From Nitrospirota bacterium (lineage in GTDB: Bacteria; Nitrospirota; Thermodesulfovibrionia; UBA6902): a stretch of 54,088 bases of DNA. Both the position numbers and the translations under genes were made by a program. The DNA is taken from assembly GCA_016215115.1 (NCBI GenBank), contig JACRLN010000027.1:1-54088 (forward strand), given 5' to 3'. The notes below the pieces were generated by a model. That model did not search any database. It saw only the letters and a list, made by a program, of their open reading frames with translations, and had not been told where the DNA came from. Positions 1 through 54,088 of this stretch are shown piece by piece (the first letter of the stretch is position 1; each line of letters opens with the position of its first letter).

Positions 1-207
1 AGTCAAGATAAAAAACACGATAAATGAAAACAACTAATTGATTCGGAAGATTAAATGGAATTTAAGCAGAGATAAGCAAACTTTGCGGCTATTTATTTAA
101 TGGAATGGTTACAATTACCCCCCGTCACTGAATGGTTACTGCGAAGTTTTTATTGCGCTTGATTGTTAATTAATTTTGCAGGTATACTACTAAATTACGT
201 TAAATTT
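1..207. other. intergenic, no gene seen
   Basis: All frames are interrupted by stops. The only visible structure is a short repeated GGTTAC word (around 107 and 134). The beginning of the window may cut a regulatory region, but I see no convincing promoter. Confidence 0.4.
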
Positions 208-1245
208 ATGAATAAAAAGTATCTCCATCTCTTCATAGGCCTCATAATTATTGCCTTTTCCCTATATTATGCATTTAAGGGAGTTAAGTTATCGGAACTG
301 TCCGAGGCCCTTATGTCGATCCATTATGTATATCTCATCCCTGCAATATTTTTAGTTCTATTGAGTTATTTACTCAGGGCCATGCGATGGCGCTACCTAG
401 TACGCCCTATAAAAAAGGATATTAGCACTACAACGCTTTTATCTCCCATGATGGTCGGTTATATGGCTAATATGCTGCCTGCAAGGGCAGGAGAATTTGT
501 CAGGGCGTATTTGCTTTCCAGGAAAGCAGACATCAGTTTCAGCTCCTCATTTGCGACGATTTTTATAGAGAGGCTATTTGATTTAATTGTACTTCTGCTT
601 TTGATTGTATGGATACTGCTTTTTATGCCTGAGGCTCTTACCCCGAAGAATCACGACGGCGCATATCAGATCATTGATAAAGTCAAGATATTTGGCGCTG
701 TCAGTCTGCTCTTATGCATATTTATTCTGCTGTTCTCCGCTCTCCTGCAATATAAGAATGATTGGGCTATGAAGATACTCGGTATTTGTATAAAGCCGTT
801 TCCTCAAAGATGGAGAGAAAAGATCATAGGACTGGTCCATTCTTTTACCGTAGGACTCAATATCATAAGAGACAGGCGAGGTTTCATGGCTACAATTTCC
901 CTTTCTTTTCTTATCTGGATTGTATTTATTGTTAACTATTACCCGCTTTATTGGGCCTTTGGAATAGAGAACGCACTTCCTGTTATATCTTCACTTATGA
1001 TTCTCTGTCTGACGGTTGCGATTTTTATTACTCTCGCGCCGACGCCCGGATTTCTTGGTTCGTATCATTTAGCCTGTGTTGTCACCTTACACGGAATATT
1101 CGGCATTCAAAAAGCCGTTGCTTTGAGTTATGGCATTGTTGCGTGGTTTTTAGCAATGGGGTTGACAGTTGTTATCGGGTCCTTTTATGCAATCAGAGAG
1201 CATGTCTCTTTTGGCGAGTTTTCAGCAAAAAAAGAACAGTTATAG
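208..1245 (+). CDS. flippase-like integral membrane protein (UPF0104/AglD-MprF N-domain family)
   Basis: The protein is about 345 residues and almost entirely hydrophobic, with roughly eight membrane segments. It contains the signature RAMRWRYLVRP after the second segment, PARAGEFVRAYLL, an FIERLFDL motif and a C-terminal APTPGFLGSYH stretch. These are typical of the lysylphosphatidylglycerol synthase transmembrane region/UPF0104 family, whose members flip or help modify lipids in the inner membrane. The true substrate cannot be told from sequence. The open frame extends to a TTG at 163, but the ATG at 208 followed by NKKYLHLF is the more natural start. It stands alone in front of the rpsB operon, separated by a 213-bp leader. 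Confidence 0.8.
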   Translation: MNKKYLHLFIGLIIIAFSLYYAFKGVKLSELSEALMSIHYVYLIPAIFLVLLSYLLRAMRWRYLVRPIKKDISTTTLLSPMMVGYMANMLPARAGEFVRAYLLSRKADISFSSSFATIFIERLFDLIVLLLLIVWILLFMPEALTPKNHDGAYQIIDKVKIFGAVSLLLCIFILLFSALLQYKNDWAMKILGICIKPFPQRWREKIIGLVHSFTVGLNIIRDRRGFMATISLSFLIWIVFIVNYYPLYWAFGIENALPVISSLMILCLTVAIFITLAPTPGFLGSYHLACVVTLHGIFGIQKAVALSYGIVAWFLAMGLTVVIGSFYAIREHVSFGEFSAKKEQL

Positions 1246-1458
1246 TCCCGTCCCCCGCATTTTTTTGGGTCAATCAAAGAATCACAAGAAAATTATTGAA
1301 ATAACACTGTAAGTTATGATAGTCTTATTAGTACAAAAACACGGAAGATTTTTTTATCTTCTGAAATTACACACGTCCATCCAATCTTCTTCCTGACAGT
1401 GTCCTGAAGGTTCGGGATTCAGGGAGAAAGGACGGAGGAATAAACTGAGGAGGTTTGC
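1246..1458 (+). promoter_or_regulatory. rpsB leader region
   Basis: This 213-bp gap precedes rpsB and holds a hairpin-capable GAAGAT-T5-ATCTTC stretch (around 1345-1362). A G-rich, AGGA-rich segment runs into a strong GAGGAGG ribosome site at 1447-1453. A structured S2 autoregulatory leader is common before rpsB, so that is a reasonable inference. I could not match a defined leader motif. Confidence 0.35.
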
Positions 1459-2232
1459 ATGGTAGTAACAATGAAGGATCTTTTGGAAGCCGGTGTGCAT
1501 TTTGGACACCAGGTGAAACGCTGGAATCCCAAGATGAAAAAATATATTTTTGGACAGCGCAACGGCATCTATATTATTGACCTGCAGAAAACAGTCAAGA
1601 TGTTTGAGGACGCCTACAACTTTATCAAAGACATCTCCAGCAAAGGAGAGACAGTTATGTTTGTCGGGACCAAGAAACAGGCGCAGGATGTAATAATCGA
1701 AGAAGCCCGCAGGGCGCAGTCTTTTTATGTTAACCAGCGCTGGCTTGGCGGTATGCTGACAAACTTTACAACAGTCAAGCAGGGGATTGACAAGCTGAAG
1801 AAAATAGAAAAAATGAAAGAGGACGGGACGTATGATCTCCTGACAAAAAAAGAAGTCGCAAAATATGAGGCGGAAAGAATGCGTCTTGAGAAAAATCTCA
1901 GCGGAGTGAAGGAGATGGGCAATCTGCCAGGAGCGGTCTTTATTGTTGATCCAAAAAAAGAATCTATTGGTGTTGCTGAAGCTAAAAAATTATCTATCCC
2001 CATAGTTGGCCTTGTTGACACTAATTGCGACCCTGATGATATTGACTATGTAATACCGGGTAATGACGATGCAATAAGGTCTATAAAACTTATCACATCA
2101 AAAATGGCTGAAGCAATTCTTGAAGGGAAAAATATTTTAAACAAGACCATTAGTGATACTTCTGAAAAGGCGTCTATTGCGGAAAAGATAGCTGAGGAAG
2201 AGAAAAACGAGAAGGAGGAAGTAACAGGATGA
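1459..2232 (+). CDS. rpsB: 30S ribosomal protein S2
   Basis: The 257-residue protein begins [22 protein letters not shown] after a short MVVT extension and contains WLGGMLTNF and a VDTNCDPD segment, all classic S2 signatures. S2 binds the head/platform region of the small ribosomal subunit and is needed for S1 docking. A strong GAGGAGG lies seven bases before the ATG. The end is Glu/Lys-rich. The stop overlaps the tsf start as ATGA, giving the canonical rpsB-tsf coupled pair, followed by pyrH and frr as in most bacteria. Confidence 0.98.
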
Positions 2233-2825
2233 ACATTACAGCGGACGCCGTAAAAGAGTTGAGAGAACAAACAGGCGCGGGTATGATGGACTGCAAAAAG
2301 GCCCTCAGCGAGGCCGGAGGCAGCGTTGAAAAAGCGTTGGATGTACTCAGAAAAAAAGGTCTTGCGATGGCTTCCAAAAAAGCCGCCAGAGAAGCTTCTC
2401 AGGGATTGATCGGCTCTTATATACACATGGGGAAAATAGGGGTCCTTGTCGAGGTTAATTGCGAGACGGATTTTGTAGCAAAGACAGATGATTTTCAGGA
2501 GCTTGTTAAAGACATTGCCATGCATATTGCCGCTTCAAATCCAGCATATGTAAAGAGAGAAGAAGTCCCTTTAGGAGTCATAGAAAAGGAGAAAGCGATA
2601 TATGCTTCTCAGGTAACAAACAAGCCGCCACAGGTAGTTGAAAAAATTGTCGAGGGAAAGCTTGAAAAATTTTACTCCGACATGTGTCTTGTGGATCAAA
2701 TTTTTATAAAAGACCAGGAGCAGAAGAAGAAGATTAAAGACTTAATTATAGAAAAAATAGCCAAACTTGGAGAGAATATTGTAATAAAACGTTTTGTCAG
2801 ATTTCAGCTTGGGGAAAAAATTTAA
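2229..2825 (+). CDS. tsf: elongation factor Ts
   Basis: EF-Ts is the guanine-nucleotide exchange factor for EF-Tu. The sequence starts with the UBA-like module ([19 protein letters not shown]) and continues with the CETDFVAK core that contacts EF-Tu. At 198 residues it is the short form, with a single core subdomain as in Thermus and cyanobacteria, rather than the roughly 280-residue Escherichia coli form. Its ATG overlaps the rpsB stop, indicating translational coupling. Confidence 0.97.
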
Positions 2826-2836
2826 AATTAAAATTT

Positions 2837-2938
2837 GCCACAGAGGTCACAGAGAGAAAAACAGGAAATAATAAGTGAAAAATTGGAAATAAAGAAATTT
2901 TCTATTTATTCTTCGTCTTTCTCTGTGTTCTCTGTGGC
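2837..2938. repeat. CACAGAG-type long inverted repeat between tsf and pyrH
   Basis: Arms at 2837-2859 and 2918-2938 both read outwards as GCCACAGAG..CACAGAGA and are near-perfect reverse complements, with an A+T-rich spacer between them. The element interrupts the otherwise tight rpsB-tsf-pyrH-frr operon. It looks like a small non-coding mobile or REP-type palindrome rather than a terminator, as no T-run follows. Confidence 0.7.
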
Positions 2939-2951
2939 TTAGGAAAATTTT

Positions 2952-3716
2952 ATGAAGACACGTAAATCCAGATACAAAAGAGTTCTGCTGAAATTAAGCG
3001 GTGAAGCCCTGATGGGCAGCAAGAACTTCGGTATTGACCAGAAGGTCGTACAGTATATTTCAAAAGAACTTAAAGGGATTTCCAATCTGGGGGTTCAGGT
3101 TGCAATAGTAATAGGAGGGGGTAACATTTTTCGCGGCCTTGAGGCCAGCGCAGAAGGTATGGAGAGAACCTCGGCAGACTACATGGGAATGCTGGCAACG
3201 GCATTAAATGCCCTGGCCCTTCAGAATGCCCTGGAGATAAATGGGATGCCCACCAGGGTATTGTCAGCCATAGAGATGCGTGAACTTGCAGAACCATATA
3301 TAAGAAGGAGGGCCATCAGGCATCTTGAAAAGGGAAGGTTTGTAATATTTGCATGCGGCACAGGTAATCCATACTTTACTACTGATACGGCAGCAGCCTT
3401 AAGGGCCATGGAAATAGGGGCGGACATTATATTGAAAGCTACAAAAGTAAATGGTGTCTACACCAGTGACCCGATGAAAAACCCTGCCGCAAAAAAATTT
3501 CCGGAAATTACATATATAGACGTTCTCAAAAAAGGGTTAAAGGTTATGGATTCTACCGCCATATCACTCTGTATGGACAATAAACTCCCGATAATGGTTT
3601 TCAGTCTCATGAAAAACGGAAATATCAGAAAAATATTAGAAGGTAAGAAGATCGGGACACTGGTAACAGGAGGAATTCCTTATGCAAAAAGAGGTAAAGG
3701 CAAAACTCACAGATAA
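2952..3716 (+). CDS. pyrH: UMP kinase
   Basis: This amino-acid-kinase-fold enzyme phosphorylates UMP to UDP in pyrimidine nucleotide synthesis. Visible motifs are [13 protein letters not shown], the glycine loop IGGGNIFRG, and [20 protein letters not shown] with VNGVYTSDP for nucleotide binding. The length is 254 residues, about 14 more than usual. The extra C-terminal residues after IGTLVTG are basic and overlap frr by 35 bases, so the downstream ribosome site lies inside this gene. Confidence 0.96.
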
Positions 3717-4239
3717 AATGGAAAAAACAATTGAGGCCCTGAAAAAAGATTTTGCAGGCATAAGGACAGGGCGCGCATCGTTGTCTATTTTTGACGGAAT
3801 ACTTGTCAATTATTTCGGGACCCCTACCCCGATTAATCATGTGGCTACATTAAGCGTTCCTGAAAGCAGATTAATTATAATTCAGCCGTGGGATCCCAAA
3901 CTGATATCAGAAATTGAAAAAGCCATTCAAAAATCCGACCTCGGTTTAAACCCTGGGAATGATGGTAAAATTATAAGGATAGCCATTCCTCAGCTTACAG
4001 AGGATCGCAGGAAAGAGATTGTCAAACATGTGCATAAAAGAGGAGAAGAGGCAAAGGTTTCGGTAAGGAATATCCGGCGGGACAGCAATGAAGAAATGAA
4101 AAAACTTGAAAAGGAAAAGCATGTGAGCGAGGATGAAACGAAACGCGCAATAGAAGAAATACAGAAAATCACGGATTCTTATATAAAAAAAGTGGACGAA
4201 GTTGTTTTACATAAAGAAGCAGAGATAATGGAAGTTTGA
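3682..4239 (+). CDS. frr: ribosome recycling factor
   Basis: RRF splits post-termination ribosomes together with EF-G. The 185-residue length and the [17 protein letters not shown] and [15 protein letters not shown] segments are diagnostic. The start at 3682 gives the family-standard length and is preceded by a strong AGGAGGA at 3668-3674. The 35-base overlap with pyrH is therefore probably real. A later ATG at 3718 would truncate the first helix. Confidence 0.96.
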
Positions 4240-4245
4240 AAATAA

Positions 4246-4305
4246 AGCTGTCAGCTATCAGCAGTCAGCGTTCAGTTTTAAATCGTTAGCTGATCGCTGA
4301 CAGCT
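4246..4305. repeat. AGCTGACAGCT inverted repeat
   Basis: Arms 4246-4262 and 4289-4305 are reverse complements at 16 of 17 positions and could form a hairpin after frr. No T-run follows, so it is not a classic intrinsic terminator. Related AGCTnnnAGCT strings occur at 8294-8331 and 30343-30379. Confidence 0.65.
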
Positions 4306-4319
4306 AATCGCTATCTTAA

Positions 4320-5336
<1,017 letters not shown>

Positions 5337-5345
5337 ACATATATT

Positions 5346-6566
5346 ATGGAAAACAGTCATTCTCTCCCAATTAAAGGAGTATTAAATAAACTTTCCATAA
5401 GGGATCTGGATATCAAAGGCAAGAGGGTCTTCATACGTGTTGATTTTAACGTGCCTCTTGATGAAAACCTCAACATTACTGACGACAGAAGAATACGCTC
5501 CGCGCTCCCGACCATTAATTATGCAATCGATGAAGGCGCAAAAATAATCATAGCGTCACACCTTGGGAGACCCAAAGGAAGATTTGACAAGCGCTACAGC
5601 CTTTCATCTGTTTCAAGAAGACTGCAGCGGCTTATCAAGAAAGAGGTAAAATTTCTGCCTGATTGCATTGGCCCTGAGACAGAAGTCGCTGTTACCAAAA
5701 TGTCTGACGGTGACATAATACTTCTTGAAAACCTCAGGTTTCATGCTGAAGAAGAGAAAAACGATGAAGAGTTCAGCAGAAAACTGTCAAAACTCGCTGA
5801 TTACTATGTGAACGACGCCTTTGGAGCGGCACACAGAAGCCACGCCTCAATAGTCGGTATAACAAAATTCCTTCCGGCTGCCGCGGGTTTCCTTCTCCAG
5901 AAAGAGATAGAGTACCTGCAGGGTGTTACAACTCATCCTGTAAAACCCTTTGTCGCCATTCTTGGCGGCGCAAAGGTTTCAGGAAAGATAGACGTAATCA
6001 GAAACCTTGAAAAGAAGGTTGACAAGGTCATCGTCGGCGGGGGGATGGCATTCACATTTTTAAAGGCAATGGGATACAATGTCGGGGACTCTCTTGTGGA
6101 AAATGACATGCTGGACCTTGCCAATGATATAAGGGACAGCGTTACCTCTAAAGGGATAAAATTCTATCTCCCTGTAGATTGCGTTATCGCTCAAAGTATA
6201 GAGCCGGGTGCAGAGACAAAGCTTGTTACTGCCCAGGAAATTCCCAACGGCTGGAAGGCCGTAGATATAGGTCCTGCATCAGTTAAACTTTTCTCGGAAG
6301 CGCTTGAAAGCGCAAAGACCATTTTATGGAACGGACCGATGGGTGTTTTTGAAGTCGATGCATTCTCACGCGGGACCTTTTCGATTGCTCACGCCGTTGC
6401 CGATGCCTATGCCCTCACGATTGTTGGCGGTGGAGATACGGACCTTGCTGTAAGCAGGGCAGGAGTTGCGGAAAGCATTTCTTTTATCTCAACCGGCGGA
6501 GGGGCAGCGCTTGAGCTTCTTGAAGGGCAAGACCTGCCCGGTCTCGGAGCGTTGACGGACAAGTAA
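5346..6566 (+). CDS. pgk: phosphoglycerate kinase
   Basis: PGK transfers the acyl phosphate of 1,3-bisphosphoglycerate to ADP. Motifs are RVFIRVDFNVPLD, the substrate basic patch ASHLGRPKG, LENLRFH, NDAFGAAHRSHAS, and the nucleotide loops GGAKVSGK and GGGDTD near the end. The 406 residues include about 15 extra at the N-terminus before the usual NKLSIRDLDIKGK. No better in-frame start is visible downstream, and only a weak ribosome site precedes the ATG at 5346. It is probably co-transcribed with gapA. Confidence 0.97.
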   Translation: MENSHSLPIKGVLNKLSIRDLDIKGKRVFIRVDFNVPLDENLNITDDRRIRSALPTINYAIDEGAKIIIASHLGRPKGRFDKRYSLSSVSRRLQRLIKKEVKFLPDCIGPETEVAVTKMSDGDIILLENLRFHAEEEKNDEEFSRKLSKLADYYVNDAFGAAHRSHASIVGITKFLPAAAGFLLQKEIEYLQGVTTHPVKPFVAILGGAKVSGKIDVIRNLEKKVDKVIVGGGMAFTFLKAMGYNVGDSLVENDMLDLANDIRDSVTSKGIKFYLPVDCVIAQSIEPGAETKLVTAQEIPNGWKAVDIGPASVKLFSEALESAKTILWNGPMGVFEVDAFSRGTFSIAHAVADAYALTIVGGGDTDLAVSRAGVAESISFISTGGGAALELLEGQDLPGLGALTDK

Positions 6567-6569
6567 GAA

Positions 6570-6609
6570 ATTTTAAATTTTAAATCTCAAATTTGAAATT
6601 TAAAATTTT
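6570..6609. terminator. A/T-rich palindrome between convergent pgk and smpB
   Basis: The gap is an almost perfect ATTTTAAATTT-type inverted repeat ending in a T-run on the plus strand. It runs into the last codons of smpB. It could act as a bidirectional terminator for the two convergent genes, though an all-A/T stem is weak. Confidence 0.4.
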
Positions 6610-7046
6610 TTCATGTGCCTCTCTATTTCCCTCTTTGCTTCTTTTTCTTTTATTGCCTCTCTTTTTTCATACTGCCTTTTACCTTTGGCAAGGCCAATCT
6701 CGACTTTTGCTTTTCCATTTTTAAAATATATCTTTAGAGGTATGAGTGTAAATCCTTTCTGGCTGATGTTGCCAAGCAGTTTGTCTATTTCTTTAGCGTG
6801 GAGGAGCAATTTTCTTGTTCTTAACGGATCATGGTTCTGGATATTTCCGTGGCTATAGGGACTGATGTGACAATTAAAAAGGAACACCTCTTTATTTTTA
6901 ACAATAGCATAGCTGTCTTTGAGATTAGCTTTGCCTTCACGTAGAGATTTTACTTCTGTTCCGAGGAGAGAAATGCCCGCTTCATAGGTCTCCTGAATAA
7001 AGTAATCATGATATGCCTTTCTATTGGTTGTAACAATGTTTTCCAT
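6600..7046 (-). CDS. smpB: SsrA-binding protein SmpB
   Basis: SmpB binds tmRNA and delivers it to stalled ribosomes for trans-translation. The 148-residue sequence shows the OB-fold motifs [53 protein letters not shown] and [24 protein letters not shown]. The basic tail enters the decoding site. No ssrA gene is visible in this window. Confidence 0.97.
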
Positions 7047-7106
7047 GATAAAAAGGATAACTTACAGTGTTTGGCAAGTCAATATGGTTTAACTTGTATT
7101 GTTTAT

Positions 7107-7134
7107 GTAGGGGCAATTCATGAATTGCCCCTAC
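7107..7134. repeat. 28-bp perfect palindrome, copy 1
   Basis: This is a perfect palindrome beginning GTAGGGGCAATTCA and reading the same on the other strand. The same 28 bases recur at 26608-26635. Here its right end supplies the TAG stop codon (7131-7133, minus strand) of the metallophosphoesterase gene. Confidence 0.9.
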
Positions 7135-8279
7135 TGAATTCTGCTCTCACGCACCAGCTCAATCACCGTCACTTCCGGCGGTGACATAAAGCGCATCGGC
7201 GGTCCCCATGTGCCTGTGCCGCGGCTTACATAAAGGGTGGAATTGCTGAAGATGTTAAAAATACCGGACTGATGCGGGAAAAACATTTTTGTGATGAGAC
7301 TGAAGGGAAATATCTGCCCTTTGTGTGTATGTCCTGAAAGCTGCAGGTCGAAAAGGCCTTGTGAGGCGTTATCCACAAAAGGCCTGTGTTTGAGCAGCAG
7401 TGTAAACCTGCCGTTATTAAGCTCCGAGAGTAATGCCTTTTCCGAGACTTTATTAAAACGGTTAAAAGTATTTCCTGCGGGGTCGTCTACGCCGGCAATA
7501 TTCATTATATTTCCAACATGCACACTTTCTCCCTGCAGTAATTTAAACCCGGCCTTCCGGGTAAAATCCAGCGCCTGATCTATCCCGGCATAAAATTCAT
7601 GATTGCCTGTTATGGCGAATTTTCCGTACCGGGGATTAATTTCCTTCAGGAGTTCTGCAAGCCCTTCAAGCTTATTTATCTGTCCATCAACAAGGTCGCC
7701 TGTTGATACCAGTATGTCCGGGCTTGCAGCATTCACACTGTCTATGATTCCTTTCAGCCTGTCTTCTCTGACTATCAAACCGATATGAACATCGGAAATC
7801 TGGACTATTTTTAATCTGCTGATATTATCCGGGAGTTTTGATGTCCTGATGGTAACTTGTTCGGTACGGATATTCATTGCTTCAAAAAAGCCGTAAGCAC
7901 TTACTGTCATTGAAAGCACAAGGGGAATAAAAAAAGAAAACCCTGCAGAGGGAATCATGGTTGAGAAGTTTTTCCGCGATATCAAAGCAGTCAGAAATAT
8001 GACAAGCCGGTAGATCTCAAACAGCAATGATGAAGATACAAACAGGAACAGTACCCCCATCCATATATAACCGATATAAGACATTACCCTCGCAAAAAAT
8101 TCAAAGCCATGTCTTTCGGAAAAATTAATGATGAAGGGAGCAAGGACCATGATGAGCATGAATATAGCGATAAAGATATTGGTCCTGAAGCTTAAGGTCA
8201 GAGCGGCCCTTGCCCTGAAAAAGCCATATACATGGAGAAGGGTATAAACTAGGAAAAAAGATACAAGAATAAGTCTCAA
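7131..8279 (-). CDS. membrane-anchored metallophosphoesterase (YkuE/YaeI-like)
   Basis: The first 150 or so residues hold four hydrophobic segments. A calcineurin-like phosphoesterase domain follows, with all metal-binding motifs: QISDVHIG, STGDLVDG, ITGNHEFYAG and QLSGHTHKGQ. Relatives (YkuE, YaeI, LpxH-like) hydrolyse phosphodiester bonds of lipids such as UDP-diacylglucosamine, but the substrate here is unknown. The active site probably faces one side of the inner membrane. The last codon and stop fall in the palindrome 7107-7134, so the C-terminus may be slightly altered. Confidence 0.9.
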   Translation of the reverse strand: MRLILVSFFLVYTLLHVYGFFRARAALTLSFRTNIFIAIFMLIMVLAPFIINFSERHGFEFFARVMSYIGYIWMGVLFLFVSSSLLFEIYRLVIFLTALISRKNFSTMIPSAGFSFFIPLVLSMTVSAYGFFEAMNIRTEQVTIRTSKLPDNISRLKIVQISDVHIGLIVREDRLKGIIDSVNAASPDILVSTGDLVDGQINKLEGLAELLKEINPRYGKFAITGNHEFYAGIDQALDFTRKAGFKLLQGESVHVGNIMNIAGVDDPAGNTFNRFNKVSEKALLSELNNGRFTLLLKHRPFVDNASQGLFDLQLSGHTHKGQIFPFSLITKMFFPHQSGIFNIFSNSTLYVSRGTGTWGPPMRFMSPPEVTVIELVRESRIQ

Positions 8280-8293
8280 GATTGTCTCCGTGC

Positions 8294-8331
8294 TTTAAGC
8301 TCTTAGCTATTAGCTTACAGCTATCAGCTTA
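8294..8331. repeat. AGCT-rich simple repeat
   Basis: A run of AGCTnTTAGCT, TAGCTTACAGCT and ATCAGCT units lies upstream of the metallophosphoesterase. It is the same family as the strings at 4246 and 30343, of unknown function. Confidence 0.5.
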
Positions 8332-8458
8332 TTAAACAGTCTACCCTGCTTTACTGTAGCAGTTTTAACAGAGTCGCCTATAACTATTATGCATAATCTG
8401 TTGTTTTCTGTAACGTCCGCCATTCTTTAAGCAAGGTAAGTTACAATATCATATAAAC

Positions 8459-9868
8459 ATGCAAGGCAAACCGTTGAAAATGTTTTTCTCAGGCATAGGC
8501 GGAAGCGGCGTATCTGCTATAGCCGGTCTTATGGCTGATAAAGGGCATCTTGTATTCGGTTCGGACAGGGCGTTTGATAAGGACCCCTGCCATCCGCTCA
8601 TAAATACATTTCAATCCATGGGAATTACAATGGTCCCTCAGGATGGAAAAGGCATTGATGTCACTTTTGATCTTGCAGTTTTCAGCACAGCGGTGGAGCC
8701 TGATAAACCTGAAGTCATAAAGGCAAAATCGCTTGGAATATCTGTAAAGACACGGCCTGAATACCTTGCTGAAATCACTGATACATTCAAAACAATTGCT
8801 GTTGCCGGGACGAGCGGAAAATCAACCACATCCGGCTTACTCGCTTTTCTCATGATGAGGCTCGGCCTCGAACCCAATTTTCTCGGCGGGGGCAGGGTAA
8901 AACAATTTAAATCGTTTTCCAATCCGGGTAATTTTCTGACAGGCAATTCAAATTATCTTGTTATCGAGGCATGTGAGTCAGATGGAACTATCGTAAACTA
9001 CAAGCCCTGGCATTCAATCATTTTAAACCTTGATCTTGATCACCACACAATTGATAAAACTGCACAGATGTTTGAGATACTTATGAGGAACACCAAAGGG
9101 AAAATCTTCGTTAATGCTGATGACAGTAACCTTAAAGAAATAACAAAGGAAAATGCGATAACCTTCTCTATACATAATCCTTCTCATTATAAAGCAGAAG
9201 GAATATCATATCATCGTTTCAGCACGGATTTTTCAGTTAACGGAACAGGATTCAGTCTCTCTCTTCCCGGAGAATACAATCTTTGCAATGCCCTGTCATG
9301 TATTGCCTTCCTGTCGGAAATGGGGATATCGCGAGGCGATATAGCCGCCGTTCTTCCTGATTTTCAGGGGATAGAAAGACGGTTTGACATCCACCTGAAT
9401 GAGGGGGAAAGACTTGTTATTGATGACTATGCCCACAATCCGCACAAAATATCTTCACTCATGAAAACCGTGAAACAAGTAAGAGAAAAGATATGTTACA
9501 TCTTCCAGCCTCACGGATTCGGCCCGACGAGACTGATGAAAAAAGAATACATAACGGTATTTGCAGAAAATCTTCGGGCTGCCGATCACCTTATATTATT
9601 GCCGATATATTATGTGGGTGGAACCGCAAGTAAAGACATATCAAGCCAGGACCTTGCCGAGGGCATACGTTCAAGTGGAAAATCTGTTGAGGTAATTGAA
9701 AAGAGAGAAGATATTTTAAGAAGAATTAATGAATACAAGACTTATGTTGTCTTCGGCGCACGGGATGAGACCCTTTCGGACTTCACAAAAAAAATAGCAG
9801 GAGCACTTGCTGTTGCGGTGAGAGATGATTTTAACTTCAAGGATAAACCGACATGCCGAGGCTTCTGA
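8459..9868 (+). CDS. Mur ligase family protein, MurC/Mpl-like
   Basis: The N-terminal UDP-muramyl-binding motif is FFSGIGGSGVSAIAGLM. The ATP P-loop GTSGKSTTSG and the C-terminal DDYAHNPHKI follow. These define the MurC/Mpl branch, which joins L-alanine or a murein tripeptide to UDP-N-acetylmuramate. The P-loop has Ser where MurC/Mpl usually have His and Lys-Thr (GTHGKTTT), so substrate assignment between MurC, Mpl or a paralogue is open. No other mur genes are adjacent, which favours a recycling or specialised role. No clear ribosome site precedes the ATG. Its last 32 bases overlap the convergent PIN-toxin gene. Confidence 0.8.
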   Translation: MQGKPLKMFFSGIGGSGVSAIAGLMADKGHLVFGSDRAFDKDPCHPLINTFQSMGITMVPQDGKGIDVTFDLAVFSTAVEPDKPEVIKAKSLGISVKTRPEYLAEITDTFKTIAVAGTSGKSTTSGLLAFLMMRLGLEPNFLGGGRVKQFKSFSNPGNFLTGNSNYLVIEACESDGTIVNYKPWHSIILNLDLDHHTIDKTAQMFEILMRNTKGKIFVNADDSNLKEITKENAITFSIHNPSHYKAEGISYHRFSTDFSVNGTGFSLSLPGEYNLCNALSCIAFLSEMGISRGDIAAVLPDFQGIERRFDIHLNEGERLVIDDYAHNPHKISSLMKTVKQVREKICYIFQPHGFGPTRLMKKEYITVFAENLRAADHLILLPIYYVGGTASKDISSQDLAEGIRSSGKSVEVIEKREDILRRINEYKTYVVFGARDETLSDFTKKIAGALAVAVRDDFNFKDKPTCRGF

Positions 9869-10256
9869 AATCTTTATCAAAAGTGAAGCACGGGATGTTA
9901 TCAAGCATATGAGAGATAACGACATAGGAAATGGCGTCGCACAGGGAAAGTTTTTTATCTTTGGAGAGTTTCTTGAATATCTCAGCTGCTGCGGTCCTGA
10001 CAGAAGTGTCGTACTGAACGATATGAAGAGACGGTTGTACTTCATCCAGAAATTCAACTGCTGTTTTATAATCCGCTCTGTAACGGAGAAGCGTTACGGT
10101 TTCGCTTATAACGTCCCATGTGGTATAAAGCATGACGGCGTTGTTCAAGCAATATTCAAGCAGTTCGCCTGCTTTTTCAAAATTGGTATCATCGGGGCAT
10201 AAGGATGCAAAAAAAAACGACGTATCGCAAAAGGCTTTATTATGGGGAAGAATCAA
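9837..10256 (-). CDS. PIN-domain toxin (VapC-like)
   Basis: This 139-residue PIN-fold protein has acidic residues in the expected places: Asp11 (AFCDTSFFF), Glu52 (VISETV), Asp107 (LSLCDAISYVV) and Asp127/129 (CFTFDKDF). PIN toxins are Mg2+-dependent RNases, often cleaving initiator tRNA or rRNA. The start is a TTG overlapping the stop of the upstream antitoxin (TTGA), the usual coupled antitoxin-toxin arrangement. It is convergent with, and overlaps, the Mur ligase gene by 32 bases. Confidence 0.88.
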   Translation of the reverse strand: MILPHNKAFCDTSFFFASLCPDDTNFEKAGELLEYCLNNAVMLYTTWDVISETVTLLRYRADYKTAVEFLDEVQPSLHIVQYDTSVRTAAAEIFKKLSKDKKLSLCDAISYVVISHMLDNIPCFTFDKDFRSLGMSVYP

Positions 10257-10522
10257 TCCCTCTTCTCCGCGACGTACAGGTGTTCCTTGATGTTTTCAGA
10301 TATGGGCAATCTATATCCTCTTCTTTTAGGCTTCAGCTTCTTCCTCATCGCAAGGAGTTTAGCTGAAGCTTCTCCGGGGCTGATCCTTGCAGGAGTCTTA
10401 ATCTCGGCAACAACCTCATCATGTACAGTTATCTGATACACGGTATCAGGAGAGGTTTTAAGAGATTTTATAATGCCCGGAAGTTTTTTTCTCGCTTCTG
10501 TTATGGAAAGCACGTTTTTCAT
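10253..10522 (-). CDS. antitoxin of the PIN toxin, Phd/YefM-like
   Basis: The 89-residue protein begins MKNVLSITEARKKLPGIIKSL, a pattern typical of Phd/YefM antitoxin DNA-binding halves. The basic C-terminal half would wrap the toxin. I chose the ATG at 10522, since GAGG lies eight bases before it; a GTG at 10528 is possible. It overlaps the toxin start by four bases. The probable operator-promoter lies at 10541-10575. Confidence 0.82.
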   Translation of the reverse strand: MKNVLSITEARKKLPGIIKSLKTSPDTVYQITVHDEVVAEIKTPARISPGEASAKLLAMRKKLKPKRRGYRLPISENIKEHLYVAEKRD

Positions 10523-10540
10523 TTGCACAACCTCACTCTA

Positions 10541-10575
10541 AATTGTACCTTATGTACCATATTGTACAATATTGG
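10541..10575 (-). promoter_or_regulatory. toxin-antitoxin promoter/operator
   Basis: The segment holds repeated GTAC words and the palindromic TTGTACAA. Read on the minus strand, a TACAAT -10-like hexamer lies 16 bp after TTGTAC, about 20 bases before the antitoxin start. Overlap of repeat and promoter fits the autorepression usual for Phd/YefM-type antitoxins. Confidence 0.55.
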
Positions 10576-10673
10576 CTTTACATTTGTCACTCGATTTAGT
10601 CTGGAATTGTTTTAGATATCGCTGAATCAGAGAGAATCTAAGACCTGATTAAAATAAGTGGAACCCTTTTCCA

Positions 10674-11456
10674 TTATAATTGAGTTCCATGCTTAATATG
10701 ACAATCAATTTTGCTTTTCTTACAAAATGCTGTCACTGATGTTGCCAAGCTGTTATAAAATTCTTTATGCTTTTTAAATCCAGAGGATCGAGCATTATAA
10801 TTTAGGCGTCCAAAGATAATTTTATCCGTAAAAGAAACAGCTTCTAATATATCCATTAAATCCTGCTCTATTAAATTAGGCGTGGGATATGGTTCGATAC
10901 TTACCCACGTCTTGAAACCTTTATCACTTAAATACTTGAGCGAAGCAATTCGCTCTATGAAACCTGCTGAATTTGGTTCATACTCCTTCCTGAAATTTTC
11001 ATTTAGTGACACTAAAGTAATCCCATATTCATTGTTGTTACTGCAGCCGTTTCTTTTAGCAAGCTCTTTCGGATAAAGCCCTTTTGTTAATACAGTGCAT
11101 CGGATATTATTCTTATTAAGTTTATCAAGAATGTTTAGGCTCAATTCACAAACCTGCTCTTGCTGATACATGAACGGGTCGGTGGAGAAACATAAATGAA
11201 CATACTTTATCTTGAGTTTATAGCGTGGAATCTCCTTGTCTAAAAGTTCTAACGCATTACCGACAATTTTTGGGCTGCACCATTCTTCATAAGTGCTGAC
11301 AACACCGCATCTCTTTTTCATCATAAAAGCATAGCATGGATATCTGCACCCATGAGAACAGCCTTCAACATGGTTCAGACAAAAATCGGCGTATTCAACT
11401 CCGCTTTTATAAAGTAATGTTTTTCTTGTAATAGTGTTCAGTGTTTGTATCTCCAG
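10674..11456 (-). CDS. SPL-like radical SAM protein, start codon unclear
   Basis: The visible ATG at 11324 would begin after the catalytic cysteines. The same frame stays open upstream to a TGA at 11457-11459 and encodes FCLNHVEGCSHGCRYPCYAF just before it. The spaced cysteines (CX3CX3C, one residue more than the usual CX3CX2C) would bind the Fe-S cluster that cleaves S-adenosylmethionine. The rest (STDPF, TVLTKG, GITLVSLNE, WVSIEPYPTP) matches the TIM barrel of the spore-photoproduct-lyase-like superfamily. No ATG, GTG or TTG is available upstream. A CTG at 11456 with AGGA five bases before it is the best candidate, so the gene may use a rare start or be damaged. Function unknown. Confidence 0.7.
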   Translation of the reverse strand: MEIQTLNTITRKTLLYKSGVEYADFCLNHVEGCSHGCRYPCYAFMMKKRCGVVSTYEEWCSPKIVGNALELLDKEIPRYKLKIKYVHLCFSTDPFMYQQEQVCELSLNILDKLNKNNIRCTVLTKGLYPKELAKRNGCSNNNEYGITLVSLNENFRKEYEPNSAGFIERIASLKYLSDKGFKTWVSIEPYPTPNLIEQDLMDILEAVSFTDKIIFGRLNYNARSSGFKKHKEFYNSLATSVTAFCKKSKIDCHIKHGTQL

Positions 11457-11590
11457 TCAATTCCTGCATCTTTCAATTTTTCATCCAGTATATTCTTTAA
11501 ATCTTTCTTCTCCTGCGCCAGGCAGGCATCTCCGGTGCAGGCAAAATACTCGTGTATTTGTGGTAAATATCTAAAAGGAACGCCATCCTT
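11438..11590 (-). pseudogene. C-terminal remnant of an unidentified gene upstream of the radical SAM gene
   Basis: Fifty codons are open to a TGA at 11438-11440, with protein-like composition (VPFRYLPQIHEYFACTGDAC ... DAGIDWRYKH). An in-frame TGA at 11591-11593 cuts it from a further 14 plausible codons upstream, and no start is seen. It overlaps the radical SAM gene start in another frame, as would a coupled upstream partner. I do not recognise the family. Confidence 0.45.
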
Positions 11591-11674
11591 TCAGCGCCTG
11601 ATTCCCCCTATAAAACCAACGCTTAATTTTAATCCAATGCGGGATAAACGGCAAGGGCAAAAACAGCGCCTGTG

Positions 11675-11872
11675 ATGGGGTTTTTGACATTTGACTCACC
11701 AGATATTAAAGTATTCGGTAATATTCCCGATATATTTCAATATAGAAATAAACCGGATGACTATGCTGAGTTACTGTCATTATCGTCAGCTTTTCATCTT
11801 GGTGCTATAATTTCAGATATATTAGCTACGACTTTTTATTTAAATAATGAAGTTAATACAAAGGAGGGATGA
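11675..11872 (+). CDS. short hypothetical protein
   Basis: A 65-residue frame (MGFLTFDSPDIKVFGNIPDI...) with ordinary composition and a hydrophobic middle (HLGAIISDILATTFYL). No family is recognised. There is no good ribosome site before the GTG/ATG pair at 11672/11675, and the gene lies in a block of decayed reading frames, so it may itself be a remnant. It ends two bases before the next small frame. Confidence 0.35.
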   Translation: MGFLTFDSPDIKVFGNIPDIFQYRNKPDDYAELLSLSSAFHLGAIISDILATTFYLNNEVNTKEG

Positions 11873-11873
11873 G

Positions 11874-12067
11874 ATGATCAAATCAGAAAAAATTAAAGCA
11901 TTCCAAATTTTGGTTGCTGAAGAAATCAAGAAAGAAGTCCCCAAAACATCCTCTGAAGTAAAGGCTCATTCAATTGGGTCCAAGCTCTTATCGTCTATAA
12001 AAAAGATATCGTTACAGACAAAAAAGGCATGACGATTTTTTCACGTGATCATAGGATAACACGCTAA
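11874..12067 (+). pseudogene. short frame with probable frameshift
   Basis: The ATG at 11874 has a good AGGAGG seven bases upstream and gives MIKSEKIKAFQILVAEEIKK. The frame drifts and ends at 12032. From about 11978 a different frame reads protein-like ALIVYKKDIVTDKKGMTIF to a stop at 12067. I interpret this as one small gene broken by a frameshift. Family not recognised. Confidence 0.4.
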
Positions 12068-12109
12068 ACTTTCTTGTTTTTTTATTGATAGCGAGGAAAA
12101 GAACAAAGT

Positions 12110-12180
12110 CTTGCATTCCAAATTTTTTGGAAGAGCGCAAGTGTGAAAGCCCGCAAGCGTGAAATTTGGAAAGTGCGGAG
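12110..12180. repeat. CCAAATTT/AAATTTGG inverted repeat with GCAAGCGTG words
   Basis: Arms near 12117 and 12161 flank an AGCGCAAGTGTGAAAG-type low-complexity core. Similar GCAAGCGTGCAAGC strings occur at about 52650-52690. No gene is evident here. Confidence 0.4.
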
Positions 12181-12231
12181 AATCATAAGATTATAATTTA
12201 AAAATAGCTCTACTATGTGTAAAATAGTGGC

Positions 12232-12423
12232 ATGATATTCCCGAGTACCGTCTTTAAAGAGATCAAACCTTATCTTCAATCGGCGGAAGCGGTTATCCTT
12301 ACCGGCATGAGACGGACCGGCAAGACCACCATGCTTAATTCCATTCAGGAACAGATTGCTTCCAAAAACAAATTATTCCTGGACCTTGAAAACCCGCTGA
12401 ACAGAAAATACTTTGAGGCAGAA
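12232..12423 (+). pseudogene. N-terminal fragment of an AAA_14/DUF4143-type ATPase
   Basis: About 64 codons match the beginning of the archaeal-type AAA ATPases that carry DUF4143. The P-loop is LTGMRRTGKTTML, followed by KNKLFLDLENPLNRKYFEA. The frame then turns into unrelated sequence overlapping the 3' end of the convergent L,D-transpeptidase gene. The remaining 300 or so residues are absent, so this is a truncated, presumably non-functional remnant. Confidence 0.75.
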
Positions 12424-12433
12424 CCGATTCAAG

Positions 12434-13651
12434 CTACTTGTCCCTTCCATAAACATCTTCCCGGAATTGCAGGATGTTGCCTTTATCGACCCATGCGGTA
12501 AGATACAGGATATGTATATTTACCGGTGAAGGAATCTGAATCTTCACTTCTTTTCCAGTTTCTATCATTGCGAGAATTTTTTCACGTGTCCATGCGGGAT
12601 CATCACGGAGCAGATATTCAGCCAGCTCAACGGGTTTTTCAATACGTATACATCCGTGGCTGAAGGCGCGGCTGCTTCGTTCAAACAATACCTTCGCAGG
12701 CGTGTCATGAAGGTAGACATTGTACTTGTTAGGGAACACGAATTTAATCTTCCCGAGCGGGTTGCGTATGCCGGGAACCTGCACGAACCTGTATTTGAAA
12801 TTATCTGCGGTTATATCCGCCCAGTTGATGGCGGAAACATCCAATTCTTTCCTATAACCTTTTTCTTTCTCGAAGACCTTGATGCCTTCTTTGACAAGAT
12901 AATCGGATTCTTTTTTGACCTTCGGCAATATTTCCTTTATTGCGATACTGTTCGGTACATACCATGACGGGTTAAATACAAGATGGGTCATTTTAGCGCT
13001 AAAGAGTGGAGAGTACCAGTAAGGTTTGCCAACAATGACTTTCATATTCATAACAGCATTTTCATCCTCAACAACTTCAAGCTCAAATGCTGCGATATTA
13101 ACAGCTATGTAGCGTTTACCCATATCTTTCGGCATCCATCTCAGCCTTTCCATATTGATCTCTATTTGATGTATCCTTTTTTTAACCGGTACGTTGAGGG
13201 TTTTAATGGTTTCAGGGCCCATAACACCATCTTCTTTAAGTCCATGCCTTCTCTGAAACCTTATAACCGAATTATGAAGTTCTTCATCAAATATATCTTC
13301 AGGGCCTGCATGTTCACCGAGAAAATCAGCAGTAACAATAAGTCGTTTTCTTAGTTCGATAACTCTTACTCCGCGGTCGCTCTTTTTCAATGATGCACCT
13401 TTTGAAACAGAGGGCCATCCTCCATGGTCTGCTATTTCTTTGTATTTCAGGAGAGACTGTTGCAATATTAAATAAGCCTTGCATACTGTATTAAGAGGGT
13501 CATCTCCGGGTGCTGATTCGTTGCCTTTCTCTTTATGCAGTGCAGTATTTTGAACATCAGAAGCAGTTGCCATGCCCTGTACCCATGATGCAGAAAAGAG
13601 AAAAGCCGGGAAAAAACAATATAAAAAAACATTATTCAGCTTTATTTTCAT
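12434..13651 (-). CDS. L,D-transpeptidase, YcbB/LdtD type
   Basis: After an N-terminal signal or anchor (residues 7-30), a peptidoglycan-binding domain lies at about 90-155 (RFQRRHGLKEDGVMGPETI). A YkuD catalytic domain follows, with HDTPAK at 315-320 and SHGCIR (His332, Cys334) as the active site. Such enzymes make 3-3 cross-links between meso-diaminopimelate residues in periplasmic peptidoglycan or attach lipoproteins. The 405 residues are shorter than E. coli LdtD (about 615) but include both domains. Divergent from the archease gene. Confidence 0.93.
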   Translation of the reverse strand: MKIKLNNVFLYCFFPAFLFSASWVQGMATASDVQNTALHKEKGNESAPGDDPLNTVCKAYLILQQSLLKYKEIADHGGWPSVSKGASLKKSDRGVRVIELRKRLIVTADFLGEHAGPEDIFDEELHNSVIRFQRRHGLKEDGVMGPETIKTLNVPVKKRIHQIEINMERLRWMPKDMGKRYIAVNIAAFELEVVEDENAVMNMKVIVGKPYWYSPLFSAKMTHLVFNPSWYVPNSIAIKEILPKVKKESDYLVKEGIKVFEKEKGYRKELDVSAINWADITADNFKYRFVQVPGIRNPLGKIKFVFPNKYNVYLHDTPAKVLFERSSRAFSHGCIRIEKPVELAEYLLRDDPAWTREKILAMIETGKEVKIQIPSPVNIHILYLTAWVDKGNILQFREDVYGRDK

Positions 13652-13717
13652 TTTGATATTCCTTTTATAGTTAATTTGAATTAAAATTTTACTAAATATA
13701 AGGTAAATTATTAAAGC

Positions 13718-14131
13718 ATGAAAAAATACGAACAGCTTGATATCTCTGGAGATGCAGGACTCAGAATATGGGGTGAAAATTTAGAGGAGCTTTTTGCAAA
13801 CGCAGCGGAAGGGATGAGTGAATTAATTACGGACCTCCCGGGAATAGAAGAAACAGAGGGAAAGGAGGTATTTCTCAGCAGCGAAAGAAATGAGGATTTG
13901 CTTGTTAAATGGCTTAATGAAATAATCTTTCTTTTTGATACTTATGGTTTTATTGGAAAAAGGTTTGATGTTAGTCTGAAAAATTATACACTTAGAGCAA
14001 ATATTTCAGGCGGCATTTATAATCCGGCAACTAACGAAAGCAGACTCCTTGTCAAGGCTGCCACATATCACGGACTGTCACTTAAAAAAGACAATTCACA
14101 TTGGGAGGCCGTGGTGATATTTGATATATAA
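13718..14131 (+). CDS. archease family protein
   Basis: The 137-residue protein matches the archease fold: GDAGLRIWGENLEELFANAAEGMSEL at the N-terminus and KAATYHGLSLKK near the end. Archease promotes RtcB guanylylation and multiple turnover in RNA repair. A matching rtcB lies about 7 kb downstream (20926-22371), so the pair is present though not adjacent. The usual DHTADVG motif reads DISGDAG here, keeping the first and last acidic positions but losing the His. Confidence 0.85.
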   Translation: MKKYEQLDISGDAGLRIWGENLEELFANAAEGMSELITDLPGIEETEGKEVFLSSERNEDLLVKWLNEIIFLFDTYGFIGKRFDVSLKNYTLRANISGGIYNPATNESRLLVKAATYHGLSLKKDNSHWEAVVIFDI

Positions 14132-14167
14132 TATAGCGTTCTTCCGGGAATTGTGTGGATAAGCGCT

Positions 14168-14243
14168 GTCATTCCCGCAGTCCGTTGAGCGGGAATCCAG
14201 AATTCAAAGGAACTGGATTCCCGATAAAGACCTCGGGAATGAC
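14168..14243. repeat. GTCATTCC...GGAATGAC element, copy A
   Basis: The 76-bp element has terminal inverted repeats GTCATTCCCG/CGGGAATGAC and two internal hairpins. It closely matches copy C (23298-23369) in the left half. It lies between archease and the regulator gene. Confidence 0.85.
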
Positions 14244-14323
14244 GTCTTAAGGTTGAGTTTCGGAAGTTGTATTTTTATGACCCTTATGATAGAACTAATA
14301 ATTAAAATATATATCCCAGGATT

Positions 14324-15697
14324 ATGAAAAAATCTGGTATCAGTATATTAATAACCGACGATGATGTCAATATAAGAAAATCTCTGTTTAGGCTATTTAT
14401 AAACATGCTGTCAGAGAAAAATTTAAATATTGCAGAGGCAGACAACGGTGCTGCGGCGATAGCCTTGCTTGAAAAAAACGATTATGATGTATTGCTTCTG
14501 GATCTGGATATGCCGGGGTTAAGCGGCATGGACGTCCTCAGGCAACTGAAGGCTCATGATATGCAAACTGAGATAATAATCCTTACAGGACATGCAACAG
14601 TGTCAACTGCGGTCGAGGCAATAAAGATCGGCGCATATGATTACCTGACAAAACCTTTTAATGCGGATGAATTGATAACAGTTGTCGAGAAGGCGTATGA
14701 AAAGAGAATGCTCCTCAGAGAGAATATTCTTCTCAGGACACAGATAAAAAAACAATCTGAAACAAAAAAGATAATAACAGCAAGTCCCCTCATGTTTGAA
14801 CTTCTGGAACATGTGAAAAAGATAGCCAATTCGGATTTTTCTGTACTCATTTCAGGCGAAAGCGGAGTCGGTAAGGAACTTATTGCAAAGGCTGTTCACG
14901 ATGAATCAGAAAGGGCAGAAGGCCCTTTTATCACGATTAATTGCGGGGCCATTCCCGACAAAATGCTCGAAAGCGAATTGTTCGGACATGAAAAAGGCGC
15001 ATTCACCAGTGCACACGGAAGGAAATTAGGGTTATTGGAGATAGCAAATGACGGGACCCTTTTTCTCGATGAGATTGCTGAATTACCGCAACACCTGCAG
15101 GCGATACTCCTCAGGGTGTTTGAAACAGGGAAATTTTTCAGGATAGGCGGAACAAAAGAAATTATGGTCAATGTGAGATTCATTTCTGCAACTAATAAGG
15201 ATCTAAAGGCCGAGGTTGAGAAGGGTAATTTCAGGGAAGATCTTTTTTACCGTATAAATGCGTTGCCGATTTATATTCCGCCCCTCAGGGAAAGAAATGA
15301 GGATATACCTCTATTGATTGAGAACTTTATAAAAAACAATCCATCCTTTAAAGATAAAAGATTCAGCAAAGATGTGTTAGATACACTTTCCGGATATTCA
15401 TGGCCGGGCAATGTTCGGGAATTGCAAAACGTAGTTCACAGGACTTTATTACTTTCACAGAATGACATTATTGAATCATCCGATTTGCCGTTAGATTTAG
15501 GCATGGTTCACGAAAAAAATATCAAACGTCTTGAAGACATAGAGAAAGAACATATCATGAAGGTCCTCAAAGAGGTTGGAGGACAAAGAGGGAAGGCAGC
15601 AGAAATCCTCGGCATCTCGACTAAAACCCTTTATAGAAAATTGCTTGATTATGGAATAAAAAAAGGGGTGCCTATCGAAAATGCACTACAAGATTGA
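14324..15697 (+). CDS. sigma-54-dependent response regulator, NtrC family
   Basis: Three domains are visible. The receiver has the phosphorylatable Asp60 (LLLDLDMPG) and the TKPF lysine. The AAA+ domain has Walker A GESGVGKE, the sigma-54 contact loop, TLFLDEIAEL and the arginine-finger region. A Fis-type helix-turn-helix lies at the end (GKAAEILGISTKTLYRKL). The contact loop reads GAFTSA instead of the nearly invariant GAFTGA. No histidine kinase is adjacent. The next gene cluster has a clear -24/-12 promoter, so this activator is the natural candidate to control it. Confidence 0.93.
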   Translation: MKKSGISILITDDDVNIRKSLFRLFINMLSEKNLNIAEADNGAAAIALLEKNDYDVLLLDLDMPGLSGMDVLRQLKAHDMQTEIIILTGHATVSTAVEAIKIGAYDYLTKPFNADELITVVEKAYEKRMLLRENILLRTQIKKQSETKKIITASPLMFELLEHVKKIANSDFSVLISGESGVGKELIAKAVHDESERAEGPFITINCGAIPDKMLESELFGHEKGAFTSAHGRKLGLLEIANDGTLFLDEIAELPQHLQAILLRVFETGKFFRIGGTKEIMVNVRFISATNKDLKAEVEKGNFREDLFYRINALPIYIPPLRERNEDIPLLIENFIKNNPSFKDKRFSKDVLDTLSGYSWPGNVRELQNVVHRTLLLSQNDIIESSDLPLDLGMVHEKNIKRLEDIEKEHIMKVLKEVGGQRGKAAEILGISTKTLYRKLLDYGIKKGVPIENALQD

Positions 15698-16062
15698 TAA
15701 TTGACATCCACTCAACTAATTGACATTTTTATCAGAATAATTGTTTTACAATTCTAAAACCCCCTTGTAATCAGCCCTTACAATTTATGTCACCCGTCAG
15801 TCAAAATGTCCTAATAGCTGGCTAAGTTCACGTAAAAAATGCATTTAAGAAAATTCAGATTTTGTGAAAAAATTGTCTTTTGATACCGTAACATAAGTTT
15901 AATTAATTTATTGCTGCATATTTTATTTGAAGCTATATGCACAATTTAATAAATATATCATTGAGTTAAATAAATTTGTTAACAATGTCTGCCTTTTCCG
16001 GGTTTGATAGTAAAATGGTATATGTATAGAAATGTTCTTAATAAAATCAAAGACTTTTGTTC
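15698..16062. promoter_or_regulatory. regulatory gap with candidate activator sites
   Basis: This non-coding stretch upstream of the sigma-54 promoter contains AATTGACAT direct repeats at 15699 and 15719 (20 bp apart). It also holds an inverted repeat TTGTAA-N7-TTACAA at 15765-15783, about 300 bp before the promoter, a typical enhancer distance for NtrC-family activators. Which repeat, if any, binds the activator is inference. Confidence 0.45.
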
Positions 16063-16078
16063 TGGCATCTATATTGCT
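16063..16078 (+). promoter_or_regulatory. sigma-54 promoter (-24/-12)
   Basis: TGGCATCTATATTGCT fits TGGCAC-N5-TTGCW with the conserved GG and GC exactly ten bases apart. It lies about 45 bases before the first gene of the exported-protein cluster and 370 bases after a sigma-54 activator gene. Confidence 0.8.
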
Positions 16079-16122
16079 TCTTTTATAAAGTGAAGTTAAC
16101 TTAAGAAAGGAGAAAAGAAAAA

Positions 16123-16614
16123 ATGAGAAAAATACCAATCATTTTATTGGTTGCAGGGTCGCTCTTTTTAATGAGCGGTATTGCAATGGCTGCCAGCAGT
16201 ACTACACAAACAGTGACCTACGCGGTTAGTGCAATAAATGAGATATCTGTTAGCGGAAATCCTGCGGCTTTAACCGTAAGTACGGCAACGGCAGGTTCTG
16301 CTCCGAATTCGGTTTCGGATGCGACCACTACATATGCAATTACAACTAACGAAACAGGCAAAAAGATAACTGGCGCAATTAATTCCAATATGCCGGCCGG
16401 TGTTACACTTACAGTCAGTCTGGCGGCCCCTACAGGAGGAACAAGCGCCGGCGCTACGAGTCTGTCAACTTCTGCATCAAATTTAGTGACAGGGATTACC
16501 ACATTAAATGAAAGTGGAAAGACAATCACTTATTCTCTTTCTGCTACTTCTGCCGCCGGTGTAGTGAGCTCAGCGAGTAAAACAGTAACATTGACTGTTG
16601 TGGATGGTCCATAG
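16123..16614 (+). CDS. small secreted beta-rich subunit 1 (fibre subunit candidate)
   Basis: The 163-residue protein has a clear signal peptide (cleavage after SGIAMA). It is followed by a Ser/Thr/Ala-rich, beta-strand-like sequence without cysteines, ending TVTLTVVDGP. The alternating hydrophobic terminal strand resembles donor strands of archaic chaperone-usher subunits, but I cannot place it in a named family. AGAAAGGAG precedes the ATG. It is first in a sigma-54 operon and is separated from the next gene by a probable terminator, consistent with a more abundant major subunit. Confidence 0.7.
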   Translation: MRKIPIILLVAGSLFLMSGIAMAASSTTQTVTYAVSAINEISVSGNPAALTVSTATAGSAPNSVSDATTTYAITTNETGKKITGAINSNMPAGVTLTVSLAAPTGGTSAGATSLSTSASNLVTGITTLNESGKTITYSLSATSAAGVVSSASKTVTLTVVDGP

Positions 16615-16642
16615 CAAAGCGAATCTACACGCATCTAAGATA

Positions 16643-16681
16643 TGGATGGTTGATTTTATATACGGCCATCCAGTTTTTTTT
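16643..16681 (+). terminator. intra-operon intrinsic terminator
   Basis: TGGATGG (16643-16649) pairs with CCATCCA (16666-16672), followed by G and eight T residues. It sits between the first and second subunit genes and could let most transcripts stop after the first gene. Confidence 0.65.
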
Positions 16682-16683
16682 AA

Positions 16684-17160
16684 ATGAAAAAGATATTTTA
16701 CTCTATAATTTTCATCTTGCTGGCTTTTACGAAGGCAGAAGCCATTGATATTACTGCAACCGGTTCATGGAGTAGAACTATAGATGCATCTGATCTTGCA
16801 TCAGGAGCCGGAAGCGATTTAGTTGGCATTTATGAAAGTGCAGTAAATGCAACGGTCTTGACAGTTCTTAACACCACCGGTAATTCGGACAATTGGCGGA
16901 TAGATGTAAGAAGAAGTGACAGCACATGGCATGGTAATTTTAATATTTATATTCAGAGGACCTCAGATGGCACCGGCGGCGGTTCAATATCAGGCGGTCT
17001 CTCTTATATCGCAATCGGGACAACAGACAGCCAGTTTTTTTCAGGAGCTGGAGACAGAAGCTCTGTTAATTTACAGTATAAATTAACAGGGATGTCGGTA
17101 AGCATTCCGCCGAATACTTACAGCACAACTGTTGTTTTCACGGTAGTTGACGTGATTTAA
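16684..17160 (+). CDS. small secreted beta-rich subunit 2
   Basis: The 158-residue protein has a signal peptide (cleavage after TKAEA) and a mature part rich in Gly, Ser, Thr and Asn with alternating strands, ending STTVVFTVVDVI. The end is similar in pattern to subunit 1 (FTVVD versus LTVVD), suggesting that both use the same assembly signal. It has no cysteines. It follows the terminator directly, and the chaperone-like gene begins 12 bases after it. Role as a minor or adaptor subunit is inference. Confidence 0.65.
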   Translation: MKKIFYSIIFILLAFTKAEAIDITATGSWSRTIDASDLASGAGSDLVGIYESAVNATVLTVLNTTGNSDNWRIDVRRSDSTWHGNFNIYIQRTSDGTGGGSISGGLSYIAIGTTDSQFFSGAGDRSSVNLQYKLTGMSVSIPPNTYSTTVVFTVVDVI

Positions 17161-17172
17161 GGAGGGCATCAA

Positions 17173-17979
17173 TTGAAAAAATATTTTGTTTGTCTAATCT
17201 CTCTGGCAATCATCTTAGTTATTACCATAGAGTCAGCCTCTGCATGTGTCTCAGTTGTCGGGGGGTTAAAGATAGAGAAAAATGCTAAACCCGGAGAGAA
17301 GTTTAACGGAATAATACAATTAAAAAACAGCGGTGACAGTCTCTGTGAGGTGAAGATATACCAGAGTGATTATCTGTTTTTTTCTAATGGGCAAAATATC
17401 TATGACAAGCCTGGCAGCGTTCAACGCTCTAATGCTAATTGGGTTTCTTTTAGTCCGGGGCGTCTTACCATCCCTCCAAAGGAAACTGTTTCTGTCCATT
17501 ATACCGCGCAGGTACCGGGTACTCCTGATTTAAGAGGGACCTACTGGAGTTTGCTGCTGGTTGAACCTTTGGTCAAAACTGATAATATAGCCGCAGGGAG
17601 TAAGGATAAAGTCGGTATTCAAACAGTAATCCGATACGGCATACAATTCGTTACAGACATCAGTGATACGGGTGAGCGTAAGATCAGATTTCTTAATAAA
17701 GAACTGATAGACAGCGACGGCAAAAAAAGCTTTCAATTCGATATTGAAAATATCGGTGAAAGGTGGCTTTCTCCAAAGGTCTGGGTGGAACTTTATAACA
17801 CTGATGGCGTAAATGTCGGCCGTTTTGAAAGCAGTCAACTGAGAATCTATCCGGGCTGTTCAGTAAGACATAGAGTTGATCTCAAGGATGTGCCCGGAGG
17901 AAGGTATAAGGCATTGGTTGTGGCTGATAATGGAGATGAATATGTCTTTGGCGCCCGATATGACATGGAGCTCAAATAA
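17173..17979 (+). CDS. periplasmic PapD/DUF916-like chaperone
   Basis: After a signal peptide ending SASA, the 268-residue protein shows an immunoglobulin-like domain: GIIQLKNSGDSLCEVKIYQSDY, then WVSFSPGRLTIPPKETVSV and a VPG...RGTYWSLLLVEP segment. This order is typical of pilus chaperones and DUF916 proteins. A second beta domain follows. In chaperone-usher systems such proteins cap subunits in the periplasm. Two cysteines (ACVS and SLCEV) could form a disulfide. It starts with TTG at 17173 after GGAGGGC and overlaps the next gene by 20 bases. Confidence 0.68.
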   Translation: MKKYFVCLISLAIILVITIESASACVSVVGGLKIEKNAKPGEKFNGIIQLKNSGDSLCEVKIYQSDYLFFSNGQNIYDKPGSVQRSNANWVSFSPGRLTIPPKETVSVHYTAQVPGTPDLRGTYWSLLLVEPLVKTDNIAAGSKDKVGIQTVIRYGIQFVTDISDTGERKIRFLNKELIDSDGKKSFQFDIENIGERWLSPKVWVELYNTDGVNVGRFESSQLRIYPGCSVRHRVDLKDVPGGRYKALVVADNGDEYVFGARYDMELK

Positions 17980-20713
17980 TAATAAAAGCATAATCCTCCT
18001 CCTGCTATTCTTATTTCATACATCCTTACTTCACGCTGAGGAGATTAAAGGGCATGGAGTTGAAGTAAGGCTGACGTCTCCGAAAATCTCAGATATAGAA
18101 CCAGGGAGAATAGTTACCGGTAGTTTTCTTGTGTCTCACAGCTCTGAAGATGAAGAAGTATTTTCCGAGGAATTGAATCTTCCTGCAGACTGGCAGATAC
18201 TTGTGCCTGACGGGAATCCTTTTACATTATCAGCGAAAGGACGGGAAGTTAAGGTAATTGCATTCTCGGTCCCTGTAACAGCTCCTGCAGGGATATATAC
18301 TGTCACTTATTCGATTAGAAGCCGAAGGGATTACGGGATTACAGACAACGATAGCTTTTCAGTTGTGGTTTTGCCTGTACTAAAACTGCAGGTAATAATC
18401 GAGGATAAACCCGATGTCGTCATAGCCGGAGATACTTATGATGTAAAGGCGCGGCTCATTAACAGGGGAAACAGCAGGCAGACAGTAGCAATTGAGATAA
18501 AAGGAACCCATGATTATCATATGAAAATAGAGCCTGCTGAAGTAACACTCGATCCCGGCAAGTCTCAAATTTTACGGATTCAGATACAGACCGATAATAA
18601 ATTAAAGGAGAAGATTACGTATATACTTTCAATCAATGCGAAGACGGAAAAATCAGAAAACGGAGGCATTTCTTCTGAACAGTCCGCTTCAGTAGTTATC
18701 ATACCGAGAATGACAGGTGAATTTGATCCTTACCACAGACTGACTGCCAATCTGAAATTTACCAGCGTAAGCGAGGATGGCAGCAGCGGTTTTCAGACCG
18801 AGTTATCAGGTTCCGGCAGTTTAGATGAAGAAGGAAAAAACAGGATTGATTTTCTGTTCAGGACGCCTGATATCCAGGATAAAAGTATGTTCGGAGAGAG
18901 AGATGAATACCGGGTCAGTTATTACAATCCCCTTTTTGATCTTCATTTCGGCGACAGAAGTTACACCCTTTCTCCATTAACCGAGAGGTATAAATATGGA
19001 AAGGGATTAGAAGTAAATATTCACCCGGGCAACTTCGGGGCAGGCGCATTTTATTTAGAAACAAGATGGGACAAGCCTGAACAAAAGGAATTTGGAACCT
19101 ATGTAAGATATAAATTTCGGGAAGGTTTCAGCGTACAGGGGAATTTCCTGGACAAAAGTATTAAATTAAATTCTTCTTCAGAAAATAAAGACAAGATTTA
19201 CAGTGTCCAGTCAGAAATAAACTTAAATGAAAAAATGAATATTGATGTGGAATACGGCCTGGATAATAGTGACAGGGTGGAAAAATCCAGCGGTACCGCA
19301 TATAAGCTGAGACTGAACGGACAACTATCGGACAGGACGTCATACTTCTTCGAAAAAGTTTATGCGGGACCAAAATTTTTTGGCTACTACAATGATACCG
19401 ACTTTACAACAGGTGCAATAACAGTTCCCATTTACCGGAAACTTCTCTGGACGTTCTCTTTTCACATCTTAAAGGATAATCTCGATTTTGAATCCTTACT
19501 GAAAAGTATTGCTAATAAAGAAACAGTCTACAGGACCGGCTTCAGCTATTCGCTGCCTTCAGGCACTGTTACTTCTTTGGAATATGAAAAATTTCACAGG
19601 GAAGATCGTCTTTTGCCATCGGATTATAATTTTATTGAAAAGGTATATATATTGGGATTAGGACAGACCTTCAAGAAAACCGGTTTTCAGACTTACATAG
19701 AAAGAGGGAATCTTCAAAATAAACTTTCAGATAATTTAAGTACCGGTCTGGAAAGATACAGCCTCTACTCGTATTTTAATCTGAGCGAGAAGATGACTTT
19801 CAGCTTCTACGCAATAACAGGACATGAGCGATATGCTGCCGCTCCTGAGAGGACGAAAAGCGTTGGAATATCAGCAGCATGGAGGCCTGTGAATAATTTT
19901 AAGGTTAATATTAATTACCAGCAAAATTACCTCAATCAAGAAAAAAATCGGCGACAGGACAGTCAAATTTCCAATATCATTTATACACTGCCAAACCAGC
20001 ACTTTCTTACTTTCAGGAGTTATTGGGCCAGGAGGAAGGGAATCAAAGAAGAATCTTCATTCACTCTGTCATATACTATTCCTATGCAAATACCTGTAAG
20101 CAAGAAAAAAAGTATCGGCATGCTTAAAGGCATCGTATATGATGTGGAAAACAAAAACACGCCGATCCCAAATGTTGTTTTGTCTGTCGGGGAAGCAACC
20201 GCTGTTACTGATTTGCAGGGAGAATTTATTTTTCCTTCGCTTAAACCGGGGAGTTATTTCCTTAAAATTGAGAAAGGCTCTATCGGCTTAAACCGTGTCA
20301 TAACCGAAAAACTTCCTGTTTCTGCAGAGGTAAAAGGCGGAGAAACTGAAAGGATAGAGATTGATGTAGTAACGGCCTGCAGAATTGCAGGGAAAATAAA
20401 GGTCTTTGATTTTCTCAATCATGATAAAAATAGCCTTCAGGATACAGGTGGGTTAAGTAATACACTGTTGGAGATTACGGATGGGAAAGAGATCATACGA
20501 AAACTTACAGATGAAGACGGCAGTTTTTCTTTTGAAGATATAAGGCCCGGGAAATGGGCAATAAAAATTTATGGCGATAATCTCCCGCTTCATCATTATC
20601 TTGAAACAGGCGAATTTACGGTTGATTTGACGGCTGGTGAAGCGAAAGAATTTTCAATCAGGGTTTTACCCCGTGACAGAACTATCAGTATTCTTGAAGA
20701 AGAAAAATTGTAG
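17960..20713 (+). CDS. large usher-like outer-membrane protein
   Basis: From the ATG at 17960 the protein is 917 residues with a signal peptide ending LLHAEE. Two Ig/NEW3-like domains (about 30-130 and 135-245, with INRGNSRQTVAIEIKG) come first. A central region of about 450 residues is made of alternating strands resembling a beta-barrel; FDLHFGDRSYTLSPLTE recalls usher barrels. The last 200 residues hold two carboxypeptidase-regulatory-like domains (GMLKGIVYDVENKNTPIPNV; GSFSFEDIRPGKW). The layout suits an outer-membrane assembly platform for the upstream subunits and chaperone. The open frame reaches 17876, but only 17960 gives a signal peptide. Confidence 0.68.
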   Translation: MTWSSNNNKSIILLLLFLFHTSLLHAEEIKGHGVEVRLTSPKISDIEPGRIVTGSFLVSHSSEDEEVFSEELNLPADWQILVPDGNPFTLSAKGREVKVIAFSVPVTAPAGIYTVTYSIRSRRDYGITDNDSFSVVVLPVLKLQVIIEDKPDVVIAGDTYDVKARLINRGNSRQTVAIEIKGTHDYHMKIEPAEVTLDPGKSQILRIQIQTDNKLKEKITYILSINAKTEKSENGGISSEQSASVVIIPRMTGEFDPYHRLTANLKFTSVSEDGSSGFQTELSGSGSLDEEGKNRIDFLFRTPDIQDKSMFGERDEYRVSYYNPLFDLHFGDRSYTLSPLTERYKYGKGLEVNIHPGNFGAGAFYLETRWDKPEQKEFGTYVRYKFREGFSVQGNFLDKSIKLNSSSENKDKIYSVQSEINLNEKMNIDVEYGLDNSDRVEKSSGTAYKLRLNGQLSDRTSYFFEKVYAGPKFFGYYNDTDFTTGAITVPIYRKLLWTFSFHILKDNLDFESLLKSIANKETVYRTGFSYSLPSGTVTSLEYEKFHREDRLLPSDYNFIEKVYILGLGQTFKKTGFQTYIERGNLQNKLSDNLSTGLERYSLYSYFNLSEKMTFSFYAITGHERYAAAPERTKSVGISAAWRPVNNFKVNINYQQNYLNQEKNRRQDSQISNIIYTLPNQHFLTFRSYWARRKGIKEESSFTLSYTIPMQIPVSKKKSIGMLKGIVYDVENKNTPIPNVVLSVGEATAVTDLQGEFIFPSLKPGSYFLKIEKGSIGLNRVITEKLPVSAEVKGGETERIEIDVVTACRIAGKIKVFDFLNHDKNSLQDTGGLSNTLLEITDGKEIIRKLTDEDGSFSFEDIRPGKWAIKIYGDNLPLHHYLETGEFTVDLTAGEAKEFSIRVLPRDRTISILEEEKL

Positions 20714-20843
20714 CATCAGGTATCCCGGCAAAGTTACGTAACTCAAATCTTTCAATCTATAAAACAATAACCTATAATTAAAGCATGAGACAAGAGGCTG
20801 TTGAAAAATTGTCTTATGGCTGCCCAGAAATTATTTTAACGTT

Positions 20844-20909
20844 GTCATTCCGGCTTGTCCGGAATCTATCTTTATTAAACAGGAAGGATTCCCGACAAGC
20901 GGGAATGAC
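20844..20909. repeat. GTCATTCC...GGAATGAC element, copy B
   Basis: This 66-bp element is nearly identical to copy F at 42779-42846: GTCATTCCGGCTTGTCCGG on the left, GACAAGCGGGAATGAC on the right. It ends 17 bases before the rtcB start. Confidence 0.9.
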
Positions 20910-20925
20910 GATATGAGGTGATTTT

Positions 20926-22371
20926 ATGAGCATCGAAGGGTTACATAGAATTGACAGCAACAGGCTTGAAGTCCCGAAGGGCTATAAGACCGGCATGAGG
21001 ACCAACGGGATTATTTATATTAACGAAGTTCTTGAGAAAGCGCTTGAGAAGGACGCTATTGAACAGGTAGCAAATGTTGCCACACTGCCGGGCATTGTAG
21101 GCTCGTCGCTTGCGATGCCTGATATTCATACGGGATATGGTTTTTCAATAGGGGGAGTGGCTGTCTTTGATTTGAAAGAGGGAATCATTTCTCCGGGCGG
21201 AGTCGGTTATGACATTAACTGCGGGGTCAGGCTTTTAAGGACTAATCTTGCCAGGGAAGAAGTCGCTTCCAGGATTAAAGAACTTATCGAAGGCTTTTAC
21301 AGAGACATCCCGACAGGCGTTGGCTCGAAAGGGAAACTGCGTTTGAACTCCGATGAGCACAGGAAGGTTCTACTGAAAGGCGCTCGCTGGGTAGTTGAAC
21401 AGGGATACGGAGGAGAGGAAGACCTTGATCATACAGAATCGGGAGGATGCATTGAGGGGGCGGACCCTGACCTGATAAGTAACAAGGCATATGAACGTGG
21501 AAGATCGCAGCTTGGAACTCTCGGCTCCGGGAACCACTTTACGGAAATCCAGTACGTAGACGAAATATACGATGAGAAAATCGCCACCGCACTCGGTTTG
21601 TTTAAAAATCAGATTACCGTGATGATCCATACAGGCTCGCGCGGATTCGGGCATCAGGTCTGCACAGACTTTCTTGAAGTAATGCAGAGGGCCGTTCAGA
21701 AATATAACATTAATCTGCCTGACCGGGAACTTGCATGTGCGCCTTTTGAAAGTCCGGAGGCAAGAGATTATCTTGCGGCCATGAGGGCTGCAGCAAATTT
21801 CGCATGGGCGAACAGGCAATTCATAATGCACTGGGTAAAGGAATCTTTTATGAATATTTTCAAGTCGGGGCCGAAGACAATCGGTATGAGCCTCATATAC
21901 GATGTAGCACATAACATCGCTAAAATTGAAGAACACACTGTAAATGGACAGAAAAGAAAGCTTGTTGTACATCGCAAGGGAGCAACAAGGGCCTTCCCGC
22001 CAGGTCATCCCGAACTTCCTGATGTGTATAAACAGATAGGTCAACCTGTTATAATACCTGGTGATATGGGCAGGGCCTCATTTGTCCTGATTGGCACAGA
22101 AAGAGGGATGAAAGAATCATTTGGTTCAACATGCCATGGCGCCGGAAGATTGATGTCAAGGCATCAGGCAAGAAAAAGGGCTAAAGGGCGTGCTATCTGG
22201 AGAGAGATGGAAGATATGGGTATAATTGTGAGATCTGCCGGTCGGGAGACGCTTGCTGAGGAAATGCCTGAGGCTTATAAAGATGTTTCAAGTGTTGTAG
22301 AGGTTGTTCACAATGCAGGATTATCAAAAAAAGTAGCAAAACTAAGACCGCTCGGAGTAATAAAAGGATAA
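20926..22371 (+). CDS. rtcB: RNA-splicing ligase RtcB
   Basis: RtcB joins RNA 2',3'-cyclic phosphate to 5'-OH ends using GTP and Mn2+. The 481-residue sequence has MPDIHTGYGFSIGGVA, GVGYDINCGVRLL (metal Cys), TLGSGNHFTEIQ, MIHTGSRGFGHQ, and STCHGAGRLMSR, which bears the guanylylated His. It is standalone here; its cofactor archease is at 13718-14131. A GAGGTGA precedes the ATG. mqnA follows after only four bases, suggesting a shared transcript. Confidence 0.97.
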   Translation: MSIEGLHRIDSNRLEVPKGYKTGMRTNGIIYINEVLEKALEKDAIEQVANVATLPGIVGSSLAMPDIHTGYGFSIGGVAVFDLKEGIISPGGVGYDINCGVRLLRTNLAREEVASRIKELIEGFYRDIPTGVGSKGKLRLNSDEHRKVLLKGARWVVEQGYGGEEDLDHTESGGCIEGADPDLISNKAYERGRSQLGTLGSGNHFTEIQYVDEIYDEKIATALGLFKNQITVMIHTGSRGFGHQVCTDFLEVMQRAVQKYNINLPDRELACAPFESPEARDYLAAMRAAANFAWANRQFIMHWVKESFMNIFKSGPKTIGMSLIYDVAHNIAKIEEHTVNGQKRKLVVHRKGATRAFPPGHPELPDVYKQIGQPVIIPGDMGRASFVLIGTERGMKESFGSTCHGAGRLMSRHQARKRAKGRAIWREMEDMGIIVRSAGRETLAEEMPEAYKDVSSVVEVVHNAGLSKKVAKLRPLGVIKG

Positions 22372-22375
22372 TATA

Positions 22376-23233
22376 TTGAAAGATAATAAACTTAAAATCG
22401 GAAGAATTCCGTATGCTAACCTTTTCCCTATATTTTATTATCTCGAAACTGAATGTAATCATTCAGAATATAAATTTGTAAAAGGAGTCCCTGCAAAGCT
22501 GAATAAAATGCTGCGGGAAGGCAAACTCGATATCAGTCCGTCTTCGTCAATAGAGTATCTGCGAAACAAAAACAAATACCAGATCCTTCCGTGGTTTTCA
22601 ATAAGTTCTTTTGGACCAATTAAAAGCATATTGCTTTTTTCAAAGCGTCCTATACATGAACTTGGAGGGAAGACAATCGCCGTATCTTCGGAATCTGAAA
22701 CATCTACGGCCCTTTTAAAAATTATACTCAAAGAGTTTTTGTCACTGAAGTGTAAATTCAAGACAATAAACCAGCGCAGCGTGAGGAACATCCTTTCTTC
22801 TTTTCCAGCAGTTCTGCATATTGGAGATACCGCGATGAGAGAAGCGAAAAAATTAGAGTCAGGAGTCAGGAATGACACTCAAAACTCAAAACTCAAAACT
22901 CAAAATTCAAAACTCTACATTTACGATCTTGGTGAATTGTGGTTTAAATACACAGGGCTTCCGTTCGTATTTGCCTTATGGATAGTCAGTAAAAAAGCTG
23001 GTGAGGAGAAAAAGGAGCTTATTAAAAAAATCTCATATGATTTAATCAGGGCAAAGAAATATGCAAATAAAAAATTCCCATTGATAGCCAAAGAAGCGCC
23101 CCAAAAAAAGTGGCTCAGTGAAAAAGAACTCGTTGATTACTGGAAAACAATTTCTTATGACTTTACCGATAAACACCTGGAGGGACTAAAGCTGTTTGAG
23201 AAGTATGCCATAAAAATGAAGAGTGCAAAATGA
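22376..23233 (+). CDS. mqnA: chorismate dehydratase MqnA (futalosine menaquinone pathway)
   Basis: MqnA converts chorismate to 3-enolpyruvylbenzoate, the first step of the futalosine route. IGRIPYANLFPIFYYL, DISPSSSIEYLRN, GPIKSILLFSKRPI and LGELWFKYTGLPFVFALW are typical. The start is TTG. Between the conserved GDTAMREAKKL and YIYDLGELW the protein has about 20 extra residues, encoded by an AAAACTC-type heptamer array at 22877-22915. The reading frame is intact, but the insert may alter a surface loop. Confidence 0.9.
   Translation: MKDNKLKIGRIPYANLFPIFYYLETECNHSEYKFVKGVPAKLNKMLREGKLDISPSSSIEYLRNKNKYQILPWFSISSFGPIKSILLFSKRPIHELGGKTIAVSSESETSTALLKIILKEFLSLKCKFKTINQRSVRNILSSFPAVLHIGDTAMREAKKLESGVRNDTQNSKLKTQNSKLYIYDLGELWFKYTGLPFVFALWIVSKKAGEEKKELIKKISYDLIRAKKYANKKFPLIAKEAPQKKWLSEKELVDYWKTISYDFTDKHLEGLKLFEKYAIKMKSAK
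22877..22915. repeat. ACTCAAA heptamer array inside mqnA
   Basis: Four ACTCAAA units, one ATTCAAA and a final ACTC run in tandem within the coding sequence. Similar strings are otherwise seen between genes in this window. Confidence 0.85.
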
Positions 23234-23297
23234 AATATAAGATTAGTTTGCTTCATTTCTTGGCTATTAAGGGTCTCATAATAGTAATTACAAGGTT

Positions 23298-23369
23298 GTC
23301 ATTCCCGCAGTCTGTTGAGCGGGAATCCATAAAACAACTGGATGCCCGCTTACACCCTGCGGGCATGAC
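23298..23369. repeat. GTCATTCC...GGAATGAC element, copy C
   Basis: The 72-bp element shares its left half with copy A (GTCATTCCCGCAGTC). Its right end is degenerate (GGGCATGAC). It lies downstream of mqnA, before the convergent outer-membrane protein gene. Confidence 0.8.
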
Positions 23370-23432
23370 TGGCGAGAGTCAGTCATAGTATTTCATGAAT
23401 GTATGTCATTTCTATTATGAGACGATTAATAA

Positions 23433-24257
23433 TTAAAACGCATACGTCAGGTTCACTACACCGCCCATAAGCTCTGTCCTGCTGTCAGGAAAAACGATCC
23501 TGGTTGTTGTCTTGGATACAGCCCTTTTCACTTCACTCTCGTCAAGGATGATAAGGGTATAAAAACCCCCCATGTAAAAACCGATATTATTTGTAATTGC
23601 ACGTCCTATACCAACGCCCAGATCAAGACATGTACCGTTTGTATCAAACGTCAGCCCGTCGTAATCGCTGTTCGTTACCTTACCATCGGGATAATAAGAA
23701 TACGCGGCCCTTCCATCCAGCGCCCATTTGTTGAATTTATATCCAAACCCTAATCCTCCCCCCATGCGCCATAAACTGAAATCTTCGGTAGTTTCCCCGT
23801 TAATGACTTTGCCACTTGCACTAAAATTATCTCTTGTAAAACGAATCCCGTCCCATCCTCCGGATATATAGGCCCTGTAGTAGAATTCATCAATATTGTT
23901 TTTATATCCCAATCTGAAATCATAAAATTGTCCGAAAACTCTGATATCATTTGTCTGGCTCTCTGAGCCATTGTCTTTCCATTTTTCCCTGTCTTTTGTC
24001 CCAATTGCAAAATCGGTTGTTATGCCGGCATATAAGTTGTCAAATTTAGTGAAAGAATATTCTCCTGAGGCTCCAAGAAGGAGAGTGTTGAGTGAAGCGT
24101 CCGATTTCCGGTCCGTGCCAAGGGTTGAAGTATGTTCTTCATATTTAAGAACGCCGTAGCCGCTGTGAACGCCGATTCCGAAATTAGAAGCATCGGCAAA
24201 ATTATTTATGTAAATTATAGAAGATACAAAAATAAGAAAAATAATTTTCATTATCAT
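23433..24257 (-). CDS. outer-membrane beta-barrel protein
   Basis: From MIMKIIFLIFV the protein is about 275 residues with a signal peptide cut after ADA. It then has amphipathic strands (GIGVHSGYGVLKYEE; GEYSFTKFDNLYAGITTDFAIG) and a C-terminus ending in aromatic VVNLTYAF, typical of an outer-membrane barrel. No specific family is recognised. The frame is open upstream to 24431, but those codons come from repeat copy D, so 24257 or 24251 is the likely start. It is the last gene in the minus-strand series after ald. Confidence 0.75.
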   Translation of the reverse strand: MIMKIIFLIFVSSIIYINNFADASNFGIGVHSGYGVLKYEEHTSTLGTDRKSDASLNTLLLGASGEYSFTKFDNLYAGITTDFAIGTKDREKWKDNGSESQTNDIRVFGQFYDFRLGYKNNIDEFYYRAYISGGWDGIRFTRDNFSASGKVINGETTEDFSLWRMGGGLGFGYKFNKWALDGRAAYSYYPDGKVTNSDYDGLTFDTNGTCLDLGVGIGRAITNNIGFYMGGFYTLIILDESEVKRAVSKTTTRIVFPDSRTELMGGVVNLTYAF

Positions 24258-24284
24258 ATGAGGCTTTTGCAATAGTCTTGTTTT

Positions 24285-24391
24285 GTCATTCCCGAGGTAG
24301 TAATCGGGAATCCAGTTTCTTTGAAAAACAAAGGCTTCTGGATACCCGTTCCCCGATTGAGACCTTCGAGGACAAGTTTCACGGGTATGAC
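24285..24391. repeat. GTCATTCC...GGAATGAC element, copy D
   Basis: A longer (107-bp) and more diverged member with GTCATTCCCG at the left and CGGGTATGAC at the right. It lies between ald and the outer-membrane protein gene and creates a spurious upstream extension of the latter's frame. Confidence 0.75.
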
Positions 24392-24427
24392 GGCCCAAGT
24401 CATTTTGCAGGGAATTTTGCAAGAACC

Positions 24428-25510
24428 TCATATGTTTTTTATCGACTCGGCAACTGCTTTATGCATGATTTCCCCCTTGAAAGTATTTAGTGCAGTTCTT
24501 AAAGGGGGGTTCTCTTTTAAAGCGTTTTCTATCCCGTTTTTTGCAAGTATCTTTATGTATTCAACGGTCCTGGCGGTTAGCGCTAATGTAGAAGTCCTGG
24601 GATATGCGCCGGGCATATTTGCAACCGTATAATGAACAATTCCATCTACTTTATAAACCGGGTCATTGTGTGTTGCAGGCCTTGTGGTTGCTATACATCC
24701 CCCCTGATCGACCGAGACATCAACGATCACAGCGCCTTTTTTCATCCTTGATACAAGTTCTCTTGAAATCAGCTTTGGCGTCTTAAGGCCTGTTACATAT
24801 ACGGCGCCGATTAACACGTCCGATCCCAATGTTTCCGTTTCTATATTTTCTGCTGTTGCAGCAAGTGTTCTTACATTTCCCTGGTACATTTCATCTATCT
24901 GCCTTAATTTTTCCTCGCCCCTGTTTATAATCGTCACCTGTGCTCCCATTCCATATGCAACCTTCAGGGCGCTCATTCCTACAACTCCGGCGCCCAGAAT
25001 GAGAACATACGCAGGGGAAACCCCCTCTGCCCCGGTCAAAAGCAGTCCCTCTCCGCCGTGAAATTTTTGCAGGTAGAATGCGGCAATAAACGGGGCCATC
25101 TTGCCGGCAATTTCGCTCATGGGCTTAAGGAGCGGCAATGTGCCTTTTACTTCAAGTGTCTCATAAGCAAAACCAGATATATTTTTCTTTAATAAGATTT
25201 TTACAAGTTCAGGATTGGATGCGAGGTGGAGGAATGTAAATAATGCCTGTCCTTCACGTAAAAGATTATATTCATCGGACAGAGGTTCTTTTACTTTTAT
25301 AATAATTTCGGAATCAAAAAACAGTTTTACTTTATCAGATATTTCAGCGCCAGCTAATTGATAATCCTCATCAGAGAAACCGCTTCCGGCTCCTGCTGAT
25401 TTTTCTATGATTATACGGTGGCCGTCCTTTACAAGCTCTTTGACCCCTAATGGCGTTACGCCAACCCTGTACTCATGCTCTTTTATCTCTTTTGGAACCC
25501 CGATTATCAT
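24428..25510 (-). CDS. ald: alanine dehydrogenase
   Basis: This NAD-dependent enzyme interconverts L-alanine and pyruvate plus ammonia. The sequence begins MIIGVPKEIKEHEYRVGVTP. It has LFTFLHLAS with the catalytic His, the Rossmann motif LILGAGVVGMSALKVA, and VDVSVDQGGCIATTRPATH. At 360 residues it is slightly shorter than the usual 370. It begins two bases after the end of the upstream small gene (25513-25848), so both are probably co-transcribed. Confidence 0.96.
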   Translation of the reverse strand: MIIGVPKEIKEHEYRVGVTPLGVKELVKDGHRIIIEKSAGAGSGFSDEDYQLAGAEISDKVKLFFDSEIIIKVKEPLSDEYNLLREGQALFTFLHLASNPELVKILLKKNISGFAYETLEVKGTLPLLKPMSEIAGKMAPFIAAFYLQKFHGGEGLLLTGAEGVSPAYVLILGAGVVGMSALKVAYGMGAQVTIINRGEEKLRQIDEMYQGNVRTLAATAENIETETLGSDVLIGAVYVTGLKTPKLISRELVSRMKKGAVIVDVSVDQGGCIATTRPATHNDPVYKVDGIVHYTVANMPGAYPRTSTLALTARTVEYIKILAKNGIENALKENPPLRTALNTFKGEIMHKAVAESIKNI

Positions 25511-25512
25511 AC

Positions 25513-25848
25513 CTAATCAAACTCCGGAAAAACCTTTATCTGAAGCTGCTCCCCATTATCAAGCAGTTGCTCCGCTTTCAAAATTCCCCCTTCTACATAT
25601 GAAAGATTAAAATTTCCAAATCCCTCTCTTGCAAAACCTTTTGCATCAGAAGGGCATCCCCCCTCACATCCGGCAACTCCTTTTATCATCCGCGGAATGA
25701 GTTTTTCTATTCTAAGCCCCGTTATGTCTGCTCCCGCGTTCGTGCCAAAATTAATGACGTTCTCCATAAGTTTAGCCAAATCAAACCGATGAGCATTTTC
25801 AAGGCTGATAGTCAAAGACTTGTCGCCAATCATAATATCAATATCCAT
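25513..25848 (-). CDS. small conserved-looking protein of unknown function
   Basis: From the ATG at 25848, with AGGAGG seven bases before it, the protein is 111 residues: MDIDIMIGDKSLTISLENAH... A central GCEGGCPSDAKGF has two cysteines in a CX3C arrangement that might bind metal. There is no signal peptide. I do not recognise the family. Tight linkage to ald on one side suggests a metabolic role, but that is only context. Confidence 0.6.
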   Translation of the reverse strand: MDIDIMIGDKSLTISLENAHRFDLAKLMENVINFGTNAGADITGLRIEKLIPRMIKGVAGCEGGCPSDAKGFAREGFGNFNLSYVEGGILKAEQLLDNGEQLQIKVFPEFD

Positions 25849-25916
25849 ATTATGTCCTCCTGTCGATAGCATTTTAAATATATAGATTATAATAACCCAA
25901 ATAATGCAGACATTAT

Positions 25917-26564
25917 TTAAAAAACAATAAAGTGTGATGAGTGATGCGAACCTTTTTCTTTTAGATATTCCTGGAGCTTATTGAGTGCTTTTCCTCTATG
26001 ACTTAAGGCATTCTTTTCTTCATCGCTCATTTCCGCAAAAGTTCTGCTATGTCCTTCTGGATAAAAAAGAGGGTCATATCCGAACCCTTTTTTACCACGC
26101 GGAACCTTTCCTATTTTTCCCTCAGCATATCCAAAAAAAGTTTTAACATCATCACCGGATGCAACTGCTATGCAGCAGACAAAACGTGCCTTTCTTTTTT
26201 CATCAGGGAAGCCCGACATTTCATGCAGCAATTTTTCGCAATTTGCTCTGTCATCTGCTGATTCACCTGCATAACGGGCAGAAAAAACACCAGGCGCTCC
26301 ATTCAGTGCGTAGACTTCAAGGCCGGAATCATCAGCAATTGCTGTCATGCCGGTACACTTTGAAATGTAAACAGCCTTTTTAACTGCATTTGCCTCAAAT
26401 GTATCACCGTCTTCTTCTACTTCCAGACACTGCGGAAAATCATCAGGAGTGTATATATTTATATCTGCTCCGGAAATGACTTTGCTCATTATCTTCTTTA
26501 TTTCTTCGATTTTTTTCTTATTTCTGGTTGCAAGAACGATGTCCATTATTTTAACTTTCGCCAT
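25917..26564 (-). CDS. rdgB: XTP/dITP diphosphatase (RdgB/HAM1)
   Basis: This house-cleaning enzyme hydrolyses non-canonical purine triphosphates (dITP, XTP). Motifs are VLATRNKKKIEEIKK, IADDSGLEVYALNGAPGVFSARYAG, FGYDPLFYPEG and SDEEKNALSHRGKAL. The start could be the ATG at 26564 or, more like the family, at 26546 (MDIVLATRN); neither has a clear ribosome site. The last ten residues after YLKEKG are unusual and may be a changed end. Confidence 0.93.
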   Translation of the reverse strand: MAKVKIMDIVLATRNKKKIEEIKKIMSKVISGADINIYTPDDFPQCLEVEEDGDTFEANAVKKAVYISKCTGMTAIADDSGLEVYALNGAPGVFSARYAGESADDRANCEKLLHEMSGFPDEKRKARFVCCIAVASGDDVKTFFGYAEGKIGKVPRGKKGFGYDPLFYPEGHSRTFAEMSDEEKNALSHRGKALNKLQEYLKEKGSHHSSHFIVF

Positions 26565-26571
26565 TTAAACT

Positions 26572-26662
26572 GTCATTCCCGCGAAGGCGGGAATCCAGAG
26601 ACTATTCGTAGGGGCAATTCATGAATTGCCCCTACGGGATTCTGTGTCAAGCACGGAATGAC
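26572..26662. repeat. GTCATTCC...GGAATGAC element, copy E, with nested palindrome
   Basis: Left end GTCATTCCCGC and right end CGGAATGAC bound a 91-bp element. Its middle contains the 28-bp perfect palindrome (26608-26635) also found at 7107-7134. Its right end encodes the last residues and stop of pdxA on the minus strand. Confidence 0.8.
26608..26635. repeat. 28-bp perfect palindrome, copy 2
   Basis: Identical to the copy at 7107-7134 and extended by one C/G pair to 26607-26636. It lies inside repeat element E. Confidence 0.9.
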
Positions 26663-27639
26663 AATGACAACTTTGTTGCCAATTTTATTGCCTCAATCAT
26701 GCTTAACGGGTTTGCCATATTCTTCCATGCAATATCAAATCCGGTACCATGATCAGGGGAGGTCCTGATAATCGGAAGTCCTACAGTCACATTAACGCCG
26801 GTATCAAAGGCAAGCATTTTAAAAGGTATCAGACCCTGATCATGGTACATACATACAACCATATCATAATCGCCTTTATAAGCTCTGTGGAATACCACAT
26901 CCGGAGGGTAAGGACCGGAAACATTAATCCCTTCTTCGAAGGCCTTTCTTATCGCAGGAATTATTACTGCAATTTCTTCTCTCCCTATGATGCCGGATTC
27001 TCCTGCATGCGGATTAAGTCCTGCCACGGCGAGTCTGGGGCTCTTTATTCCCAGCATCTCAGCCCCTTTTTTTGCGAGCCTGATTGTCTTCAGAACAACC
27101 TTTTCATTTATTTTTTTCGGAACATCTTTTAATGGAATATGTATTGTGCACAGGATTATTTTCAGTTTGTCGCTTACAAACATCATTGCAAAATCCTTTG
27201 TTTTTGTAAGCTCTGCAAGAAGTTCGGTATGACCCGGCCACTTATATCCAGATAGTTTTAGAGACTCTTTTGAGATTGGAGCAGTCACAATTGCTGATAC
27301 CTCGTTTTTTAAGGCAAGACTAACTGCCTTCCTTATATAACTGACTACTGCCCGCCCGGTATTTTTTGATGGGACGCCTTTTTCAAAAGGTGAATGATAT
27401 TTAATATCGAGTAGTTCAATGCTTCCTCTTGCAGGTTTCGACTGTGACAGGCTTGATATGGGTTTGATTTTAAGGGGGAGCCCTGTAAGACTTACCGCAT
27501 CTCTCATAACTTCAGTATTGCCAATGACGACTGGCGTGCAATAATTACTTATCCCGGCACGAGATAGCGCCTTCACAATTACTTCAGGCCCGATGCCGCC
27601 GGGTTCACCCATGGTTATCGCGATGCGTTTCATTTTCAT
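26647..27639 (-). CDS. pdxA: 4-hydroxythreonine-4-phosphate dehydrogenase
   Basis: PdxA oxidises 4-phosphohydroxy-L-threonine in pyridoxal-phosphate synthesis. It has ITMGEPGGIGPEVI, a WPGHTELLAELT segment with a metal His, NPHAGESG, and MYHDQGLIPFKMLAFDTGVNVTVGLP with RTSPDHGTGFDIAW. I chose the ATG at 27639 because GAGGAAG precedes it; 27651 is also open. The final LSLSFRA and stop come from repeat element E, so the native end was probably replaced. Confidence 0.95.
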   Translation of the reverse strand: MKMKRIAITMGEPGGIGPEVIVKALSRAGISNYCTPVVIGNTEVMRDAVSLTGLPLKIKPISSLSQSKPARGSIELLDIKYHSPFEKGVPSKNTGRAVVSYIRKAVSLALKNEVSAIVTAPISKESLKLSGYKWPGHTELLAELTKTKDFAMMFVSDKLKIILCTIHIPLKDVPKKINEKVVLKTIRLAKKGAEMLGIKSPRLAVAGLNPHAGESGIIGREEIAVIIPAIRKAFEEGINVSGPYPPDVVFHRAYKGDYDMVVCMYHDQGLIPFKMLAFDTGVNVTVGLPIIRTSPDHGTGFDIAWKNMANPLSMIEAIKLATKLSLSFRA

Positions 27640-27672
27640 ACTCTTCCTCAAAACTCCTGACTCTTAATTCTT

Positions 27673-29730
27673 TCATTTCTGCCTTACCGGCAATTCAATG
27701 ACAAACTGTGTGCCCCTGGGCATGTTGTCCTGTACCCGTATGTATCCTCTGTGTTTTGAAATTATACTGTTGACAATTGCAAGACCTAATCCCGTGCCTT
27801 CTTTCTTTGTTGAAAAATAAGGCAAGAAAAGTTTGTCCCTGTCTTCTTCATTTATACCCACTCCTTCATCTATTACCTCTATTCGTATAAGATCCAGGAC
27901 AGGATTGTAATAAGCATTCAGCCATATTTTTGCAGTATGCGCATGAATGGCATTGTCAATAAGATTTATCAGGGCCATTTTTATCTGTTTTTTATCAATT
28001 TCCATTTCAGGTATATCTCCATTCAATGATGTTATGATTTCAATATCTTTATGGTTGCTGTAGAGTTCAACGACTTCATCAATTACTGATTTAATATGAG
28101 AGGGTTCGAGGCTTATTTTAGGCATTTTGCCAAATCTGGAAAATTCGTCAACAAGGGACCTGAGGCTGTTGACTTCAGAAACGATTGTTTTTGTGGCCCT
28201 GTTAAGCACATCCTCAAAATCATCGGCTTTCTCATTCCATTTCTTCAGAAGTCTCTCAGCAGAAAGCCTGATAGGTGTAAGAGGATTTTTAATCTCATGG
28301 GCAATCCTTTTTGCAACTTCCTGCCATGCAAGCGCTCGTTGTGCCATTATTATCTCGGTCAGATTATCAAATACGACAAGGGTGCCTACAAAAGCATTCT
28401 CTGAATCCTGGATAATTGTTATGTATACCCTTAAATCCAGAGGCCTGCCATTTATGTAAATATGGATTTCTTTTTCAATAGCGCCATAGCCTTTTTCACT
28501 TAAATGTTTTACCATTGAGATTATTTCATCAGATTTAAGCTTTCCTAACAGCTCCCTGTAGCTTTTCCCTTCCAAATCGAAGCGGTTAATATTTAACATA
28601 AAGCAAGCCGCGTTATTCAGAGTTATGATTTTTCCCGGACGGTCGAAAAATATTACACCTGTATTTATGCTTTCAAGAATGGTCTCCATGCTAAGTCTTC
28701 TGCGGTCAGATTCACGATATGCCTTTTCGAGAGACTGCTTTCCGTCGTACAAATCATCAAGCATTTTATTGAAGGAATCGATCAGTAAGCCGATTTCATC
28801 ATCTCTTTTCAGAGCAATCCTGAAATCAAGATTACCCTGAGCAACTGTCTTTGTTGCCTCAGCAAGCGATTGAATGGGTACTGTAATGCCTTTTGCTATT
28901 CGTATTGAAACCCAGAGCGCAAAGAAGATAATGAGCAAGGTTGCGGATGTCAGCAGCAGAAAATATAAGAAACGTATAGGCGTCTGCTGGGTTTTAACCT
29001 GGATATATTCGTTAAAAGCATCCTGGATGGATTCCAGTTTTATCACAATATCCTGCGGGATGACAGTTTCAACTACTACAACACCCAGGATTTTCCCGTC
29101 TTTAGTAAAAGGAGAGGCCGCTCTTATTATGTCGCCTTTATCATTTTTTATTATATCTGTGCTTGTAATACCATTAAAGGCTTCCTTGATCAGGTTTGAA
29201 CCGTCAGGTACATTCAGGAGATAACTTCTGAAAGGTCCCGTGCCCCTGCGTGTATGTAAATTATTATTCAGAAGGTCTTTGTTTGACGCAAGCAGTTTTG
29301 CATAATTCATTGCAAACTGTCTCTCATTATAATATAGAGTCTTTGCTACATCCATGGAATCATATACAGGTTTCTGTACTTCTAATGAGAACCATGTGTC
29401 AATGGAATTGTTGATTAACTGGCTGGAAAGGATAAAAAGCAGTACTGACGGTATTAGCACGAGCCCAAGAAAGGAAGCAACAAGTTTGGTCCTGAATTTT
29501 GAACCAATGGCCTTTTTTCTTTTCTCTGTAAATATATTAATAAGGTTCCTGCTTACAAAGAATATTAGAAGGAGGAGGTACAAGATTAAATTTACGATAA
29601 TAAATATGAAGCCTATTTTAATCATCAGGGAGCCGTGTTCTATTCCGAGATAATTAAGCACTACTCCTGTGATGATAATTGCTGCGACACTGATTACAAA
29701 AAGGCCCAAAAGCAGTTTTAGATTTTTCAT
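27673..29730 (-). CDS. NtrY-like sensor histidine kinase
   Basis: The 685-residue inner-membrane kinase has three N-terminal hydrophobic segments (within about 1-110), a periplasmic sensor part, another segment near 265-285 and a HAMP domain. A PAS domain follows (TILESINTGVIFFDRPG). The dimerisation box is RIAHEIKNPLTPIRLSAERL. The ATP-binding domain has NLIDNAIHA, DEGVGINEE and GTGLGLAIV. The overall plan matches NtrY. No ntrX is adjacent, so the partner regulator is elsewhere or is one of the two NtrC-type regulators in this window. It overlaps DUF4390 by four bases. Confidence 0.92.
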   Translation of the reverse strand: MKNLKLLLGLFVISVAAIIITGVVLNYLGIEHGSLMIKIGFIFIIVNLILYLLLLIFFVSRNLINIFTEKRKKAIGSKFRTKLVASFLGLVLIPSVLLFILSSQLINNSIDTWFSLEVQKPVYDSMDVAKTLYYNERQFAMNYAKLLASNKDLLNNNLHTRRGTGPFRSYLLNVPDGSNLIKEAFNGITSTDIIKNDKGDIIRAASPFTKDGKILGVVVVETVIPQDIVIKLESIQDAFNEYIQVKTQQTPIRFLYFLLLTSATLLIIFFALWVSIRIAKGITVPIQSLAEATKTVAQGNLDFRIALKRDDEIGLLIDSFNKMLDDLYDGKQSLEKAYRESDRRRLSMETILESINTGVIFFDRPGKIITLNNAACFMLNINRFDLEGKSYRELLGKLKSDEIISMVKHLSEKGYGAIEKEIHIYINGRPLDLRVYITIIQDSENAFVGTLVVFDNLTEIIMAQRALAWQEVAKRIAHEIKNPLTPIRLSAERLLKKWNEKADDFEDVLNRATKTIVSEVNSLRSLVDEFSRFGKMPKISLEPSHIKSVIDEVVELYSNHKDIEIITSLNGDIPEMEIDKKQIKMALINLIDNAIHAHTAKIWLNAYYNPVLDLIRIEVIDEGVGINEEDRDKLFLPYFSTKKEGTGLGLAIVNSIISKHRGYIRVQDNMPRGTQFVIELPVRQK

Positions 29731-30308
29731 TTGTCAATACCTAAAATAAACGACTGTGATTCTTTCGCAAGGCTCATTTCAACTTCAGGGACGAGGTACA
29801 TTAAAAAGCCTATAAGGGGTATTTTCTCTCTGCTCTTGGATTCCACCACAAACCTGATATAATAACTGCCTGGTTCAAGTTCTTTGATATTTGCAATGCT
29901 TATGGAATCTTCCGAGAGAATCCAGTTCTTCATCGTATTAAATTCCGTAAAAATATTATCAGTGCGGGTAATGCCGTCACGCCATGAGGTCCGGTATTGG
30001 TCTCTGAGGTTGTCATACTTTACGATCTTCCTGATTTTTTTTGAGACTATAAATTCATCGGGCCAGAAATCCCACACACGCATCAGCTCTGCAGTAAAAA
30101 TGATTTCTTTGCCGATGCTTGATTTAACTATTTGTTCGAAATCAGCGATGTCGGCGATAGATGTTCTCACAACAATATTATTATTTATTATCTTCACGTC
30201 GGGGCCTATAATATACGGCGTTACACCAGAAGCGGCAGGAGGCAAGAATAGTGAATACAGGGGGATGAAAAGGATGAGAAAAAGTTTTTTCATTTTTTTT
30301 CTTGACAA
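29727..30308 (-). CDS. DUF4390 protein
   Basis: The 193-residue exported protein has a signal peptide (LFLILFIPLYSLFLPPAASG) and the W-D-F-W-P-D and YRTSWRDGITRTDNIF segments seen in DUF4390. Proteins of this family are commonly encoded immediately upstream of ntrY-like kinases, as here (ATGA overlap). This suggests a periplasmic accessory to the sensor, which is inference. The start may be the second Met (30293). Confidence 0.8.
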   Translation of the reverse strand: MSRKKMKKLFLILFIPLYSLFLPPAASGVTPYIIGPDVKIINNNIVVRTSIADIADFEQIVKSSIGKEIIFTAELMRVWDFWPDEFIVSKKIRKIVKYDNLRDQYRTSWRDGITRTDNIFTEFNTMKNWILSEDSISIANIKELEPGSYYIRFVVESKSREKIPLIGFLMYLVPEVEMSLAKESQSFILGIDK

Positions 30309-30342
30309 GATATGAAAAATTTATTTTGATTATAACATAGTA

Positions 30343-30379
30343 TTAGCTGAAAGCTATAAGCTGTCAGCTATAAGCTTTA
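30343..30379. repeat. AGCT-rich simple repeat
   Basis: TAGCTGAAAGCT, ATAAGCTGTCAGCT and ATAAGCTT units lie in the divergent gap between DUF4390 and the adenosine-specific kinase. It belongs to the same family as 4246-4305 and 8294-8331. Confidence 0.5.
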
Positions 30380-30391
30380 AAGGGAGGAATT

Positions 30392-30874
30392 ATGGAACTG
30401 AAAACCGTAAGGATAAGTATTCCCGAGGGATGTAATGTCATTCTCGGGCAGACCCATTTCATAAAAACTGCTGAGGATTTATACGAAATTATCGCTACTG
30501 CCTTACCGCAGGCAAAATTTGGCGTTGCTTTTACAGAAGCATCAGGACCATGCCTGATTAGAAAAGAGGGGAATGAAACTGAATTAGTTGATGCCTGTGT
30601 TAATAATCTTAACGAGATTGGAGCGGGCCATGTCTTTTGCATTATCCTTAAGAATGCATTTCCGATTAATGTCCTTAATGCTATAAAAAACTGCCCTGAA
30701 GTCTGTAATATTTACTGTGCAACCGCAAATCCTGTCGAGGTTGTTGTTGCTGAGACAGAGCAGGGCAGGGGAGTCCTGGGCGTTATAGACGGATTTTCTC
30801 CAAAAGGGATAGAGACAGATTCTGATAAAGCTCATAGAAAGGAATTTCTGAGGAATATAGGTTATAAGCTGTAA
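30392..30874 (+). CDS. adenosine-specific kinase family protein
   Basis: The 160-residue sequence (IPEGCNVILGQTHFIKTAEDLYE; KFGVAFTEASGPCLIRKEGN; VCNIYCATANPVEVVVAETEQGRGVLGVIDGFSP) matches the small PF04008 family. It is named after an archaeal structure with an adenosine-kinase proposal. The enzymatic activity is weakly supported in the family. AGGGAGG precedes the ATG. It is probably monocistronic, followed by the sensor kinase gene. Confidence 0.85.
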   Translation: MELKTVRISIPEGCNVILGQTHFIKTAEDLYEIIATALPQAKFGVAFTEASGPCLIRKEGNETELVDACVNNLNEIGAGHVFCIILKNAFPINVLNAIKNCPEVCNIYCATANPVEVVVAETEQGRGVLGVIDGFSPKGIETDSDKAHRKEFLRNIGYKL

Positions 30875-30931
30875 GGAGCGTGTTTTAAGGAAGTCAAGAT
30901 TATTTTTTGAGATTTTTGTTTAAATAGAGAA

Positions 30932-32422
30932 ATGAAATTAACTATTTTTTCACGTCTGGTTATTGGTTATCTTGCAATATTTATTCTTGCAATGGCTGTG
31001 AGTATGTACACTATTATTCAGCTTTATCAGCTGGAAAGCTTAACGCGTTCTATATTAGCGGTAGATAATCGGTTGATAGATTACGAACAAAAACTTTCAG
31101 ATATTCTTCTGTCATTGATGCGGTATGAAAAAAAATTTATTATTATCAAGGAGGAAGGATTATATAACCAGTTTATTCAGGCCAGGGATGATTTCGATAA
31201 ATTTCTTGAAATAGCGGGAACCGTATCAAACGACATTGAGGTAAGGAAAATGCTTGCCGATATAAAACATCTTTATGATAAATACCAGTCCTTGTTTCAG
31301 GCAGAAGCGCAATATCTGAGGGCCGGGGAACAATATCCCCTTGACAGGTATAATGAAGAAAAGGAACATGCTATAAATGGAATAACGGAAATTCTGAAAA
31401 AGTTAAGGGAGTATAATCAGCAGAGCACTTATAACAAGATAATAAAACTGGATGAGATTGAATCTACCGCAGGCAGTGTTGCCGTAGTAATAGGTATAAC
31501 CGCCCTGACTATTGGAATCATTATCTCTGTCTTTATTACAATCAACATAACAAAACCGCTTTCTGTCATAAAGATGAAAACGAGAGAGATTGCCAGAGGG
31601 AATTTTGGGAATGATTTGACACTTTCCTCTCCGCCGGAGATAAAGGAACTGGCACAGGCGTTTAATTTAATGTGCACAAAGCTGAAAGAGATAGACAGGA
31701 TGAAATCCGAATTTTTCTCTCTGATGTCCCATGAGTTGCGGACCCCGCTCACTACAATTAAGGAGGGGACAAACCTCTTTTTAGAGAGCTTAAAAGGAAG
31801 AGAAGTTACAGAAAAGCAGAAAAGGCTAATGACAATAATAAACGAAGAATGCAACCGCCTGATAAATCTTGTTAACTCTTTGCTGGAGCTTTCAAAAATG
31901 GAAGCCGGTATGATAAACTATAACCTAACTTCTGCAGATATTTCTCTTTTGATCAAGAAGATCACTCGCGAGATGGAGCCTTTGGCTGAGACTAACAATA
32001 TCACTATTGAAACCGGGATCAGTGAGGGCTTGCCGCCTGTAAGAGCCGATATCGACAAGATTCTTCAGGTATTGAGGAATCTGATAGGCAATGCATTGAA
32101 ATTCACCCCTAACGGCGGATACGTGCGCATCATCGCGCGAAAAGGGGTAAGGGATTTGGGCCACAACCCCCAATCCCCGATGTACGACAGAGAGTTTATA
32201 GAAGTCTCTGTTGAAGATACTGGCTCAGGTATCCCAAAAGAAAAAATGGATATCATCTTTGATAAATTCAAGAGGGCAACTTTTGGAGATTCAAGTAAAA
32301 TATCAGGAAGCGGCCTGGGATTATTTATTGTTAAACAAATACTGACCGCTCATGGAGGCGAGATTTGGGTAAAGAGTACATTAGGGAAGGGCAGCACCTT
32401 TACATTTATTTTGCCTGTCTGA
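30932..32422 (+). CDS. QseE/GlrK-like sensor histidine kinase
   Basis: The 496-residue kinase has two membrane segments (about 8-30 and 183-205) flanking a helical periplasmic four-helix sensor. HAMP comes next, then the His box FFSLMSHELRTPLTTIKEG, and an ATPase domain with NLIGNALKFTPNGG, EDTGSGIPKE and GSGLGLFIVKQ. Gene order kinase, small lipoprotein, sigma-54 regulator matches enterobacterial qseE-qseG-qseF (glrK-yfhG-glrR), which responds to envelope stress. The 3' end overlaps the lipoprotein gene by 58 bases. Confidence 0.9.
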   Translation: MKLTIFSRLVIGYLAIFILAMAVSMYTIIQLYQLESLTRSILAVDNRLIDYEQKLSDILLSLMRYEKKFIIIKEEGLYNQFIQARDDFDKFLEIAGTVSNDIEVRKMLADIKHLYDKYQSLFQAEAQYLRAGEQYPLDRYNEEKEHAINGITEILKKLREYNQQSTYNKIIKLDEIESTAGSVAVVIGITALTIGIIISVFITINITKPLSVIKMKTREIARGNFGNDLTLSSPPEIKELAQAFNLMCTKLKEIDRMKSEFFSLMSHELRTPLTTIKEGTNLFLESLKGREVTEKQKRLMTIINEECNRLINLVNSLLELSKMEAGMINYNLTSADISLLIKKITREMEPLAETNNITIETGISEGLPPVRADIDKILQVLRNLIGNALKFTPNGGYVRIIARKGVRDLGHNPQSPMYDREFIEVSVEDTGSGIPKEKMDIIFDKFKRATFGDSSKISGSGLGLFIVKQILTAHGGEIWVKSTLGKGSTFTFILPV

Positions 32423-33147
32423 TCCTGCTTCTGTTTTCTGGCTGTTCCTCATTGAAGGGAAGAAGTACGCAAACTGCCAATGAGTATTTTCATCGCAGCC
32501 AGCAGCTTATTGCAGCGGGAGATTACACAGGAGCTATTGAGGAAAACCGGAAGGTTTTGTCTCTTTTTGCCGGCGGCTCGTCGGGGGATGAGGCGCTTTT
32601 TAATATTGGTATTATTTACATTCATTATGGCAACCCTGCGAAGGATTATAAAAAATCTCTTGACAGTTTCGAACGCCTTATTAACGATTACCCTCAAAGC
32701 CCTTTGCTTGAAAAGGCAGCAATATGGGTTGGGGTGCTCAGGGACATGGAAAAATTAAAAGCAGATGAGGTTGTCATTGTCATGGAAAAATTAAAAGCAA
32801 ATGAGCTTGTCATTACCAGTGAACATATCCTTCGCAGCCAGCAACTGCTTGCACAGGGCAGCTATAAGGAATCTCTTAAAGAGATCCAGAATGTCCTGTC
32901 TCAGTCATCTAAAAATCCATATGCGGACAGGGCTCTTTTTTATGCGGGACTTGTTTATGCACACTACGATAATCCTGAGAAGGACTATAAAAAGTCTCTT
33001 GCTTATTTTGAACAACTTATTAAGGAGTACCCGCAAAGTCATTTGCTTGAACAGGCTAAGATAATGATCGGCTTACTTAATGTCATCGAGAAGGCAAAAC
33101 AGGTTGATATCGAAATTGAGAAGAAGAGAAAAGAGATGACAAGGTAG
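32365..33147 (+). CDS. TPR-repeat outer-membrane lipoprotein (QseG position)
   Basis: It starts with TTG after GGAGG and has a signal peptide with lipobox LFSGC (Cys at about residue 27). The mature part is an internal duplication: two near-equivalent segments with RSQQL...GDYTGAIEENRKVL / GSYKESLKEIQNVL and ALFNIGIIYIHYGNPAKDYKKSL / ALFYAGLVYAHYDNPEKDYKKSL. Each forms tetratricopeptide helices like BamD/YfgL-type lipoproteins. In E. coli, QseG occupies this position and signals to the kinase QseE; a similar role is inferred. The spacer between the halves also repeats MEKLKA(D/N)E. Confidence 0.82.
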   Translation: MGKEYIREGQHLYIYFACLILLLFSGCSSLKGRSTQTANEYFHRSQQLIAAGDYTGAIEENRKVLSLFAGGSSGDEALFNIGIIYIHYGNPAKDYKKSLDSFERLINDYPQSPLLEKAAIWVGVLRDMEKLKADEVVIVMEKLKANELVITSEHILRSQQLLAQGSYKESLKEIQNVLSQSSKNPYADRALFYAGLVYAHYDNPEKDYKKSLAYFEQLIKEYPQSHLLEQAKIMIGLLNVIEKAKQVDIEIEKKRKEMTR

Positions 33148-33149
33148 TA

Positions 33150-34514
33150 ATGGCAACATTAGCAGGAAAGATATTAGTGGTAGACGATGACAGCAATCTG
33201 CTTGAAGTATTAAGGATGCGACTCGAATCGGCGAATTACGAAGTCGTTACCGCTTTAAGCGGAGAAGTTGCAATCGAAGAGGCAAGACAACAATCATTTG
33301 ACTTATCCATAATTGATTTACAGCTTGGTAACCGGGATGGGATATCGCTTATGAAGGATATCCATCAAATAAGTCCTGACATTCCTGTTATTATTCTCAC
33401 CGCATACGGAAGTATTGAGAGCGCTGTAGAGGCTATTAAAAAGGGAGCCTACAGTTATCTTACCAAGCCATTTGACCCCAGGGAGCTGCTTTTACAGATT
33501 GAAAAGGCTTTGGAGAACCGCAGGCTTTCTTCCGAAATCAATAGACTTAAAGGGCTTATCGAAGAGAAATATGATTTTGCAAATATCGTTGCAAAGAGCG
33601 AAAAGATGCAGAGTATACTTGGGAATATATCCATCATTGCCAAAGCGGATTCTACGGTATACATCAATGGAGAAAGCGGCACGGGCAAGGAGCTTATTGC
33701 AAGAGCTATACATCTCGGCAGTGATAGGAAGGACAAACCTTTTGTGGCCATAAACTGTGCCGCAATTCCTGAAACCCTCCTTGAAAGTGAACTCTTTGGT
33801 TACGAAAAGGGCGCTTTTACCGGAGCGATGCAGAGTTCAAAGGGATTATTTACTCAGGCTCACAAAGGGACGCTTTTCCTGGATGAGATCGGGAATATGC
33901 CTTTTTCACTACAGAAAAAAAGTCTGCGGGTCCTCCAGGAACGGCAGTTCTATCCTCTCGGCAGCAGCAAACCGATTGATATTGATGTGAGGATTATTGT
34001 TGCAACGAATCAGGACCTGAAAAATGAGGTCAAAGAAGGTCGTTTTCGTGAGGACCTTTTTTACAGGATTCATGTCATCCCGATTAATTTGCCCCCATTG
34101 AGAGAAAGAAAAGAGGATATACCGTCTTTAGTTGAACATTTTTTTAATGAATTTAATGAGAAGATGAAAAAAAAGGTGAAAGGCCTGACACCTGCAGCCA
34201 TGCAAAAACTTATGCTTTACAACTGGCCGGGTAATATACGGGAATTAAAAAATACTATTGAATTTGCAATAGCAATGACCCGGCATGATGTAATTACTGA
34301 GGACCTTATTCTTCAATCAACCAATCAGACTCATGAGAAATTACAATCTCTTAAAGAGGCGAAGGCCGACTTTGAAAAAAATTATATTGTTCATCTCATG
34401 GAGCTCACCGGAGGCAATATCAGCAAGGCATCTGAACTTGCCGGTAAATACAGGGCTGATTTCTACAACCTTATCAAAAAGTATGATTTGAAGCCGGAAA
34501 CTTTTAAGAAATAA
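33150..34514 (+). CDS. QseF/GlrR-like sigma-54 response regulator
   Basis: The 454-residue protein has a receiver with Asp56 (LSIIDLQLG) and TKPFDP. Its AAA+ domain has GESGTGKE, intact GAFTGA (YEKGAFTGAMQ), TLFLDEIGNM and an R-finger region. A C-terminal helix-turn-helix (GNISKASELAGKYRADFYNLI) completes it. It lies two bases after the lipoprotein gene, completing a three-gene signalling operon. A -24/-12 promoter 190 bases downstream (34705-34720) is a probable target. Confidence 0.93.
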   Translation: MATLAGKILVVDDDSNLLEVLRMRLESANYEVVTALSGEVAIEEARQQSFDLSIIDLQLGNRDGISLMKDIHQISPDIPVIILTAYGSIESAVEAIKKGAYSYLTKPFDPRELLLQIEKALENRRLSSEINRLKGLIEEKYDFANIVAKSEKMQSILGNISIIAKADSTVYINGESGTGKELIARAIHLGSDRKDKPFVAINCAAIPETLLESELFGYEKGAFTGAMQSSKGLFTQAHKGTLFLDEIGNMPFSLQKKSLRVLQERQFYPLGSSKPIDIDVRIIVATNQDLKNEVKEGRFREDLFYRIHVIPINLPPLRERKEDIPSLVEHFFNEFNEKMKKKVKGLTPAAMQKLMLYNWPGNIRELKNTIEFAIAMTRHDVITEDLILQSTNQTHEKLQSLKEAKADFEKNYIVHLMELTGGNISKASELAGKYRADFYNLIKKYDLKPETFKK

Positions 34515-34704
34515 AAAATTACCTGTAAAGTGTATGAAATAACATACAGATCTGAGTTGCTATATTTACCAGTAAAGATATCAACTCGGTGATTCTAACT
34601 GCAGGATAATCCATACAAAAACGAGCATCCCTTTATAATAATTTATAACCTCCCCACAAAAATTATCATTTAATTTAAAGAAGTTAGCAAGATAATTTTA
34701 AAAT
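34515..34704. other. intergenic, A/T-rich, no gene seen
   Basis: The gap after the regulator gene holds no frame of note. A TATTTACCAGTAAAGATATCAACTC stretch is not evidently symmetrical. Activator binding sites for the downstream -24/-12 promoter may lie here, but none stands out. Confidence 0.35.
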
Positions 34705-34720
34705 TGGCAAGTTTATTGCT
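34705..34720 (+). promoter_or_regulatory. sigma-54 promoter (-24/-12)
   Basis: TGGCAAGTTTATTGCT has GG and GC at the required ten-base spacing and matches TGGCAnG-N4-TTGCT at all other conserved positions. It lies 130 bases before the FnIII/TSP3 protein and just after a sigma-54 activator gene. Confidence 0.8.
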
Positions 34721-34782
34721 ATTAAACTTCTTCAGTAAGAAGAATTTGATTTTTTTATTCAGGTTAGCGCAGGAGTCACAAC

Positions 34783-34851
34783 ATGAGTTTGAAATTGTTG
34801 TTGTATCACGAAGAGGAAAAGATGGGAAGAAACTGTGTTTTATTCAAGTAA
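34783..34851 (+). CDS. 22-codon upstream frame with ribosome site
   Basis: AGGAG at 34771-34775 precedes an ATG that encodes MSLKLLLYHEEEKMGRNCVL plus two residues. The frame ends at 34851, overlapping the proposed GTG start (34835) of the next gene by 17 bases. It could be a leader peptide that couples translation, or chance. Confidence 0.35.
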   Translation: MSLKLLLYHEEEKMGRNCVLFK

Positions 34852-35671
34852 GAAGAGATATAAGAGGATAGCTGAGCGAATTCAGTTCAGTAATTTAAAA
34901 TGCAGACTTTTATATATTAAATTAACGCTGTTTATTATTTTCTTTTTATCTTCCACCAGTCTTTTTGCAGGTGAAGTTACCCTTAAATGGTATGCGCCTA
35001 CATCAAAAGTCGATGGAACACGTCTTAAGGACCTTTCAGGATATAAAATCTATTATGGAACTGCCTCTCGATTGTATACCGGCTACATAGATATTGGCAA
35101 TGTAACAACAATCCGTATCGGCAATTTGCCGGCTGGATTTATTTACTTAGCTCTGACCGCATACGATGCATCAGGGAATGAAAGCGGATACTCCAATGAG
35201 GTCAGAAAATCTGTTTTGGCAGATTCAGACGGGATCCCCGATGATGGAGATGACAGTGGTTTTATCGGGGACAATCCGTGTTCTGGAGGGAATACGGTTA
35301 ATTGTGATGACAACTGTCCCAATACTTACAATCCTGACCAGGCAGATACAGACGGTGATGGCGTCGGAGACGCATGTGATAACTGCAGATATGTTTTTAA
35401 TCCTGATCAGTTAGACAGCAATTCAGAAGAAGATGATAATACATCAATTCCGGGTATTCAGCATTATGGAAATGTCTGTGATCCTGACTTTGACAATAAC
35501 GGGATTGTATCAAAAAAAGATAAACTTAAATTAAAAAAATATTACGGTAAAGATTTACCGGAAAATAAAGATTATATGGATTTAGATGGAGACGCAATTA
35601 TATCGAAGGAAGACATAAATATCTGGCGTAAATATTTTCGCAATTCCCCCGGACCGGGTTTAGAGGATTAA
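34835..35671 (+). CDS. secreted FnIII / thrombospondin-3 / dockerin-like protein
   Basis: A hydrophobic signal (YIKLTLFIIFFLSSTSLFAG) is preceded by about 30 basic residues. A fibronectin-III domain follows (GEVTLKWYAP...SGYKIYYGTASRLYTGY...LTAYDASGNESGYSNEV). Next come calcium-binding thrombospondin-3 repeats (CDDNCPNTYNPDQADTDGDGVGDACDNC) and a dockerin-like pair of EF loops (DFDNNGIVSKKDKLKLKKYY; DLDGDAIISKEDINIWRKYF). It is probably a Ca2+-stabilised surface or matrix protein. The GTG start is uncertain. A sigma-54 promoter lies upstream. Confidence 0.8.
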   Translation: MFYSSKKRYKRIAERIQFSNLKCRLLYIKLTLFIIFFLSSTSLFAGEVTLKWYAPTSKVDGTRLKDLSGYKIYYGTASRLYTGYIDIGNVTTIRIGNLPAGFIYLALTAYDASGNESGYSNEVRKSVLADSDGIPDDGDDSGFIGDNPCSGGNTVNCDDNCPNTYNPDQADTDGDGVGDACDNCRYVFNPDQLDSNSEEDDNTSIPGIQHYGNVCDPDFDNNGIVSKKDKLKLKKYYGKDLPENKDYMDLDGDAIISKEDINIWRKYFRNSPGPGLED

Positions 35672-35709
35672 ATAACCTTATATGTATTAACAGCCCATAA
35701 AAATCTTTG

Positions 35710-37047
35710 TTAGAATTTTGGTATCTTTTCTATTGCCTCTTTAATCATATTTTCTGAATATTCGAAATCTTCAAGTTTGCCGGAGAGATAATTATCATAT
35801 GCCGCCATATCAAAGTGGCCGTGTCCGCTGAAGTTGAACACCATACAGTTGCCTCTGTTCTTTCTTGCTTCGTCAATAGCACATTTAATGGCATGTGATG
35901 TTTCAGGCGCAGGTATGATACCTTCAGTCCTGGCGAATAACAAAGCGGACTCAAAAACAGGTTTCTGCGGATATGCGACAGCTTCAATAACTTTATTCTT
36001 GACCAATAGACATAACTGAGGTGCGTCTCCATGATAACGGAGCCCTCCTGCATGTATTCCGGGCGGAACAAAGGTATGACCCAGCGTATACATTTTAACA
36101 AGAGGTGTAAGTCCGACAGTATCACCGAAATCGTATGTGTAAACGCCTTTTGTAAGAGTGGGACAGGCAGTTGGTTCAACTGCAATAATCCGTATATCTT
36201 TTCCTTTTAATTTGTCGGAGACAAAAGGAAAGGCGAGTCCTGCGAAATTGCTTCCTCCTCCGACACAGCCGATGAGGACGTCCGGTTTTTCACCGGCAAG
36301 TTCAAGCTGTTTTTTTGTTTCGAGCCCGATGACTGTTTGATGCAGTAACACATGATTTAACACGCTGCCGAGGGAATATTTTGTATTTTCGTGAGTTGCA
36401 GCATCTTCTACAGCTTCCGATATGGCTATACCGAGAGAGCCGGGAGAGTCAGGATTTTCGCCGAGTATCTTCCTGCCTGAATTTGTTAAATTTGAAGGTG
36501 ATGGATGCACCTCTGCTCCCCATGTCTGCATCAAAATCTTTCTGTACGGTTTTTGTTCGTAACTCACCCTGACCATATATACAGTGCACTGCAATCCGAA
36601 AATTTTGCATGCGAGCGCTATCGAGCTTCCCCACTGGCCTGCTCCTGTTTCGGTGCTGATCCGTTTAACGCCTTCTTTCATGTTGTAATAAGCCTGCGCT
36701 ATCGCGGTGTTCGGCTTGTGACTGCCTGCGGGGCTGACAGATTCATTTTTAAAATAGATACGAGAATTTGTTTTAAGCGCTTTTTCAAGCCTGTATGCGC
36801 GATGCAATGGAGTGGGCCTGTAAATTTTGTATGCATCTATGATTTCGTCCGGTATCTCTATCCATTTTTCCGTGCTCACTTCCTGTTTAATAAGTTCCAT
36901 CGGAAATATCGGCGATAAATCTTCAGGGCCGATGGGTTTGCCTGTTGCGGGATGGATTGGGGGCGGTAGTTGTTCGGGCAGATCCGGTGTGATATTGTAC
37001 CAGTGGGTTGGGATTTCCTTTTCAGACAGTAAAATTTTAGTTTCCAT
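35710..37047 (-). CDS. trpB2: TrpB2-type tryptophan synthase beta chain
   Basis: The 445-residue pyridoxal-phosphate enzyme has the PLP lysine in [27 protein letters not shown], and the phosphate loop [16 protein letters not shown]. The long N-terminus ([23 protein letters not shown]) marks the TrpB2 group, which works without TrpA or condenses serine with indole for salvage. The start at 37047 is supported by AGGAGG nine bases before it. No other trp genes are adjacent. It is convergent with the FnIII protein gene and divergent from hisI. Confidence 0.95.
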
Positions 37048-37072
37048 CAAGGATTCCTCCTTTTGATTAATT

Positions 37073-37145
37073 AACAATGAACAGTAAAGGAAGAAATTTA
37101 AATTTTACTCCTTATTGCTCATTGTTCATTCCTCATTAATCATTA
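37073..37145. repeat. ATGAACAATGAG-type simple repeat
   Basis: AACAATGAACAG on one side and ATTGCTCATTGTTCATTCCTCATTAATCATT on the other form an imperfect inverted string in the trpB2-hisI divergent gap. It is related to TTGTTCATTACTCATTGTTC at 38089-38108. Confidence 0.45.
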
Positions 37146-37251
37146 GTATTTATTCAATATACATTAAAAAGAACTTTCAGGCAACAAGAAGATTTTCAAG
37201 GTTTGTATGGTAGAATATTTATATTTTATTTGACTGTTTTAAGGAGGACAA

Positions 37252-37581
37252 ATGATTCCTGAACTTAAATATGATGATAAAGGGTTGATTCCTGCAATAA
37301 TACAGGATGTAAACAGTAACGAAGTCCTGATGATGGCTTATATGAATAAAACTTCTCTGGAGAAGACTATGGAAACCGGCAAGACTCATTTTTGGAGCAG
37401 GTCGAGGCAGAAATACTGGATGAAAGGCGAGACATCCGGAAATGTTCAGCTTGTAAAAGAAATTTATTATGATTGTGACGGAGATACTCTATTAATAAGG
37501 GTTGAACAAGTGGGTTCAGGAGCCTGCCATACAGGCAACAGGACGTGCTTTTACAGAAAGATAGAAACAGCGGGGAAGTGA
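37252..37581 (+). CDS. hisI: phosphoribosyl-AMP cyclohydrolase
   Basis: HisI opens the purine ring of phosphoribosyl-AMP in histidine synthesis. The 109-residue, HisE-less protein has [28 protein letters not shown], the metal site YDCDGDTLL and [15 protein letters not shown] with zinc-ligand cysteines. AAGGAGG lies six bases before the ATG. It is isolated from other his genes. Confidence 0.96.
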
Positions 37582-37690
37582 GTAAGCGCGTAAGACGGCA
37601 AGTAAAATGAAACTAAGGGCCGTTTAATTATATCTTTCACTTCCTCACTTTCTAACTTCCGCGCTTTTGCGCTAATTATAGGGGGATAGT

Positions 37691-38035
37691 ATGAAATTGG
37701 GTGAAATGGGCGAGGGGCTTGCTGTAAATTTTTTGAAGAAAAAAGGGTATAAGATCGTTGAGAAGAACTATAAAACCAATATTGGCGAGATAGACATTAT
37801 CGCACTTGACGTCGAAGTGCTTGTCTTCATTGAAGTCAAGACGAGGGAAAGCATCGAGTTCGGTCTCCCGTTTGAATCAGTAAACAGAAGAAAGAGGCGC
37901 AAGATAGTCAATGTTGCATTGTCATATCTCAAAAGATTTGATGAACTTCCTCAATGCAGATTTGATGTAGTGAGTATCTATTACGAAAACGGAAGGCCTG
38001 AATGTGAACTGATTCAGGATGCATTTGAGGCGTGA
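37691..38035 (+). CDS. YraN family (UPF0102) nuclease-fold protein
   Basis: The 114-residue protein has LGEMGEGLAVNFLKKKGYKI, NIGEIDIIALD and LVFIEVKTR. The E-ID-E-K arrangement of the PD-(D/E)XK nuclease fold seen in UPF0102 is present. Function is not established in the family, though DNA processing is suspected. AGGGGG precedes the ATG. Downstream is a GTAAGGG-type simple repeat, then tRNA-Pro. Confidence 0.9.
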   Translation: MKLGEMGEGLAVNFLKKKGYKIVEKNYKTNIGEIDIIALDVEVLVFIEVKTRESIEFGLPFESVNRRKRRKIVNVALSYLKRFDELPQCRFDVVSIYYENGRPECELIQDAFEA

Positions 38036-38110
38036 GTAAAGAGTAAGAAGTAAGGGGTAAGGAGTAAGGGGTATGAAAAGCTTCATTAATTGTTCATTAC
38101 TCATTGTTCA
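38030..38110. repeat. GAGTAAG/GTAAGGG heptamer string and TTGTTCATTACTC string
   Basis: Consecutive AGTAAG(A/G)(A/G)-like words at about 38032-38073 are followed by TTGTTCATTACTCATTGTTC. They are the same class of heptamer strings as those in mqnA and before hisI. Confidence 0.5.
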
Positions 38111-38166
38111 TTTTTAATTGGATACACCTTAGAATTTGTTCTGTAAATTATGCTATTATTCATACA

Positions 38167-38374
<208 letters not shown>

Positions 38375-38409
38375 TTGACAAAATTATAATTTGGGAATAA
38401 AATCCCAAA
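38375..38409 (+). promoter_or_regulatory. promoter overlapped by GGGA-N6-TCCC palindrome (module 1)
   Basis: TTGACA (38375-38380), 17-bp spacer, TAAAAT (38398-38403). The -10 lies inside GGGAATAAAATCCC, itself within a 20-base near-palindrome 38390-38409. The layout is identical to that at 40876-40910, including the 15-base distance from -35 to palindrome. Confidence 0.75.
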
Positions 38410-38413
38410 TATG

Positions 38414-38455
38414 GTGATTTCGATCACAGACTATGTTGCGCCTGAGCTTTATCAT
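38414..38455 (+). promoter_or_regulatory. CRP/FNR-type box and class II promoter (module 1)
   Basis: GTGATTTCGATCAC (38414-38427) has the perfect CRP core GTGAT-N4-ATCAC. A TATCAT hexamer at 38450-38455 follows after exactly 22 bases, placing the box at about -41.5, the classical activator position. Module 2 repeats the spacing. Confidence 0.7.
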
Positions 38456-38531
38456 AGAAGAATATTGATGTTTGAATTTGTTCTTTGAAAATTAAATTTT
38501 GCTTTTTGTATGACATAACTATCCCAGTGTA

Positions 38532-38551
38532 TGAAAATGAATACATTTTCA
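38532..38551. repeat. TGAAAATG/CATTTTCA hairpin
   Basis: An eight-base perfect stem with loop AATA lies between the two regulatory modules. No T-run follows. It might stabilise or pause a transcript from module 1. Confidence 0.5.
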
Positions 38552-38597
38552 CTTCCCTGAATATTTAGGTTGCCAATAATTCAAAGAGTTAACGAAT

Positions 38598-38613
38598 TGG
38601 AATGAATATTGCA
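38598..38613 (+). promoter_or_regulatory. possible sigma-54 promoter
   Basis: TGGAATGAATATTGCA keeps GG and GC at the correct ten-base spacing but lacks the usual C after TGG. A start about 12 bases later would fall in the palindrome of module 2. It is weaker than the other two sigma-54 sites in this window. Confidence 0.4.
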
Positions 38614-38622
38614 TTATAGAAT

Positions 38623-38636
38623 GGGAAAATAATCCC
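38623..38636. promoter_or_regulatory. GGGA-N6-TCCC palindrome (module 2)
   Basis: GGGAAAATAATCCC is the second copy of the operator-like palindrome, followed by AAATA as in module 1 and then the second CRP-type box. Confidence 0.65.
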
Positions 38637-38641
38637 AAATA

Positions 38642-38683
38642 GTGATCTGCATCACGGACGGGATCGTTAATTTGACATATTAT
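38642..38683 (+). promoter_or_regulatory. CRP/FNR-type box and class II promoter (module 2)
   Basis: GTGATCTGCATCAC (38642-38655) is followed after 22 bases by TATTAT (38678-38683), reproducing module 1 spacing exactly. It is the promoter nearest the cytochrome gene, with a predicted start near 38690. Confidence 0.72.
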
Positions 38684-38742
38684 AAAAAATAATTTAACTG
38701 CTTATAGAAAACTGAGCGTAAATGGTTAGAGACATTTTTTAA

Positions 38743-38761
38743 GAGGAGGGTAGAGATGTAA
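38743..38761 (+). promoter_or_regulatory. strong ribosome site followed by ATG-TAA start-stop
   Basis: GAGGAGGG is followed five bases later by ATGTAA, a one-codon frame. A perfect TGCCGT-TTT-ACGGCA hairpin (38787-38801) lies between it and the true cytochrome ribosome site. Start-stop elements can hold ribosomes on a leader. Confidence 0.4.
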
Positions 38762-38842
38762 AAACGTTCATATCTGAAAGTGATTGTGCCGTTTTACGGC
38801 AAATAACCAGTAAAAATTAAATTAAGCAGAGGAGAGGAACCA

Positions 38843-40759
38843 ATGAGAAAGGCATCAATAGTATCACTATGTATTATCGCCCTTGCAGTATTTACTGTAT
38901 GGGCATCCGATGTTATGGCTTACGAGACATGGTCGGGCTGCCAATCGTGTCACGGCGGTTTTCGTACCGTTCCTTATACATCACTTGCTGACGGGAAATC
39001 ATGGGCAAGCGGTCTGCATGATACGCATCGATACACGATGTTAAACGGAGATTGCAGTACTTGTCATTTCGGCACTGGCAAGACACCGGTTTATATCAAC
39101 ATGTCCAACGGTGGAAGCGGACTGACCAAGGTGGGTTGCGTAGGCTGCCACGGCCGCGCAGAAGACAGTAATAATGTCGGTACTGTAAAGAGCGGAGCGG
39201 GCTTGCGTCAGCATCACTATAGGGCTGGAGAGACAGTGTGTTTAGGTTGTCACAATGATGCGAACCCGGCAAAATATAAACCCGTATCCGAGAAGACGGC
39301 GCCGCCGTATTACTTCACACCGGACGCGGCGCATCCGGGTAAACCCACCAGCAGTTGCAACGATTCAGGAAAAGAGAACTTTGCAGCCTCGACCGCAGGA
39401 CTGGACAATGACGGAGACGGCCTGTACGACGCTGCAGATCCTGATTGCCAGGCTGCGGCAGCATGTATTGATGCTGACGGCGACGGCTATGGCTCTAACG
39501 GAGCGGCTACCTGTGCGAAGGGTACCGCAGTTGACTGCAATGACAACGACCCGACAGTCAATCCGGGAGCTGCTGACAATACCTGTAACGGAATCGATGA
39601 AAATTGCAGCGGAACAGCCGATGAGGGTTATGTTCCGACAAGTACACTGTGCGGCAAAGGTATTTGCGCATCCACAGGTCAGTTAGCCTGCCAGAGCGGT
39701 AAAACCGTAGACACCTGCATTGCCGGAACTCCGCAGACAGAGGGACCGGCCGGCAGTCCTACATGCAGTGATTCGCGGGATAATGATTGCGATGGCGCAA
39801 CCGACGCTGCCGATTCTAACTGCGCGTCGGCATGCGTACCTACAACAGAAGTCTGTGATGGTATAGATAATGACTGCGACGGACAGGTGGATGAAGGTAT
39901 CGCCTCGATACCTACGACCTGTGGCGTCGGTTCATGCGCATCCACAGGCCAGTCAACTTGTCAGGGCGGCAAAATGGTAGACAGCTGCACTGCCGGAACT
40001 CCGCAGACAGAGGGACCGGCCGGTAGTCCTACATGCAGTGATTCGCGGGACAATGATTGCGATGGCACAACCGACTCTGCCGATTCTAACTGCGCGTCGG
40101 CATGCGTACCTACAACAGAAGTCTGTGATGGTGTAGATAATAACTGTGATGGCCAGATAGACGAAGGCGTAAAAAATACCTATTACAGAGATGCAGACAG
40201 AGATGGTTATGGCAACCCGTCGGTTTCAAAACAAAGCTGTAAAAAACCTTCCGGTTATGTAAAGGACAATACCGACTGCAACGACTCAAATAAAAAAATC
40301 CATCCAGGCGCCGGCGAAATATGCGACGGCAAAGACAATAACTGTAATGGCGAGATAGATGAAGGTGTAACAAAGACTTATTACAGGGATGCTGATGGAG
40401 ACAGGTATGGTGACTCGACGGTTTCAATACAAGAGTGCAGTAGGCCTTCCGGCTATGTAAAAAACAATACCGACTGCAATGACTCAAACCGGAAAGTCCA
40501 TGCAGGCACCGCTGCAATATGCGGGAGTCAAGCTGACCAGAGCTGTAACGGCATAATTGATTGCAGCAATCCTGCTTGTTACACAAATCCATCATGCAGT
40601 AATCCGGATGATAAAGAGCATGATGGTGATGATGATGGCGATGATGGTAATGAAAATGATTTTTCACACAATTCCGGAATGGATTGCATAAGCTGTCATA
40701 CACCTCACAACGCGATAACTGATTGTATGTCATGTCACTCAGGATTAACAGGCAAATAA
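38843..40759 (+). CDS. secreted six-haem cytochrome with Cys/Asp-rich metal-binding repeats
   Basis: A signal peptide (cleaved near VMAYE) precedes four CXXCH haem sites (CQSCH, CSTCH, CVGCH, CLGCH) within the first 140 residues. About 430 residues of repeats follow, of the type DADGDGYG...DCNDNDP..NPGA...CDGIDNDCDGQVDEG, the putative metal-binding PF11617 pattern. The last 30 residues hold two more haem sites (CISCH, CMSCH) after an Asp/His-rich linker. A 90-residue unit is tandemly duplicated almost exactly (39719-39890 versus 39989-40160). It is probably a periplasmic or cell-surface electron carrier with a Ca2+-binding stalk. AGAGGAG precedes the ATG. Confidence 0.85.
   Translation: MRKASIVSLCIIALAVFTVWASDVMAYETWSGCQSCHGGFRTVPYTSLADGKSWASGLHDTHRYTMLNGDCSTCHFGTGKTPVYINMSNGGSGLTKVGCVGCHGRAEDSNNVGTVKSGAGLRQHHYRAGETVCLGCHNDANPAKYKPVSEKTAPPYYFTPDAAHPGKPTSSCNDSGKENFAASTAGLDNDGDGLYDAADPDCQAAAACIDADGDGYGSNGAATCAKGTAVDCNDNDPTVNPGAADNTCNGIDENCSGTADEGYVPTSTLCGKGICASTGQLACQSGKTVDTCIAGTPQTEGPAGSPTCSDSRDNDCDGATDAADSNCASACVPTTEVCDGIDNDCDGQVDEGIASIPTTCGVGSCASTGQSTCQGGKMVDSCTAGTPQTEGPAGSPTCSDSRDNDCDGTTDSADSNCASACVPTTEVCDGVDNNCDGQIDEGVKNTYYRDADRDGYGNPSVSKQSCKKPSGYVKDNTDCNDSNKKIHPGAGEICDGKDNNCNGEIDEGVTKTYYRDADGDRYGDSTVSIQECSRPSGYVKNNTDCNDSNRKVHAGTAAICGSQADQSCNGIIDCSNPACYTNPSCSNPDDKEHDGDDDGDDGNENDFSHNSGMDCISCHTPHNAITDCMSCHSGLTGK
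39719..40160 (+). repeat. 270-bp tandem duplication inside the cytochrome gene
   Basis: The stretch from 39719 to about 39890 recurs at 39989 to about 40160 with only scattered substitutions, an offset of exactly 270 bp (90 codons). The bases between the two blocks are less alike. Confidence 0.85.
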
Positions 40760-40782
40760 GAAAGATTCGATGATTAATAAAA

Positions 40783-40812
40783 GAAAGGGGAGCTTTGGCT
40801 CCCCTTTCTTTA
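40783..40812 (+). terminator. intrinsic terminator after the cytochrome gene
   Basis: An 11-bp perfect stem, GAAAGGGGAGC (40783-40793) with GCTCCCCTTTC (40798-40808), loop TTTG, is followed by TTTAT. It lies 24 bases after the stop. Confidence 0.9.
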
Positions 40813-40875
40813 TCCTGCAAGGGCCGGCATTGCTCAAAAAAGAATGAAATGTGACGGGATATATGTTGATTTTAA

Positions 40876-40910
40876 TTGACAAAACATATAATTGGGATTA
40901 TAATCCCAAT
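40876..40910 (+). promoter_or_regulatory. near-consensus promoter with -10 inside GGGATTATAATCCC
   Basis: TTGACA (40876-40881), 17-bp spacer and TATAAT (40899-40904) are a perfect sigma-70 consensus. The -10 forms the centre of GGGATTATAATCCC, within a 20-base perfect palindrome (40891-40910). The expected start, 7-8 bases after the -10, coincides with the ATG at 40912. Confidence 0.85.
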
Positions 40911-40911
40911 T

Positions 40912-41715
40912 ATGGACACCAACTTAAAGAAGGCGGTTTCTTCCGCAATTGTGCGGTTGCTCCATCCTCTCTTAAAAATACTTTTACGCAATGGTATTCC
41001 ATACGGCACCTTCTGTGAACTTGCCAAGTGGGTATATGTCGATGTTGCTTCACGTGAATTTGTCATTCAGGGGAGAAAACAGACTGATTCCCGCATTGCT
41101 ACTATAACCGGACTATCCAGGAAGGAAGTAAGACGTTTGAGGGGAATAAGCGTTTTTGATGATTTAGGTTCTCCCGAACGGTATAATCGCGCTGTAAGGG
41201 TCATTAGCGGATGGCGCCAGGACCAGGACTTTCTTAATAGTAAAGGTCTTCCCAGGGAACTGTCTTTTGAAGGTGCGCAAGCAAGTTTTTCATCACTTGT
41301 TAAAAGTTACAGCGGCGATATTCCTCCAAGGGCCATACTTGATGAAATGTTAAGAGCAGGCGTTATAGATGTAAAGAAAGGGAAAATTAAATTATTGTCG
41401 AAGGGGTATATCGTAAAAAAAGAAGAAAGCCAAAAGATACAGATCCTTGGTGACGATGTGAGCGAGTTGATTTCGACGATTAACCACAATCTTGACTGTG
41501 AAGCATCAGAAACTTTTTTCCAGAGGAAGGTATCATATGACAACATACCTGAAGATGTGCTTGTAAAGTTGAGAAAACTATTGTCAAAGAAGAGCGAAGA
41601 TTTTACGGAATCAATAGATAAAGTAATTTCACGATATGACAGAGACGTCAATCCTGCTGTAAAAGAGAAAGGTGAACGCAGAAAAGCGGGGTTAGGCATC
41701 TTTTATTTTGAATAA
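40912..41715 (+). CDS. DUF6502 family protein, probable regulator, leaderless
   Basis: From the ATG at 40912 the protein is 267 residues (MDTNLKKAVSSAIVRLLHPL...). The N-terminal part resembles a winged-helix module (YGTFCELAKWVYVDVASREF; DSRIATITGLSRKEVRRLRG). DUF6502 proteins are often next to DUF5666 lipoproteins, as here. A TTG at 40876 would extend the frame but lies within the promoter, so I reject it. There is no ribosome site, as expected for a leaderless mRNA. The shared palindrome suggests autoregulation and control of the cytochrome gene. Confidence 0.78.
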   Translation: MDTNLKKAVSSAIVRLLHPLLKILLRNGIPYGTFCELAKWVYVDVASREFVIQGRKQTDSRIATITGLSRKEVRRLRGISVFDDLGSPERYNRAVRVISGWRQDQDFLNSKGLPRELSFEGAQASFSSLVKSYSGDIPPRAILDEMLRAGVIDVKKGKIKLLSKGYIVKKEESQKIQILGDDVSELISTINHNLDCEASETFFQRKVSYDNIPEDVLVKLRKLLSKKSEDFTESIDKVISRYDRDVNPAVKEKGERRKAGLGIFYFE

Positions 41716-41736
41716 ACAAACAAAATGGAGGATATA

Positions 41737-42720
41737 ATGAGGTTTATGAATAGATTTTTCAGGGTAAAAACAAAATTAGCTGTAATTGCCGCGCTTCTTT
41801 TAATTATAGTTATTATAGTTATTGCCTGCGGCGGTGGTGGGGGAGGCGGAGGTAGCACAGCCGGTGGTGGAGTCAGCGGGACAGGAAGGTCCACTGGAAC
41901 TGTCACCGCTTTTGGAAGTGTATTTGTGAACGGTATCGAGTTTGAAACAACATCAGCCACGATTACTGTAAATAATAATAGCGCAACACAAAGCGACCTC
42001 AAAATAGGTATGAAAGTTACTGTTGAGGCTGTTAATGATGTTGCCTCATCGATAGAATATGAGTCAGAGGTAAAAGGCCGGGTAAGTAACAAAGGTGGTA
42101 ATTCGTTTGATGTCCTCGGACAGACTGTAAAAGTGAACACTCAAACGGAATACTGTTTAAATGATGAGCAGGTCAATTGCACCTTTTCTTTTGCGGATTT
42201 AAGTAAAGATGATTTTGTTGAGGTGAGCGGATATTTTGATAAAGATAGAAATATAATTGCAACGCTGGTGAAGAAGGATGACCAGGATCCGGGAAAATAC
42301 CAGGTAAAAGGATTTGTCTCGGGTCTTGTTCCGGGCCAAATATTTTTTATAAACACTTTAGCCGTAGATTACAACGACTTAGATCCCTCAGGTATTGCTG
42401 ATGGTGTTTTTGTAGAAGTTAAAGGTAGATTGAACACCCCGGATGAACTTTGGCTTACAGCAGAAGATATAGAGGTTGAAGATACCCAGGCCTCACCGGG
42501 CAAGGAGCTTAGCCTTGAGGGTATCGTCACGCAGTTTACTTCACAAAATGACTTTGAAGTGAACGGACAAACGGTACTGACAAACAGTCAGACACAATTC
42601 GAAGGAGACCCGGCATCGATAGCATTGAATGTAAAAGTAGAAGTTGAAGGAACTGTGAACAGCAAGGGTGTTCTCGTTGCAAAGGAAGTGAATATCGAAG
42701 ATACCGATATTGAAGATTGA
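41737..42720 (+). CDS. DUF5666 lipoprotein
   Basis: The start at 41737 has GGAGG five bases before it; an upstream ATG at 41725 carries that ribosome site in its own codons. The 327-residue protein has a hydrophobic signal and lipobox (IVIAC), then a run of eight Gly. It is followed by repeated small beta-barrel modules (TGTVTAFGSVFVNGIEFETTSATITVN; VKGRVSNKGGNSFDVLGQTVKVN; LEGIVTQFTSQNDFEVNGQTVLTN) typical of DUF5666. Probably outer-membrane anchored; function unknown. It follows DUF6502 by 21 bases and is likely co-transcribed. Confidence 0.85.
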   Translation: MRFMNRFFRVKTKLAVIAALLLIIVIIVIACGGGGGGGGSTAGGGVSGTGRSTGTVTAFGSVFVNGIEFETTSATITVNNNSATQSDLKIGMKVTVEAVNDVASSIEYESEVKGRVSNKGGNSFDVLGQTVKVNTQTEYCLNDEQVNCTFSFADLSKDDFVEVSGYFDKDRNIIATLVKKDDQDPGKYQVKGFVSGLVPGQIFFINTLAVDYNDLDPSGIADGVFVEVKGRLNTPDELWLTAEDIEVEDTQASPGKELSLEGIVTQFTSQNDFEVNGQTVLTNSQTQFEGDPASIALNVKVEVEGTVNSKGVLVAKEVNIEDTDIED

Positions 42721-42778
42721 CAGAATGCTTCAGATATCCTAGTGTGCTGTCCCTAACAGTTCTTTACACTTTTGCAGT

Positions 42779-42846
42779 GTCATTCCGGCTTGTCCGGAAT
42801 CTTTTTCCTTTACATTAATGAAGGATTCCCGACAAGCGGGAATGAC
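42779..42846. repeat. GTCATTCC...GGAATGAC element, copy F
   Basis: The 68-bp element is almost identical to copy B (20844-20909), differing mainly in the short central A/T segment. It sits in the gap between DUF5666 and the ATPase island. Confidence 0.9.
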
Positions 42847-42939
42847 GGAATTATGTATATCTATTTATGAGACATGACACTGGTGGCAGGAGCTACATTC
42901 CTGCCACTATTTGGTTTAACATGTTATTATTAATCCTTT

Positions 42940-42959
42940 GCCACCTTAGCTCAGTCGGA
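42940..42959 (+). pseudogene. 5' fragment of a tRNA gene
   Basis: GCCACCTTAGCTCAGTCGG matches the acceptor 5' strand and D-arm beginning of a tRNA, but the following bases do not complete a D-loop, anticodon arm or 3' half. It lies just left of the G+C-rich ATPase operon and may be a site of past integration. The rest of the 384-bp gap (42721-43104) besides copy F holds nothing I recognise. Confidence 0.55.
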
Positions 42960-43104
42960 TAATCTAACCTCTTTATCCTTAACTGATTTTTCAGAAAATC
43001 ATAAATCTGTCCAAAAGCCCAATCTCCTGAGATTTATGCCGGCATCAACACTCACCCGGCACACGATGCCTTGTTTTTTGGCTATTTCCTGCTAAGATAT
43101 TATT

Positions 43105-43416
43105 ATGAAAGAGGATGTCCTTGGGGCAGTAGTTGAAGTTGAAAAGGAGATAGCCGGCAACCTTGCACATGAAAAGAGCAGCGCTGCAGAATTTCTCGGA
43201 AAACTGAGAAGTGACTCTGAGAAAGAGATCCTGAGGGAAGAAAAACGTCTGCAGTTTGCCCTGGACAAGGCAGTATCAGAAGCAGTTGCGAATACAGAGA
43301 AAAAGGCCTCACAAATACTGGAAGATGCAGATGCATATTCTAATACGCTTGTAACACTGAGCGATGACGTATTGAGGGTGATCATCAGGAAACATATTAC
43401 CAGGATACTGCCATGA
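43105..43416 (+). CDS. V/A-type ATPase subunit H (G-like) of the peripheral stalk
   Basis: The 103-residue protein is a continuous, charged, Ala/Glu/Lys-rich coiled coil (VEVEKEIAGNLAHEKSSAAEFL...EKKASQILEDA). It has the size and position of subunit H, which pairs with subunit E in the peripheral stalk. It is first in the operon and overlaps subunit I by four bases. No clear ribosome site or promoter is visible. Confidence 0.7.
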   Translation: MKEDVLGAVVEVEKEIAGNLAHEKSSAAEFLGKLRSDSEKEILREEKRLQFALDKAVSEAVANTEKKASQILEDADAYSNTLVTLSDDVLRVIIRKHITRILP

Positions 43417-45308
43417 TCGTCAGGATGTCCAAGATAGAGATAGCAGGTCCAAGGGAGCTGCTGGAAAGTGTTCTGTCCCTTTTAAGGGACCGGGGGATTC
43501 TTGAGATCGAGCCAAGCGCCATCGGGTTCGTGGAAAAAAAAGATGAGGTGTATATCGATACCTTTATCCCGGATAACAGCACCTTCTCGGAAAAGATGTT
43601 CCTCGAAGAGCTCAGGAGCAGGATAGACGAACTCCTCGCGTGTCTGCCCTCGCCAAGAAAAAATAACCGTTATCTTGAACCACGCTCTATCATCTATACT
43701 ATCAGCGAGACCCTTCAGCGCCATCTGCCGGCCTGCAAAAAACTGTACCGGGATAAAGAGGCATTGCAGAAGGAACTGGCAGAACTCAGCCTTTACAATT
43801 TCTTCCTCGATGCAGTTGAACCCCTCCTTGAAGACATGAAAAAGGGGCCGGACCTCGACTTTATCGGTCTTACTCTGAAAGATCCGGCTGCGGAAATGAT
43901 CCTGAGAAAGGCCTTATCCCACCTGTCCGATGACAAGTTTGAGCTTCTCACAACAATTGCTTCAGACGGCACCATCGTGGGACTCATAGCGCTTCAGAAA
44001 AATACTTCAGACCGCATAAAGAAGGCCCTCAGTGACAAAAACATACCGGAGCTCAGGTTCCCGCCCTCTTTTGGAGACCTCCCCTTTGTTGAAAAGGTCA
44101 GTTTTTTGAAGAAAAGGACCTCTGATATATCCGGTGAGCTCGATCTGATCCATATGCAACTGGACAGTTTCTCACTCAAATGGGGCGCGATTTACAAGAG
44201 GGTCAGGGAATGGATAGAAGAGCGCCTGTCGCTGATCAAAGCTACTGCTTCGGCCTTCGTTACCCGCATGTGCTTTTTCATCTACGGCTGGATGGCAACG
44301 GAAGACGTTGAGAAACTGAGAGAGGACCTGAGCAGGGATTTTATGGGGAGCGTTGTTCTTGAAGAGCTCGAGATCCGTGAAGAAGACCTTGAGAAAATGC
44401 CGGTTATCCTGAGAAATCCGGCCTATTTTAAGCCCTTTGAACTTTTCACAAGGATCCTTCCCCTGCCCCGATACACCTCCTATGACCCGACACCATTCAT
44501 CGGGATATTTTTCCCTGTCTTCTTCGGGATGATCCTTGGAGATGCGGGATACGGATTCATAATCATCATTGTGTCCTTACTCATTTTAAAGAGAGCCAGG
44601 AAAAATGAAACTGTTCAGAACGCCTGCAAGATACTGGTCGTCTCGGCATTCTATGCCATAATCTTTGGAATTCTCTACGGGGAGTTTTTCGGCGAACTGG
44701 GGCAAAAACTCTTTGGCCTTACGCCTCTCTTTGTTGAAAGACGCACAGCAGTCATGCCAATGCTGTACTTTTCCGTCTCTGTCGGCATCGTCCATGTCCT
44801 GCTCGGGACATTCCTCGGATTCATAATCGCCCTGAAGAAAAGAACAAAGAAAGAGGCGCTCCTGAAATTTATTCACATCCTGTTTATTCTGTGCATAGTA
44901 TTGCTTGTGGCCGCTGTATTCGGGTTCTTCCCCGGGCTGATGACAAGACCCATGATCCTGACCATACTCTTCATTACCCCTTTTCTTTTCTTTGCCGGGG
45001 GACTGCTCGCTCCTCTTGAAGTGCTCAAGAGCATAGGGAATATCATCTCTTATGCAAGGATCATGGCGATCGGGCTCACCTCCGTGCTCCTTGCATCTGT
45101 GGCAAACCGTCTTGCAGGGATGACGGGAGACATCATACTCGGCGTTGTGGTAGCCGGACTGCTGCATCTGCTGAACATAATCATAGGCGTTTTTTCTCCA
45201 ACGATACATTCATTGCGGCTCCACTATGTCGAGTTTTTCAATAAGTTCATTGAATCCGGAGGGAGAAGATTTGAACCTTTCAAAAAGAATTCGAAGGAAG
45301 TCATTTAA
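43413..45308 (+). CDS. V/A-type ATPase subunit I (a-like membrane subunit)
   Basis: The 631-residue protein has a cytoplasmic N-terminal half with coiled coils and a C-terminal half of about seven membrane segments (PTPFIGIFFPVFFGMILGDAGYGF...; RIMAIGLTSVLLASVANRLAG). The Arg in SYARIMAIGL corresponds to the essential half-channel arginine. It forms the stator side of ion translocation next to the K ring. It overlaps subunit H by four bases. Confidence 0.93.
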   Translation: MIVRMSKIEIAGPRELLESVLSLLRDRGILEIEPSAIGFVEKKDEVYIDTFIPDNSTFSEKMFLEELRSRIDELLACLPSPRKNNRYLEPRSIIYTISETLQRHLPACKKLYRDKEALQKELAELSLYNFFLDAVEPLLEDMKKGPDLDFIGLTLKDPAAEMILRKALSHLSDDKFELLTTIASDGTIVGLIALQKNTSDRIKKALSDKNIPELRFPPSFGDLPFVEKVSFLKKRTSDISGELDLIHMQLDSFSLKWGAIYKRVREWIEERLSLIKATASAFVTRMCFFIYGWMATEDVEKLREDLSRDFMGSVVLEELEIREEDLEKMPVILRNPAYFKPFELFTRILPLPRYTSYDPTPFIGIFFPVFFGMILGDAGYGFIIIIVSLLILKRARKNETVQNACKILVVSAFYAIIFGILYGEFFGELGQKLFGLTPLFVERRTAVMPMLYFSVSVGIVHVLLGTFLGFIIALKKRTKKEALLKFIHILFILCIVLLVAAVFGFFPGLMTRPMILTILFITPFLFFAGGLLAPLEVLKSIGNIISYARIMAIGLTSVLLASVANRLAGMTGDIILGVVVAGLLHLLNIIIGVFSPTIHSLRLHYVEFFNKFIESGGRRFEPFKKNSKEVI

Positions 45309-45320
45309 AGGAGGGAAACA

Positions 45321-45542
45321 ATGAATCTGGAAAAAGTACTTATGGCATTTGCCGCCGCGCTTGCGATCGGGCTCCCGGCCCTTGCAACCGCATGGGCACA
45401 GTCAAAGATCGGCTCCGCGGGCGCCGGCACACTCGCCGAAAAACCGGAACTCAGCGCTACAGTGATCATCATGATCGCGATACCGGAGACCATGGTCATC
45501 CTCGGTTTTGTTGTCGCAGCCATGATCCTTTTCGGGGTGTGA
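45321..45542 (+). CDS. V/A-type ATPase subunit K (proteolipid c ring)
   Basis: The 73-residue protein is a single two-helix hairpin with a Gly/Ala-rich loop (KIGSAGAGTLAEKPE). The ion-carrying Glu56 lies in AIPETM of helix 2. The helix-1 position that is Gln in Na+-specific rings (Pro plus four) is Thr23, while Thr57 follows the Glu, so ion choice (H+ or Na+) is not settled by eye. The short, non-duplicated form is as in Thermus and many archaea. AGGAGGG precedes the ATG. Confidence 0.93.
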   Translation: MNLEKVLMAFAAALAIGLPALATAWAQSKIGSAGAGTLAEKPELSATVIIMIAIPETMVILGFVVAAMILFGV

Positions 45543-45546
45543 GGAT

Positions 45547-46131
45547 ATGGGATATCAGGAGTTGATCGATTCCCTCAGAAAAGAAGGGGAGAAGAAGGCT
45601 CAGGCCCTCCGGGCTGAGACCCGGGCTCAAGCGGATAAGATAACGTCCGAGACAGCCGGAAAGATCAAACAGCTCAGGGAAGAGTTCAGAAAAAAAGAAA
45701 CAGCCCTGATCATGAAACAGGGAAATGATGTGCTTTCTGCGGCAGAGAACAGGGCCCGTTCAATAAGGCTTTCAGCAGAGGAATCGCTGTCCGCCCGGCT
45801 CTTTGAGTTTGCCGGATCAATGCTCCATGATCTGCGGGATGCCCGGTATACGGCAGTGTTTGCATCTCTTGTTAAAGAGCTGCCGCCCTCTGCATGGATT
45901 GAAGCGCTGGTGAATCAGGATGATGTCGGCATGGCCCTTGTCCATTTCCCCGGTATTAACATCATTGGTGACAACAGGATCAGCGGCGGGATAGATGTGT
46001 CTGCTGAAAACAGCAGGCAGCGTATCATCAATACCTTTGAAAAGAGACTCGAAAGGGCTTGGGAGGAAATGCTCCCCTCTCTCATTCACGAGGTCCGGAA
46101 GGAAGCGTCGGCACATGATATTACTGTGTGA
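45547..46131 (+). CDS. V/A-type ATPase subunit E
   Basis: The 194-residue protein has a long N-terminal coiled coil (LIDSLRKEGEKKAQALRAETRAQADKITSE...) and a globular C-terminal part with GGIDVSAENSRQRIINTFEKRLERAWEEMLP, the characteristic subunit-E end. It forms the peripheral stalk with subunit H. It starts four bases after subunit K and overlaps the subunit C start. Confidence 0.9.
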   Translation: MGYQELIDSLRKEGEKKAQALRAETRAQADKITSETAGKIKQLREEFRKKETALIMKQGNDVLSAAENRARSIRLSAEESLSARLFEFAGSMLHDLRDARYTAVFASLVKELPPSAWIEALVNQDDVGMALVHFPGINIIGDNRISGGIDVSAENSRQRIINTFEKRLERAWEEMLPSLIHEVRKEASAHDITV

Positions 46132-47083
46132 CATTGAGGACAGAGGGTATCCCACGGATTATCTGCTCGCACGGATACACGGCAGACGCGCATTCCTGCT
46201 GAAGGACTGGGAAAAGGTCCTCTTCAGCCTTGATATCTCCGGGTACCTCATGTCAACACGGTATAGTAAGTTCATATCCGGATATCCGGCAGATGGGATC
46301 CTGAGACGATACCAGGAGGAATTACAGTGGATGTATTATCAGATGAACAAGAATTTAAGACATATTTTTGGGCCATGCTTCATGTACGCTGAACTGGGCA
46401 CCCTTCTGACATGCCTGAGATATCATCTGAAAAAAGGCAAAAAAACAGAAATAGAGTACATCCTCGCCTTCAGTCTGCTTTCCGAAAGAGTAAAGAATAT
46501 CCTGTCCCTTGAGTCTGACCTGCCATTCATACTGGAGATGCTGGATAAGAGAGCCGCATTCTTATCAGACAGTCCTGCCGGACTCAGCGATATCTTTATA
46601 ACAGGAGGATTGCCTGAAGTAGAGCAGACAATAACACGTACACTGCTTGAACACATAATGCATGAGCCGGGTCATCCCTGCATAACACGTTTTTTCATTT
46701 CTCTCATAGACTCAATAAATATCATCACCCTTTATAAACACCTGAGATGGGAAATGAGCGCAAAACCCGCATTCATCACAGGAGGGAAGGTCAAAGAAAC
46801 TGTCCTCAGCGCGATACTCCATTCCCGTGATGTCTCTGAGATCACCGGTCTCATACAGAAGCATACCGGTTTTTATGTCGGGAGACCGGCCGCTGCAAAT
46901 GTTGAGAGCGCCTTACTGAAAGGGATATCGGGACAGGTAAAAAAAATGGAAAGGGAAAGCCCGGATATCGGGCTCATCCTTAATTACCTGTGGAGATTTT
47001 TTCTGGAGGCGCGGGATCTCAGCATCCTGTACTACGGGAATAAGATTGATAAAGACATTATCAGGGAAGAACTGGTGCATTGA
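46115..47083 (+). CDS. V/A-type ATPase subunit C (d-like)
   Basis: The longer open frame begins at 45995, but residues before MILLCDIEDRGYPTDYLLAR are antisense-like to subunit E. The ATG at 46115 (GGAAG nine bases upstream) gives a 322-residue protein. Its helical content and position between E and F fit subunit C, the funnel linking the central rotor to the K ring. Sequence conservation is low in this family, so the call leans on operon order. Confidence 0.78.
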   Translation: MILLCDIEDRGYPTDYLLARIHGRRAFLLKDWEKVLFSLDISGYLMSTRYSKFISGYPADGILRRYQEELQWMYYQMNKNLRHIFGPCFMYAELGTLLTCLRYHLKKGKKTEIEYILAFSLLSERVKNILSLESDLPFILEMLDKRAAFLSDSPAGLSDIFITGGLPEVEQTITRTLLEHIMHEPGHPCITRFFISLIDSINIITLYKHLRWEMSAKPAFITGGKVKETVLSAILHSRDVSEITGLIQKHTGFYVGRPAAANVESALLKGISGQVKKMERESPDIGLILNYLWRFFLEARDLSILYYGNKIDKDIIREELVH

Positions 47084-47085
47084 AG

Positions 47086-47406
47086 ATGAAAAAGATCGCC
47101 TTTATAACACCAAAGGATACGGAGTTTGGTTTTCTGCTGGCCGGCGTAAACCAGTACGTTACCGGGAAAGAGGATTTCATTCCCATGCTGAAAAGCATAC
47201 TGCCTGATCCGGACACCGTGCTTGTCATTGTTGATGAACGGCTGGTAAGAGACGGTAATGAGGAGAAAATGAGAGAGATAGAACATGCGTGGGACGGGAT
47301 ACTCATCGTACTCCCGTCGCCTGAACGGCCCATGGAAGAGATAGAAGACTATGCATCAAGGCTCATCCGAAGGGCCATAGGCTATCACGTGAGGCTGAAA
47401 ATATGA
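47086..47406 (+). CDS. V/A-type ATPase subunit F
   Basis: The 106-residue protein (KKIAFITPKDTEFGFLLAGV...TVLVIVDERLV...) has the Rossmann-like fold pattern of subunit F of the central rotor. The frame opens with TTG at 47080, but ATG at 47086 is more likely. It overlaps the start of subunit A by four bases. Confidence 0.9.
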   Translation: MKKIAFITPKDTEFGFLLAGVNQYVTGKEDFIPMLKSILPDPDTVLVIVDERLVRDGNEEKMREIEHAWDGILIVLPSPERPMEEIEDYASRLIRRAIGYHVRLKI

Positions 47407-49028
47407 GGGGCAGGATAACAGGGATATCAGGACCGACAGTCAGTGTTGACATGAAAGGATTGAAACTGTACGAACTGGTTCATGTCGGCAACGCCATGCT
47501 TACAGGCGAGGTTGTTAAATTAGAAGAAAAAAGGGCCATTGTCCAGGTCTATGAAGATACGCGGGGACTGGGGCCTGATGAACCGGTACAAGGTACCGGA
47601 ATGCCGATGACCGTGAAGCTTGGCCCCGGTCTTCTTTCCGGTATGTTCGACGGCCTTCAGAGACCGTTATACAAATTAAAGGACCTTTCAGGGCCTTTTA
47701 TCAGGCCGGCACAGGATGTATCAGCGCTGGACCCTGCAGGTCAGTGGGTATTTCATCCCCTCAGGAAAAAAGGTGACGAGGTCGGCAGGAATGAAATGAT
47801 CGGGTATGTGGAGGAAAATCATTTTCAGCATTTTATCGCGTGTCCACACAATTCTGGTGGAAGACTCTCATGGATCGCTGACGGGAACATACGTATTGAT
47901 GAGCCGGTGGGGAGACTTGAGGATGGAAGCGGGATAGCGGTTTACCATGAATGGTCTGTGAGGGTGCCAAGGCCGTATATACGCAAATTTTCCCCTTATG
48001 AACCGCTCGTGACAGGCCAGAGGGCCATAGATTTTCTCTTTACCATAGCAAAGGGAGGCACCGCGATCATGCCCGGCGGCTTCGGCACCGGAAAAACGAT
48101 CCTTGAGCAGTCGATCGCAAAGTTCGCCGATGTCGATATCGTTGTGTATGCAGGATGCGGTGAACGGGGCAACGAGATGGCGGAGATGATAGAAGAGTTT
48201 GAGCACCTGAAGGACCCGTGGACCGGAAGCTCACTGATGGAAAGGACTTTGCTCGTGATCAATACGTCGAACATGCCCGTCGCTGCACGGGAGGCATCAA
48301 TCTATACCGCTATCACCATGGCGGAGTATTACAGGGACATGGGCTATCATGTGCTCCTCCTCGCTGACAGCATATCACGGTGGGCAGAGGCCTTAAGGGA
48401 GATATCTTCATCGCTTGAGGAGATGCCGGGGGAGGAAGGTTATCCGACCTATCTCGCGTCAAGGCTCTCGAGCTTTGCTGAAAGGGCAGGCGTTGTTGAA
48501 ACATACAGCGGCAAGATCGGCTCGCTCAGCATGGTGCTGTCCGTATCGCCTCCCGGAGGAGATTTTACTGAACCGGTTACTCAGTCATGCCTTAGGACCA
48601 CAGGGACCTTTCTCATGCTTGATACATCCCTTGCCCATAGAAGGCATTTCCCCGCGATCAACTGGTTTCAGAGCTATTCACTTTACCGTGCCGAGCTCTC
48701 CGGATACTACAGGGAGAATGTCTCACAAAAATGGGAAGAAGTGCAGATGAGTTGCAGGGACCTTCTGCAGAAAGAAGAGGCGCTGAGAGAAGTTGTCGAG
48801 ATCGTCGGTTTAGAAGGGATCCAGGATCCAGACAGGCTCCTGCTTCACGCGGCTGAAATGATCCGGACACAGTTTCTTAACCAGAACGCATATACAGACG
48901 ACGCCTTTTCATCACTGGACAAAACCCTTGCATCAATAGAGCGGATACTTGATTTTTATAAACATGCGGCAGAGCGGCTGAAGCAGGGAGCTGCGATCGA
49001 TGAGATACTTTCCGGGATCTCTTTTTGA
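47403..49028 (+). CDS. V/A-type ATPase catalytic subunit A
   Basis: Catalytic motifs are GGFGTGKT (P-loop, where GPFGSGKT is more usual), [58 protein letters not shown] in order, and [13 protein letters not shown]. The non-homologous insertion after the beta-barrel domain is present. At 541 residues it is about 40 shorter than the family average, mainly by shorter loops. It forms the A3B3 head with subunit B, making or hydrolysing ATP. Confidence 0.97.
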
Positions 49029-49034
49029 ATTTAT

Positions 49035-50390
49035 ATGCGACTCTCAGAACACAGATATAAGACTATAACCTCCATCGCAGGGCCCCTGTTATTTGTTCAG
49101 GGAATTTTCAGCGCAAGGATCGGTGAGGTCGTGAAAATCCTCACGCCCGATGAAAGGCAGCTTGAAGGAGAGGTCCTTGAGATCAGGGAAGACACGATAC
49201 TGATCGAGGTGTTTGCCGAGACACGGGGACTGGACATTGAAAGGTCTTCGATAGTTTTAACTGATACCCTCAGAACTGCCTCCCTGTCTCCCGATATCAC
49301 CGGAAGGATTTTCAACGGCTCCTTCGTCCCCATAGACGGCCTTCCGATGTTCATCCCGGAAAAGAAGATGCCCATAAGCGGTTTCGCCATCAATCCTACT
49401 GCACGGGCAAGGCCGGAAGAGTTTATTGAAACCGGCATCTCGGTTATTGATGGGCTGAACACCCTTGTTAAAGGGCAGAAACTCCCTGTCTTTTCCTGCT
49501 CCGGCCTGCCATCAAAAGAGGTCGTGGCCGCGATACTGAAAAATTCAAGGACCATGAATGCCGGTACTGATCCGTCCGGGAACAGGACAAAAAGAGAAAG
49601 TGACGGGTTTATTATTGTCTTTTCAGCACTGGGACTGACATTCCGCGATTACTCTTACTATATGCACATTCTGAAGGAAATGGGATCGAGGTTTGTTGCC
49701 TTCATCAACATGGCAGATGAGCCGGCCATGGAAAGACTGCTCGCGCCGAGGTTTGCCCTGACCGTCGCTGAGTATCTTGCATTTGATAAAGGCATGGATG
49801 TGCTGGTGATCATTACTGATATGACAAATTACTGCGACGCCCTGAGAGAGGTATCCACTGCACGGGAGGAACTGCCGGGCAGGAGAGGTTACCCGGGCTT
49901 CATGTACTCTGACCTTGCCTCTCTTTACGAACGGGCCGGACGCATACGTGGACTGAACGGTTCTGTGACCATGCTGCCTGTTGTTACCATGCCTGAAGAT
50001 GATATTACCCATCCGATCCCCGACCTGACCGGTTATATCACTGAGGGACAGATAGTGTTGAGCCGCGAACTCCACCAGAAAGGGATATTCCCGCCGGTGG
50101 ATGTGCTTCCAAGCCTTTCAAGGCTTATGCAGAGAGGGATCGGAGAAGGGCACACGAGGAGCGATCATAGAAAGGTATCGAACCACCTGTATAAATATTA
50201 TGCAAAAGGCAGAGACCTGAGAAGGCTTGAGGCGATCATTGGAAGAGAAGGCATGTCAGAGAAGGACAGGATCATGCTCGATTTCACAGATGCATTCGAA
50301 AGAGAGTTTGTCCATCAGGGAATGACAAGGAGGACGGTCCCTGAGACCCTTGACGCGGGGTTGAATCTGCTGAAAAGGTTTTCACTATGA
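49035..50390 (+). CDS. V/A-type ATPase regulatory subunit B
   Basis: The 451-residue protein has no P-loop in the usual position. It has FSCSGLPSKEV, FINMADEPAMERLLAPRFALTVAEYLAFDKGMDVLVI, the DMTNYCDALREVSTAREELPGRRGYPGFMYSDLASLYERAGR block and TMPEDDITHPIPDLTGYITEGQI. These define the non-catalytic B subunit. It begins seven bases after subunit A and overlaps subunit D by four. Confidence 0.97.
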   Translation: MRLSEHRYKTITSIAGPLLFVQGIFSARIGEVVKILTPDERQLEGEVLEIREDTILIEVFAETRGLDIERSSIVLTDTLRTASLSPDITGRIFNGSFVPIDGLPMFIPEKKMPISGFAINPTARARPEEFIETGISVIDGLNTLVKGQKLPVFSCSGLPSKEVVAAILKNSRTMNAGTDPSGNRTKRESDGFIIVFSALGLTFRDYSYYMHILKEMGSRFVAFINMADEPAMERLLAPRFALTVAEYLAFDKGMDVLVIITDMTNYCDALREVSTAREELPGRRGYPGFMYSDLASLYERAGRIRGLNGSVTMLPVVTMPEDDITHPIPDLTGYITEGQIVLSRELHQKGIFPPVDVLPSLSRLMQRGIGEGHTRSDHRKVSNHLYKYYAKGRDLRRLEAIIGREGMSEKDRIMLDFTDAFEREFVHQGMTRRTVPETLDAGLNLLKRFSL

Positions 50391-51004
50391 TCATCCATCA
50401 TACCAGGTCCAATCTCCTGCTGATGAAGGAAAAAGCGGTCTCCGTCGGTAACAGTATCGGCATCCTGAAGGCACGGCGGCAGGCGCTGATACAGGAATTT
50501 CTCAATACCACAATGCCCTTCCTCAGGACAAGGAAGGATATCACAGAAACCTACGGCAAGGCCCTTGATGAACTGGCGCTAAGCCTCGGCCACATGGGCA
50601 GGATTGGCGTAGAGTCAATAACATATGCCTTAAAGAGAGATATGAGGGTGAACATAACTGAAAAAAGCATCTGGGGGCTGAAATACAAAGATGTGATCGT
50701 ACATGATGCCCCGGTCAGGGACCCTGACGCGCGGGGGTATGACATTACGGCAACGCCCCCCCGTCTTGAAGAATGCATATACTTCTTTGAGAAGATCCTG
50801 GACTCGATGCTTGAGATAGCAGCCTATGAGAGCAAACTGAAAAGACTAAGCGATGAGATAACGAAGAGCACCCGGAAAATAAAAGTACTGGAAGAAAGAA
50901 TACTCCCTGACCTGAGATACCAGATCAGGACCATTACACAATATATCAGTGAAAGAGAACGTGAGACGTATTTCAGGCTGAAAAGATTCAAAGGTTCTCT
51001 CTGA
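50387..51004 (+). CDS. V/A-type ATPase subunit D (rotor shaft)
   Basis: The 205-residue protein is a long antiparallel coiled coil with RSNLLLMKEKAVSVGNSIGILKARRQAL at the N-terminus and IRTITQYISERERETYFRLKRFK at the end, matching subunit D of the central stalk. It ends the operon H-I-K-E-C-F-A-B-D. No terminator is obvious in the 44 bases after it. Confidence 0.94.
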   Translation: MIIHHTRSNLLLMKEKAVSVGNSIGILKARRQALIQEFLNTTMPFLRTRKDITETYGKALDELALSLGHMGRIGVESITYALKRDMRVNITEKSIWGLKYKDVIVHDAPVRDPDARGYDITATPPRLEECIYFFEKILDSMLEIAAYESKLKRLSDEITKSTRKIKVLEERILPDLRYQIRTITQYISERERETYFRLKRFKGSL

Positions 51005-51048
51005 ACCGCCGTAAATTCTTTAAGGAGAAAAGCAGGAGAGAACACTGT

Positions 51049-52428
51049 CTACAACATCTCGTCAATAGTTTTTAGAATTATCTTTTCTTTGCCAGCAATA
51101 TTTTTCAGTTCTTCTGTAAAACCCTTTCTGCTAAAAAGGGCGTAAAATTCTTTCCGGTGTTTTTTGCCCCACTCAACAAGAGGCGCTTTTTTCTTTAGAT
51201 CAGTTAAAACATCAACGCCTATTTTCTTTGTACTCCATTTAGCCTCACCAAAAAGTATCGAGTTAGCATCTTCATTTATCGCAACTACATCGATCTCTGC
51301 ATCCTTTGACCACCACCGGCCAACATTATTAAACCTCATGCCTTCACCTGCACCTTTTTTGACAAAGGACCTGCAAACTTCTTCAAAGGCAGAGGAGGTG
51401 AATATGTCTATTTTGGGTCTTACCTTGTTTTTGATTAAATAATCAACTTCACCTTCTGCTATAAAGCTCTTATTAGGAAAAACAAAATTAAACCAGAACC
51501 TGAAATAATTATCATTAATTAAATAAATGCCTTTTTTACTCTTCTCAAAGGATTTTTCAATAACAGGGACTTCCCTTTTGATAATTCTGAGGTCAGTAAG
51601 GACTGAGAGATATTTGCCGACTACATTTTTTTCAAAGCCTGTTTCGTTTATTATTTCACTTGCGCGGGTTTTACCCATAGAGATAGCCCTTAAGATAGAA
51701 AAATAGTTTCTCGGTTCGCGTAATTCTTCTTTTAGAATAAATTCAGGTTCACTGAAGAGATATGCTTCCGGCAAGAGTATTTTATTTTTTATATTCTTCC
51801 AAATGTCTGCTGATGAATCAAAGCGGAGCAGGTACGCAGGAGTGCCGCCGAGAACTGCATATGTATACATAAATTCTTCGTTTGATCTTCCAGGGAAAAA
51901 CTTTTTTGAATCACCAAAACTGAGAGACTCTATGAGTAATTGTCCTGTTCTTCTGCCGAAAAGCGGAGATTTATAACCGAGCACTTCAGTTTCCATCATA
52001 CCTATGCTTGATCCGAGCAGGATAAGGAATATTTCAGAATCCTTCAGTTCTTCATCCCATCCCTTTTGAAATATCGAAGGAACGGCTTTATTCGCCTCGA
52101 TCAGAAAAGGGAATTCATCAATGGTAATTGCTATTCTACCTTTTCCTTTGACATACCTGAAAAAATCATGCCAATTACCAAATCCACGTGAAAGCAGTAG
52201 TTCGTCATTAAACAATAGCCCGACCTTTTCTGAAAACATTTTAAGCTGTTCTCTTTCAGGAGCTTTGTCTGCAAGAAAATAGATATGAGGAATGCTTTTA
52301 AAAAATTGTTTGACGAGTTCAGTTTTTCCGACACGTCTTTTGCCGTAAACTACGATAAACTGAGACTGTTTATCTCTGTATGACTTATTTAAAAATGCAA
52401 GCTCTCTTTCTCTGTTTATAAAATTCAT
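51049..52428 (-). CDS. archaeal-type AAA ATPase with DUF234 nuclease-fold C-terminus
   Basis: The 459-residue protein has the P-loop VYGKRRVGKTELV, ITIDEFPFL (Walker B) and a sensor LLGSSIGMM. A winged-helix middle comes next. The C-terminal DUF234 (EIDVVAINEDANSILFGEAKW) resembles a PD-(D/E)XK core with E-ID-E-K. Such ATPases are common in mobile regions. It is convergent with the ATPase operon and may belong to the same island. A truncated relative of a similar ATPase class is at 12232-12423. Confidence 0.9.
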   Translation of the reverse strand: MNFINRERELAFLNKSYRDKQSQFIVVYGKRRVGKTELVKQFFKSIPHIYFLADKAPEREQLKMFSEKVGLLFNDELLLSRGFGNWHDFFRYVKGKGRIAITIDEFPFLIEANKAVPSIFQKGWDEELKDSEIFLILLGSSIGMMETEVLGYKSPLFGRRTGQLLIESLSFGDSKKFFPGRSNEEFMYTYAVLGGTPAYLLRFDSSADIWKNIKNKILLPEAYLFSEPEFILKEELREPRNYFSILRAISMGKTRASEIINETGFEKNVVGKYLSVLTDLRIIKREVPVIEKSFEKSKKGIYLINDNYFRFWFNFVFPNKSFIAEGEVDYLIKNKVRPKIDIFTSSAFEEVCRSFVKKGAGEGMRFNNVGRWWSKDAEIDVVAINEDANSILFGEAKWSTKKIGVDVLTDLKKKAPLVEWGKKHRKEFYALFSRKGFTEELKNIAGKEKIILKTIDEML

Positions 52429-52559
52429 CGCACCTCTCTAAAAGATTACTTATGAGTATTATACTTTAAAGTAACATAAAATTGCTCAATATATTTATTC
52501 TAATAGTCCCTTCACCAACTCCCCAATTACTTTTCAATTTATCTGAACGATAGACCTTG

Positions 52560-52690
52560 TTTTAGCAGAATAAAAGCGCAATAGCCTATAAGCTCGAAAG
52601 TGCGAAAGCGGGATAAGGATTATGAGGTATGAGGTAAGGGGGAAAAGCTCGCAAGCGTGCAAGCTTGAAAGCCGGAAAGTGGGAAAGCAA
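52560..52690. repeat. GCGAAAGC/GCAAGCGTGCAAGC low-complexity stretch
   Basis: A run of AAGCTCGAAAGTGCGAAAGC, GCAAGCGTGCAAGCTTG and GAAAGTGGGAAAGC words, without a gene. It resembles the core at 12125-12160. The rest of 52429-52772 has no frame of note. Confidence 0.5.
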
Positions 52691-52772
52691 CGCTACAAAT
52701 TTTCTGTATTAATATGATAGACTATTCATCGCATAGTTGGAGTAAAATCAAAAAGTGTGTAAATAGATAAAA

Positions 52773-52831
52773 GGCGGTGTATCCTTTCAAGTTGAGAATC
52801 AATCAACAATTTAACGAAAGGAGACACCACC
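52773..52831 (+). promoter_or_regulatory. stem-loop masking a ribosome site
   Basis: GGCGGTGTATCCTTTC (52773-52788) pairs at 14 of 16 positions with GAAAGGAGACACCACC (52816-52831), which contains the AGGAG ribosome site of the following ATG. A nested GTTGA/TCAAC stem lies in the loop. The arrangement could also be an element terminus. Confidence 0.65.
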
Positions 52832-52972
52832 ATGAGAAAGGGTATCACCGGGACGGGTAAACCGTCAAGTGCGACGTATGGCACCACTTTTCTTCTTGAT
52901 AAATCAAGAAGTTACAGCTTTCCCCAGAATCAGTTATCACCCTGTGTACCTCCTAACGTGATAAAATCGTGA
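52832..52972 (+). pseudogene. 46-codon frame, truncated start of an unknown gene
   Basis: The frame MRKGITGTGKPSSATYGTTF... begins seven bases after AGGAG. It runs into sequence antisense to the integrase remnant and stops at 52972. The first 25-30 codons look like a real N-terminus, perhaps of an element-encoded protein, joined to foreign sequence. The family is not recognised. Confidence 0.4.
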
Positions 52973-53304
52973 AAATGACCCTTCTCATGTGCAGTCAGAT
53001 TATCCAGTATCTCTACTCCATCCCTCAGACTTTCAGGATAATGATGTGCGTATCTCTGAGTGGTTGTGATATCCTTATGTCCAAGAAGCTTTGCCACCTT
53101 GTAAAGGTCAACTCCTCTCTGAACCAATCTTGTTGCAAAGGTATGTCTTAGGTCGTGGAAACGAAAATGTTTGATACCTGATTCCTTGACTGACCGGATG
53201 AACTTACTTCTTGGTTTTTTTAACGCGTTGGGTGATATTTAATATCAAACCAATCCATTAAACCAGAAGGGTTTTTGATTTTCTGGAGGTCGACTCCAAG
53301 ATGG
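52930..53304 (-). pseudogene. C-terminal remnant of a tyrosine recombinase (integrase)
   Basis: The minus strand reads RFHDLRHTFATRL, LLGHKDITTTQRYAHHYPESLRDGVEIL to a TGA at 52930. The active-site Arg, HLRH-type motif, second His (GHK) and Tyr (QRYAHH) are all present. About 30 codons upstream of the HDLRH motif the frame meets stops. DWFDIKYHPT then continues in a shifted frame near 53222-53260, and the N-terminal 200 residues are absent. An earlier mobile element is the likely source. Confidence 0.85.
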
Positions 53305-53315
53305 CCATATCAAAA

Positions 53316-53345
53316 TTGACAACGATCCTAACGTTTCATTATGAT
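53316..53345 (+). promoter_or_regulatory. promoter, possibly leaderless start for the SCO1-like gene
   Basis: TTGACA (53316-53321), 18-bp spacer, TATGAT (53340-53345). The expected transcription start, six to seven bases later, falls at the ATG at 53352. No ribosome site precedes that ATG. Confidence 0.6.
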
Positions 53346-53351
53346 GATGTC

Positions 53352-54088
53352 ATGAATGAGAAAGAGAAGTCCCTTAATGCAGGCACTGCGATAAAAAAAC
53401 TTCGATTTGCATTTCTTGGGATGGTATTGCTGGTGCTGGGTATTTCGATCGGCAAGAGTTTTAATACTGTTTCTTTTCTGATAGGAACAGATGAATTCTT
53501 AAGCGCCACTGTATTGAATGTTCCTGTTCCGCTGCCGGAATTTTCATTGATAGATCATAACGGACAGGAATTCACCCCTTCCAGCTTCAACAGGAAATGG
53601 ACCTTTATGTTTTTTGGATATATTTACTGCCCTGACATATGTCCGGCAGCGCTCATTGACCTCAATGATGTCTATCAAAATCTTGTCGAGAAAAATGACC
53701 TTATTGAGAAAAAATTCCAAATAGGCACACAGGTCGTTTTTGTAACAATGGACCCCCAGCGGGATTCACCGGAAGAGCTGAAAAAATATGTGCCTTACTT
53801 TAACAATGCATCTATAGGGTTAACCGGTAAGTCTGAGATGATTGACTTACTTGCACGTCCTCTGGGCGTCGGATACAGGCGGGAGCCTGATAATAATTCG
53901 AAAGATTATCTTATTGATCACAGCGCTTCATTCCTGCTCATAGATCCGCTGGGCAGATTGCGCGCGATCTTCTCACAGCCTCATAACCCCAGGCAAATTG
54001 CAGATGATTTTCGTAAAATCCGCAAAAAATTTACAGCAGAATGCTGCATAACAGGAAAAAAGAAATTAGAAACCGTTATTTTTGATTA
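53352..54088 (+). CDS. SCO1/SenC family protein, cut by the window end
   Basis: A 245-codon partial frame has an N-terminal membrane anchor (FAFLGMVLLVLGISIG) and a thioredoxin fold: LPEFSLIDHNGQEF, FFGYIYCPDICPAAL with the CX3C copper site, VTMDPQRDSPEEL, and the copper His in LIDHSASFLLIDPLG. SCO proteins deliver Cu to the CuA centre of cytochrome oxidases or reduce its cysteines. It lies just beyond the integrase remnant, so it is likely native chromosome. No stop is reached. Confidence 0.92.
   Translation, partial: MNEKEKSLNAGTAIKKLRFAFLGMVLLVLGISIGKSFNTVSFLIGTDEFLSATVLNVPVPLPEFSLIDHNGQEFTPSSFNRKWTFMFFGYIYCPDICPAALIDLNDVYQNLVEKNDLIEKKFQIGTQVVFVTMDPQRDSPEELKKYVPYFNNASIGLTGKSEMIDLLARPLGVGYRREPDNNSKDYLIDHSASFLLIDPLGRLRAIFSQPHNPRQIADDFRKIRKKFTAECCITGKKKLETVIFD

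Follow-up and report, generated by a model that had tools for sequence, protein, structure and literature searches.

HetR is the heterocyst master regulator of cyanobacteria; its fold is made up of a DBD, a flap and a hood in an intertwined dimer, and the protein is inhibited by PatS/RGSGR peptides. It binds GGG-N5-CCC palindromes, is auto-regulated, and mainly activates the direct targets that have been reported for it (PMC4649674, PMC4192349). The autorepressed winged-helix regulators offer a second comparison, with a self-regulating operon and an operator over the promoter, as we propose here for DUF6502. No paper dealing with DUF6502 by name was found in the library searched, and its function is undescribed; DUF5666 appears in four papers there, one of which, an Acidithiobacillus magnetite study, merely lists it. 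From one DUF6502 gene in a 54,088-nt stretch of Nitrospirota DNA (Thermodesulfovibrionia; the window) and its relatives, this uncharacterised family gains a putative function, a candidate DNA site and a candidate target set. The features around the gene are as follows.

40876..40881, + strand: -35 hexamer TTGACA of the DUF6502 promoter (from the sequence; kept in most homologous promoters)
40888..40913, no strand: proposed DUF6502 operator, a 26-bp perfect palindrome, ATAATTGGGATTATAATCCCAATTAT (from the sequence)
40892-40909, no strand: operator core TTGGGA-N6-TCCCAA (exact twice in the genome; conserved at DUF6502 starts)
40899..40904, + strand: -10 hexamer TATAAT, within the operator (from the sequence; register fixed in relatives)
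40912..41715, + strand: DUF6502 gene, 267 aa (PF20112, E 1.4e-75)
41737..42720, + strand: DUF5666 lipoprotein-like gene with its own Shine-Dalgarno sequence, GGAGG (PF18914, E 2.3e-38)

The DUF5666 gene lies directly downstream of DUF6502 in 43 of 48 loci, and we propose it as the second gene of an operon with DUF6502. After it, a short sequence similar to the 5' half of a tRNA (GCCACCTTAGCTCAGTCGGATAATC, by eye only) is found at 42940-42980, and genes of a V/A-type ATPase operon (V_ATPase_I) occupy 43105-51001 further downstream.

The DUF6502 protein and its likeness to HetR

The protein scored 254 bits against PF20112 over residues 7-267, compared to a gathering score of 27 bits. The AlphaFold model (pLDDT 83, from a 43-sequence alignment) predicts two helices at the N-terminus, an HTH (about residues 59-77), a winged helix (86-165) and, at the C-terminus, two long helices, in agreement with the winged-helix-like features attributed to DUF6502 in the first-pass annotation. 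Residues S60, R61, G67, L68, R70 and K71 of the HTH are invariant. In alphaproteobacterial copies, which are only about 30% identical overall, conservation is highest in the HTH. No Pfam HTH family passed its cut-off in DUF6502, and no copy was found in phage records. A structure search with pdb_via returned sigma region 4 and other HTHs over residues 29-82, which we set aside as generic HTH matches. The MarR, IclR and CRP-like HTH families gave local HTH and winged-helix matches to the model, whereas DUF6502 has family-specific extra N- and C-terminal helices.

Using the whole model as a Foldseek query, we found that the best three PDB matches were all HetR (E 1.5e-3, prob 0.99), while the rest had E-values of 0.19 or worse; comparison by VIA gave Z 7.6 and an rmsd of 10.6 A over 208 residues. 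A second model, of a more distant member, again returned HetR first (Foldseek E 7.4e-3, prob 0.98; VIA Z 8.1, rmsd 10.4 A, 217 residues), the two models having been built from nearly identical sequence sets. HetR (PDB 4HRI, 4YRV, 4J00, 3QOD) was matched over the whole DUF6502 chain with an overall rmsd of 10-11 A, and the two proteins share the order of N-terminal HTH, middle part and C-terminal part. The likeness appears to be more than geometric, because HetR reads GGG/CCC palindromes, which it has in common with the candidate DUF6502 sites described below, and because its auto-regulation is matched by our proposal. The two systems differ in the GGG/CCC spacing (N5 for HetR; N8 in the Nitrospirota candidate sites and N7 in those of alphaproteobacteria), in the position of the DUF6502 operator, which unlike that of HetR sits on the -10, and in the partner PatS, of which no counterpart is known for DUF6502.

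Sequence comparisons between DUF6502 and HetR were negative throughout: hhalign gave a probability of 0.2% and E 0.39, profile Smith-Waterman scores were no better than those of shuffles, hmmsearch on PDB sequences detected no homology, and the Pfam families S48/HetR_C (PF03574/PF18460) did not match. A search for HetR-like genes on plasmids, made to deepen the HetR profile, found none. Since every sequence homology test was negative, we do not file DUF6502 as a HetR, and since the spacing also differs and the models come from nearly the same sequences, we treat the kinship as a lead. It is conceivable, though doubtful, that DUF6502 is a non-cyanobacterial relative of HetR in a wider superfamily that auto-represses through GGG/CCC palindromes over the -10 and controls cytochromes of extracellular electron transfer in Nitrospirota and Pseudomonadota. 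If the resemblance is true, the heterocyst regulator belongs to a broader family.

Promoter and proposed operator of the DUF6502 gene

The consensus promoter TTGACA-17-TATAAT that had been noted before DUF6502 is read directly in the sequence, with 17 nt between the two hexamers. The palindrome around its -10, first described as 20 bp long, is perfectly symmetric as claimed and extends to 26 bp (40888-40913). The ATG at 40912-40914 lies 7 nt past the -10, at the palindrome edge. As the ATG follows the -10 so closely and a Shine-Dalgarno sequence is absent, both of which are kept in relatives, the DUF6502 mRNA should be leaderless, with a predicted start at 40911-40912.

Searching for GGGATTATAATCCC with at most two mismatches, we found 3 matches in the window against 0.35 expected, a number reached by 1 of 100 shuffles; these matches are not due to chance. 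Exact TTGGGAN6TCCCAA occurs twice in the whole 2.82-Mb genome, at 38391 and 40892, both in the window. A genome scan with a 36-nt promoter-plus-site model gave position 38375 (E 5e-9) and position 40876 (E 4e-8), followed by weaker reverse-strand readings of both promoters, a third copy at 38616, and then nothing better than E 6.2. In the host, the promoter-operator is found only at DUF6502 and the adjoining haem-protein gene.

DUF6502 is very probably a DNA-binding regulator, and it probably represses its own gene and cytochrome genes by covering the -10. The protein, probably dimeric, would recognise TTGGGA-N6-TCCCAA sequence-specifically, with TTGGGATTATAATCCCAA as its putative DNA target. 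Because the site, centred at about -11, wraps the -10, binding of the protein would exclude RNA polymerase and vice versa, and DUF6502 would repress its own gene and so set its own level. The operator leaves no space for a leader, which again points to a leaderless mRNA. Repression is the simplest reading of a site near -11 of a near-consensus promoter, where a bound dimer would block RNA polymerase, and autorepression, proposed from operator position, co-occurrence and predicted fold together, is further suggested by DUF6502's own gene being the most constant target. The promoter design is unusually clean, with the operator serving as the -10 and a predicted leaderless start, and can be tested in E. 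coli.

It is rather unlikely that DUF6502 instead uses the site as a HetR-like activator, or both represses and activates. The nearest fold is HetR, whose direct targets are reported to be mainly activated (PMC4649674, PMC4192349), and a near-consensus promoter could be one whose escape an activator aids; however, a site over the -10 (about -11) of a near-consensus promoter with 17-bp spacing is the layout of steric repression, unlike that of upstream activation. That the palindrome acts as an RNA hairpin or terminator is scarcely credible, for although it could fold if transcribed from upstream, it lies ahead of the predicted start and lacks a T-run, and most relatives have an asymmetric centre.

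We aligned the upstream DNA of 48 DUF6502 genes and found TGGGA-N6-TCCCA with at most one mismatch in 36 of them, exact in 29. In 33 of these 36 genes the core ends 1-5 nt ahead of the start codon, the distance being 3 nt in 21 of them, and a Shine-Dalgarno sequence is lacking. At two loci the site is 21-23 nt upstream and GAGG is present; its return there fits a leaderless reading of the other DUF6502 genes. The consensus from 23 promoters is TTGACAAAnnnnAnATTTGGGAATATAATCCCAAAT, and the conserved element is TTGACA-N10-TTGGGA-N6-TCCCAA, which encloses the -10. Perfect symmetry was rejected as a conserved feature; since the centre is usually asymmetric, the conserved part comprises the two TTGGGA arms and the -10 between them, and the perfect symmetry in the window appears to be a special case.

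These comparisons also bear on the idea that the gene has a mere strong leaderless promoter, whose palindrome simply follows from what a promoter and a start codon require. Part of the conserved letters can be put down to the -10 and the ATG, but GGGA and TCCC, the most conserved letters of the consensus, are no promoter elements, they are retained at targets without an adjacent start codon, and the motif is missing from genomes without DUF6502. We consider this idea highly improbable beside repression by DUF6502.

Absence of the palindrome from other DUF6502 loci had been named beforehand as evidence against the proposal. The site was present at the start codon (at most one mismatch) in 23 of 24 loci outside f27, the family of Nitrospira-like and most strongly matching DUF6502 copies, and in 13 of 24 inside it. 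In roughly half of the f27 promoters the site at the gene itself is degenerate or missing, and several f27 loci that lack it keep the -10 just ahead of the ATG with the arms lost. Other variants were seen as well. The right arm reads TACCA, not TCCCA, in L041, L042 and L043 (family f13) and in L039, and the three f13 loci carry a third small lipoprotein gene with a DUF4382-like start (by eye) after the DUF6502-DUF5666 pair. In one DUF6502 promoter (L050, locus bases 257-1160, - strand) a perfect palindrome of 42 bp, CTCTCATTATATTTGGGATTATAATCCCAAATATAATGAGAG, precedes a GAGG-bearing leader, and in genome G159 there are three matches to DUF6502 and eight exact sites.

The haem-protein promoter and its candidate operator copies

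The nearest relative is L037, a Thermodesulfovibrionia MAG whose DUF6502 is 81% identical and which keeps the order cytochrome, DUF6502, DUF5666 together with both operators. The features upstream of DUF6502 in the window are listed below.

38375..38380, + strand: -35 TTGACA of the cytochrome promoter (from the sequence; conserved in L037)
38391..38408, no strand: second operator, TTGGGAATAAAATCCCAA, TTGGGA-N6-TCCCAA (motif and model scans; conserved block in L037)
38398-38403: -10 TAAAAT inside the second operator (spacer 17 nt)
38414..38427, no strand: dyad GTGATTTCGATCAC, centred 21 bp downstream of the 38391 operator (same distance in L037)
38621..38638, no strand: third, diverged operator copy, ATGGGAAAATAATCCCAA (1 mismatch; without a good -35)
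38642..38655, no strand: dyad GTGATCTGCATCAC, centred 19 bp downstream of the 38621 operator
38843..40759, + strand: exported haem protein, the proposed regulated neighbour (PF11617, E 2e-40; syntenic in L037)

The haem protein contains 6 CXXCH motifs and MopE-type repeats (PF11617). Its gene also has recent internal duplications, of 233 bp at 90% and 191 bp at 78% identity, and a tRNA-Pro-like gene (38170-38242, by eye only) lies just upstream of the cytochrome promoter.

The first-pass annotation had placed the same palindrome and promoter geometry upstream of the cytochrome, with an ATG at the same distance. The geometry holds (TTGACA-17-TAAAAT), whereas the centre of the second operator (38391-38408) is asymmetric, unlike the perfect palindrome at DUF6502. 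The ATG at 38411 is no gene start: we rejected it as a leaderless start because its reading frame is short and unconserved, with 25 codons here and 11 in L037, and it overlaps a second conserved dyad. Operator and promoter of the cytochrome form a conserved block in L037, where the remaining intergenic sequence has diverged. The third copy (38621-38638), which had been overlooked, apparently arose when the 38391 module was duplicated locally; the two are 77.6% identical over 49 bp. The module of operator and GTGAT dyad is thus present twice in the window (38360-38700) and once in L037, and its doubling appears to be a lineage-specific promoter duplication.

The GTGAT-N4-ATCAC dyad has 3 copies in the genome and is missing from the DUF6502 promoter. 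Because it is so rare, a second regulatory input at the cytochrome promoter is likely in both the window and L037. These dyads beside the cytochrome operators resemble CRP/FNR-type sites (GTGA-N6-TCAC) and are separate from the DUF6502 operator; no CRP-type HTH exceeded the Pfam cut-off in the host genome.

Distribution of the site and the candidate regulon

DUF6502 is encoded in 47 of 296 Nitrospirota genomes. The exact motif TTGGGAWWWWWWTCCCAA was found in 23 of the 296, 22 of which encode DUF6502 (Fisher P ~3e-19, a statistic that ignores shared ancestry), while a reversed control pattern matched 1 genome. Among high-quality genomes the motif occurred with DUF6502 in 18 of 18. The one exception is G059, a 71% complete genome from a genus in which the other sampled members carry DUF6502. 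The promoter-operator model matched 27 genomes, 25 of them with DUF6502, and the motif sites are spread over several families. Two model matches in G172, a genome without DUF6502, cover the promoter half and part of the site (positions 1-28) only, and were taken as chance or unrelated for these two reasons.

This co-occurrence speaks to whether a separate, unlinked transcription factor binds the palindrome, with DUF6502 merely one of its targets. DUF6502 as the binder is our inference, and a separate redox regulator could run a cytochrome regulon. Against this, the motif tracks DUF6502 phylum-wide (22 of 23 genomes; 25 of 27 with the model), the site is found at the start of the DUF6502 gene, and the DUF6502 protein has a predicted HTH and winged helix of its own, so that we regard an unlinked factor as improbable and retain DUF6502 as the probable binder.

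Sites also precede other genes. TTGACA-N10-site geometry was found before operons of proteins with 31-42 CXXCH motifs (G008, G017, G026, G042, G049), sites with a weaker -35 before 24-27-CXXCH operons in f27 genomes (G153, G257, G281, G287), and in G160 the gene of a 36-CXXCH protein follows the DUF6502-DUF5666 pair. The multihaem proteins tested with Pfam were Cytochrome_C7/c3/MtrC-like. Further site-bearing genes encode ankyrin-repeat proteins, a beta-barrel-like protein, ATP-grasp proteins and small lipoproteins. By plain count, sites of this geometry away from DUF6502 commonly stand ahead of 24-42-haem cytochrome operons, suggesting that the palindrome is also a putative regulon site before multihaem cytochromes. 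The same near-consensus promoter and operator would thus serve the haem-protein gene here and, in relatives, multihaem c-type cytochrome operons and envelope-lipoprotein genes, and DUF6502 may keep these electron-transfer and envelope genes off or at a low level for as long as no signal releases it. This would provide an inroad into the control of giant multihaem cytochromes in Nitrospirota, where genetic tools are few.

The family reaches about 16% of the sampled Nitrospirota genomes and also Pseudomonadota plasmids, where the evidence comes from plasmids only (11 copies read) and DUF6502-DUF5666 pairs were found on those of alphaproteobacteria. No TGGGA-N5-TCCCA was found upstream of the Rhizobium plasmid copies, and the Mesorhizobium copy has a partial version of the site. 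TGGGA-N5-TCCCA is present upstream in Microvirga (two), Methylocystis, Pseudoroseomonas and Azospirillum, often alongside a further half-site; the alphaproteobacterial half-site is the same as that of Nitrospirota, and the spacing is one base shorter.
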